The translations under genes were made by a program, and so were the position numbers. Shown here one piece after another: positions 1 through 35,399 of a DNA stretch of 35,399 nucleotides. Source of the DNA: a virus; the IMG/VR virus record IMGVR_UViG_3300032322_000641, positions 1 to 35,399 of that record; one strand, given 5' to 3'. How positions within the stretch are numbered: the first letter of the stretch is position 1; every line of letters starts with the position of its first letter. The notes under the pieces are model-generated. The model saw only the letters and a list, made by a program, of their open reading frames with translations, made no database searches and had not been told where the DNA came from.

Positions 1-123
1 CGGTAATGCCATTGACCAAACAGGTACAATTGACCGTGAAGGTTACGATAGATTGTATTCTTTGATTGGTACAAAAGCAACGGTTGCTGCAAGATTCGGC
101 CCTGCATCTCCTGTATCCGGTGA
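1..123. repeat. Terminal direct repeat, left copy
   Basis: These 123 bases are identical to the last 123 bases of the window (35277-35399). The repeat lies inside one open reading frame that continues across the join, so it is best read as the overlap left when a circular or circularly permuted genome is assembled. A true packaged terminal repeat would not be expected to begin and end in mid-gene. The unique genome is therefore 35,276 bp. Confidence 0.95.
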
Positions 124-250
124 TATTGTTTATTCCGGAAGCATCTTTGTTACTTCAATGAAGTTAGATGCAAAGGATAAGGATTTGATGAAGTTCGATG
201 CTGAATTTGGTGTAGTATTCCCCCCACTTGCACAAAGTAAAACCTACTAA
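1..250 (+). CDS. Major tail tube protein, C-terminal part (continues from 35086)
   Basis: This is the 3' part of the gene that starts at 35086; joined across the circle it encodes 146 residues. The protein would polymerise into the inner tube of the tail. The joined sequence has the size and alternating strand pattern of TP901-1-like tail tube proteins, with an N-terminal strand after MAYTFVNGRDI and a C-terminal stretch reading SGSIFVTSMKLDAKDKDLM. Its place fits: directly after the tail terminator gene and directly before the frameshifted tail chaperones. The reading frame enters at base 2; the in-frame TTG at 53 is an internal codon and not a start. Family assignment rests on size, pattern and order. 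Confidence 0.8.
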   Translation, partial: GNAIDQTGTIDREGYDRLYSLIGTKATVAARFGPASPVSGDIVYSGSIFVTSMKLDAKDKDLMKFDAEFGVVFPPLAQSKTY

Positions 251-253
251 TTT

Positions 254-595
254 ATGACACCATACGAACTACAGATTTCGGGGGGTGTTCTTAAATTGGA
301 ATGGGGTACATGGGCGATGCACCGCTACTGCGAACTGAATGGAGATATTCCCATTAGTAAGTTGTTAAGCCTATACAATGGTGAGGTGTTTTCCTTTAAG
401 CACATTATAACAATGGTGCAGGCAGCAAGTGAGAGTGCAGGATTGGTGATAGATGATAGGACTGCTGCAAGGTACATTGATGAAGCAGGCGGGGCCAATG
501 GTAAGGCGGTGAATGAGTTTATCCACTATACTATAAAGTGTATGACTCCAGATGTGCCAACGGATGAAAAGCCTGTGGAAGAAAAAAAAAGTTAA
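254..595 (+). CDS. Tail assembly chaperone, short form (gpG-like)
   Basis: This 113-residue protein lies between the tail tube and tape measure genes, where tailed phages keep their tail chaperones. It is the in-frame product; a second product arises by -1 frameshifting at the A-run near its end (see 254-903). The short form normally binds the tape measure protein and recruits tube subunits during tail assembly. The C-terminus is polar (TDEKPVEEKKS), as in other short-form chaperones. The gene starts three bases after the tube gene stops and has no clear Shine-Dalgarno sequence. Sequence families here diverge fast, so the call rests on position, length and the frameshift signal. Confidence 0.75.
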   Translation: MTPYELQISGGVLKLEWGTWAMHRYCELNGDIPISKLLSLYNGEVFSFKHIITMVQAASESAGLVIDDRTAARYIDEAGGANGKAVNEFIHYTIKCMTPDVPTDEKPVEEKKS

Positions 596-903
596 GGGAA
601 AAGACTTGGGATGAGATTTTGATTCTCGCCATCGAAGCAGGGCTAACAATAGAAGTATTTTGGCGGCTTACGTGGCGAGAATTTCTTTTATACAGGAAAG
701 GATACGAAGCAAAGCAGTTAGCCGAATGGCAACGTACACGAATGATAGCGTATATTATTTATTGTACTAACACCGAAAGCGGCAAGCGAAAAGATATAGC
801 AGAGTTCTTACCTTTGTCAACAGATGAGCAACCGGATCGCGGAGAGAGATTAACGCAGGAACAATTTATAGAGAACATGAAGAAACTTAGTCAAGCAATA
901 TAA
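254..903 (+). CDS. Tail assembly chaperone, frameshifted long form (gpGT-like)
   Basis: A -1 shift in the nine-A run at 582-590 joins the 254 frame to the frame that ends at 903, giving a protein of about 216 residues. The downstream part (IEAGLTIEVFWRLTWREFLLYRKGYEAKQ and onward) has the small helical character of gpT-like domains, and a Trp-rich WRLTWREF stretch is common in such proteins. The only start codon for this part alone is a TTG at 619 with no ribosome site, while the frame is open back through the slippery run, so expression by frameshifting is much more likely. The tape measure gene begins at 905, immediately after the stop. Confidence 0.8.
582..591 (+). promoter_or_regulatory. 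Programmed -1 frameshift site
   Basis: Nine A residues (582-590) followed by G sit two codons before the zero-frame stop at 593-595. The heptamer A AAA AAA at 583-589 lets both tRNA-Lys re-pair one base back; translation then reads AAG, TTA, AGG and continues to 903. The position between the two chaperone domains matches the conserved G/GT frameshift of long-tailed phages. Confidence 0.8.
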
Positions 904-904
904 G

Positions 905-2548
905 ATGGCAGAAGAAAAACTCCGGATAGTATTAACCGCCGATAATAAGGATGCGCTTGCAAAGTTAGAACAGACTATTGCAGGGCTTGATGGCGTTGAA
1001 AAGGCAAGCGGTAAGGCGGGAGGTGCAACTACTAAACTCGGCACCAACTTTACCGGACTATCAAGGGTTATTCAGGATTTGCCATTCGGATTTATGGCAA
1101 TACAAAACAACTTAACTCAATTATTGCCGGCGGCAGGGGCGTTGGGATTAGGATTTAGTGTTTTAACTACGGCATTTACATTTGCAGGAGTAGGGCTTGA
1201 TTATTGGAAAAAAAGTTTAGGTGGATTAGTTGGGGATACCGAGGCGGCTGTAAAAGCAAATGATGATTATATATCAGGGTTGGCAAAGGAACAAGTTTCA
1301 CTTGATACATTATATACAACTGCTACAAATGCAAACGTACCATTAAAAGCAAGAAATGCAGCAGTAAAGCAGTTGCTTGATAATTATGGAGCCTATTTTG
1401 AAGGGTTTTCCAAAGAAGCAATAATGGCCGGCGAGGCAGGAGCCGCTTACAAAAATCTTTCAGATGCAATTATTTCAGTAGCAAGGGCAAAGGCTGCTCA
1501 AAATTTAATGACTGAAAAGCAGACTGAATTATTAAAGTTAGAAAAGGAAGCAACAGATAAAGTAACGGCATCAAATAAAGATTTAGAATCTGTTAGTACT
1601 GGTTCTAAAGATAGGGGAAAATTTAGGTTTGGTTTTGTAACTGATAAAGCAGCAAAAGAAGGTGTTAATGAGCAACTTGTAAAGGATTTAGCTGATAATG
1701 CTGCAAGGCAGGAAGCTATAAAAAAAGATATGCAAGACCTGAAAAATAAAATTCAGGCAAATACGGTTGAGCCTTTAACTTTAGACAAAACAACAGGCGG
1801 GGGCGGCAAAGGTTCTACTGAAAAAATCAACGGGGTATTAGAAAACTACATGAACAATCTCAAGGAGATTCTTCCGTTGTTAGATAGATTCAACGCTCAA
1901 AATGATAGGTTAAACTTCGGGCAGAAAGGCGGGCAGCAAACTGAAATGGTTGCTCCCAATCGTAACACAGGCTCACAGGATTTACAGAACTTACAATTAC
2001 AAGTTACTGCGAACAATACGCTGAATAATGCGCTTGCCGTAAGGAATTCGGAACAGATGCAGTACGAACAACAATTAAGAGAATCGCAAGCGGCTGCACT
2101 TACAAATAATTTAATGAATAGCGTAACTGGGTTATTTACTGCTATGCAAAACGGTGCAAGTTTAGGCGAAGCATTTGGTAATATGTTTAAGCAAATTGCT
2201 ATTGACATTGCAAAGGCAGCAGTACAAGCGGCAATATTTCAGGGTATTATGATGGCATTGAATCCGAAGGAAGCCGGCAAGTTTGGTGTAGGATTCCTGT
2301 CCGGATTCAAGAAACTTCTCGGCTTCTCACAAGGCGGCACCGTTTCCGGCCCACAATCCGGCTACCCTGTAATGCTACACGGCACAGAGCATATTGTACG
2401 CCCCGACCAGATGAAACAAATCATTGCATCGGCATCGCAGATGGGGGGGAGTGGTGCAAGCAAGGTAGTGGTAGAGGGTAGAATAATGGGGCAAGATATT
2501 TGGTTAAGTCAGCAACGAACTAATACATTCAGAGGGCTAACAAACTAA
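905..2548 (+). CDS. Tail tape measure protein
   Basis: This 547-residue protein follows the tail chaperones and precedes the distal tail genes, the usual place of the tape measure, which sets tail length and is ejected with the DNA. Its N-terminus (about 1-60) is charged and helical, a long hydrophobic stretch lies at about 70-100 (LLPAAGALGLGFSVL), a charged, mostly helical middle follows, and a second Ala-rich hydrophobic region sits near 410-460. The C-terminal end (SQGGTVSGPQSGYPVMLHGTEHIVRP) is the conserved tail-tip motif seen in many tape measure proteins. It is short for the family, which implies a short tail. No peptidoglycan hydrolase domain is visible. Confidence 0.85.
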   Translation: MAEEKLRIVLTADNKDALAKLEQTIAGLDGVEKASGKAGGATTKLGTNFTGLSRVIQDLPFGFMAIQNNLTQLLPAAGALGLGFSVLTTAFTFAGVGLDYWKKSLGGLVGDTEAAVKANDDYISGLAKEQVSLDTLYTTATNANVPLKARNAAVKQLLDNYGAYFEGFSKEAIMAGEAGAAYKNLSDAIISVARAKAAQNLMTEKQTELLKLEKEATDKVTASNKDLESVSTGSKDRGKFRFGFVTDKAAKEGVNEQLVKDLADNAARQEAIKKDMQDLKNKIQANTVEPLTLDKTTGGGGKGSTEKINGVLENYMNNLKEILPLLDRFNAQNDRLNFGQKGGQQTEMVAPNRNTGSQDLQNLQLQVTANNTLNNALAVRNSEQMQYEQQLRESQAAALTNNLMNSVTGLFTAMQNGASLGEAFGNMFKQIAIDIAKAAVQAAIFQGIMMALNPKEAGKFGVGFLSGFKKLLGFSQGGTVSGPQSGYPVMLHGTEHIVRPDQMKQIIASASQMGGSGASKVVVEGRIMGQDIWLSQQRTNTFRGLTN

Positions 2549-2549
2549 A

Positions 2550-4586
2550 ATGGCATACGGAAAGAAATACATATTTTCAGCTATCAGCAAATCGGGGTTA
2601 ACCTATACTGCTGAAATGTGGGAGAATGATTACACGGGGCCCGAGTACAATGTAAACTCCGGTATGAGTCCATTCGTGCTAACCTGCGCAGGGTCGGGCG
2701 ATGACCCATTCCAACCAATACTACCAACGATATTCAACATCCGAGCAGACTTCACCGATTTTACAGGGCCTTACCCGGATTTGGTTTCTACGGATGACAG
2801 GAAGTATTACGTTCGGTTTGTTGCCAATAATGGAACGTACTTTGTATGGCAGGGGTTTGTATTAATGGATAGCATAGCCATACAATTTACAACTGGCAGA
2901 AACTTTGTTGATATTATTTGTGTAGATGGGTTAGGGTTACTGAAAACCGTACCATATCAACCTTCATCCGCAACAATTAACACATCCGAATCGCTACTGC
3001 AAATTATCCGCAACTGCTTACTGAATATAGCTTATCCGGTTACAATCTATATCAATTCGGCTATCAATTATTATGCTACCGCCCATAGTACGGCTGAATC
3101 TTATATCCGCAAAACTCACATATTCCCAACTACTTGGACTAACAATGATTATACGTTCAAAAGTTGTTACGATGTGTTACAGGATATTTGTGTGGCACAT
3201 GGAGCGCAACTATATCAATCGGGTGGTGAGTGGTGGATTACCTCGGTAAATGAAAGGGCATCCGATACGCTGCGTGTATTTCGTACCGATAGCACAAGCG
3301 CAACCGATACCTTGAGTACGGTTAACATTAACAGAAGAATAACACCATACCTAAGTGATGTTAGTACACCTTATTACTTTATTGATAATAGCCAAACTAA
3401 AGTAATTAAAAAGGGCTTTACATCGCTTGAGGTTATATCTGATTTAAACTATGCACAAAACACGGTTGATAACGGCAATATGTTTTTATTAACAGGTGGT
3501 ATTCCTACTAATTGGAGTAGGTCGCTTGGCACAGGTGGTACTTTTACAATGACTACGGTTGATGGAATCTATGGAGCGCAAATTACTTCTGGTACTACTA
3601 ACACTACGCTAAACGCTTTATCCTGTGGGGTTGTTAATGAGGGAGATATTCTTACTATTGAATTTCAAACTAAATGCAATGTAATTGGTGATTTGGAGGT
3701 TGAAATTTTATTGACTGCTGGGATGTCTACTTCAAGGTATGTTCAAGTTGCATCAGGGGCAGGAACGTGGGGCCCATCGCCAACGTACTACTTAGATGAA
3801 ATTACTAATACTAATTTACAAAATCGTACAATAACAACTACGCCTGCACCTGGTACAGGTAATCTTACTATTTCATTTAGGACAATTTCAACAGGCATAA
3901 CAAGCATATTTATTGCTAATCTAAAAAAGACTGCCTCCTCTACGTTAGCAAAAAAGCAAACTTTATACAATCAGACATCTAATAACCTTTATAAGAAGTC
4001 TATTAACTCGCCCATTGGCGGGCCATTCCCATCAACAAACGTATCGCAAATACAATCTATTTTATCCGTTTCAGATAATGCACTTGTAACATTTTCTCGG
4101 TTTTCCGGTGGCCCCTCTTACGCCAATTTGACTGCGTTACTATTTAGCCAATTGTATAATATTTACGGCAAAGCAAATATTAACCTACAATTAACGCAAT
4201 ACAATTTATTCACCGGATCAAAAGTAATCGGGTTGGTTGATAACTTTGGAGTCGAAGACCCAACATCCGTAATTAGCATAAATACTGCAAGGTTTACGTA
4301 TAGCAGTTGCACATTAGATTACGTTAACAACACAATATCCGGTACTGCATTAGAGGTATCTAATACTAATTTGCCGTACACATTAGTAAGTTCAATACCG
4401 CCAACACCGCCAACACCCTGCTTTAATTGGTACAATAATTCAGCAGCCAACTGGTTAGGCGATTACGTTGCATGTGATGGAACTTCTTACCCGGCTGCAA
4501 CATTAACACCTGGGCAGTTTGTATGCGCACAGGGTACACCCTTTACATTAACAGGCACCGATTTAGAACAAGGCGCACAATGCTAA
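2550..4586 (+). CDS. Distal tail / tail hub protein with C-terminal binding region
   Basis: This 678-residue protein directly follows the tape measure gene, where distal tail and hub proteins are found. The first 170 or so residues (FVLTCAGSGDDPFQPILPTIFNIRAD) are beta-rich and would form the tail-tip adaptor. Residues around 305-475 (NGGNMF-like start, repeated Thr/Ser strands) look like a carbohydrate-binding type beta-sandwich. The last 55 residues hold four Cys and several Trp/Tyr (CFNWYNNSAANWLGDYVACDG), a pattern I associate with surface-binding ends of Bacteroidota phage tail proteins. No enzyme motif was seen. Role at the tail tip is inferred from position. Confidence 0.65.
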   Translation: MAYGKKYIFSAISKSGLTYTAEMWENDYTGPEYNVNSGMSPFVLTCAGSGDDPFQPILPTIFNIRADFTDFTGPYPDLVSTDDRKYYVRFVANNGTYFVWQGFVLMDSIAIQFTTGRNFVDIICVDGLGLLKTVPYQPSSATINTSESLLQIIRNCLLNIAYPVTIYINSAINYYATAHSTAESYIRKTHIFPTTWTNNDYTFKSCYDVLQDICVAHGAQLYQSGGEWWITSVNERASDTLRVFRTDSTSATDTLSTVNINRRITPYLSDVSTPYYFIDNSQTKVIKKGFTSLEVISDLNYAQNTVDNGNMFLLTGGIPTNWSRSLGTGGTFTMTTVDGIYGAQITSGTTNTTLNALSCGVVNEGDILTIEFQTKCNVIGDLEVEILLTAGMSTSRYVQVASGAGTWGPSPTYYLDEITNTNLQNRTITTTPAPGTGNLTISFRTISTGITSIFIANLKKTASSTLAKKQTLYNQTSNNLYKKSINSPIGGPFPSTNVSQIQSILSVSDNALVTFSRFSGGPSYANLTALLFSQLYNIYGKANINLQLTQYNLFTGSKVIGLVDNFGVEDPTSVISINTARFTYSSCTLDYVNNTISGTALEVSNTNLPYTLVSSIPPTPPTPCFNWYNNSAANWLGDYVACDGTSYPAATLTPGQFVCAQGTPFTLTGTDLEQGAQC

Positions 4587-4590
4587 TTAT

Positions 4591-5280
4591 ATGACCCCCG
4601 TAACCGGCCAAAAGCTAAACATATACCGCTACAACTCAATCGCAATGACTGACACGTTAATTGCTTGTGCAAGGAATTGCACATTCAGCGTGAATGTGAA
4701 TGAGATGGAAACCACAGGAATAGCATCCGCATGGTTCAAAGAATCCCGCCCGGATGTGGCATCGTGGTCAATCTCCTGCGATGGGTTGGTGGTACTCGAT
4801 GATTATTCGTACCTGTTTATGCTGAACTCCCAACTTGCCAGGGAGATAGTATCTTTCAAGTTTGTGATTGATAACGGTACTACAGGAGGGTTGGTTATCG
4901 TATCGGGCTTAGTATGGTTACAATCAATCTCATTACAGGGCAATAATAAGGACATTAGCACCTACCAGGTAAACTATCAAGGTACAGGGGCATACTCATT
5001 AGCGGGTACAACCATAACGCCTACAGGGGTGGTTATTAGCGGAACTACTACGCAGGTATTACAATACACCGCCGGGGGTGGGGAAACATCGATTGTTATA
5101 CCGGGCGGGGCGGGAAAGACTATGCTCTATGGTAGCCGTGGCGGTACATCGTTTGAAACGATTGTTTATTCGGGAGTACCAGGTACAGGGGCAAAGTGGA
5201 CTATCTCAAGTGGTACGCTTGAAGTAGATGCCGGAGTGCCGTTCTTTACAGGGGAGAAAATTATTATTTTAGTACAATAA
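4591..5280 (+). CDS. Tail protein with tail-tube-like N-terminal domain
   Basis: Residues 1-135 of this 229-residue protein resemble the TP901-1-like tube fold: a first strand with LNIYRYNSIAMTDT, the phrase CTFSVNVNEMETT, a SWSISCDGLV strand and a long C-terminal sheet ending GNNKDISTYQVNYQGTGAYS. The rest is Gly/Thr-rich beta sequence, likely an added tip domain. It sits between the hub-like gene and the fibre gene, not with the main tube gene, so it probably forms a specialised ring at the tail tip. The similarity is by pattern only; a structural comparison would decide it. Confidence 0.55.
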   Translation: MTPVTGQKLNIYRYNSIAMTDTLIACARNCTFSVNVNEMETTGIASAWFKESRPDVASWSISCDGLVVLDDYSYLFMLNSQLAREIVSFKFVIDNGTTGGLVIVSGLVWLQSISLQGNNKDISTYQVNYQGTGAYSLAGTTITPTGVVISGTTTQVLQYTAGGGETSIVIPGGAGKTMLYGSRGGTSFETIVYSGVPGTGAKWTISSGTLEVDAGVPFFTGEKIIILVQ

Positions 5281-5289
5281 ACACTAACT

Positions 5290-6408
5290 ATGTTACAGAG
5301 ATTATTATTAATTACCCTCACTTTATGTTCACTATCTGCATCCGCACAATGGCAGCAAACAGGTAGTAAGGTACGTTACGTTAATGGGTTGGGTATTCCC
5401 ACTAAAGACACCGCCGCCGGGGTGAGTGCTGATAGTTCGCAGATAGTTATTAGGCCGGCTGATTCATCTCTCTATGTGAAGTACAAACGTACATGGATTC
5501 GTGTAGGCGGTGGCGGTGGGAGTATTGGTGGTAGTGGTACTACGAACTATGTGCCTAAGTTTACTGCATCGGGGTTTATTGGTAATTCGCAGATATTTGA
5601 TAATGGAACGAATGTAGGGATTGGTACAGTAAGTCCAGTTGCAAAACTTGATGTGGTAGGAAATGCTAAGTTTAGTGGTTCGCTAACTACCTTGGGTGAT
5701 ATTTTTATAACAGGGACAACGAAGGCTCTTGTTTTCAATAGTGCAGTCAATTTTAACACGCAAATTTATGAGCTTTCAAATAGTTTAATTTTTCGAACTG
5801 GGGGAAATGATAGAATTATTGTTGATAGTATAGGCAACGTAGGTATAGGCTACACCGCCCCTGCTGCAAAACTATCCGTATCAGGGACAACCCTAATAAA
5901 CACCAACACCGATAACGGAGTTGATAAATTACAGGTGAATGGGAGTGGATTAGTTACAGGCAATTTTGTGGCAGCAAGTACATCCGGTAACGTATCTTTG
6001 AGAAATACTGCAACTACTTATGCCGTAAATATTACAACAGGTGCAACATCTGGAATAGGAATGTATCAAGATGCAGGAACTGCCGTAATCATTGGCACAA
6101 ATGCTGCCGTAAGTGCAGTGTCACCTATATCAATAAGAGGTACAACGGTTGATTTAGACAATAATTTAAAGGTAAATGCAGCAGGCAGAGTGTTAATCGG
6201 TAATCCAACGCCAAATGATATTACAGGCGAAGCAGTGCAAGTCAATGGAGCAATAATATGCGACCAATTCAAAATATGGGGGCTTAACACCGCCCCCGCA
6301 TCAGCATCAGCAACAGGCACGCTCGGCGAGATAAGAATAGACGCAAACTACATTTACATTTGCACGGCTACCAACACATGGAAACGTGTAGCAATCTCAA
6401 CATGGTAA
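5290..6408 (+). CDS. Tail fibre-like protein with a signal peptide
   Basis: This 372-residue protein starts with a clear Sec signal peptide: Arg at 4, a Leu-rich core to about 15 and an ASA cleavage motif at 17-19 before Gln20. After a Gly-rich linker (73-82) come two copies of the Bacteroidota fibre motif NVGIG-x-x-x-P-x-A-K-L-x-V, at about 108-122 and 183-197, typical of trimeric fibre proteins. The C-terminus ends TGTLGEIRIDANYIYICTATNTWKRVAIS, a tip domain often seen in Bacteroidota phage fibres. No self-cleaving chaperone domain is evident. The export signal on a virion protein is odd; the protein may also act at the host surface. Confidence 0.7.
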   Translation: MLQRLLLITLTLCSLSASAQWQQTGSKVRYVNGLGIPTKDTAAGVSADSSQIVIRPADSSLYVKYKRTWIRVGGGGGSIGGSGTTNYVPKFTASGFIGNSQIFDNGTNVGIGTVSPVAKLDVVGNAKFSGSLTTLGDIFITGTTKALVFNSAVNFNTQIYELSNSLIFRTGGNDRIIVDSIGNVGIGYTAPAAKLSVSGTTLINTNTDNGVDKLQVNGSGLVTGNFVAASTSGNVSLRNTATTYAVNITTGATSGIGMYQDAGTAVIIGTNAAVSAVSPISIRGTTVDLDNNLKVNAAGRVLIGNPTPNDITGEAVQVNGAIICDQFKIWGLNTAPASASATGTLGEIRIDANYIYICTATNTWKRVAISTW

Positions 6409-6707
6409 TGAGTTACCTATTCATCATACTCGCCGGCTCATTTAACGCATGGATGGATGTACTCATGTGGCATTACGATAAGTCAGTATTCCAATACTGG
6501 AATCGCAACTTTTGGAATCCTAACTATTCATGGCAGGTAGTAAAGCCAACCCTCGGAATCGTTCGCTTAGATGGATGGCATATTGTAAAGTACGGTATGC
6601 TCATATCAATTGCAACCGCTATTTATTTCGGAGGCGGTAACGTACTTTTGCTAATGTTAGCATGGTCGCTTGGATTTGAAATCACTTATAAATTATTACG
6701 CAAATGA
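6408..6707 (+). CDS. Small membrane protein of the lysis region
   Basis: The 99-residue protein starts at the ATG that overlaps the previous stop (TAATG); an ATG two codons upstream (6402) is also in frame. It has hydrophobic segments at about 2-18 (YLFIILAGSFNAWMDVLM) and 59-92 (MLISIATAIYFGGGNVLLLMLAWSLGF), with a Trp/Tyr-rich stretch between. I do not recognise a family. Its place between the fibre gene and the holin and endolysin genes suggests a role in lysis or membrane remodelling, but nothing in the sequence proves it. Confidence 0.6.
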   Translation: MSYLFIILAGSFNAWMDVLMWHYDKSVFQYWNRNFWNPNYSWQVVKPTLGIVRLDGWHIVKYGMLISIATAIYFGGGNVLLLMLAWSLGFEITYKLLRK

Positions 6708-7021
6708 TAACCGCAATTCTTACATCAATTCTAATCAGCACTACTCCGGTAGACACTATCCCTTCTGCAATACAAGTTAAGCCTGTAGAGTTCAACCGCC
6801 TAACTAAAGACACGGTAACACAAATTACTTGGACTGTTTTTGGACTTGGAAGAGATACAACGCAGGGCTGCAATACCTACGTGGTAGCCTATGACCGGAA
6901 GGGGCGCAAGGTTACAGATGGCAACGTACCTATCCCCGCTCACATAGTTCAGCAATGGGGAACGGATAACACCCTTATAGATGATTTCATTCTCAATTTC
7001 TATAAATTAATAAAGCGTTAA
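6704..7021 (+). CDS. Hypothetical protein, possibly exported
   Basis: This 105-residue protein overlaps the preceding stop by four bases (ATGA), so the two are translationally coupled. Its first 20 or so residues are hydrophobic (ITAILTSILIS) and end in Thr/Ser/Pro, which could be a signal peptide or a membrane anchor. The remainder is soluble and mixed alpha/beta, with one Cys. No family was recognised. It belongs to the run of small membrane or exported proteins before the endolysin. Confidence 0.6.
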   Translation: MITAILTSILISTTPVDTIPSAIQVKPVEFNRLTKDTVTQITWTVFGLGRDTTQGCNTYVVAYDRKGRKVTDGNVPIPAHIVQQWGTDNTLIDDFILNFYKLIKR

Positions 7022-7023
7022 TA

Positions 7024-7206
7024 ATGGAGCAGCACGTTGATAGTACTTCGGTACGTGGGTTACTTTTAACAATGTCATTGTGGATGTTCGCTCACGTTAC
7101 CGCCTCGCAGGTAGCAACCTACTGCACAATACTATCGGCAATCGTTACTATCATTGTTAACATACAAAAGTTTAAAAATGGCAAAGACAAGCATCGGGCT
7201 GACTAA
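7024..7206 (+). CDS. Small membrane protein, holin candidate
   Basis: Sixty residues with hydrophobic stretches at about 11-30 and 33-47 and a highly charged C-terminal tail (KFKNGKDKHRAD), the shape of a small holin. It begins two bases after the previous stop and overlaps the next start (7178). A holin would make holes in the inner membrane and let the endolysin act. The hydrophobic stretches are moderate, and the next gene is an equally good candidate; the two may work as a holin/antiholin pair. Confidence 0.55.
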   Translation: MEQHVDSTSVRGLLLTMSLWMFAHVTASQVATYCTILSAIVTIIVNIQKFKNGKDKHRAD

Positions 7207-7429
7207 CGTAAACTATCCCGCCCCTAAATGGTACCGCAAATCCAAGAGGGTTATCGGGTTGTTATCCGGCCCTACCGTGTTGGCGGTATTTCAGATATTT
7301 AAACTGACAGACCACCAAATGGCAAGCGTGGCAACGGTGATAGCTTTTCTTCCTACATTACTTGAGGTATTTTCCGCAATACTTGCAAACGGCGAACAAT
7401 ATGCAGCTATCGATGAAAAGTCCGAATAA
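7178..7429 (+). CDS. Holin candidate with two membrane segments
   Basis: The ATG at 7178 (MAKTSIGL) is preferred to an upstream non-ATG start because it follows an A-rich stretch and keeps the overlap with the preceding gene short. The 83-residue protein has a basic N-terminus (KWYRKSKR), hydrophobic segments at about 26-41 and 49-71, and an acidic C-terminus (AIDEKSE), a common holin topology. It lies just ahead of the spanin and endolysin genes. The family was not recognised from sequence alone. Confidence 0.6.
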   Translation: MAKTSIGLTNVNYPAPKWYRKSKRVIGLLSGPTVLAVFQIFKLTDHQMASVATVIAFLPTLLEVFSAILANGEQYAAIDEKSE

Positions 7430-7901
7430 TTCGGACAGTTGGGTAAAGTGGTGGTTACTTGCTATGGCTTTGCTATTCGTGCTGATTATGACATCATGCA
7501 ATAGTGTGAAGAAATCGCAAACCACTACACAGGAACAAACTACAACAATATACCTACGTGATACGGTACACGTTAAAGTGATAGACACTTCCCGCATCGT
7601 AACCGAATTACAGGAATTTAATACAAAGACTATTGAACTATACGATACCGTTTATAAGGATGTGCCTGTACTTCGCCAACGGATAATATACGAGAACGTA
7701 AAGCAGCAACGCACCGAATCACAGGCAGGTATCACAAAGGATAGCGTATCGGGTAGCGTGAGTAATACGGTTGCACTTAGCAAAGTAGAATTAACAAGCA
7801 GTAAGAAATCAAACAGAATACCATTTATCGGAATTATAATCGGAGGAATTGTAATAATTATAATCTATGGCATCCGTAAAACCAATCGTTTCTTTAATTG
7901 A
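7413..7901 (+). CDS. Probable unimolecular spanin (u-spanin)
   Basis: The ATG at 7413 gives 162 residues: a hydrophobic signal (14-25), a lipobox MTSC with Cys29, about 105 periplasmic residues, a C-terminal membrane segment (about 137-155, IPFIGIIIGGIVIIIIYGI), and a basic tail. A lipoprotein N-terminus together with a C-terminal inner-membrane anchor is the defining layout of u-spanins such as T1 gp11, which join and fuse the two membranes at the end of lysis. An in-frame ATG at 7401 would add four residues. The gene overlaps the holin candidate upstream and the endolysin gene downstream (by 35 bases), a classic crowded lysis cassette. Confidence 0.75.
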   Translation: MKSPNNSDSWVKWWLLAMALLFVLIMTSCNSVKKSQTTTQEQTTTIYLRDTVHVKVIDTSRIVTELQEFNTKTIELYDTVYKDVPVLRQRIIYENVKQQRTESQAGITKDSVSGSVSNTVALSKVELTSSKKSNRIPFIGIIIGGIVIIIIYGIRKTNRFFN

Positions 7902-8436
7902 GTATAAGGCGATGTTTGATTCGATGCAAGTCGATGAGGACAAAGCAGCCGAAATAGCTAAAGCCGTTGCACTAATCAACAAAGGCAAGCAGCGTTACTT
8001 ATCCGTAACCGCAAAACTGAATATAAAATGCCCTTGGTACGCTCTGGGCATAGTTCACTACTTAGAAGGCAGTTGCAATTTCTCAAAGCATATTCACAAC
8101 GGCGATCCGTTAACCGCTCGCACTTGGCAAGTACCTGCAGGCCGGCCATTGTTACCGCCACAATTCGGTAAGTCATACACATGGGAGGAATCAGCAGAAG
8201 ATTGGTTTCGCTTAAAGAATTGGCATAAATGGCAAGATTGGGGGGTGCAGGATATGTTGTATAGATTTGAAGCAAATAACGGATTCGGGTATCGTAAGCG
8301 GTCGGTTGCTACTCCTTACCTATGGAGTTTCAGCGACCATTACGACAAGGGCAAATTCGTAGCAGATGGCAAGTACGATGCAGATGCCGTGAGCAAGCAA
8401 GTCGGGGCGGCAATTTTGCTTAAGGAATTAATGTAA
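7867..8436 (+). CDS. Endolysin, lysozyme-like
   Basis: This 189-residue protein contains the conserved stretch WYALGIVHYLEGSCNFSKHIHNGDPLTART followed by VPAGRP, a WEESAEDW helix and a C-terminal GFGYR...SPYLWSF-like segment (here TPYLWSFSDHYDKGKFVADGKYD). I know this arrangement from lysozyme-fold proteins of phages and cyanobacteria; the Glu in HYLEGS is the likely catalytic acid. There is no signal peptide, so release depends on the holin candidates just upstream. The start overlaps the spanin gene by 35 bases. Function is inferred from the motifs and the lysis context. Confidence 0.7.
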   Translation: MASVKPIVSLIEYKAMFDSMQVDEDKAAEIAKAVALINKGKQRYLSVTAKLNIKCPWYALGIVHYLEGSCNFSKHIHNGDPLTARTWQVPAGRPLLPPQFGKSYTWEESAEDWFRLKNWHKWQDWGVQDMLYRFEANNGFGYRKRSVATPYLWSFSDHYDKGKFVADGKYDADAVSKQVGAAILLKELM

Positions 8437-8458
8437 TTTTACACTACAATTATAAATC

Positions 8459-8869
8459 ATGGCAGTTTTTAATAAATTCGATTCGTTTGTGGAAGCAGTC
8501 GCAGAAAAGGTGCATAACCTCGGCTCTGACCAGTTAACCATAGCACTCACCAATACTGCTCCGGTGGCAGGTAATAGCCTACTTGCAAACATTACCGAGA
8601 TAACTTACACCAACCTTTCTACTCGTAACCTTACCACTACCGCATCTTCGCAGACCGCAGGGCTTTACAAATTAGTAGTATCCGATATTACCCTTACATC
8701 TACCGGAGGTAGTACAGGGCCATTCCGGTACGTGGTGGTTTACAACTCTACGGCTGCAGGTGGGCCGCTTATTGGATTTTTCGATTATGGTAGTAGCATT
8801 ACCCTGCTATCCGGTGAATCTTTAACGGTTGATTTTGACCAAGTTAATGGACTTTTAACTATTCAATAA
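8459..8869 (+). CDS. Conserved phage structural protein (small, beta-rich)
   Basis: This 136-residue protein has an N-terminal helix (FDSFVEAVAEKVHNL) and then Thr/Ser-rich beta strands. Similar short proteins starting MAVFNKFDSF-VEA-AEKVHNL occur in many environmental phages next to the gene types that follow here (a GADG-type protein, a Kelch-like protein, a GTFxLTG-repeat protein), and they are presumed virion components. The exact role is unknown. Its stop overlaps the next ATG (TAATG), indicating coupled translation. Confidence 0.6.
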   Translation: MAVFNKFDSFVEAVAEKVHNLGSDQLTIALTNTAPVAGNSLLANITEITYTNLSTRNLTTTASSQTAGLYKLVVSDITLTSTGGSTGPFRYVVVYNSTAAGGPLIGFFDYGSSITLLSGESLTVDFDQVNGLLTIQ

Positions 8870-9300
8870 TGGCAGATAACGTAGGATATACACCGGGGGT
8901 TGGTGCCATAATCGCAGCAGATGATATAGGTGGCATCCTGTATCAAAAGGTTAAGATGATACACGGGGCAGATGGTATCGCACATGAAACGGCGGATGGC
9001 AACCCATTGCCCGTAACCGCTAAACAGGAGTTAATGGAGGCAATAGAGGCCATGCGGATGGCGATACACTCACTAACACGTACTATCGGTTTAGCACAGG
9101 TTAACCCGCTTACAGGGCGTATGCTTGTTGACCCATCGGGGGTTACTTCGCCTGTATCTGGTACGGTATCCGCCAACCAATCAGGTACCTGGAACATAAC
9201 CAACCTTGCAACCATTGGCGGTGTGGCTGCTAACTCACAGGTTCAATCATTTGAGAGAATGACTGCCGATAATTTAAGAAGAAATATAAACGTAACATAA
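8869..9300 (+). CDS. Putative virion protein with GADG motif
   Basis: The protein has 143 residues. The N-terminus (GGILYQKVKMIHGADGIAHETADGNPLPV) matches a family of short phage structural proteins that begin with a (V/L)YQ(K/R)VK...GADG strand. A helix at about 51-75 follows, then a Thr/Ser/Gly-rich stretch (SGTVSANQSGTWNIT) of the kind found in surface or decoration proteins. Start and stop overlap the flanking genes by one base. Precise function is unknown. Confidence 0.55.
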   Translation: MADNVGYTPGVGAIIAADDIGGILYQKVKMIHGADGIAHETADGNPLPVTAKQELMEAIEAMRMAIHSLTRTIGLAQVNPLTGRMLVDPSGVTSPVSGTVSANQSGTWNITNLATIGGVAANSQVQSFERMTADNLRRNINVT

Positions 9301-10733
9301 TGCCAACTACAAACGGAAATAGACAGATATTAGATTTAAAGAGATGGGAGCAAGTAACCCCTGCACCTTCGGCATCAGCAGCAGGTGCATTCATTGCATC
9401 TTCCCGGCACTTTAAACAGAATCAGTTATATGTCAACGGTGCAACTACCGCATGGCTTTACAACCCGAATGAAGATGGATGGGTACAACTTCCTTCGCCT
9501 GCATTAGCCGGGTCGGTATCAGCCGGGGCATCCGCTACTGCCGGGGCATGGAGTACAGGTACAACAATCGGTTCATCGCTGACTGCAACGGCAGGTACTA
9601 CTTCGACAATTACAACTAACCAAACTATCGCCCGTTCATTAGCAGGGTATTCAATACATATCTTATCCGGTCCTAACGCAGGGGTTACGCTGCAAATCGT
9701 TTCTAACACTATCGGAACAAACGCAGTTATTACCGTAGCCACACAGGCATCGGCATTTACGGCATCAACCGTATATCGTTTATGCACTCCGGTATGGTAC
9801 GTACTGGGCGCAGGTACTTTGGCAGCAGGTTCTTTCCGTAAATATGACTACGCAACAAATACATGGACTACCTTAACGATTACCGGATTACCTGCAACTA
9901 TCGCAACGGATGGTAAGTTAATTGCAACTCCATCATGGTATGATCAGGATTATGTGCCATTAGCTTCCGGTACTGCAACTTCCGCAACATCTACCACTTT
10001 GGTAAATAACACAAAGACATGGACTGCATCACAATGGATTAACTCACAGGTTAGAATCGTATCCGGTACAGGTGCGGGGCAAATTCGTAACATTACGGCG
10101 AACACGACCGACACGCTCACCGTTGCAACATGGACTACAACACCGGATGCAACTTCGGTATATCAGATTAGCGGGAATGATAACTTCCTTTACTACATGG
10201 GTAACGGTGCAGTTACCATGTACCGCTACGATATAGGTGCCAACACTTGGAGTACCTTATCCCCCGGTGCAGCAAGAGCAGCAGCACCCGGAGCGGGGAT
10301 GTCAGGGCATTGGATTTATGGTGTTACTAATAGCACATGGACAAATGAATCCGCTATTATCAATGGGCGTAGAATCTACTCATTCAGAGGTAATGCAGGT
10401 GCCGTACTTGATTACTACGATATTGCCGCCAATACATGGGTATCGGGAGTTACGTATGCACCTTTGACCGAAACATTTACAACAGGCACAAAGTATTCTT
10501 ACTACGGGGATAACATCTACATTCAAAAGGATGCAACAAACAGATGGTTTAAGTACGATATAGCCGGGCAAGCAATGGAAGGATGGAACACTATGCCAGT
10601 TGTACAAGGTGCTGCCATTGTTGGCGATACGGCTTTTGATGTGGAGTATCAAGATGGCGCAACGGTGATAGTGTACATTTATATGCTGATGAACACATCA
10701 ACTTTAATGTTCAGACAAATGGCAATTCAATAA
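9300..10733 (+). CDS. Large structural protein with Kelch-like repeats
   Basis: The 477-residue protein has recurring segments of the form Y-x-Y-D-x-A-x-N-x-W (YDYATNTWTTL, YDIGANTWSTL, YDIAANTWVSG) that resemble Kelch beta-propeller blades. Between them are two related inserts, at about 93-163 and 221-293, built around (I/V)R-or-I-x-(S)GP/TGAGxxx-I-x-xNT...TV. Such proteins occur in many environmental phages among virion genes and may be capsid or fibre decorations that bind glycans. No enzyme motif, signal peptide or membrane segment was seen. Confidence 0.6.
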   Translation: MPTTNGNRQILDLKRWEQVTPAPSASAAGAFIASSRHFKQNQLYVNGATTAWLYNPNEDGWVQLPSPALAGSVSAGASATAGAWSTGTTIGSSLTATAGTTSTITTNQTIARSLAGYSIHILSGPNAGVTLQIVSNTIGTNAVITVATQASAFTASTVYRLCTPVWYVLGAGTLAAGSFRKYDYATNTWTTLTITGLPATIATDGKLIATPSWYDQDYVPLASGTATSATSTTLVNNTKTWTASQWINSQVRIVSGTGAGQIRNITANTTDTLTVATWTTTPDATSVYQISGNDNFLYYMGNGAVTMYRYDIGANTWSTLSPGAARAAAPGAGMSGHWIYGVTNSTWTNESAIINGRRIYSFRGNAGAVLDYYDIAANTWVSGVTYAPLTETFTTGTKYSYYGDNIYIQKDATNRWFKYDIAGQAMEGWNTMPVVQGAAIVGDTAFDVEYQDGATVIVYIYMLMNTSTLMFRQMAIQ

Positions 10734-10734
10734 T

Positions 10735-10890
10735 ATGACACAGGCAGAAACTAAAGAAATACTATCCAGGCAAATCAATCAACTTGAGATGCTAATTTCT
10801 GCCGCAAAGCAGAGGGGTGATTTGAAGGCAGCCATACAATTAACAACTGAATTAACAGAGGCAAAGGATGCTTTTAACGCTATTACGTAA
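10735..10890 (+). CDS. Small coiled-coil protein
   Basis: This 51-residue reading frame (MTQAETKEILSRQINQ... ending AKDAFNAIT) begins one base after the preceding stop and overlaps the next start at 10868 by 23 bases. It is strongly helical with heptad-like spacing of Ile/Leu, so probably a small coiled-coil assembly factor or linker. The tight packing into the operon supports it as a real gene. No family was recognised. Confidence 0.6.
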   Translation: MTQAETKEILSRQINQLEMLISAAKQRGDLKAAIQLTTELTEAKDAFNAIT

Positions 10891-11482
10891 TACCGGTGCA
10901 GCAGGCAATACATTAACTGCTGAAAAGGGTACATACACCCTAACGGGTAACGTAGTAGATTTAAGGCAGGCATACCGCATAGCAGCCGTTGTAGCTGCGT
11001 TTACGCTCACGGGTAATGCCGCCAATTTTACAATAGGCAAATCACTTGTAGCGGATAAAGCTACCTACACGCTCACCGGAAACGATGCAGGCACAACGGC
11101 CAGCAGGCGAATCACATCCGATAAGGGAACATTTGTACTTACCGCAAACGATGCAACCCTGCAACGTGTTAGGGCTATCGCTGCCGAACGTGGTACCTTC
11201 GTACTTACAAGAAGGGATGCCGACCTAATAAAAAGTTCCACTACCCCAACGCTCACGGCTGCCCGGGGGGCGTTTGTGCTGACCGGTTCTGATGCGAATA
11301 TCATTATACCTTTGTATCAGTTTAACGCAAACGTAACGATACAATCAGCGCAAACTACGCAGGTTAATATTGTTAGTCAGCAAAATAGTACCGTTACTAT
11401 CAAAGATGAGCAAAGCACAACGGTAACTATACAGGAATCAAATGAGTATAACGTAACAATAACTTCAATATTTGAATCATGA
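10868..11482 (+). CDS. Structural protein of 22-residue LTG repeats
   Basis: The 204-residue protein contains six tandem copies, from about residue 19 to 144, of a 22-residue unit with the core (K)G(T)(Y/F)xLTGNxA followed by a basic segment and an Ala; the fifth copy is three residues longer. The regular spacing suggests a stack of beta hairpins. The C-terminal 55 residues are a second repetitive region (TQVNI, TVTI, TTVTI, NVTI spaced by Gln/Ser). Similar GTFxLTG repeat proteins are carried among phage virion genes, so a fibre or surface role is likely. The start overlaps the small coiled-coil gene. Confidence 0.6.
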   Translation: MLLTLLRNTGAAGNTLTAEKGTYTLTGNVVDLRQAYRIAAVVAAFTLTGNAANFTIGKSLVADKATYTLTGNDAGTTASRRITSDKGTFVLTANDATLQRVRAIAAERGTFVLTRRDADLIKSSTTPTLTAARGAFVLTGSDANIIIPLYQFNANVTIQSAQTTQVNIVSQQNSTVTIKDEQSTTVTIQESNEYNVTITSIFES

Positions 11483-11751
11483 TATACAACGGCACCAACG
11501 TAACTATAAAGCTAACCGAAACAGGTGTTAATTTAAGTAGCCCTGCATCCGCTGACATTTACTATAAGAAACCCAATGGGGAAACAGGATCATGGGGCGC
11601 AACGATTATAGCTAACCATCAGATAACCTATACAACAACGGTTGGCGATATTGATGTGCCAGGGGTTTGGGTGTTGCAGGGATTCGTTGTTAAAGGCGGG
11701 GTAACTTACAAAACTTCAATCGCTCAAATGATTGTTGAGGCAAGTTTATGA
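11479..11751 (+). CDS. Small beta-sandwich virion protein
   Basis: The 90-residue protein begins in a four-base overlap (ATGA) with the LTG-repeat gene. The pattern (VTIKL...ADIYYKKPNGETGSW...ITYTTTVGDIDVPGVWVLQGFV) is that of a small immunoglobulin-like sandwich, as found in phage baseplate or surface proteins. It is the last obvious structural gene before the metallophosphoesterase. Function beyond a probable virion or surface role is not known. Confidence 0.55.
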   Translation: MIYNGTNVTIKLTETGVNLSSPASADIYYKKPNGETGSWGATIIANHQITYTTTVGDIDVPGVWVLQGFVVKGGVTYKTSIAQMIVEASL

Positions 11752-12740
11752 CACTATCCGATATAGCACGTTCATACAGAGATAAATACGGCATGGAGAT
11801 GCCATCGCTGAAACTTGCACGGATAATGTACGCCGAAAATAAGCTATCGTTTAAGCACGTAGAAGCAGCCCGAAGCATACTTCGCAGGATTGAGGGGAAG
11901 AATCAGAGTCCAGAGAAAGCAATCAAAACCAAATATTATATGCCGACTGAAAGACCAAAGAACCCGTACAAGTTACCGGAATCATACCAAGAAGAACGCA
12001 AGCCGTATAAGCTACCGATTGCCTGTAACAACATACTTTTGATTTCTGATTTACACATTCCATACCACGATATTAATGCCGTTACATTAGCACTCAATTA
12101 CGGAGTTGAAAATAAGATTAACACTATTTTAATCAATGGGGATTTAATAGATAATCACCAAGTAAGCAGGTTCGAGCGTGATCCAAAGAAGCGCTCTGTT
12201 AAACAGGAATTTGATGCAACAAAGCAGTTTCTTCGGGTATTACGTGAAACATTCCCAGATGCTCATATCTATTGGCTAAAGGGCAACCATTGTATAAGAT
12301 GGGAAAAATTCCTACTGCAAAAAGCATCCGAAATATGGGATGACCCGTATTTTCATTTGGAGGAAAGATTACGCCTAAATGAAGAAAGGGTACATCTGTT
12401 AGATGATAAGGTACTTGTAAAAGCAGGTAAACTATCTATTACTCACGGGCATCATATATTTAAGGGTGTATTTGCACCTGTATCACCTGCACGTGGAGCG
12501 TTTCTTAGGGCAAAGCAAACCGTTATTGTTGGGCATTTACATAGGGCATCGCATCATCCGGAAATTACTTTAGATGGGGAAGTTATCAGTTGTTGGAGTA
12601 CTGGCTGCCTGTGTGAACTTAGACCAGATTATTCGCCATTAGTAAGTAATAGCCAGCACGGATTCGCACACATTACGATTGAAAAAGATGGCAATTTTCA
12701 TGTGAAGAACTTTCAGATAATAAACGGCAAATTGTACTGA
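11748..12740 (+). CDS. Calcineurin-like metallophosphoesterase
   Basis: All the metal-binding motifs of the superfamily are present in this 330-residue protein: DLH (101-103), GD (131-132), GNH (179-181), THGHH (232-236) and GHLH (262-265). They would hold two metal ions and cleave a phosphodiester or phosphomonoester. The first 90 residues are a basic helical extension (SILRRIEGKNQSPEKAIKTK) that may bind nucleic acid. Phage enzymes of this type may act in nucleic acid processing or counter host defence; the substrate is unknown. The start overlaps the previous stop by four bases, so it is co-expressed with the structural genes. Confidence 0.85.
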   Translation: MTLSDIARSYRDKYGMEMPSLKLARIMYAENKLSFKHVEAARSILRRIEGKNQSPEKAIKTKYYMPTERPKNPYKLPESYQEERKPYKLPIACNNILLISDLHIPYHDINAVTLALNYGVENKINTILINGDLIDNHQVSRFERDPKKRSVKQEFDATKQFLRVLRETFPDAHIYWLKGNHCIRWEKFLLQKASEIWDDPYFHLEERLRLNEERVHLLDDKVLVKAGKLSITHGHHIFKGVFAPVSPARGAFLRAKQTVIVGHLHRASHHPEITLDGEVISCWSTGCLCELRPDYSPLVSNSQHGFAHITIEKDGNFHVKNFQIINGKLY

Positions 12741-12759
12741 TAACCACGAACAAATTGTT

Positions 12760-12767
12760 TATATTTG
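12760..12767 (+). promoter_or_regulatory. Candidate -7 promoter element
   Basis: TATATTTG matches the Bacteroidota -7 consensus TAnnTTTG and lies 15 bases before the ATG at 12783. No TTTG is found at the spacing used by the other promoters here; the base at that place reads ACTG. It may be a weak promoter for the HNH gene. Confidence 0.4.
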
Positions 12768-12782
12768 TATAAATTTATTTAT

Positions 12783-13169
12783 ATGAATAATAATGAAAAG
12801 CAAAAATTGTATCGCATAAAGACAAATAACATTTGTACTAAAAAGTATGAAAAAACAAAAAAAGGATTTTTAGTAAGGCTTTATAGAAATATGTTGTCAA
12901 GGGTTAGCGGGGTTCAGTTTACTAAATTTTATTTATATGAAGGAAAAAGCATACTTGATAAAAATACTTTTTATGAATGGGCTTTAAATGATGATAATTT
13001 TAATAACCTATTCAGTAAATATGAGCAATCAGGTTACGAAAGGAAATTGGCACCAAGCGTAGATAGAATAAATAGTAATTTTGGGTATGAATTAAATAAC
13101 ATGGAATTTGTTACAATGAGCGAAAATAGCCGTAGAGGTGCAATATCAAGATATAATAAAGTCCTGTAG
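12783..13169 (+). CDS. Small HNH-type endonuclease-like protein
   Basis: This 128-residue protein matches the short phage HNH-like group with a RNM-xSR core near 40-45, a LYEGKSIL/FYEWAL segment, and the C-terminal signature SVDRINSNFGYELNNMEFVTMSENSRRGA, where the usual form is DRI-(D/N)-x-GY-x-x-x-N-(I/M)-x-(W/F)-VT-x-x-x-N. Such proteins are usually free-standing nicking or homing enzymes. A classical HNH His pair is not obvious, so activity is uncertain. Its composition is markedly more AT-rich and Asn/Lys-rich than its neighbours, suggesting separate acquisition. A -7-like element lies just upstream. Confidence 0.6.
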   Translation: MNNNEKQKLYRIKTNNICTKKYEKTKKGFLVRLYRNMLSRVSGVQFTKFYLYEGKSILDKNTFYEWALNDDNFNNLFSKYEQSGYERKLAPSVDRINSNFGYELNNMEFVTMSENSRRGAISRYNKVL

Positions 13170-13171
13170 CC

Positions 13172-13405
13172 ATGAAAGTAATCCACCGCAAATTAGGGAA
13201 AGAAAAAGCGTATGGATTAGCCCACTTAGACTCCAACACTATTGAGATAGATAGCCGACTGAAACCTAAGCATAAATTAGAGATTACCATTCACGAAGCG
13301 TTGCACATCCTGTATCCTCTGGAGTCGGAAACTGCCATTGTTCGCAAGTCTAAGCGGTTATGTGCGGTACTTTGGAATGAGGGGTATAGGAAGGTTGAGA
13401 AATGA
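13172..13405 (+). CDS. Small HExxH zinc-peptidase-like protein
   Basis: The 77-residue protein contains HEALH (within EITIHEALHILYP), the zinc-binding HExxH motif of metallopeptidases, preceded by an IEID strand as in SprT/ImmA-like folds. It is very short, so it is either a minimal peptidase-like domain or a protein that keeps the motif without activity. It starts two bases after the HNH gene and is the last gene of the plus-strand late block, followed by two hairpins. The target is unknown; related small proteins occur in other Bacteroidota phages. Confidence 0.6.
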   Translation: MKVIHRKLGKEKAYGLAHLDSNTIEIDSRLKPKHKLEITIHEALHILYPLESETAIVRKSKRLCAVLWNEGYRKVEK

Positions 13406-13433
13406 TAGGCCTTTCACCTATCCGGCAATGCCG
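13404..13433. terminator. Two hairpins between convergent operons
   Basis: Two adjacent hairpins lie where the plus-strand late block meets the minus-strand block. The first has arms GATAGG (13404-13409) and CCTATC (13417-13422) with a 7-base loop. The second has arms CGGC (13423-13426) and GCCG (13430-13433) with loop AAT, followed by ACTTTTG on the plus strand. They probably limit read-through from both sides. T-tracts are short, so efficiency is uncertain. Confidence 0.55.
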
Positions 13434-13477
13434 ACTTTTGTTAAGGGTGTCTACTCATGCTATTGAACCCTATCGAA

Positions 13478-13573
13478 TTATTTATCCTTACTCCTATGTT
13501 CTTCCTCATACTTACCGATGCGATATGCCATGATAAGCGTACCGAAGAACATTGCTGCGATAATGTAAATCAT
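13478..13573 (-). CDS. Small membrane peptide
   Basis: A 31-residue reading frame on the minus strand starts in a four-base overlap (ATGA) with the stop of the DnaA-like gene. It reads as one hydrophobic segment (IYIIAAMFFGTLIMAY) followed by a charged tail (GKYEEEHRSKDK), a sensible single-pass membrane peptide. The overlap argues for coupled translation. It is short and could be chance; no family was recognised. Confidence 0.45.
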   Translation of the reverse strand: MIYIIAAMFFGTLIMAYRIGKYEEEHRSKDK

Positions 13574-14004
13574 AAAATTACGTTAAGGTTTTCAATATGG
13601 GTTTTGTACTCGTTATCAAACTTTGAAGTAAGGCTATCATTAACCGATTTCTTTGCGTGGATAACAGTTGTATGATCACGGCTGCCGAATATTGCACCAA
13701 CCTCTGATAAGGTAATCTCTGTTTGATTCAGCAGGTACCACATCGTTATATGCCGGGCTACTACTAAATTTCTCATCCGGCTTTTAGATTGCAGCGATTC
13801 AAACGGTATTCGAAAGTAGTTACTGCAAGTCTTTATTATGTTGTCTATTTGCAGTTTTGAGTTCAATACGATAGGAACATTCACTTTCCCTTTCATACCG
13901 GGGAGCGCAAAGTAACTTATCCTTTGTTTTGGTGTAGTTGGCAAGTATAGTGTAATAAAGGGGGATGCGTTTAAGCGTGCGGTTTTGAGTTTTTTGGTTA
14001 GCAT
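13570..14004 (-). CDS. Stand-alone DnaA domain IV-like protein
   Basis: Residues 78-121 of this 144-residue protein (RNLVVARHITMWYLL...LSEVGAIFGSRDHTTVIHAKKSV) match the C-terminal DNA-binding domain of DnaA, including the signature FGxRDHTTVIHA that contacts the DnaA box. The ATPase domain of DnaA is absent; the first 75 residues are basic and not recognised. It would bind DnaA-box-like DNA, either at the phage origin or to compete with host DnaA. The gene is read from the minus strand with the Imm5-like gene, nine bases upstream. Binding is strongly suggested; the effect on replication is inferred. Confidence 0.85.
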   Translation of the reverse strand: MLTKKLKTARLNASPFITLYLPTTPKQRISYFALPGMKGKVNVPIVLNSKLQIDNIIKTCSNYFRIPFESLQSKSRMRNLVVARHITMWYLLNQTEITLSEVGAIFGSRDHTTVIHAKKSVNDSLTSKFDNEYKTHIENLNVIL

Positions 14005-14013
14005 GAGTCATTG

Positions 14014-14601
14014 TTAAATATATTTAAGTAATAGTTGTTTAATTTCAGCCCTCGCAGCATCCCCCGCAGCATCCCCCGCAGCATCCCTCGCAGCATCCCC
14101 CGCAGCATCCCCCGCAGCATCCCACGCAGGAGCCCACGCAGCAGCCCACGCAGCATCCCCCGCAGGAGCCCTCGCAGCAGCCCCCGCAGGAGCCCACGCA
14201 GCAGCCCACGCAGCAGCCCCCGCAGGAGCCCACGCAGCATCCCACGCAGCAGCCCTCGCAGCAGCCCACGCAGCAGCCAATTCTTCCAATGTTATCAATC
14301 CATTATCGTAATCCCTTGCAGCCTGTATAGCCAAACGTGGGCGTTTATCATTTGGGTAATCTTTCTCATAAAAAGGTAGCACCATTTCAGCGCAATCAGC
14401 CGCAAACAATCTAATTTCTTTATCCTTACCATCTACTGCACGTAACGCCCAAATGGTATCATCTAACCCATTTGATTCAAGTATTGTGCGCAGTTGTAAA
14501 GGTTCATAATCTGACTGCGTTTTGTTTAAATGATTTAGTAATTTCTCCCACCCTTCTTTACAGGGCATATGAAATTTAATTTTGTTGAGTGTGGTTAGCA
14601 T
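14014..14601 (-). CDS. Imm5-like protein with Ala/Trp-rich tetrapeptide repeats
   Basis: The first 110 residues of this 195-residue protein (PCKEGWEKLL, LRTILESNGLDDTIWALRA, EIRLFAADCAE, RPRLAIQAARDYDNGLITLEELAAA) match a widespread phage protein type that resembles the Imm5 immunity family. Residues from about 108 to 183 are a run of four-residue units of the form (G/R/W)-(A/D)-(A/P)-(A/G), encoded by a 12-bp tandem repeat, and would form a long helix. Function is unknown; the immunity label is a family name only. The last residues (EIKQLLLKYI) are unique. It is the first gene of the DnaA-like transcript. Confidence 0.7.
   Translation of the reverse strand: MLTTLNKIKFHMPCKEGWEKLLNHLNKTQSDYEPLQLRTILESNGLDDTIWALRAVDGKDKEIRLFAADCAEMVLPFYEKDYPNDKRPRLAIQAARDYDNGLITLEELAAAWAAARAAAWDAAWAPAGAAAWAAAWAPAGAAARAPAGDAAWAAAWAPAWDAAGDAAGDAARDAAGDAAGDAARAEIKQLLLKYI
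14053..14280. repeat. Nineteen-copy 12-bp tandem repeat
   Basis: Nineteen contiguous copies of a 12-bp unit, consensus CGCAGCAKCCCM with a G variant (CGCAGGAGCCCA), lie inside the Imm5-like gene. The length is a multiple of three and the unit has no stop in several frames, so long open frames appear on both strands that are only shadows of the repeat. Copy number can be expected to vary by slippage without breaking the gene. Confidence 0.95.
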
Positions 14602-14652
14602 TGGTTATCATTTGTATTGTAATTGTAAGGTTATAACTGACATTAGAGATAT

Positions 14653-14680
14653 AAAACCCCCCGACATCGCTGCCAGAGGG
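14653..14680 (-). terminator. Intrinsic terminator with GCGA tetraloop
   Basis: Read on the minus strand, the RNA forms a 10-bp stem from CCCUCUGGCA (14680-14671) and UGUCGGGGGG (14666-14657), allowing a few G-U pairs, closed by a GCGA loop of the stable GNRA type and followed by UUUUAUAU. It lies ten bases after the 129-residue gene ending at 14691 and should end the transcript that starts near 15235. Confidence 0.8.
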
Positions 14681-14690
14681 AGAACCACAA

Positions 14691-15080
14691 CTAACCATGC
14701 CCTTGTAAGTTAAGCAATTCTGCGCTAAATGGCAAGGCAAACAACTCCTGCATTAATTCCCGGCTAACAAGTATAGCACCGTTGTTGTAAGTTGACCGGA
14801 TAGACTTGTAAGGTATGTGCATTTCGTTTGGATCGAAATCTTCAAGCATCCTTTCCTTTGTAGGATATTCCTCATACCGATTAGCGTTCGGGCTAAAGAT
14901 TTCATACACCGTGCGAATGTCAATTAACTCCGTGCGCTGCATGTAAAATTTGATAGTGTAGATAGGTTCTCCGGCATCATCGTAACATACGAAGGAATTA
15001 CCTTTTCTGTCATACTGTAGGCCGGTACGCTCGGCATACTGTTGAGCCATTTGCGGGGTTGAAAGCACTACTGTTGTCAT
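14691..15080 (-). CDS. Hypothetical protein
   Basis: The 129-residue soluble protein has no recognised domain. It shows a mixed alpha/beta pattern, with an N-terminal helix (TPQMAQQYAERTGL), a strand pair (NSFVCYDDAGEPIYTIKFY) and an acidic middle (EEYPTKERMLEDFDPNE). It lies 11 bases after the 47-residue gene on the same strand and before a strong terminator, so the two make a short operon from the promoter at 15240-15272. Early regulatory or host-takeover roles are possible by position but not shown. Confidence 0.7.
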   Translation of the reverse strand: MTTVVLSTPQMAQQYAERTGLQYDRKGNSFVCYDDAGEPIYTIKFYMQRTELIDIRTVYEIFSPNANRYEEYPTKERMLEDFDPNEMHIPYKSIRSTYNNGAILVSRELMQELFALPFSAELLNLQGHG

Positions 15081-15091
15081 GTGTTTGTTTT

Positions 15092-15235
15092 TTAATATAA
15101 TGAATGAATGGTTAAAACTCCAGTGTATTTATTATCCCTCCTAATTCTTACGCATTGCTTCTTCGCATCGTGCATACTTTGAGCAAGTATAATATCGCAA
15201 AGGATGTTGTTGAAGTAGATTAGGTAGGTGTTCAT
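15092..15235 (-). CDS. Small hypothetical protein
   Basis: A 47-residue frame begins MNTYLIYFNNILCDII and continues through a charged helix (QSMHDAKKQCVRIRRDNKY). The start codon lies four bases after a well-formed promoter (TTTG, 21 bases, TATCTTTG), so the transcript probably starts at or next to the ATG. The next gene starts 11 bases downstream. The pattern, a short strand then an Ala/Lys-rich helix, is like small accessory proteins of Bacteroidota phages, but I cannot name a family. Confidence 0.6.
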   Translation of the reverse strand: MNTYLIYFNNILCDIILAQSMHDAKKQCVRIRRDNKYTGVLTIHSLY

Positions 15236-15239
15236 GTGT

Positions 15240-15272
15240 CAAAGATATAATTTCAATCCAATACCAACCAAA
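15240..15272 (-). promoter_or_regulatory. Bacteroidota-type promoter, leaderless
   Basis: On the minus strand, TTTG (15272-15269) is followed after 21 bases by TATCTTTG (15247-15240), matching the TTTG / TAnnTTTG consensus. The ATG of the 47-residue gene begins four bases further on, so transcription would start at or beside the start codon. Confidence 0.75.
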
Positions 15273-15283
15273 TATTTTTGGAT

Positions 15284-15466
15284 TTATTTTTGCAATTTAG
15301 TTGCATTTTCCACTATCTTATTGATTTTCATGCACTCCGAATGAGATAATTCTGCTTTGCCGTTCACAAATTCATGCAGTTTTAGCTTACGGATGCCGGC
15401 TTTACGCTCAATGGCGGAGAGGTTAAATACGTGTTGACCTTTGAATAGTTGTTTGAGTTGTTCCAT
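15284..15466 (-). CDS. Small HTH protein, repressor-like
   Basis: The 60-residue protein contains a pattern resembling Cro/CI-like helix-turn-helix proteins: FNLSAIERKAGIRKLKLHEFVNGKAELSHSECMKI, with a first helix, an AxxxGI turn, a recognition helix and a following stabilising helix. It lies three bases downstream of the 84-residue gene in one transcript, whose promoter overlaps the early promoter. It is thus a natural candidate for the regulator of that switch. The size is minimal for a repressor, with no dimerisation domain, so Cro-like action is more likely than CI-like. DNA targets are unknown. Confidence 0.6.
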   Translation of the reverse strand: MEQLKQLFKGQHVFNLSAIERKAGIRKLKLHEFVNGKAELSHSECMKINKIVENATKLQK

Positions 15467-15469
15467 AAT

Positions 15470-15724
15470 TTATAGTGTGTTTTTTAAATATGCAATGTTT
15501 AATGATAATTCTGTTAATTGTGGGTTGCCTTGAAAAATATGAGGATATGAATATCCTAATTTTCTGATTTCATTTTGTACTTCACTAAAAATTAATTCTT
15601 TTTGTTGCTGCTCCATCTCCTTAGCCTTTTCAAATGCCAATTCAACATAATCCATATGTTCTGGATTAATGCTTTTTTTTATTGTTTTTTCTAGCCATTC
15701 TATTGGTGGTAATGATTTCTCCAT
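15470..15724 (-). CDS. Hypothetical helical protein
   Basis: The 84-residue protein is mostly helical and charged (IEWLEKTIKKSINPEHMDYVELAFEKAKEMEQQQKELIFSEVQNEIRKLG). The central AKEMEQQQ helix recalls another small protein of this genome at 24263-24496 (AKEMEKQQ); small proteins with this motif are common in Bacteroidota phages. No function is known. It is the first gene of the minus-strand transcript that carries the HTH protein and lies directly next to the overlapping divergent promoters. Confidence 0.65.
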   Translation of the reverse strand: MEKSLPPIEWLEKTIKKSINPEHMDYVELAFEKAKEMEQQQKELIFSEVQNEIRKLGYSYPHIFQGNPQLTELSLNIAYLKNTL

Positions 15725-15739
15725 AAAAATATATTTTTA

Positions 15740-15771
15740 CAAACCTACAAAATAATTTTGGTAGTATCAAA
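15740..15771 (-). promoter_or_regulatory. Minus-strand promoter of the divergent pair
   Basis: On the minus strand, TTTG (15771-15768) is followed after exactly 20 bases by TAGGTTTG (15747-15740), a full match to the Bacteroidota consensus. It drives the 84-residue and HTH genes. Its -33 element lies inside the spacer of the opposing plus-strand promoter. Confidence 0.75.
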
Positions 15772-15788
15772 ACTATTTGCAATCTTTG
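15757..15788 (+). promoter_or_regulatory. Early plus-strand promoter of the divergent pair
   Basis: TTTG (15757-15760), a 20-base spacer and AATCTTTG (15781-15788) match the consensus except for A in place of T at the first -7 position. It lies 19 bases before the RecT-like gene start at 15808. The promoter shares 15 bases with the minus-strand promoter, so the two cannot be occupied by polymerase at once. Confidence 0.65.
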
Positions 15789-15807
15789 AGTCCTAAAACA
15801 AAAACAC

Positions 15808-16524
15808 ATGAACATCGTAAAACACACCGCCACCGAAATAATGAGCATCGGTAAGGCGTTTGCGGAGTCCGGAATGTTTCCGGATATTAAATCCGCTGCT
15901 CAAGCAATCGTTAAAATTCAAGCAGGTGCAGAACTGGGCATCGCACCTTTTGCCGCTATGTCCGGCATCCACATTATTAGTGGTAAACCAACCATTGGGG
16001 CGGGCGTAATGGCTGCAATGGTAAAAGCATCCGGTAAGTACAATTACAAGGTAACGCAGCAGACTGATAAAGTATGCTCTATTGATTACTATGAAGGTGC
16101 AGAAATGGTAGGCACATCAACCTTCACAATCGAAGATGCAAAAAAAGCCGGAACTAAAAACACCGACAAATTTCCACGCAATATGTTATTTGCCAGGGCG
16201 ATGAGTAACGGGGTTAAGTGGTATACTCCGGATGTATTTGCAGGGCCGGTTTACGTTCCGGAGGAAATGGAATCAGTAGTGCAGCATCAAGGTATTGATA
16301 ATCTCAATGGCAGCATTTACGATATTGCTGCCGATACTTTGAAAACCAAACGCATCCTAACAGATGAACAATTTCAATCCGCTATCGTAAAAATACAAGA
16401 TGGCGAATGCATCAAAGGATCAACCGTAACCGTGTACGATTGGATTAAAACTGAATGCCAACTGACCGAAGCACAACAAAATACCTTTAACCTTTTAAAC
16501 ACCCAAGACAATGGAATTAATTAA
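15808..16524 (+). CDS. RecT-like single-strand annealing protein (probable)
   Basis: The 238-residue protein matches a phage family usually labelled RecT: a start with FAESGMFPDIKSAAQAIVKIQAGAELGIAPFAAMSGIHII, then GKPTIGAGVMAAMVKASGKY, and the conserved FPRNMLFARAMSNGVKWYTPDVFAGPVYVPEE. These proteins are thought to anneal single strands during recombination-dependent replication. It opens the early operon and lies upstream of SSB-like, nuclease and primase genes, which supports the role. Annealing activity has not been shown for this subgroup to my knowledge, so the function is inferred. Confidence 0.7.
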   Translation: MNIVKHTATEIMSIGKAFAESGMFPDIKSAAQAIVKIQAGAELGIAPFAAMSGIHIISGKPTIGAGVMAAMVKASGKYNYKVTQQTDKVCSIDYYEGAEMVGTSTFTIEDAKKAGTKNTDKFPRNMLFARAMSNGVKWYTPDVFAGPVYVPEEMESVVQHQGIDNLNGSIYDIAADTLKTKRILTDEQFQSAIVKIQDGECIKGSTVTVYDWIKTECQLTEAQQNTFNLLNTQDNGIN

Positions 16525-16975
16525 ATTCAACCACACAACAAAGGAAGAACGTACACAGGTAGTACGTGAAATCTTCCAGGAATTACTTGAAGGGCGCATT
16601 AACCCTATGGAGTTACACATCCGGATGAAGTGCATAGAGGAAGTAGTAAAGCAACTCACATCAATGCCTGCGTACAAAGCAATCGTACTGGATGATGCCG
16701 AGAAGCACGGCAAGTCCTTTCAGTATCAAAATGCGAAGGTTGATATAAGGGAAGTTGGGGTGAAGTATGATTATTCGGGGTGTGGGAATAGTACGTTAAA
16801 TGAATTGTACCAAAAGCAAAGTACTATAAATTCTGCTATAAAGGTGTATGAAGAATATCATAAACCTTTACCTGCATCCGGTATTCAAGTAGTACATCCC
16901 GAAACAGGCGAAGTAGAAACCCATTATCCACCTGCGAAAACTTCTACCACATCGGTGGCGGTAACTTTGAAGTAA
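16511..16975 (+). CDS. Hypothetical early protein
   Basis: This 154-residue protein overlaps the RecT-like gene by 14 bases and is translated in another frame. The first 65 residues are helical and charged (EERTQVVREIFQELLEGRINPMELHIRMKCIEEVVKQL), then a stretch with KVDIREVGVKYDYSGCGN and a long helix (NELYQKQSTINSAIKVYEEYHKPL), ending in a flexible tail. Proteins of this shape often follow RecT-like genes in phages of this group, perhaps as partners, but no domain was recognised. The tRNA-like gene follows six bases after the stop. Confidence 0.65.
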   Translation: MELIKFNHTTKEERTQVVREIFQELLEGRINPMELHIRMKCIEEVVKQLTSMPAYKAIVLDDAEKHGKSFQYQNAKVDIREVGVKYDYSGCGNSTLNELYQKQSTINSAIKVYEEYHKPLPASGIQVVHPETGEVETHYPPAKTSTTSVAVTLK

Positions 16976-16981
16976 ACGGCA

Positions 16982-17071
16982 ACCACCTTGGCGTAACCGA
17001 AAATGAATATCGGCTTGGGTAACGCCCCTGATTGTATCGGGGAGATACAGGTTCGAGTCCTGTAGGTGGTT
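16982..17071 (+). tRNA. tRNA-Thr(UGU)-like gene with hairpin in the D-loop
   Basis: The acceptor stem is ACCACCT (16982-16988) with AGGTGGT (17064-17070), 7 perfect pairs. T8 and G9 follow, then a D-stem GCGT (16991-16994) with ACGC (17022-17025). The anticodon stem is CCCTG (17026-17030) with CGGGG (17038-17042) around the 7-base loop ATTGTAT, anticodon TGT. The variable region is AGAT, and the T-arm is ACAGG with CCTGT around TTCGAGT. The D-loop is 27 bases, because a 17-base hairpin (CCGAAAATGAATATCGG) is inserted in it; without it the loop is a normal AACTTGGGTA. Base 26 is missing, A1-T72 replaces the usual G1, and CCA is not encoded. It may be a real tRNA or a mimic. Confidence 0.65.
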
Positions 17072-17106
17072 CTAAATCATACCGGCTCTGATTAACCGGC
17101 TTTGTT

Positions 17107-17379
17107 ATGGCTACATTCTACACAGGCAGCATCTGCCTATCAGACATCCCTAAAGAGAAAATTACCGAAGCAAAGAACGGTAAGAAGTATCTAAACCTTA
17201 CCCTATGGGTAAATGACACCGCCGACCAGTACGGCAACATTGGCAGCATTCAAGTATCTCAGACTAAGGAGCAAAGGGATGCACAGGAAAAGAAGCAGTA
17301 TATTGGGAACTTTAAGGCACCTACTGCGCAGGCGGCACCCGTACAGGCAGCTACTGAAGATTCCGGATTACCCTTTTAA
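17107..17379 (+). CDS. Single-stranded DNA-binding protein-like
   Basis: The 90-residue protein starts with two strands typical of a small OB-fold (FYTGSICLSDIPKEKI, KKYLNLTLWVND), then a flexible Ala/Gln-rich linker and the acidic tip TEDSGLPF. The tip matches the C-terminal peptide by which SSB proteins recruit replication partners, usually ending (D/E)xxPF. It lies in the early operon among the annealing protein, nuclease and primase, which supports SSB function. The OB region is shorter than in cellular SSB, so it may be a minimal form. The name is given on tip and context. Confidence 0.7.
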   Translation: MATFYTGSICLSDIPKEKITEAKNGKKYLNLTLWVNDTADQYGNIGSIQVSQTKEQRDAQEKKQYIGNFKAPTAQAAPVQAATEDSGLPF

Positions 17380-17386
17380 CTAACCA

Positions 17387-17411
17387 GGGAGGGGACACAT
17401 CAACCCCTCCC
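17387..17411 (+). other. Strong hairpin between early genes
   Basis: Arms GGGAGGGG (17387-17394) and CCCCTCCC (17404-17411) form an 8-bp GC-rich stem with a 9-base loop, just after the SSB-like stop and 14 bases before the next ATG. No T-tract follows, so it is unlikely to be a full terminator; it could protect the 3' end of processed mRNA or slow polymerase. Confidence 0.6.
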
Positions 17412-17424
17412 TTAACCACAAACC

Positions 17425-17619
17425 ATGACCATCCACCAATACATCGAACGCAAATACTTTCGGCTAAACACAATGGCAACAATCCGCAATGGGGTGTTAT
17501 ACCATTGGGTTAACGAAAGATGGATGCCGAATAAGGAATTTGAACGGATATTCCCGCTGCCTACGAAAGTGGGGAAGCAGTTAACTAATTTGGATAAGAA
17601 TAAGAATAGCCTACTATGA
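17425..17619 (+). CDS. Hypothetical protein
   Basis: A 64-residue basic protein (TIHQYIERKYFRLNTMATIRNGVLYHWVNERWMPNKEFERIF) with several Trp/Tyr and no recognised domain. Its stop overlaps the methyltransferase start at 17616 by four bases (ATGA), so translation is probably coupled. The tight operon context supports a real gene; size and charge would suit a small nucleic-acid-binding or partner protein, but this is only a guess from composition. Confidence 0.6.
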   Translation: MTIHQYIERKYFRLNTMATIRNGVLYHWVNERWMPNKEFERIFPLPTKVGKQLTNLDKNKNSLL

Positions 17620-18422
17620 TTGAGTTAAATAAGATATACAATGAGAATTGTATTGATACAATGAATAGGATACCGGATAAATTTATTGATTTAACTGTAA
17701 CATCACCTCCATACGATAATTTGAGAGATTACCAAGGATACTCTTTTCCGTTTGAAGATATTGCAAAAGAGTTATATCGTATTACAAAAGTTGGTGGAGT
17801 ATTAGTATGGATAGTTGGCGATGCAACAATTAATGGCAGCGAAACAGGTACATCATTTAGACAAGCATTATTTTTTATGCAATGCGGCTTTAATTTACAT
17901 GACACAATGATTTATAGTAAAACACCAAGTTTTCCTGCTGCAACTGGTGATAAAAGATATTCTCAATCATTTGAGTATATGTTTATTTTCAGCAAAGCAG
18001 AGCCTAAAACTGCTAATTTATTAAAGGACACAAAAAATAAATGGGGCGGTTCTACTTCATGGGGTAAAACATCAGAGCGTAAAAAAGATGGAACTATTAA
18101 AGAAAGAGAATTGATTAATGTACAGGAGTTTGGGTATAGGTTTAATAATTGGGAATATGCAACAGGGAAAGGAAATACTACCCGTGATGATATTGCTTTT
18201 TTGCACCCTGCTATGTTTCCTGAAAAACTTGCAGAAGACCATATTTTAAGTTGGAGCAATGAAGGAGATATTGTTTATGACTGCTTTGGTGGCTCGGGTA
18301 CAACTGCTAAAATGTCTCATAAATGGAAGCGTAATTGGGTATTATCTGAAATATCAACTGAATACACCGAAATGGCAAACAAAAGACTACAACCATACCT
18401 TTCACAATCAACCCTATTCTAA
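17616..18422 (+). CDS. DNA methyltransferase, beta class (N4-cytosine or N6-adenine)
   Basis: The catalytic motif IV is TSPPY (residues 29-33) and the SAM-binding motif I is FGGSGTT (224-230) near the C-terminus. This order (catalytic before SAM-binding) defines the beta class. The SPPY form is typical of N4-cytosine enzymes, though N6-adenine cannot be excluded. Length, 268 residues, is usual for an orphan phage enzyme. The target region around 100-190 (GYRFNNWEYATGKGN) sets sequence specificity, which is unknown. It should mark phage DNA against host restriction or time packaging. No adjacent cognate restriction enzyme is apparent. Confidence 0.85.
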   Translation: MIELNKIYNENCIDTMNRIPDKFIDLTVTSPPYDNLRDYQGYSFPFEDIAKELYRITKVGGVLVWIVGDATINGSETGTSFRQALFFMQCGFNLHDTMIYSKTPSFPAATGDKRYSQSFEYMFIFSKAEPKTANLLKDTKNKWGGSTSWGKTSERKKDGTIKERELINVQEFGYRFNNWEYATGKGNTTRDDIAFLHPAMFPEKLAEDHILSWSNEGDIVYDCFGGSGTTAKMSHKWKRNWVLSEISTEYTEMANKRLQPYLSQSTLF

Positions 18423-18868
18423 TGAAACAACTCCCCCTCTGGAAACTACGCTATAACACCGCCCATTACAATTACACCGCCCAACGTACCCCAAGCATCG
18501 TAAAGGATGGTTTATACACGCCACCGCCTACGCCTGTAGTTACTAAATCCAATGGGCTGACTACGTTTATTATTAACTTCCTTAACTGGAGTGGATACCG
18601 GGCTACACGTATAAATACTATGGGCAGGCAAATTAATGGGAAGTTTATCCCATCTGCAACAAGGAAGGGGACTGCTGATATTTCGGCTACGATCCGGGAT
18701 AAGAACGGAATAGGCAGAAGCATTATGATAGAAATAAAAGTTGGGAAAGATAAAGCATCGCAGTATCAATTAGATGAGCAAAAAAAAGAAAGACAGGCAG
18801 GCGGCATCTATGAATTTATATCTACACCGGAACAATTTTTTACATTATTTGATTCAATAGTAAATTAA
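18422..18868 (+). CDS. VRR-NUC domain nuclease
   Basis: Residues 50-148 of this 148-residue protein show the VRR-NUC pattern: INFLNWSGYRATRIN, then RKGTADISATI, then IMIEIKVGKDKASQYQLDEQKKERQAGGIYEFI. The Asp in GTADI and Glu-x-Lys in IEIK form the PD-(D/E)XK active site. Such free-standing domains resolve branched DNA, like Holliday-junction resolvases. The start overlaps the methyltransferase stop by one base (TAATG). With the RecT-like and primase genes it probably serves replication and recombination or clears branches before packaging. Confidence 0.8.
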   Translation: MKQLPLWKLRYNTAHYNYTAQRTPSIVKDGLYTPPPTPVVTKSNGLTTFIINFLNWSGYRATRINTMGRQINGKFIPSATRKGTADISATIRDKNGIGRSIMIEIKVGKDKASQYQLDEQKKERQAGGIYEFISTPEQFFTLFDSIVN

Positions 18869-18879
18869 TTGTATATTTG
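18848..18879 (+). promoter_or_regulatory. Bacteroidota-type promoter
   Basis: TTTG (18848-18851), a 20-base spacer and TATATTTG (18872-18879) match the consensus exactly. Transcription would start about 18881-18886, immediately at the 5' end of the structured RNA. The promoter overlaps the end of the VRR-NUC gene, so the RNA has a separate start within the early operon. Confidence 0.75.
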
Positions 18880-18881
18880 TA

Positions 18882-18966
18882 TTGTTGTGTGGTAGCAACA
18901 ATTAAGAACTTTATGCCCGAAGATTAGGGATGCGACTACCACCGCTCCCTTTTCTGAGGGTTTTTT
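18882..18966 (+). ncRNA. Structured RNA with kissing hairpins and terminator-like end
   Basis: About 85 bases between the promoter and the HNH gene fold into two hairpins. Hairpin 1 has stem TTGTTG (18882-18887) with CAACAA (18896-18901) and loop TGTGGTAG. Hairpin 2 has stem GGGA-GCG (18927-18934, one T bulge) with CGCTCCC (18943-18949) and loop ACTACCAC. Seven loop bases, GTGGTAG (18889-18895) and CTACCAC (18936-18942), are fully complementary, so the loops can kiss, or alternatively form one 7-bp stem enclosing the middle. At the 3' end CCCT (18947-18950) pairs with AGGG (18957-18960) before TTTTTT, a terminator that competes with hairpin 2. It may be a small RNA or a leader that controls the next gene. 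Confidence 0.65.
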
Positions 18967-18970
18967 ATTT

Positions 18971-19741
18971 ATGGAAAAGGAATGTAAAGAATGTACTAAA
19001 TTATTTAGAGTAAAGCCATCTCATTTTAGTAGAAGAATAGTTTGTTCTAAAAAATGCCAATCTGAATTATATAAAAAAAGTATGATTGGTGTAAACAACC
19101 CAAATTATAAAAACAACTTAATAAAAGAATTTACCTGTATAAGTTGTAATACTAAATTTATACTACCGACAAGAAAAAAAGTAGTAAAAACATGTTCTAA
19201 GAAATGTTATTTAAAAAATCTTAGTAAACTACACAAAGGAAAAACAATATTTAACAAAAGGAAAAGAACGCATATTACATTAGATAAAATGTTTTGTAAA
19301 TGCGGAACAAAAAAAGATGTTAAATCAAATACATGTTCAACGTGTTTTATAAATTCTATAAAAAGGGAGTATAAAAAATGTGTAATTTGTTCAAATGTTT
19401 TCTACCCTAATACAAATAGAGCTAAATTTTGCTCAGTTGAATGTATAAAAATAAATAAACAAAAAACTACAAAAGGTAAAGGTAATCCCAACTGGAAAGG
19501 AGGAATTGGTTCTGCCAATCAAATAGAAAGAAAATCAAAAGAATTTAAAGATTGGAGATTGTCTGTTTTTATAAGAGATAAATACACTTGCTTGGATTGC
19601 GGTAAAATAGGTGGTACTTTGCATGCCCACCACATTTTGCCATTTGCGAAATATAAAGAATTAAGATTTGAAATAACCAATGGAAAAACTTTATGTGTTA
19701 GCTGCCATAAAAAGTATCATACAAACATGAATTTTAAATAA
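18971..19741 (+). CDS. HNH homing-type endonuclease with zinc fingers
   Basis: This 256-residue protein is built from several short Cys-pair modules (CKECTKLF...CSKKC, CISCNTKF...CSKKC, CKCG...CSTC, CVICSNVF...CSVEC), then GKGNPNWKGGI (a NUMOD-like linker) and a C-terminal HNH domain at about 192-250: RDKYTCLDCGK, HAHHILPF, NGKTLCVSCHKKYH. The Cys4 pairs hold a structural zinc and the HH is the active-site region. Free-standing enzymes like this are mobile homing or nicking nucleases. It is distinctly more AT-rich than its neighbours, a sign of separate acquisition. Start is the ATG five bases after the T-run of the structured RNA. Confidence 0.85.
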   Translation: MEKECKECTKLFRVKPSHFSRRIVCSKKCQSELYKKSMIGVNNPNYKNNLIKEFTCISCNTKFILPTRKKVVKTCSKKCYLKNLSKLHKGKTIFNKRKRTHITLDKMFCKCGTKKDVKSNTCSTCFINSIKREYKKCVICSNVFYPNTNRAKFCSVECIKINKQKTTKGKGNPNWKGGIGSANQIERKSKEFKDWRLSVFIRDKYTCLDCGKIGGTLHAHHILPFAKYKELRFEITNGKTLCVSCHKKYHTNMNFK

Positions 19742-19748
19742 CCCACCA

Positions 19749-21950
19749 ATGCACCAATACACCGACTACCAATCACTCGGATTAAAAGTCATCCCTATAC
19801 AATGGGATAGCGAAACAAAGCAACCTGTATCACATCGCAACTGGAGCAATCCCGATGACCTGCACCTTCGCCCTACGGATAATGGGTTAATGATACTAAC
19901 AGGCAACAACTACGGCTGCTTAGACTTTGACCTCAAGAATACAAAAGATAAGGAACTATTCAGCAAGTGGATGGCTATAATAACCAACGAGGCACCAGAA
20001 ATCTTCAGCAAGGTATTCATTGAACAAACCCGCAACGCAGGGTATCACGTGTGGCTGAACTATGCAGCACTACCCAACAAGACACCGCTTGCCGAATCCC
20101 CAGAGGGTAACGAGGTAATCGCCCTGTATTCAAATGGCCCGGTGGTTTACACATTTCCAACACCCGGTTATACAGAATTTCACCAAAGTATGGAAGATGT
20201 GCAGGAGTTAACTGAAAGTGAGTATAACTACCTAATAGAAGTTTCACAATACTTTAACGAATACAAACCCAAGTACGACCCAAGCAAGAAAGCAATTAGC
20301 TATCCGGCCGGGTATGAGCAGCAAATGAGCGACTTTGATACGCAAATATCCGATAGTGATTTCGATACCTTACTTGCAGATATAGGACTAATTCCCATAC
20401 AAGGCTACCGATACGGTAAGAATGATAAGTTCCAGGCATACAGGCGCAAGGGTAGCGATTCGGCCGGCATATCCGCTAAAGTGTATTATAACGCTCGCAG
20501 GGTTATGATATTCAGCGCATCCATGAGTAACTTTCCCCACTGGCACAATAAAGAGCAATATCCGGTGTGGTGCTTGCCGCCATCGTTTATTCTGTTCTAC
20601 CACCTCGGCAGGGATTGGGATGCCGTACTCAAACACATAGGCATTGAACCCGTTGAACAGGGTTACCCTTATAGTATTTTCCCACAACTTATTAACAATT
20701 CGCTGCACGAAGTAGCAACCGAAATGAGTCTATGCCCGGAGTTTCTTGCTACGGCCGGAATATGGACTATATCATCACTTGCTGGCAACTGCTACACATC
20801 CGACTTCCACAATGTTAAAAACATCGTATTTGCCATAATGATTGCCCCGGTATCGGTGGGTAAAACACCTGCATTCAAAGCTATGTGTGAGGAACCATTA
20901 GCCGGGCTATTAAAAACAGAAGATGCCGCCTATAAATTAGCAATCGATAACTGGCTACTTGAGAAAGCATCCGCCAATGTAAATAAGGAATCATTCAGCA
21001 AACCCAAGCCTAAACGATTTCACCCATTTGCAGTTGATGGCACAACGGAGGGCTACATCGCCCTAATGCAAGACCAGGAAGCAGGCATGGGGGTATATCA
21101 CGATGAAGCGGAAACAATACTTAATGCAGGGGCGCACAAAGCCAATAACGATGCAATTTCATTTTTCACCCAAGCATTCACCGGGGGCAGGTACACTCAA
21201 ATCAGAGCAGATCGGGAGAAAGAAAGGGTAGTTAAATCCCTTAACATATCCCTGCTAATGGGTACGCAGCCATCCAGGTTAGCGCACATATTCGGTGCCG
21301 ATAAAATTCAATCAGGATTTGCAAGCCGATTCCTTATGGTAAAATCCGATTACATCAAACTGAATGAAGATGCCGACCCATTCAGCGGTGGCCGGCAAAT
21401 GTGTAAGGAATGGAAGGAACTCGTTACTCACCTTTACCGCATTAACAAAGAATTTGCAGCCGGAGATTGTGCGCCCATACGTATTGAGATTACACCGGAT
21501 GCGAAAACACTATACACGAAGTACTACAGGCAGAATTTAGCGGATGCCAATAGCCGGATGGCAGGTAAGGCCGAGCAATACATAATGGGTGCGGAAGCTA
21601 AAATGAGCGCATACTTCCCACGAATGTGCCATGTGGTAAGTATCTGTCATAATCCACTAAAACCGGTTATAACGGTGGAAATAGTCAACAAAGCATATAA
21701 CCTATACAGGTACTATGCCGAGAGTACGATATCCATAATTAGTGAGTTATGCGCTGAAACTGAATCCGGATTGCCTGCAGACCTGCGCCTGTTAGTTGAT
21801 AACCTACCGCCAAAGTTTACAACAAAGGAGGTAGATTTGCTATGTGTAAGATTTAACATTAAGCCTAAAAGGTTTTTCAATGCGATTCGCAGGGCTGACT
21901 TTGCGAGGGTGATTAAGAGGGTGGCGCATGGGCAGTATGAGAAAATGTAG
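19749..21950 (+). CDS. Primase-helicase-like replication protein (PrimPol-DUF3987)
   Basis: The 733-residue protein joins two parts. Residues about 1-170 resemble the bifunctional primase/polymerase (PrimPol) fold: VIPIQWD, the metal-binding DFD (CLDFDLK, Asp59 and Asp61) and AGYHVW with His100. Residues about 310-730 match DUF3987, a DnaB/RepA-like ATPase: a Walker A-like APVSVGKT (366-373), GVYHDEAETI as probable Walker B, and LLMGTQPSR later. Such fusions prime and unwind phage or plasmid DNA at the origin. The gene is the last of the early operon; a strong terminator and the iteron-bearing candidate origin follow directly, consistent with an initiator role. Confidence 0.8.
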   Translation: MHQYTDYQSLGLKVIPIQWDSETKQPVSHRNWSNPDDLHLRPTDNGLMILTGNNYGCLDFDLKNTKDKELFSKWMAIITNEAPEIFSKVFIEQTRNAGYHVWLNYAALPNKTPLAESPEGNEVIALYSNGPVVYTFPTPGYTEFHQSMEDVQELTESEYNYLIEVSQYFNEYKPKYDPSKKAISYPAGYEQQMSDFDTQISDSDFDTLLADIGLIPIQGYRYGKNDKFQAYRRKGSDSAGISAKVYYNARRVMIFSASMSNFPHWHNKEQYPVWCLPPSFILFYHLGRDWDAVLKHIGIEPVEQGYPYSIFPQLINNSLHEVATEMSLCPEFLATAGIWTISSLAGNCYTSDFHNVKNIVFAIMIAPVSVGKTPAFKAMCEEPLAGLLKTEDAAYKLAIDNWLLEKASANVNKESFSKPKPKRFHPFAVDGTTEGYIALMQDQEAGMGVYHDEAETILNAGAHKANNDAISFFTQAFTGGRYTQIRADREKERVVKSLNISLLMGTQPSRLAHIFGADKIQSGFASRFLMVKSDYIKLNEDADPFSGGRQMCKEWKELVTHLYRINKEFAAGDCAPIRIEITPDAKTLYTKYYRQNLADANSRMAGKAEQYIMGAEAKMSAYFPRMCHVVSICHNPLKPVITVEIVNKAYNLYRYYAESTISIISELCAETESGLPADLRLLVDNLPPKFTTKEVDLLCVRFNIKPKRFFNAIRRADFARVIKRVAHGQYEKM

Positions 21951-22003
21951 TTGGTTACAATTACTAACCAACTGAAATAATATTTCATGTGGTGTTTTGG
22001 TTT

Positions 22004-22033
22004 CCCCTGGTGTTTCTACATCGGGGGTTTTTT
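22004..22033 (+). terminator. Intrinsic terminator of the early operon
   Basis: Stem CCCCTGGTGT (22004-22013) pairs with ACATCGGGGG (22018-22027) over ten base pairs, two of them G-T, around loop TTCT, then six T. It lies 53 bases after the primase stop and closes the early transcript before the iteron region. Confidence 0.85.
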
Positions 22034-22140
22034 ATACCCATTTACGCCCAAATTGGGGGTAATACTCAACATTAATACCTAATTTGATTGATAAAGCCAA
22101 TGTTTGTGAGCGATAAACTATACCATTTAGTTGGCATCAA

Positions 22141-22372
22141 ATTCTCAATATTCTCACCAAGTGAGAATTTATAACTTATTGATTACCATAGGCTAACTAC
22201 CCATATTCTCACTTGCTCGAGAATTTAAAGAAATAATAATTCTATATATTTATATATCTAATACTATACTATACTAAAGGGTGAGTGAGAATTTGAGAAT
22301 ATCGAGAATTTGACTATAACTAATTGATAATCAATATTTTATTTGAGAATTTGACTGAGAATATCTGAGAAT
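22141..22372. repeat. Iteron-like GAGAAT repeats
   Basis: GAGAAT occurs at 22163, 22219, 22287, 22295, 22304, 22345, 22357 and 22367, and its complement ATTCTC at 22141, 22150 and 22205. Two facing pairs make palindromes: ATTCTCAC with GTGAGAAT across three bases (22150-22168), and ATTCTC with GAGAAT across eight (22205-22224). Within the two right-hand clusters spacing is 8-12 bases, close to one helical turn, which suits cooperative binding of an initiator or repressor. Confidence 0.8.
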
Positions 22373-22383
22373 ATAATAATTTA

Positions 22384-22415
22384 TTTGTTCAATAAGTCCA
22401 GAATGTGTATATTTG
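22384..22415 (+). promoter_or_regulatory. Late-block promoter
   Basis: TTTG (22384-22387), a 20-base spacer and TATATTTG (22408-22415) match the Bacteroidota consensus and are identical in architecture to the promoter at 18848. It lies 18 bases before the HTH gene that opens the packaging and structural block, and next to the last iteron copy, so proteins bound there could control it. Confidence 0.75.
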
Positions 22416-22433
22416 TTCATTAAATAATCAACT

Positions 22434-22637
22434 ATGGAAAAAATGAATCAAAGGCAGGCAGCCGAATATTTATGGGTTTGTCAGCATACGATTAAAAGAT
22501 GGGTAAGCAAAGGGATATTAAAATGTACATGTATAGGTGCAAAAAAGCGTGTATACTTCAAGGAAGATTTAGATGCACTAAAAAAGCAGCTAAATCAAAA
22601 TTCTTGGCATCCTGCAAGCGGTTTACTGAATCCTTAG
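22434..22637 (+). CDS. Small HTH protein, excisionase/MerR-like fold
   Basis: The 67-residue protein begins MEKMNQRQAAEYLWVCQHTIKRWVSKGILKC and continues IGAKKRVYFKEDLDALKKQL, the standard winged helix-turn-helix layout of excisionase/MerR-type DNA-binding domains. An alternative start at 22443 would remove three residues. As first gene after the late promoter and beside the GAGAAT repeats, it is a candidate regulator of late genes or the packaging initiator. Excision is unlikely, because no integrase is present. The function is inferred from fold and place. Confidence 0.65.
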   Translation: MEKMNQRQAAEYLWVCQHTIKRWVSKGILKCTCIGAKKRVYFKEDLDALKKQLNQNSWHPASGLLNP

Positions 22638-22665
22638 TAACTTTGTCTAAAGTAGAACTTAGTAC

Positions 22666-22941
22666 ATGGCTATTGGTAAAAAGACTGGAGGAAGAAAAGC
22701 AGGTACGCCTAATGTAACTACCAAATCGGTGAGGGAACATTTTGCCTATGCGTTTGAACTATTGCAGGAATCACCCTCGGCAAACATTATGACTTGGGCA
22801 GAATCCAACCCCACCGAATTCTACCGCCTTGCCTCCAAACTCATCCCCCTACAGGTAGCCAACGATCCCGATAACCCAATGCCGACAACCATTATTCAGA
22901 TAATCCCTGATACAAAATCCCATCCCATTATTTCGCAATAG
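22666..22941 (+). CDS. Small terminase-like protein
   Basis: The 91-residue protein begins GKKTGGRKAGTPNVTTKSVREHFAYAFELLQE, a basic GRKxGTPN start common in small proteins next to terminases and in some small terminase subunits. The rest is helical with a Pro-rich tail. A terminase small subunit recognises the packaging site and recruits the large subunit; here the large subunit gene is 4 kb away, after the sugar genes, so the link is by order only. The DNA-binding role is plausible, the name tentative. Confidence 0.5.
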   Translation: MAIGKKTGGRKAGTPNVTTKSVREHFAYAFELLQESPSANIMTWAESNPTEFYRLASKLIPLQVANDPDNPMPTTIIQIIPDTKSHPIISQ

Positions 22942-22959
22942 TGGAAAAAAACCACCGAA

Positions 22960-23718
22960 ATGTATAAATTGTGTGTTTATTGTGGAAAACAAAAGTGTAG
23001 GTTACAAATGAACCATGCCAAAGATATTTGTTATCTTTGTGAAACACGAACGGAAACCATGCACATACATTACAACTTTGCTACACGAAGCCGGCCCAAA
23101 AAGATGGCTGCTGCATTTGCTACTATCCTGGCACATTCTTACAAGACAAGTTACACCGTAGGATTAACCATTGATGATGATGATACCGCTACACTTAACT
23201 CGAATGAGTTATCCGACCTGCTAAAGTTCCCCAATGTATTTATCACAATGGGTAAATCAAAAAGCAAGGTACACGCCATCAACCGGGGCATGGAAGGATG
23301 GCAGGGTGATATTGTGGTGAATATGAGCGATGACATGCGATTCCTTAAACAGGGCTATGACATTGACATCATTAACGCATTTGAGGGTAACTTAGACCTA
23401 TTCATTCACTTTCCGGATGGGCGGGTTAATCACCTGCTACCAACGATGTCAATAATGGGTAGAACGTACTATGAGCGTTTCGGGTACATCTACCATCCCC
23501 AATACGAATCCCTTTGGTGCGATAATGAGGCTATGGATGTGGCGAAGCAGATAAATGCGTATAAATACGTAGATAAGCGGATATTCGACCACTATCACCC
23601 TGCATGGACTGGGGAACCTGTAGATGCGTTGCTTAATCACACTCAATCGTTTTTCCGTGCAGATGAGATAACCTATATCCGGAGGAGTAAAGCCGGGTTT
23701 CCAAAACAGAATGTATGA
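22960..23718 (+). CDS. Glycosyltransferase-like protein with N-terminal zinc ribbon
   Basis: The part from about residue 34 of this 252-residue protein follows the GT-A family 2 pattern: IHYNFATRSRPKKM at the start, IDDDDTATL as a nucleotide-sugar motif, and GDIVVNMSDDMRF as the metal-binding DD segment. The first 30 residues contain CVYC and CYLC, spaced as a zinc ribbon; this could be a real addition, or the gene may start at the ATG at 23059, which follows a TATCTTTG -7-like element (23032-23039). It would transfer a sugar from a nucleotide sugar; the acceptor is unknown. It opens a run of sugar and methyl genes. Confidence 0.65.
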   Translation: MYKLCVYCGKQKCRLQMNHAKDICYLCETRTETMHIHYNFATRSRPKKMAAAFATILAHSYKTSYTVGLTIDDDDTATLNSNELSDLLKFPNVFITMGKSKSKVHAINRGMEGWQGDIVVNMSDDMRFLKQGYDIDIINAFEGNLDLFIHFPDGRVNHLLPTMSIMGRTYYERFGYIYHPQYESLWCDNEAMDVAKQINAYKYVDKRIFDHYHPAWTGEPVDALLNHTQSFFRADEITYIRRSKAGFPKQNV

Positions 23719-24257
23719 CCTTATCAATCCTAATCTGCACCCTACCCCAACGGGCCGGCTACCTATCGCAGCTACTACAGGTACTGACACCGCAACGCAC
23801 ACCAGAGGTTGAGATACTGACCGAATCGGATAATGGTGCAATGACAACAGGGCGTAAACGTAACCTACTGCTGCAACGAAGCAAGGGAAAGTACGTTGTG
23901 TTCGTTGATGATGATGACATGGTTGCGTCCACATACGTTAAAGATATTCTCAACGCCGCCGAGAGTAATCCGGATGCCATCGTATTCAACGGCACAATGA
24001 CCACCAACGGCACGGATGAGCGTAAGTGGTACATATCAAAGGATTACGGGTATGAGGCGAAGGGCGGGGCTTATTACAGGTATCCTAATCATATTGTACC
24101 CATACGCAGGGAGATTGCGCTGGCATTCCCTTTTATGGATATACGTATTGGTGAGGATTATGCGTGGGCTACTGCTATACATAATGCAGGGCTAATTAAG
24201 ACAGAAGTGAAGATTGAGAAGGAATTGTATCACTATCAATTTAGAACTAATAAATAA
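23715..24257 (+). CDS. Family 2 glycosyltransferase
   Basis: A short GT-A enzyme of 180 residues: the strand LSILICTLPQRAGYL, a TGRKRNLLLQRSKGKYVVFVDDDDMV segment with the metal-binding DDDD, and a later IGEDYAWATAIHNAG motif (the ED catalytic area). It starts in a four-base overlap with the preceding gene. It is short for the family, as in other phages. It likely adds a sugar to a glycan on the virion, host surface or DNA, with the linked transferases; the acceptor cannot be read from sequence. Confidence 0.85.
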   Translation: MTLSILICTLPQRAGYLSQLLQVLTPQRTPEVEILTESDNGAMTTGRKRNLLLQRSKGKYVVFVDDDDMVASTYVKDILNAAESNPDAIVFNGTMTTNGTDERKWYISKDYGYEAKGGAYYRYPNHIVPIRREIALAFPFMDIRIGEDYAWATAIHNAGLIKTEVKIEKELYHYQFRTNK

Positions 24258-24262
24258 GTAAC

Positions 24263-24496
24263 ATGGCACAACAGACAGCGTTAAGTTGGTATATTGAACA
24301 ACATAAAATATTATCAAGTAAAACAGACGATATGCCTATTTCAGAACTTGTTGTTAAAATAAAAGATATAGAAATACAAGCCAAAGAAATGGAAAAGCAG
24401 CAGATAGAAGCAGCGTGGAAAAGAGGTGATGGGGAACATGATAAAGTTGCAGATGAATTAGCCAAACAATACTACATCAAAACCTACGGCAAATGA
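24263..24496 (+). CDS. Small coiled-coil hypothetical protein
   Basis: The 77-residue protein is helical and charged: ALSWYIEQHKIL, then LVVKIKDIEIQAKEMEKQQIEAAWKRGDGE, then a Tyr-rich end (KQYYIKTYGK). The W-x-x-EQ start and AKEMEKQQI-x-AA helix belong to a type common in Bacteroidota phages. The gene at 15470 has a similar AKEMEQQQ helix. No function is known. It lies among the sugar genes and overlaps the next gene by four bases; its composition is more AT-rich than its neighbours. Confidence 0.6.
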   Translation: MAQQTALSWYIEQHKILSSKTDDMPISELVVKIKDIEIQAKEMEKQQIEAAWKRGDGEHDKVADELAKQYYIKTYGK

Positions 24497-25092
24497 GATA
24501 CTCCCAAAATAACGAGCAAGACATAATCCTTGCATACTTCCAATCCCGCAAAGGTTTCTTTCTGGACATTGGTGCCAATGATGGAGTTACCTTAAGCAAT
24601 ACCTACGCATTGCAGCTACAAGGTTGGAGTGGTGTATTGGTAGAACCATCCGAAAGTGCATTTAACAGAATTGTTGCACAATCAGGAGTGCATAAGTTCA
24701 ACGTAGCCATAGGCGAAACGGATGGGCATTGTACGTTCCATGAGATGGGTAACCATTTAGGCAAGGGCGATGTATCGCTGCTATCAACTATCAAGAAAAC
24801 CGAACTCAAACGATGGCCGGGTACGGAGTTCAAAGAGCGAATGACAGAGGTATGGACCTACAATACCCTAATCAAGAACTCCCCATTTAAATACTTTGAT
24901 TTCATCTCTATTGATGCGGAGGGCGTAGATTTTGAGATATTAGAACAAATCAACCTTAAGCATACGCAGATGGTTTGCATTGAGCATAATGGGAATGTAG
25001 ACTTATTTCATCTTATCAAAGATTACTGCAATAAGGCAGGGTTAAATAAATGTTTATTAACAAACTTAGAGAATGTAATATGGGCAAGGTAA
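24493..25092 (+). CDS. FkbM-type methyltransferase
   Basis: Signature features of FkbM methyltransferases are present in 199 residues: a start with SQNNEQDIILAYF, motif I FFLDIGANDGVTLSNTYAL, VLVEPSESAFNRI, and later FDFISIDAEGVDFEILE. Members methylate sugar hydroxyls on glycans and polyketides using SAM. In this run of glycosyltransferases it is likely to cap or modify the sugar that they add. The stop overlaps the next start by 13 bases, and the start overlaps the previous gene by four. Confidence 0.85.
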   Translation: MRYSQNNEQDIILAYFQSRKGFFLDIGANDGVTLSNTYALQLQGWSGVLVEPSESAFNRIVAQSGVHKFNVAIGETDGHCTFHEMGNHLGKGDVSLLSTIKKTELKRWPGTEFKERMTEVWTYNTLIKNSPFKYFDFISIDAEGVDFEILEQINLKHTQMVCIEHNGNVDLFHLIKDYCNKAGLNKCLLTNLENVIWAR

Positions 25093-25808
25093 CATCCGGT
25101 AAAGTAATCGTATCCCTATCATCCACAGGCAGGGAAAACTACAACGAGGCGCAATTAGGGCTAATCAGAAGTATAGACCGCAAAGCACCCGACTATGATA
25201 CACATTTACGTAGTGTAGATGGGTATGTGGATGAGTACCTGGAAAGAAAGATATACCTCGGCGACTGGCCTAATACCGAGAAGTGGGGTAAGTCATGGAG
25301 CCATCAGAATATGCCATACCAATTTAAACCTTTCATGGTAGCGGAAGCGTTGGAGATGGGATACCGGAAAATCATTTGGTGCGATTCAACAATACGGGTA
25401 CATCAGAACCCCGATCCATTGTGGGCGTTAGCTGCCGAACATGGTATTGTAGCCTGGAACAATGAAGGGCATCCGCTTGAGAAGTACATACCCGACCATC
25501 AGTTAGAGTTTCTCAAGATTGATTCAGCTAAAGGTATGTATCAGATTATGGCCTGTTGTATTGTGTTCGATTTCGACCATCCTGCAACGATGCCTATCTT
25601 TGAAAAGTGGATACAGGGTGCGAAGGAGAATTGTTTTCACCACAATGAAAGTAAGAATCCGCATTATATTAGCAGCCGGCATGACCAGGCTCTACTATCA
25701 GGGTTGATGAACTTAGCAGGTATTCCGGTGCAACCATATGGAGGATTGGCGTATAGGCACTATCTACCTGTTGAACCTTATTTTATTAATTGGGGGGTAA
25801 AAGATTAG
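25080..25808 (+). CDS. Glycosyltransferase-like protein (GT-A fold)
   Basis: ATG at 25080 is chosen over an upstream one because it gives the compact MGKVTSGKVIVSLSSTGRENY start. In 242 residues the features are a YDTHLRSVDGY region, YQFKPFMVAEALEMGYRKIIWCDSTIRV (a DxxxR motif where GT-A enzymes have DxD) and the late HDQALLSGLMN segment. I read it as a nucleotide-sugar transferase of the type found with FkbM methyltransferases; no close family name is certain. It is coupled to the FkbM gene by overlap. Confidence 0.6.
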   Translation: MGKVTSGKVIVSLSSTGRENYNEAQLGLIRSIDRKAPDYDTHLRSVDGYVDEYLERKIYLGDWPNTEKWGKSWSHQNMPYQFKPFMVAEALEMGYRKIIWCDSTIRVHQNPDPLWALAAEHGIVAWNNEGHPLEKYIPDHQLEFLKIDSAKGMYQIMACCIVFDFDHPATMPIFEKWIQGAKENCFHHNESKNPHYISSRHDQALLSGLMNLAGIPVQPYGGLAYRHYLPVEPYFINWGVKD

Positions 25809-25810
25809 TT

Positions 25811-26422
25811 ATGGACTTCACCAAAGAGCAATTCATTAACTTTTGGGGCAAGAGCGGATATTACGAAGCGTTTACCTATGGGATAGGCATAGACAAGGTA
25901 ATTGAGCGTACTATTGTGCCATTCAGCAATAAAACCTGTTTAGAAATTGGATGCGGTGGCGGTGTATTTACTAAGGTACTATCAGAGCAGTTCGATAATG
26001 TAATCGGAATAGATGTAATACCGTTACATGATGGAGTGATATACCATAATTTAGAATATAAGGAATTAGATAACCAAGACTACAAATGCACAGGCATACT
26101 GGACAACTCAATCGACTTCGTATTCAGTTACGGAGTATTCTGCCACTTCTCAAATGATGCCATCAAAGAGTATCTGCAATCTATTTACAGAGTGATGAAG
26201 AAGGGCGGTGATTGTGTGATAATGATTAGTAACTTTGACAAATTGAAAGCACAGTTCCCAGACTTCGATGACTGGAGCAAGTACAATTTAGGGGATAGGA
26301 TGTTAATCGGACACTTCTACCAAGATGATAGAACGGTGGATATTATGAAGCATAAATTCAAAATTGTTAGCCGTAACCTAACACCCGACCACAGGGATAT
26401 AGTGGTACATCTAAAGAAATAA
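25811..26422 (+). CDS. SAM-dependent methyltransferase (class I)
   Basis: With the ATG at 25811 (MDFTKEQFINFWGKSGYYEAF) the protein is 203 residues. Motif I LEIGCGGGVF, acidic VIGIDVIPLHDG and a C-terminal IYRVMKKGGDCVIMISNF are the usual Rossmann SAM-binding signals of Methyltransf_11/25-like enzymes. A preceding non-ATG start would add seven residues with no support. The substrate is unknown; neighbours suggest a sugar or lipid. It lies two bases after the glycosyltransferase-like gene. Confidence 0.8.
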   Translation: MDFTKEQFINFWGKSGYYEAFTYGIGIDKVIERTIVPFSNKTCLEIGCGGGVFTKVLSEQFDNVIGIDVIPLHDGVIYHNLEYKELDNQDYKCTGILDNSIDFVFSYGVFCHFSNDAIKEYLQSIYRVMKKGGDCVIMISNFDKLKAQFPDFDDWSKYNLGDRMLIGHFYQDDRTVDIMKHKFKIVSRNLTPDHRDIVVHLKK

Positions 26423-26423
26423 T

Positions 26424-27002
26424 ATGGGCTACACTCACGAAACAACAAAACTAATAGACCCCTACCTGCCACACATCCAATCGGTGGTAGACCTCGGAGC
26501 GCAAAACGATTACAGGGTGCCATTACCCGCCCCTTACACTAAAGACAGTTACTATGCAGGCAAAGATTACGAAGCCATCGATATTTCGGGTGAGAACGGC
26601 TCAACCCCGTTGGACTTATCCCGATTGCACAAATTCGACAAACAGTTTGATTTACTCGTTGATGCCGGCACAAGCGAACACGTTGGCACCAACGGCAAGC
26701 ATGACATCAAAGCCATATACAATTGTTGGAAAAATAAACACAACCTTGTTAAAGTCGGAGGTTATATCATCTCCGAAAACCCCAAAACAGGCAACTGGCC
26801 CGGTCATGGATTCAACTACTACACCGAAGCGTTCTACCTTTGTTTGGCTCAAGTCTGCGGTTATAACCTTATCTCTGTTGGTAGCGTTGCTGCTATGGGG
26901 AATTTTGTTGATGGGTGGAATGTTTACTCGGTTCTGCAAAAGACTAAAGAGGAGTTTTGTACGTTAACTGAATTCAAGACCTGTGGAATTAAAACAGATT
27001 AG
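26424..27002 (+). CDS. Methyltransferase-like protein, Rossmann type
   Basis: The 192-residue protein has a Rossmann-like pattern: SVVDLGAQNDYRVPL (a variant of SAM motif I with Ala-Gln-Asn), YYAGKDYEAIDISGENG, and DLLVDAGTSEHV, then KVGGYIISENPKTGNWPGHGFNYYTEAF. It looks like a SAM-dependent methyltransferase whose first glycine motif has diverged, so activity is less certain. It ends the sugar-and-methyl run and overlaps the large terminase start by 20 bases, tying the run to packaging genes in one transcript. Confidence 0.6.
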   Translation: MGYTHETTKLIDPYLPHIQSVVDLGAQNDYRVPLPAPYTKDSYYAGKDYEAIDISGENGSTPLDLSRLHKFDKQFDLLVDAGTSEHVGTNGKHDIKAIYNCWKNKHNLVKVGGYIISENPKTGNWPGHGFNYYTEAFYLCLAQVCGYNLISVGSVAAMGNFVDGWNVYSVLQKTKEEFCTLTEFKTCGIKTD

Positions 27003-28149
27003 AGCAACCCCCGTATTCTACGAAAACCTTGCAGCATACCAAAGCGATGCCCCTATAATCTGTAATGAGGGCGGCAGCCGGAGTAGCAAATCCTATAGCA
27101 TAGTACAACTTCTCATCTCCATCGCAGCCGATAGGAATGCGAAAAACATACGCATCTCTATCGTATCGCACTCCCTACCTCATATCAAACGTGGTGCATA
27201 CAGGGATTTCAAAACTATCATGGAGGAATGGAATCTCTGGGATGAAAAGAAATTCAGCTACACCGATTTCATATACCGATTTGATAATGGTAGCTACATC
27301 GAACTATTCGGATTAGAGGATGAGGGCAAGGCAAGAGGCCCAGGCAGGGATATACTATTTATCAATGAAGCAAACCTAATCCGTAAGGCGTTATTCGACC
27401 AGTTGGCAATGCGTACAACGGGTAAGATATTTCTCGACTGGAATCCTGCGGATTTCGTTTCATGGGTGTATGAGGTATCGGATAACCCGATTAACAAACG
27501 CATTCACTCTACCTACCTTAATAACCTCGGCAACCTTTCGCAAATTCAGATTGATACCATAGAAAGCTACAAATCATTACCCGATGATTTCATGTGGAAA
27601 GTTTATGGACTCGGGCAGCGTGGCGCAGCGAAGGAGATTATTTATACCCAATGGCAAATAACAGATGAGTTACCCGAGGGCGGCGATATATTCTATGGTT
27701 TAGACTTCGGTTATGTTCACCCACTTGCACTTGTCAAGGTATGCCATTACCAGGGGGCGAACTATGTAAAGCAACTCATTTACAAATCCGGATTAACCCC
27801 ATCCGAAATAAGCAGGGAAGTGAAGGACCATATCAGCGACCGCAAGCCCGTGTACTGCGATGCTGCAGAACCTAAAAGCATTGAGGAATTATACAGGGGC
27901 GGTATCAACGCACAAACTGCAAACAAAGAAGTATGGGCAGGGATACTCAAGGTGAAATCATACCCGCTATTCGTGCATAAGGATAGTAAGGACATCATTC
28001 GGGAACTGCAATCCTACAAATGGAGAAAGGATAAAAATGATAATGTGATTGATGAACCTGTGAAGGAATCCGATGATGCGCTTGATGCGATGCGCTATGC
28101 CATATTCACCCACCTACATAAGCCTGCCTTTAAGGTGGCGGTATGGTAA
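26983..28149 (+). CDS. terL: Terminase large subunit
   Basis: The 388-residue protein starts at GTG inside the end of the previous gene. Walker A is GGSRSSKS (30-37), Walker B DILFINEA (123-130) with catalytic Glu129, and the nuclease metal-binding Asp is in FYGLDFGY (241), with another in YCDAAEPKS and a third acidic cluster in ESDDALDAMRY. These match the PBSX-type packaging ATPases. It cleaves concatemers and drives DNA into the prohead through the portal. The long gap to the small terminase candidate, filled with sugar genes, is unusual. Confidence 0.9.
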   Translation: MELKQIRATPVFYENLAAYQSDAPIICNEGGSRSSKSYSIVQLLISIAADRNAKNIRISIVSHSLPHIKRGAYRDFKTIMEEWNLWDEKKFSYTDFIYRFDNGSYIELFGLEDEGKARGPGRDILFINEANLIRKALFDQLAMRTTGKIFLDWNPADFVSWVYEVSDNPINKRIHSTYLNNLGNLSQIQIDTIESYKSLPDDFMWKVYGLGQRGAAKEIIYTQWQITDELPEGGDIFYGLDFGYVHPLALVKVCHYQGANYVKQLIYKSGLTPSEISREVKDHISDRKPVYCDAAEPKSIEELYRGGINAQTANKEVWAGILKVKSYPLFVHKDSKDIIRELQSYKWRKDKNDNVIDEPVKESDDALDAMRYAIFTHLHKPAFKVAVW

Positions 28150-28185
28150 GGGTTTTCAGCGTAATTTTGTATAAATCATTTTAAT

Positions 28186-29559
28186 ATGGGTTTATTCGAT
28201 TTCCTTACACGTAAGGCGGCACCCGCTAAGATGCCTGTGCAAATGTCTGTTGAGCGTGGATTACTAACGTGGGATGGGCAGAACCAAGCAGAGATAGTTC
28301 GAGATAGTTATATTGGCAATGATTTAGTGTATGCCATCATTACGCTGATAACCCAAAAAGCAAAGGTTGCGCCCTGGTTTGTGTACCGTGTAAAGAATAA
28401 AGCAGCGCAGAAACGCTACATGGCTAAGATGCAGCAACCGGATGCGATTACTGATTACGCCAAATTGAAGGAACTGAAAGAAGAAGCATTCGAAATATAC
28501 GAAGGCGATACCCGGTTGAATGAATTACTGAAATACCCGAACTCTGAAGATACATGGAGCGACATCATTGAGCAATGGGTAGGTTTTAAGAAGATAACAG
28601 GCAATGCGTTCATGTACGCAAAGCAGGTCGGGGAGGAATCAGTAAACAGGGGCAAGCCGTTAGAACTTTATATGTTGCCATCCCAATACATGGCAATCAA
28701 AGTGGATATTGAGCAGTTCCCACCAAAGAAGGTAGCCTATCAGTTGTACTACGGGCAGTATATCCCTTTCAATACAATAGAGATTCTGCACGATAAATAT
28801 TTCAACCCCGAATGGAATGCGACCGGTGGGCAGTTGTACGGATTATCACCGCTACGTGCAGCAAGCAAGGTGCTGACACGTTCCAATGCAAGTAAGGAGG
28901 CATCTGTAGCGATGTTTGATAATATGGGGCCGTTAGGGGTGTTATACATGGATGACCAGAGGTTTGATCCGTTATCCGGTAGCGAACAAGCATCGGCACT
29001 CAAGATGCAAATATCAGCCAACACCGGAGCGAATAAGCACGGAAGCGCAGCCGTATCAGGCTACAAAGTAGGATGGGCGCAGATAGGGTTACCTGCGAAG
29101 GACTTGCAATTAATCGAAGCAGAGAAATGGGATAAGGAGGCATTATGTTCAATCTACGGAGTACCTCCGGTGTTATTGGGTAATACGGATGCTGCTACCT
29201 ACAACAACATGAAAGAAGCGGAGAAATCCTTAACCATTCGGGCGGTACTTCCCGAACTAACTGCCATCCGTGATAACATCAACCGCAAGATGCAGACCGA
29301 TTGGGGTTACAAGGGTAGCGATATATTCGTGGACTTTGACATGAGTATCTATTCCGAACTTGAAGCCAATAGGGCAGAGCAAAGTACCTGGTTAAATACT
29401 GCGTGGTGGTTGACACCGGAGCAGAAACTAAAGATACAGGGCCTTGCACCCGATCCGAATGTACCGATTGAAGATTATCAAAAGTTGTATATTCCGCAAA
29501 GTTTGACACCCGTAGATGATTTCACTAACCTTCCTTTGAATGTACCGCCAACTCTATAA
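28186..29559 (+). CDS. Portal protein
   Basis: The 457-residue protein follows the large terminase and has the HK97-type portal layout: a start with GLFDFLTRKAAPAK, DLVYAIITLITQKAKVAPWFVY, ITGNAFMYAKQV, FNPEWNATGGQLYGLSPLRAASKVL, and the later GVPPVLLGNTDAATYNNMKEAEKS. It would form the ring of 12 subunits through which DNA enters and leaves. The length suits the family. A TAATTTTG element lies at 28162-28169 in the 36-base gap before it, but without a matching -33 box. Confidence 0.85.
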   Translation: MGLFDFLTRKAAPAKMPVQMSVERGLLTWDGQNQAEIVRDSYIGNDLVYAIITLITQKAKVAPWFVYRVKNKAAQKRYMAKMQQPDAITDYAKLKELKEEAFEIYEGDTRLNELLKYPNSEDTWSDIIEQWVGFKKITGNAFMYAKQVGEESVNRGKPLELYMLPSQYMAIKVDIEQFPPKKVAYQLYYGQYIPFNTIEILHDKYFNPEWNATGGQLYGLSPLRAASKVLTRSNASKEASVAMFDNMGPLGVLYMDDQRFDPLSGSEQASALKMQISANTGANKHGSAAVSGYKVGWAQIGLPAKDLQLIEAEKWDKEALCSIYGVPPVLLGNTDAATYNNMKEAEKSLTIRAVLPELTAIRDNINRKMQTDWGYKGSDIFVDFDMSIYSELEANRAEQSTWLNTAWWLTPEQKLKIQGLAPDPNVPIEDYQKLYIPQSLTPVDDFTNLPLNVPPTL

Positions 29560-30376
29560 CGCATATCGCAAAAGATACAGGGTGCTAATCAAGCGTGAGT
29601 TAGATAAGCAGACCAAGCAAATACTTAGTGGTGAGCAGCCAAGTAAGGAAGGGCTAAAAAACACACTACGTAATTTGCAACAGGGGGCAAGCAAAGCAAT
29701 GGCAAAGCACTCATACACCAAAATACGCAAGTCGGCAGGTGTAAAGGATTCCATGACACCTGAGCAGAAATGGGCAGACATTATGAGAATACTAATAGAG
29801 AAATCATTAGAAAAACTTGTTGATGACATTACAGAAACAACAAAGGAAAAAGTAAGGCAAGCACTAATAAATGGAGCACAGGAGAATTGGGATTTACAAA
29901 AGATTATTCAAGAGATAGAGAAAGCAGGGGTAAACGCATATCGTGCAGAATTAATTGCACGTACCGAAACTACTAAAGCAGCTAATCAAGGTGCATTACT
30001 TGGGGCAGTATCAACCGGATTGCAATCTGTTAAAGAATGGATAGCAATATTAGATGATAGAACACGTAGAACCCCTCGTGATATGTTCGACCATTTTACT
30101 ATGGATGGTAAGCAAGTGCCGATTGATGAATTGTTTACCGTTACCGGAAGTGAATCTTCTGCATCAATGGAATACCCCGGAGACCCAAGCGGAGGGTTAG
30201 GTAATATTTGTAATTGCAGGTGTACAATAGGATTCGAGGCATTAAGAGATGCAAACGATAAACCGATACCAATACAAGGTGGATTACGTGGCGCAGCAGG
30301 GGAGATGTGGAACCTATGGAATAACCCCGTATTTTTGCAAGTAAACAGAGGAGTATATGAAGCATTACCAGGTTAA
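29540..30376 (+). CDS. Phage head morphogenesis protein, MuF-like
   Basis: A 278-residue protein overlapping the portal gene by 20 bases. The N-terminal half is helical and basic; the C-terminal half has the MuF/SPP1 gp7 signature: AYRAELIARTETTKAANQGALLGA, EWIAILDDRTRRTPRDMFDHFTMDGKQVPIDELF and NICNCRC. The His and Cys residues probably bind a metal. MuF proteins are minor head components near the portal; some are ejected with DNA. No toxin domain follows it, as it sometimes does in other phages. Confidence 0.85.
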   Translation: MYRQLYNAYRKRYRVLIKRELDKQTKQILSGEQPSKEGLKNTLRNLQQGASKAMAKHSYTKIRKSAGVKDSMTPEQKWADIMRILIEKSLEKLVDDITETTKEKVRQALINGAQENWDLQKIIQEIEKAGVNAYRAELIARTETTKAANQGALLGAVSTGLQSVKEWIAILDDRTRRTPRDMFDHFTMDGKQVPIDELFTVTGSESSASMEYPGDPSGGLGNICNCRCTIGFEALRDANDKPIPIQGGLRGAAGEMWNLWNNPVFLQVNRGVYEALPG

Positions 30377-31082
30377 AAATATTAGCAACGGCATAGAGGA
30401 TATGGATGTGCGTTCACGTAACGTGAAAACCGTATGGGCAATGTGTGGCAATGTGGACTTAGATAATGATGTGATTGTACCGGAAGCATTCACTAAAACA
30501 ATACAGGAACGTGGGCCGCTTGGGAAAAATCTTATTTGGTCATTAGTTGACCATAAGAGCAGCATGAAGTACGCACTCGGTAAGCCGAAAGAATTATACG
30601 TGGAAGGTAATGCACTTATAGCCGTTACTGAAATTATAGAAACTGAAATGGGTGAAGATATGCTGAAACTTTATGAGGCTAATTTAATCAATCAGCACTC
30701 AATCGGATTCAGCACTATCAAGTCCGAAATGGATAATTCTACTGGCATCCGTACAATCAAAGAGTTGATGTTATACGAAGGTAGTGCGGTACTATGGGCA
30801 GCCAATCCAGAAACGCCTACATTAGCCATGTACAAAGGGATGGAGCAATCAGATGTGCAGGAAACGCTGAATGGTAGATTAGAAAAGCTATTCAAGGCGT
30901 TTAAGCATGGCACATTTACAGATGAAACTTTCTCCCTGTTGGAGATAGAAATAAAGCAAATACAAAAAGCAATTTCAGACATTACCACTCAACCCGCAGC
31001 GAACGCAGTCGAGCCGGACACGAATGCACTTGTATTTGAAGCACTCAAACAATTTAATCACTCGTTAAAATCATTCAAATGA
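30357..31082 (+). CDS. HK97-type prohead protease
   Basis: The 241-residue protein overlaps the MuF-like gene by 20 bases. The catalytic His66 is in SLVDHKSS and the catalytic Ser115 in NQHSIGFS, with a further strand SAVLWAANPETP; this is the herpesvirus-assemblin-like fold of U35 proteases. It processes the scaffold part of the capsid protein during maturation. The C-terminal 60 residues (IEIKQIQKAISDI) are helical and may belong to the scaffold role. The next gene is the capsid protein, as in HK97. Confidence 0.85.
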   Translation: MKHYQVKNISNGIEDMDVRSRNVKTVWAMCGNVDLDNDVIVPEAFTKTIQERGPLGKNLIWSLVDHKSSMKYALGKPKELYVEGNALIAVTEIIETEMGEDMLKLYEANLINQHSIGFSTIKSEMDNSTGIRTIKELMLYEGSAVLWAANPETPTLAMYKGMEQSDVQETLNGRLEKLFKAFKHGTFTDETFSLLEIEIKQIQKAISDITTQPAANAVEPDTNALVFEALKQFNHSLKSFK

Positions 31083-32227
31083 CAAACGAACAAATCGCTG
31101 CGGAGGTAAAATCTATAGGAGACAACCTTACGCAAGTATTGGCAAATTCTGCCAATGCAAAGACTGATGCCACAGAGGCTAAATCAGTAGTTAACGAACT
31201 CAAAAGCAAACTTGAATCAGTTGCATCTGCTGCTGACCTTGCCGAGTTCAAATCAGTTATGCAAAATCAATTCGATGCCCTTACCACTAAGGTTAAAGCA
31301 GGCAATCCTGATTCTGCAAAGAGTTTCAACGAAGTATTATCCGAGAAGTTAGAAGGCCGTAACATCGAAGCCGAAATCAAAAAGAATGGTCGTGTTCTGA
31401 TTGAGATGCCCGAAGTGAAGACTATCACTTTGGCTACTAACCTTTCCGGTGATAGCGTTGCTACTTACAATACCCGCCAAGCTACACAGCCTGCGCAGTT
31501 AGTAAATATGCGTGATTTCGTTCCAACCGTTCAAAGCCCTACAGGTTTGTATGTAACCTATCGTGAGGCTACTGGTAATGCGAACAACATCGCTGCACAA
31601 CTTGAAGGTTCACTCAAGCAAGAGAACAACTATTCTCTGACCGAGGTTAAGACTGTTAATCAGTTCATCGCTGGTTTCACTAAGTTTAGCCGCCAGATGC
31701 TTGCATCTTTGCCATTTATGAGTCAAACGCTTCCACGTTTGTTAACTCGTGATTTCTTCAAGGCAGAGAATGCTTCTTTCTTCTCTACCGTTTCCGGTGC
31801 ATCTACTGGTGTTACTACCACTTCTGCTTCTACCAACCTCGGAGATTTGATTCAGTTGATTGGTAATCAGCGTGCTGCTGATTTCAGTCCTTCTGTAATC
31901 TTCGTGAGCAATGCACAATATAGCACTTTGCTGATTGAATCTTTCACCAATGGTTACTACTTGGGTGCAGGTTCTCTCGGTATCGGTGCTAACGGTGCTT
32001 TGAATCTTGTTGGCGTGCCTATCGTTGGCGTTAACTGGATTCCTACCAACCGTGCTTTGGTACTTGACAACTCATTTATTGAGCGTGTAGAGGTTAACGG
32101 TTTGAACATTGAGTTATCTTACGAAGATCAAAACAACTTCGTAACTAACATGGTTACTGCAAGAATCGAATGTTATGAGGCTATCAACTTGATGCTTCCT
32201 AACTCTTCTATTTACGCTACTATCTAA
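31079..32227 (+). CDS. Major capsid protein, HK97 fold
   Basis: A 382-residue protein starting in a four-base overlap with the protease gene. The first 80-100 residues form a coiled-coil scaffold (LTQVLANSANAKTDATEAKSVVNELKSKLES) that the protease is expected to remove. The rest has HK97 features: the N-arm after KNGRVLIEMPEVKTIT, an E-loop (FVPTVQSPTGLYVTYREATG), a spine helix (LPRLLTRDFFKAENASFFSTVSG), and an A-domain (SPSVIFVSNAQYSTLLIES). Codon choice shifts to strongly expressed types (AAC, TTC, GGT), consistent with the most abundant phage protein. A strong terminator follows. Confidence 0.9.
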   Translation: MTNEQIAAEVKSIGDNLTQVLANSANAKTDATEAKSVVNELKSKLESVASAADLAEFKSVMQNQFDALTTKVKAGNPDSAKSFNEVLSEKLEGRNIEAEIKKNGRVLIEMPEVKTITLATNLSGDSVATYNTRQATQPAQLVNMRDFVPTVQSPTGLYVTYREATGNANNIAAQLEGSLKQENNYSLTEVKTVNQFIAGFTKFSRQMLASLPFMSQTLPRLLTRDFFKAENASFFSTVSGASTGVTTTSASTNLGDLIQLIGNQRAADFSPSVIFVSNAQYSTLLIESFTNGYYLGAGSLGIGANGALNLVGVPIVGVNWIPTNRALVLDNSFIERVEVNGLNIELSYEDQNNFVTNMVTARIECYEAINLMLPNSSIYATI

Positions 32228-32230
32228 ACT

Positions 32231-32266
32231 TAATGGGGAGGGGTAAAACTCTCCCCATTATTTTTT
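32231..32266 (+). terminator. Strong intrinsic terminator after the capsid gene
   Basis: A perfect 10-bp inverted repeat, TAATGGGGAG (32231-32240) with CTCCCCATTA (32251-32260), encloses a 10-base loop and is followed by six T. It starts three bases after the capsid stop. It should end much of the transcript and raise capsid mRNA stability relative to downstream genes. Confidence 0.9.
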
Positions 32267-32289
32267 CCCCATGAAACATATTTCTAAGC

Positions 32290-33261
32290 GTGAGCGAAAA
32301 CACCCCACCAAAAAAACTACGCATTTTGTGGCACGTACAGAGCTACTTGCCGATGGCAAAATCTGGGTCAGAATGGAACGCCCACTCAATAAACCAATGG
32401 TTGATGAGCAGAGGCCACCTTGTAAAGGTGATGACCTCAAAGATGAACAATGAGAACTACGAATACGATGGAATACACGTATTCAATAGAAGCAATGATT
32501 GGTACTTCCATCACGAATGGGCTGATATAATCTTTACACAATTAGATTTCGCAGGGGATGTAGCTATTGACTGCAAAAGCACAAAGAAACCTGCCGTTTG
32601 GTTTGCACATAATACTTTCATGTATTCAAGTGTACGTACACACAGGGAGTTGAATGTAGTGTATAATTCGTACTGGAATAGTGAGGAATGTAAATATCAA
32701 AACAACGGATTCGTATTGCAGCCACCTGTTGACATTAACCATTACAGGGGTGAGAAAGGCGATAAGATTACCCTGATTAATCTCAATCATAACAAAGGTG
32801 CTGAAATGTTCTATCGAATTGCTGAAGCGATGCCGGATAAGCAATTCTTAGGCATACAAGGCGGGTACGGGCAACAGATATACAAAGAGTTACCGAATGT
32901 AGAGTTTATGGCTAATCAGTCAGATATACGTATTGCATATCGCAAAACACGAATACTACTAATGCCATCTCACTACGAATCATGGGGGCGCACGGCAACG
33001 GAGGCAATGGCATCCGGTATTCCTGTTGTTTGTACTAATCTCCCTGGGCTGCGTGAGAATTGTGCAGGTGCCGCAACGTACTGCAAACAGGATAGATTAG
33101 ATGAGTGGGTGCAGGCTATACGAAATGTGGAGGAAAACTACGAAATTTGCAGTAATAAGGCATACGATAGGGCAAATGAATTGCAGCCGGAAAACAATCT
33201 AATAAAATTCGAGCAATGGGTAACTACTCTTACATATTTGATTCTAACATCACGGAGGTAA
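32290..33261 (+). CDS. Family 4 glycosyltransferase (GT-B fold)
   Basis: The 323-residue protein starts with GTG just after the capsid terminator. The GT4 donor-site pattern is clear: PSHYESWGRTATEAMASGIPVVCTNLPGLRE (E-x7-E), with an N-terminal LRILWHVQSYLPMAKSGSEWNAHS and WFAHNTFMY. It transfers a sugar from a nucleotide donor. It lies between the capsid and connector genes and overlaps the latter by 46 bases, which suggests a link to virion protein glycosylation, but the acceptor could equally be a host glycan. No promoter consensus was found in the 62-base gap before it. Confidence 0.85.
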   Translation: MSENTPPKKLRILWHVQSYLPMAKSGSEWNAHSINQWLMSRGHLVKVMTSKMNNENYEYDGIHVFNRSNDWYFHHEWADIIFTQLDFAGDVAIDCKSTKKPAVWFAHNTFMYSSVRTHRELNVVYNSYWNSEECKYQNNGFVLQPPVDINHYRGEKGDKITLINLNHNKGAEMFYRIAEAMPDKQFLGIQGGYGQQIYKELPNVEFMANQSDIRIAYRKTRILLMPSHYESWGRTATEAMASGIPVVCTNLPGLRENCAGAATYCKQDRLDEWVQAIRNVEENYEICSNKAYDRANELQPENNLIKFEQWVTTLTYLILTSRR

Positions 33262-33746
33262 GCTATGCCGAACCGGTAACTCTTGCAGAGGCGAAATTGT
33301 ACATTCGTGTTTCTCATACTTCTGAAGATGCACAAATATCTGAAATGATACGGGCTGCCAGGCAAATAATTGAGAAAGCCACAGGGTTATCCCTTATCAC
33401 TAAGCAGGCAGAAGTATGGTTTTGCAATAAAGGGGGATGGTTTCAATTTCCGCACGGCCCGATAACTTCATCCATTACCCTGTATGATGTAACCACAGGC
33501 ACCGAACTAACTGATAAGACTATCATGGGCGGTAAGCATCCGGTTATTACCTTCCCTGCTATTGACAAAATGCGGGCGGTGTATAATGTTGGATTCACGG
33601 CATTACCCAATCCTTTGAAAACGGCTATACTTGACCAGGTGAATCACTTGTATGAAAATAGGGGGGCATTCGATGAAACGATGGGTGTATGTCTGAAAGC
33701 ATGGCGCACTTGTCAGATGTACACTAAAACATCACCTATCTTATGA
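33216..33746 (+). CDS. Head-tail connector protein (gp6-like)
   Basis: The 176-residue protein matches head-tail adaptors of the HK97 gp6/SPP1 gp15 type: EPVTLAEAKLYIRVSHTSEDAQISEMIRAARQIIEKATGLSL at the start, then PHGPITSSITLYDVTTG and a helix near LKTAILDQVNHLYENRGA. It joins the portal to the neck. Its start overlaps the GT4 gene by 46 bases, so it is read through from that gene. Order (connector, head closure, gp10, tail terminator) is that of many siphoviruses. Confidence 0.8.
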   Translation: MGNYSYIFDSNITEVSYAEPVTLAEAKLYIRVSHTSEDAQISEMIRAARQIIEKATGLSLITKQAEVWFCNKGGWFQFPHGPITSSITLYDVTTGTELTDKTIMGGKHPVITFPAIDKMRAVYNVGFTALPNPLKTAILDQVNHLYENRGAFDETMGVCLKAWRTCQMYTKTSPIL

Positions 33747-34084
33747 GAATAAAAGGAAATAGCCCAAGGTTTCTATCGGCTGAATTGCTCATTGAGCCGA
33801 TATTATTAATGGTGCCTACAACCACAACCGATAGTGAGGGGGGCTACACGGTTACCTATGCGGCAGGCAGTACGATTTGGGGAATGTATGTACCGCTTGG
33901 GCAAGACCGACAATTATTATCAGCGGAGGTAACTTTCACCGATTCGGCAAGGGTGTATATCCGCTACCCCCTCACCTTCGATAATACGTATAAAATACAG
34001 ATTAATGGGTTTGATTACACAATCCATTCGATTACGGATATTGAGAATAGAAAGGAATATTACGAAATCACAATATTTAGATAA
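33743..34084 (+). CDS. Head-tail adaptor / head closure protein
   Basis: The 113-residue protein, beta-rich with a C-terminal FDYTIHSITDIENRKEYYEITIFR, matches phage head-tail adaptors (PF05521-type, SPP1 gp16-like stoppers): ILLMVPTTTTDSEGGYTVTYAAGSTIWGMYVPL with the usual tryptophan. It would sit beneath the connector and close the head after packaging. It overlaps the connector gene by four bases and the next by one. Confidence 0.75.
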   Translation: MRIKGNSPRFLSAELLIEPILLMVPTTTTDSEGGYTVTYAAGSTIWGMYVPLGQDRQLLSAEVTFTDSARVYIRYPLTFDNTYKIQINGFDYTIHSITDIENRKEYYEITIFR

Positions 34085-34671
34085 TGGCTAACGTATCGCT
34101 TGACTTATTGGGTGGCAAGGCGGTGAGGCGGATGTTTGCAATAGCAGCCGAAAAGGTAGGCCCGCAACTTGCAAAGGAAATGAATGCATCCGCCTTAACG
34201 ATTGAGAAAGAGGCAAAGCGGTTAGCACCTGCAAACTTTGGTAAGTTACGTCAGTCCATAAAGCACAATATCGGTGAACCGTTAATGAAATCGGTGTATT
34301 CTGAATTAGGTTATGCGCCTTATGTAGAGTTTGGCACGAAATCTAAATCAATGACAAACCCAATACATAAAGGGTTTTCAGCGTATGCCGCACAATTTAA
34401 GGGAAAGGGTGAGGGTGATTATGGAGATTTGATATTATCACTTCTTTATTATGTAAAGCGTAAAAAGTTAGCCGGAACATACAAAGTAAAATCAAAACGA
34501 AGGGTAGGAAATGCTAATCAAAGGTTAGATGAGGATTTGAGAGTGGCAGAACGCATGGCATACTTTATACTGAAAAATGGAATTAAGCCGCAACCATTCC
34601 TAATACCTGCCTACCTCAATGAAAAGCCGAAACTTATTAAACGAATAGTAGAATTATTGAAGTTCAAATGA
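34084..34671 (+). CDS. HK97 gp10-like neck/tail completion protein
   Basis: A 195-residue protein of the HK97 gp10 type: ALTIEKEAKRLAPANFGKLRQSIKHNIGEPLMKSVYSELGYAPYVEFGT, with the characteristic RLAP...G.LR.SI and YVEFGT motifs. A basic insert (KRKKLAGTYKVKSKRRVGNANQR) is longer than usual; the C-terminal PQPFLIPAYLNEKPKL is typical. It helps join head and tail. It overlaps the head-closure gene by one base and the next gene by four. Confidence 0.8.
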   Translation: MANVSLDLLGGKAVRRMFAIAAEKVGPQLAKEMNASALTIEKEAKRLAPANFGKLRQSIKHNIGEPLMKSVYSELGYAPYVEFGTKSKSMTNPIHKGFSAYAAQFKGKGEGDYGDLILSLLYYVKRKKLAGTYKVKSKRRVGNANQRLDEDLRVAERMAYFILKNGIKPQPFLIPAYLNEKPKLIKRIVELLKFK

Positions 34672-35084
34672 TAATGAAAAACCCCGCCATACCGATAAAA
34701 CAATGGTTAGTTGCCCGGCTACAGGCATACGCCTACATTGATGTGTACGATGGCATGACTCCAACGGATGCCAACGGGGAATACATTGTTATCAGTTCCC
34801 GAACTGCAAACCAGGGCGAAGGGAAAGACTGCTTCCAATTTGAGGTATCCGCTAACGTGGATATAGTAACGAAGGGCAGTAACTTTGGATTCAAGAGAGC
34901 AGAACAAATAGCTGAACTTGTTGTGGGTGGTATCAATTCCGATACGGTTGTTACCTTACCAGTTGGTTGGGATTGTAAAAACGTGGTATGTGAGAGCATC
35001 AACAATTTAGAGGACTTAGACCCCTTTGAGAACACTTTTCGTGTAATAATTCGTTATACCTTTGTAATCACTCAAACAATATAA
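34668..35084 (+). CDS. Tail terminator protein (probable)
   Basis: A 138-residue protein with the layout of tail terminators (DUF3168/gpU-like): IKQWLVARLQAYAYIDVYDGMTPTDANGEYIVISS, FQFEVSANVDIVTKG, EQIAELVVGGINSD and a final FRVIIRYTFVI strand. It would cap the growing tail tube and fix its end to the neck. Position directly before the tail tube gene is the usual one. The alternative start two codons later (34674) is equally possible. The call rests on order and strand pattern. Confidence 0.65.
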   Translation: MIMKNPAIPIKQWLVARLQAYAYIDVYDGMTPTDANGEYIVISSRTANQGEGKDCFQFEVSANVDIVTKGSNFGFKRAEQIAELVVGGINSDTVVTLPVGWDCKNVVCESINNLEDLDPFENTFRVIIRYTFVITQTI

Positions 35085-35085
35085 A

Positions 35086-35399
35086 ATGGCATACACTTTC
35101 GTAAACGGCAGAGATATAATTCTGCAAATAGACTGGGACAACAATTCTACGTTTCTCCCGGTTGCGTGTTTAACTTCCGTATCAATGGACATCAAAAGAG
35201 ATGCTATTGATGCCGATTCTAAATGTGGCGATAACCAACTGCCAGGAGATAGCATTATGCAGACCATTTCGGTGAGCGGTAATGCCATTGACCAAACAGG
35301 TACAATTGACCGTGAAGGTTACGATAGATTGTATTCTTTGATTGGTACAAAAGCAACGGTTGCTGCAAGATTCGGCCCTGCATCTCCTGTATCCGGTGA
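35086..35399 (+). CDS. Major tail tube protein, N-terminal part (continues at 1)
   Basis: The gene begins one base after the tail terminator stop and runs off the window; its last 123 bases repeat the window start, and the frame continues to the stop at 250. The N-terminal 60 residues (MAYTFVNGRDIILQI, then SVSMDIKRDAIDADSKCGDN, then ISVSGNAIDQTG) give the strand-rich start of TP901-1-like tail tubes. Upstream neighbours are connector and tail terminator genes, downstream the chaperones. See the entry at 1-250 for the whole protein. Confidence 0.8.
   Translation, partial: MAYTFVNGRDIILQIDWDNNSTFLPVACLTSVSMDIKRDAIDADSKCGDNQLPGDSIMQTISVSGNAIDQTGTIDREGYDRLYSLIGTKATVAARFGPASPVSG
35277..35399. 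repeat. Terminal direct repeat, right copy
   Basis: Identical to 1-123. Removing one copy closes the circle in frame through the tail tube gene. Confidence 0.95.

Follow-up and report, generated by a model that had tools for sequence, protein, structure and literature searches.

The RNA encoded at positions 18881-18966 of the window (the whole stretch of viral DNA analysed here, 35,399 nucleotides) is apparently, to judge from its sequence, one case of an RNA family that has not been recorded before. The loop of its 5' hairpin matches, by complementarity, a loop or bulge of the terminator hairpin, a relation that is kept by both-side changes, and it is framed by a Bacteroidota -7 box just before hairpin 1 and a start codon just past the U-run. 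The element can be read, tentatively and at a little under even chances, as a self-kissing leader RNA that would act in cis as a transcriptional attenuator of the next gene. Its parts and neighbours in the window are as follows.

18422..18868, + strand: upstream ORF, endonuclease-like (phrog_93), the 3' end of which holds the -33 box; we take it from reading the sequence to be VRR-NUC-like, Pfam giving no confirmation
18848..18851, + strand: -33 promoter element TTTG, seen in the sequence within the 3' end of the upstream ORF
18872..18879, + strand: -7 promoter element TATATTTG, seen in the sequence after a 20-nt spacer from TTTG
18881..18902, + strand: hairpin 1, the RNA 5' end (arms 18881-18887 and 18896-18902, loop 18888-18895)
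18889..18895, + strand: loop code L1, GUGGUAG, perfect complement of L2
18903..18914, + strand: AU-rich linker, 12 nt in the window and 10-25 nt in relatives
18915..18961, + strand: terminator hairpin with helices GCCC/GGGU (base), AGA/UCU, AGGGA/UCCCU and GCG/CGC and apical loop 18935-18942, from the fold and equivalent-helix covariation
18936..18942, + strand: loop code L2, CUACCAC, in the apical loop and 5' of the terminator 3' arm
18961..18966, + strand: U-run of the intrinsic terminator, six T, seen in the sequence
18971..19741, + strand: HNH endonuclease gene behind the RNA (PF01844, E 4.8e-6; phrog_1271, E 3e-21)
19749..21950, + strand: gene for a DUF3987 protein, a primase/helicase-type replication gene, next after the HNH gene

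The start codon of the HNH gene lies 4 nt past the U-run, and the promoter directly before the element is of the Bacteroidota type, TTTG/TAnnTTTG being the reported consensus of the Bacteroidota primary sigma factor (PMC7366714). The coordinates that the initial annotation had given for the promoter, the loop complementarity and the U-run all agree with the sequence, and its proposal of a separate structured RNA that has a promoter and a terminator of its own is supported by homologue structure and by the fold: the window RNA folds at -30.9 kcal/mol against a mean of -17.3 for dinucleotide shuffles (z -4.4), and none of the 200 shuffles folded equally well. When both strands of the 35-kb window were scanned with a descriptor that asks for a hairpin and, complementary to it, part of a terminator hairpin followed by a T-run, the sole match was this element; among 200 dinucleotide-shuffled windows none matched the element's score together with promoter and ATG.

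In the most stable fold, hairpin 2 (18926-18950) is the top of a single long terminator stem, the base of which pairs GCCC 18915-18918 with GGGU 18958-18961. The initial annotation had instead drawn CCCT 18947-18950 and AGGG 18957-18960 as a separate, competing terminator sharing CCC with hairpin 2; this is not supported, the homologues and the most stable fold both using one nested stem. Its further suggestion, that the hairpins could be replaced by one long-range stem, is disfavoured, because all three helices covary together and thereby favour the kissing (pseudoknotted) fold. As to alternative folds, no antiterminator helix is conserved in the homologues, and a classical two-state switch is not visible.

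Relatives were gathered via the upstream ORF, and the region past their stop codons was compared. About 26 loop sequences occur among related phages, the complementary partner being kept in nearly all; examples are the pairs GUAGAACC/GGUUCUAC in L156, GUGAAACC/GGUUUCAC in L160, GGUGAAAGC/GCUUUCACC in L164, GUGCCGG/CCGGCAC in L163, AUUGCGC/GCGCAAU in L169 and GUAGAGA/UCUCUAC in L173. Further elements stand at Lin1244_N (DUF4373) replication-protein loci and at DUF6291 loci. The DUF6291 group (L352, L366, L390) has hairpin 1 lengthened by a second helix on the outside, GTTAAC ... GTTAA, which bears GAAA as a side bulge.

In an alignment of 16 elements, the sequences of which are related and several of which were found by a descriptor that demanded complementarity, the whole structure is paired in 85.8% of cells as against 60.3% when shuffled, both-side changes are present in 108 cells as against 40, and the covariation score is 0.649 as against 0.218 for shuffled alignments and 0.11-0.22 with the partners slid. 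Compensatory loop changes across homologues, which had been named beforehand as a check on the loop pairing, are found in the same alignment, the loop-loop helix being paired in 92.4% of cells with both-side changes in six of its seven pairs; for helix 3, the terminator stem including hairpin 2, the figures are 85% of cells and 12 of 14 pairs. A position-only test, free of any selection for complementarity, required only a terminator hairpin and T-run beside an ATG and thereby selected 21 out of 144 distinct upstream regions. In 17 of these 21, automatic scoring showed complementarity between the loop of the strongest hairpin upstream and the inside of the terminator; in the other four, where the script took the wrong first hairpin, the complementarity is visible by eye.

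Two subtypes can be distinguished by the location of L2. It forms the apical loop of the terminator in the window, L034, L051, L163, L169 and L173, and in L156, L157, L160, L164, L059 and L048 it is a 7-9-nt segment on the 3' side, under an extra apical hairpin; in both subtypes the 3' arm of the terminator follows it. Within each subtype hairpin 1 and L2 are separated by a fairly constant distance, and linker length and lower-stem length are anticorrelated (Spearman -0.63).

Placement is equally regular. An exact TAnnTTTG precedes hairpin 1 in 31 of 37 elements, at a distance of 1-12 nt in nearly all, and the RNA runs to about 85-120 bases across the family. From the start of hairpin 1 to the ATG there are 84-119 nt in 40 of 41 elements, the remaining one, L163, having about 89 nt once its start is corrected, and the gap from U-run to start codon is almost always about 0-25 nt. 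A -7 box falls between hairpin 1 and the ATG in only two of 39 elements. On the opposite strand the neighbourhood of the element has fewer -7 boxes than the background (0.20 vs 0.67 per kb), and because such antisense boxes are not enriched nothing points to an antisense regulator. Control through ribosomes translating the upstream ORF was weighed and rejected, the stop codon of this ORF lying anywhere from -1 to 172 nt from hairpin 1.

The spread of the RNA was assessed with a gene-blind pattern, TATATTTG-N4-24-GTGGTAG-N26-56-CTACCAC, which has 22 fixed bases and was run on viral contigs. It occurs in 105 viral contigs as 73 distinct elements, a few chance matches being expected from the pattern length. 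A T-run follows within 60 nt of L2 in 104 of the 105 contigs; the next ORF is on the same strand in 52 of 53 distinct elements with a clear hairpin 1, and in 41 of the 52 distinct elements with an ORF an ATG lies within 20 nt behind the T-run. Most of the genes that follow the RNA encode replication proteins or homing endonucleases. The 69 downstream proteins of the gene-blind set include 15 BT4734-like primases, eight Lin1244_N, seven DUF6291 and two DUF3987 proteins on the one hand, and at least 14 homing endonucleases (12 HNH_3 and two GIY-YIG, plus NUMOD, AP2 and T5orf172 domains) on the other. The gene after the endonuclease is a replication gene in some cases (the window, L122) and another gene in others.

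Copy number was scanned in 19 contigs, sixteen larger ones and three of 17-22 kb. By strict criteria 13 of the 19 hold one element with promoter and ATG, one of these (G024) having a second, weaker match. The 10-kb contig L043 has two elements, at 4209 and 6639, with loop codes GTAGGAG and GTGGTAG, which precede a DUF6291 gene and a ParB-like gene. A search for tyrosine integrases, serine integrases lying outside it, found none in 18 element-bearing records, for which reason the phages that carry the element look virulent, though many of the records may be fragments. Among named phages nothing is similar to the window's own sequences, DNA or protein, and the viral collection contains a single distant relative of the window's HNH protein. 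The isolated Flavobacterium phage 11b (L329, NC_006356.2) carries an element at 33634-33724, with loop code CGGGCAGG/CCTGCCCG, before PHG11b_62/63; laboratory tests are therefore possible.

When the exact loop-code pattern was used without the promoter, it returned mostly chance matches. A GTGGTAG hairpin with a CTACCAC terminator hairpin, lacking a Bacteroidota promoter, is present in L041, L080 (minus strand, ~196 and ~350), L005 (minus strand, 11559) and L111 (2539); these contigs resemble phages of other phyla, the next gene being DUF2815-like or HTH, and the layout may be wider than Bacteroidota. A covariance model built without the kissing helix, R1, recovers the better-conserved half of the family and misses L160, L214, L169 and L173; run over 395 Bacteroidota genomes, with 10 candidates scored in each, R1, which itself misses several known elements, gave no match.

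Close relatives of the window show what varies at this site. Where the upstream ORF is >90% identical, the same RNA precedes a GIY-YIG gene in L121-L123 and L172, and neither RNA nor endonuclease is present in L125-L127 and L155; both are likewise missing in L132 and L135, the upstream ORFs of which are 78-79% identical. Between the window and L121 the RNA is near letter-for-letter identical up to the start codon, after which the sequences diverge into HNH and GIY-YIG genes. By this pattern the RNA of the window clade is a movable leader that travels together with the gene it precedes. The initial annotation's proposal that it controls the HNH gene is partly supported, insofar as the element lies directly before that gene; the element is not HNH-specific, since the same RNA precedes GIY-YIG genes in close relatives and one of the same kind precedes replication genes in others. 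Ten related records that lack the element at this site have no R1 match elsewhere, and because they are without a detectable copy the element is dispensable in related phages.

Between upstream ORF and primase, L125, L126, L127 and L155 still hold the ORF's 3' end a second time, as a remnant (ATATTTGACACCCTATAACC) that resembles a scar left by a cassette with a 3' end of its own and likely marks an insertion hotspot. In L131, L140, L141, L144, L147 and L148 this site is occupied by other genes, inserted without the RNA, among them genes for a D12-type methylase-like protein and, by eye, a helicase-like protein. Because these RNA-less genes are inserted there too, the ORF-primase junction appears to be a general cargo hotspot.

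If the element is an attenuator, host RNA polymerase would start at the TTTG/TAnnTTTG promoter, with hairpin 1 as the RNA 5' end, and most transcripts would stop at the intrinsic terminator 85-120 nt on, yielding a short stable RNA. Only read-through would reach the gene 0-25 nt past the U-run, be it a replication gene or a homing endonuclease. L2 would emerge just before the terminator 3' arm, where L1 could catch it, and the resulting kiss would set the ease with which the terminator base closes and hence the expression level of the gene behind; it may hinder closing, aid closing, or merely stabilise the short RNA. From the sequence we infer that promoter and terminator are active, that the loops kiss in vivo and that kissing alters read-through. 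The gap from U-run to start codon being too short for a promoter, the downstream gene would be transcribed only by polymerase that passes the terminator, and this dependence makes the attenuator the most economical reading; such polymerase could also have started at promoters further upstream.

A free-standing, trans-acting phage small RNA, with a compact nuclease-resistant fold recognised by shape by a host or phage partner and with the next gene a mere neighbour, is possible and has perhaps one chance in a few of being correct. It would account for a promoter set tight against hairpin 1, for a strong terminator of the RNA's own, for an architecture that is conserved while the primary sequence varies freely, for the fact that most larger phage contigs checked have one clear copy and for the occurrence of the same RNA before unrelated genes. 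The closeness of the next gene would also be expected of such an RNA in a compact genome, which counts against the attenuator. The start codon nevertheless follows the U-run almost invariably too closely for a promoter to fit, the choice of the next gene is clearly non-random, and no conserved single-stranded partner motif was recognised, all of which argue against a small RNA of this kind.

The pairing of promoter and terminator might also form a passive cassette that provides a small constant leak, the kiss only stabilising the terminator or the RNA. The terminators are strong, with U-runs of 4-9 nt, and low leakage would be useful for toxic genes such as homing endonucleases; a plain terminator, however, needs no complementary 5' loop, yet this loop is kept in about 26 sequence versions, and the explanation is improbable.

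Still less probable is an oligomerising scaffold RNA, in which L1 and L2 would pair between molecules, as in phi29 pRNA, and yield dimers or rings. A complementary loop pair within one phage RNA is a feature of pRNA (PMC7357161), and some support comes from a rough estimate of geometry that considers length only (2.8 A per base pair, 6.5 A per linker nucleotide). By this estimate the linker is too short in six of 31 elements, the window included, for a straight, rigid intramolecular rod of hairpin, kiss and closed terminator; these six would need a bent rod, an opened terminator base or a kiss between molecules. The same estimate finds the linker long enough in the other 25, however, and the rather constant chain distance from hairpin 1 to L2 is as expected of an intramolecular contact. 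The neighbours, moreover, are replication and endonuclease genes rather than packaging genes, and the window has no Rfam pRNA match. The weakest candidate is a replication-origin transcript, a short RNA near an initiator or primase gene that activates an origin or primes DNA synthesis, which would fit the usual single copy per contig beside replication genes and is very unlikely given its absence from close relatives with ~96% identical primases, its presence before homing endonucleases with no replication gene behind and the lack of a GC-skew switch at the element in the window.

The attenuator reading has a wider form, possible yet doubtful, according to which a terminator governed by the kiss of its own loop with a 5' hairpin would be a new control element with which Bacteroidota phages meter replication genes, and the leader would have been adopted repeatedly by homing endonucleases. 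The kiss would then take one of two forms, occurring either inside the RNA as it is being made or from one terminated copy to another, in which case it would sense gene dosage. If replication genes are metered thus, the device is compact, its on/off contact lying in two interchangeable 7-base loops; the idea is easily tested by compensatory mutation and, if true, may offer a tunable part for Bacteroides and Flavobacterium. A single loop code already yields 105 phage contigs, and this common structured RNA is missing from Rfam 15; it sits where Bacteroidota phages, which are abundant yet poorly understood, start their replication genes. An RNA leader also offers a reason for homing endonucleases settling at one exact spot.

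The statement in the initial annotation that the RNA could not be matched to a named family agrees with Rfam 15, which at curated thresholds has no match in the window and only tRNAs at 15 related loci; the best sub-threshold scores at the element were 17-19 bits against thresholds of 45-50, and permissive E-values gave chance matches only. The P4 CI/c4 prophage immunity RNA, which serves lysogenic immunity in temperate phages, was also considered; c4 is an Rfam family and is likewise unmatched in the window. In the part of the literature that was searched, there is no description of a kissing loop tied to a phage terminator leader; the family may be among unnamed published candidates. The put RNA of HK022 and similar polymerase-binding antiterminators likewise open a transcript with a short, structured phage RNA; put is not known to end in a U-run terminator of its own, as the leader RNA does.

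IsrK of prophage Gifsy-1 resembles the element in that one promoter yields either a short terminated RNA or a read-through phage-gene mRNA, the two share sequence, and RNA-RNA pairing matters (PMC4825925). IsrK differs in controlling translation in trans in a prophage and in its genes, which are unrelated to those behind the leader RNA, and the abstract on it mentions no pairing of a 5' hairpin loop with a terminator loop. In plasmid pIP501 a leader is terminated prematurely ahead of the replication initiator gene repR, as the leader RNA would be before replication genes, with the need for a separate 136-nt antisense RNA, RNAIII (PMC4981023). Unlike antisense attenuators of the pIP501/pT181 type, the present element has its complementarity internally and shows no enrichment of antisense promoter boxes. 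Type III toxin-antitoxin and AbiF loci have a promoter, a structured RNA, an intrinsic terminator and a protein gene (PMC12373285), and share the order RNA, terminator, protein gene; the element differs from them in having no tandem repeats, toxin gene or Rfam abiF match. The phi29 pRNA is again a phage RNA with two complementary loops (PMC7357161), whereas its size, fold (a long terminator hairpin being present here), position and gene context are different, and intermolecular pairing has been shown for pRNA only. None of IsrK, pIP501, type III/AbiF or pRNA joins an internal loop-to-terminator kiss with a replication or homing gene, as the leader RNA does.
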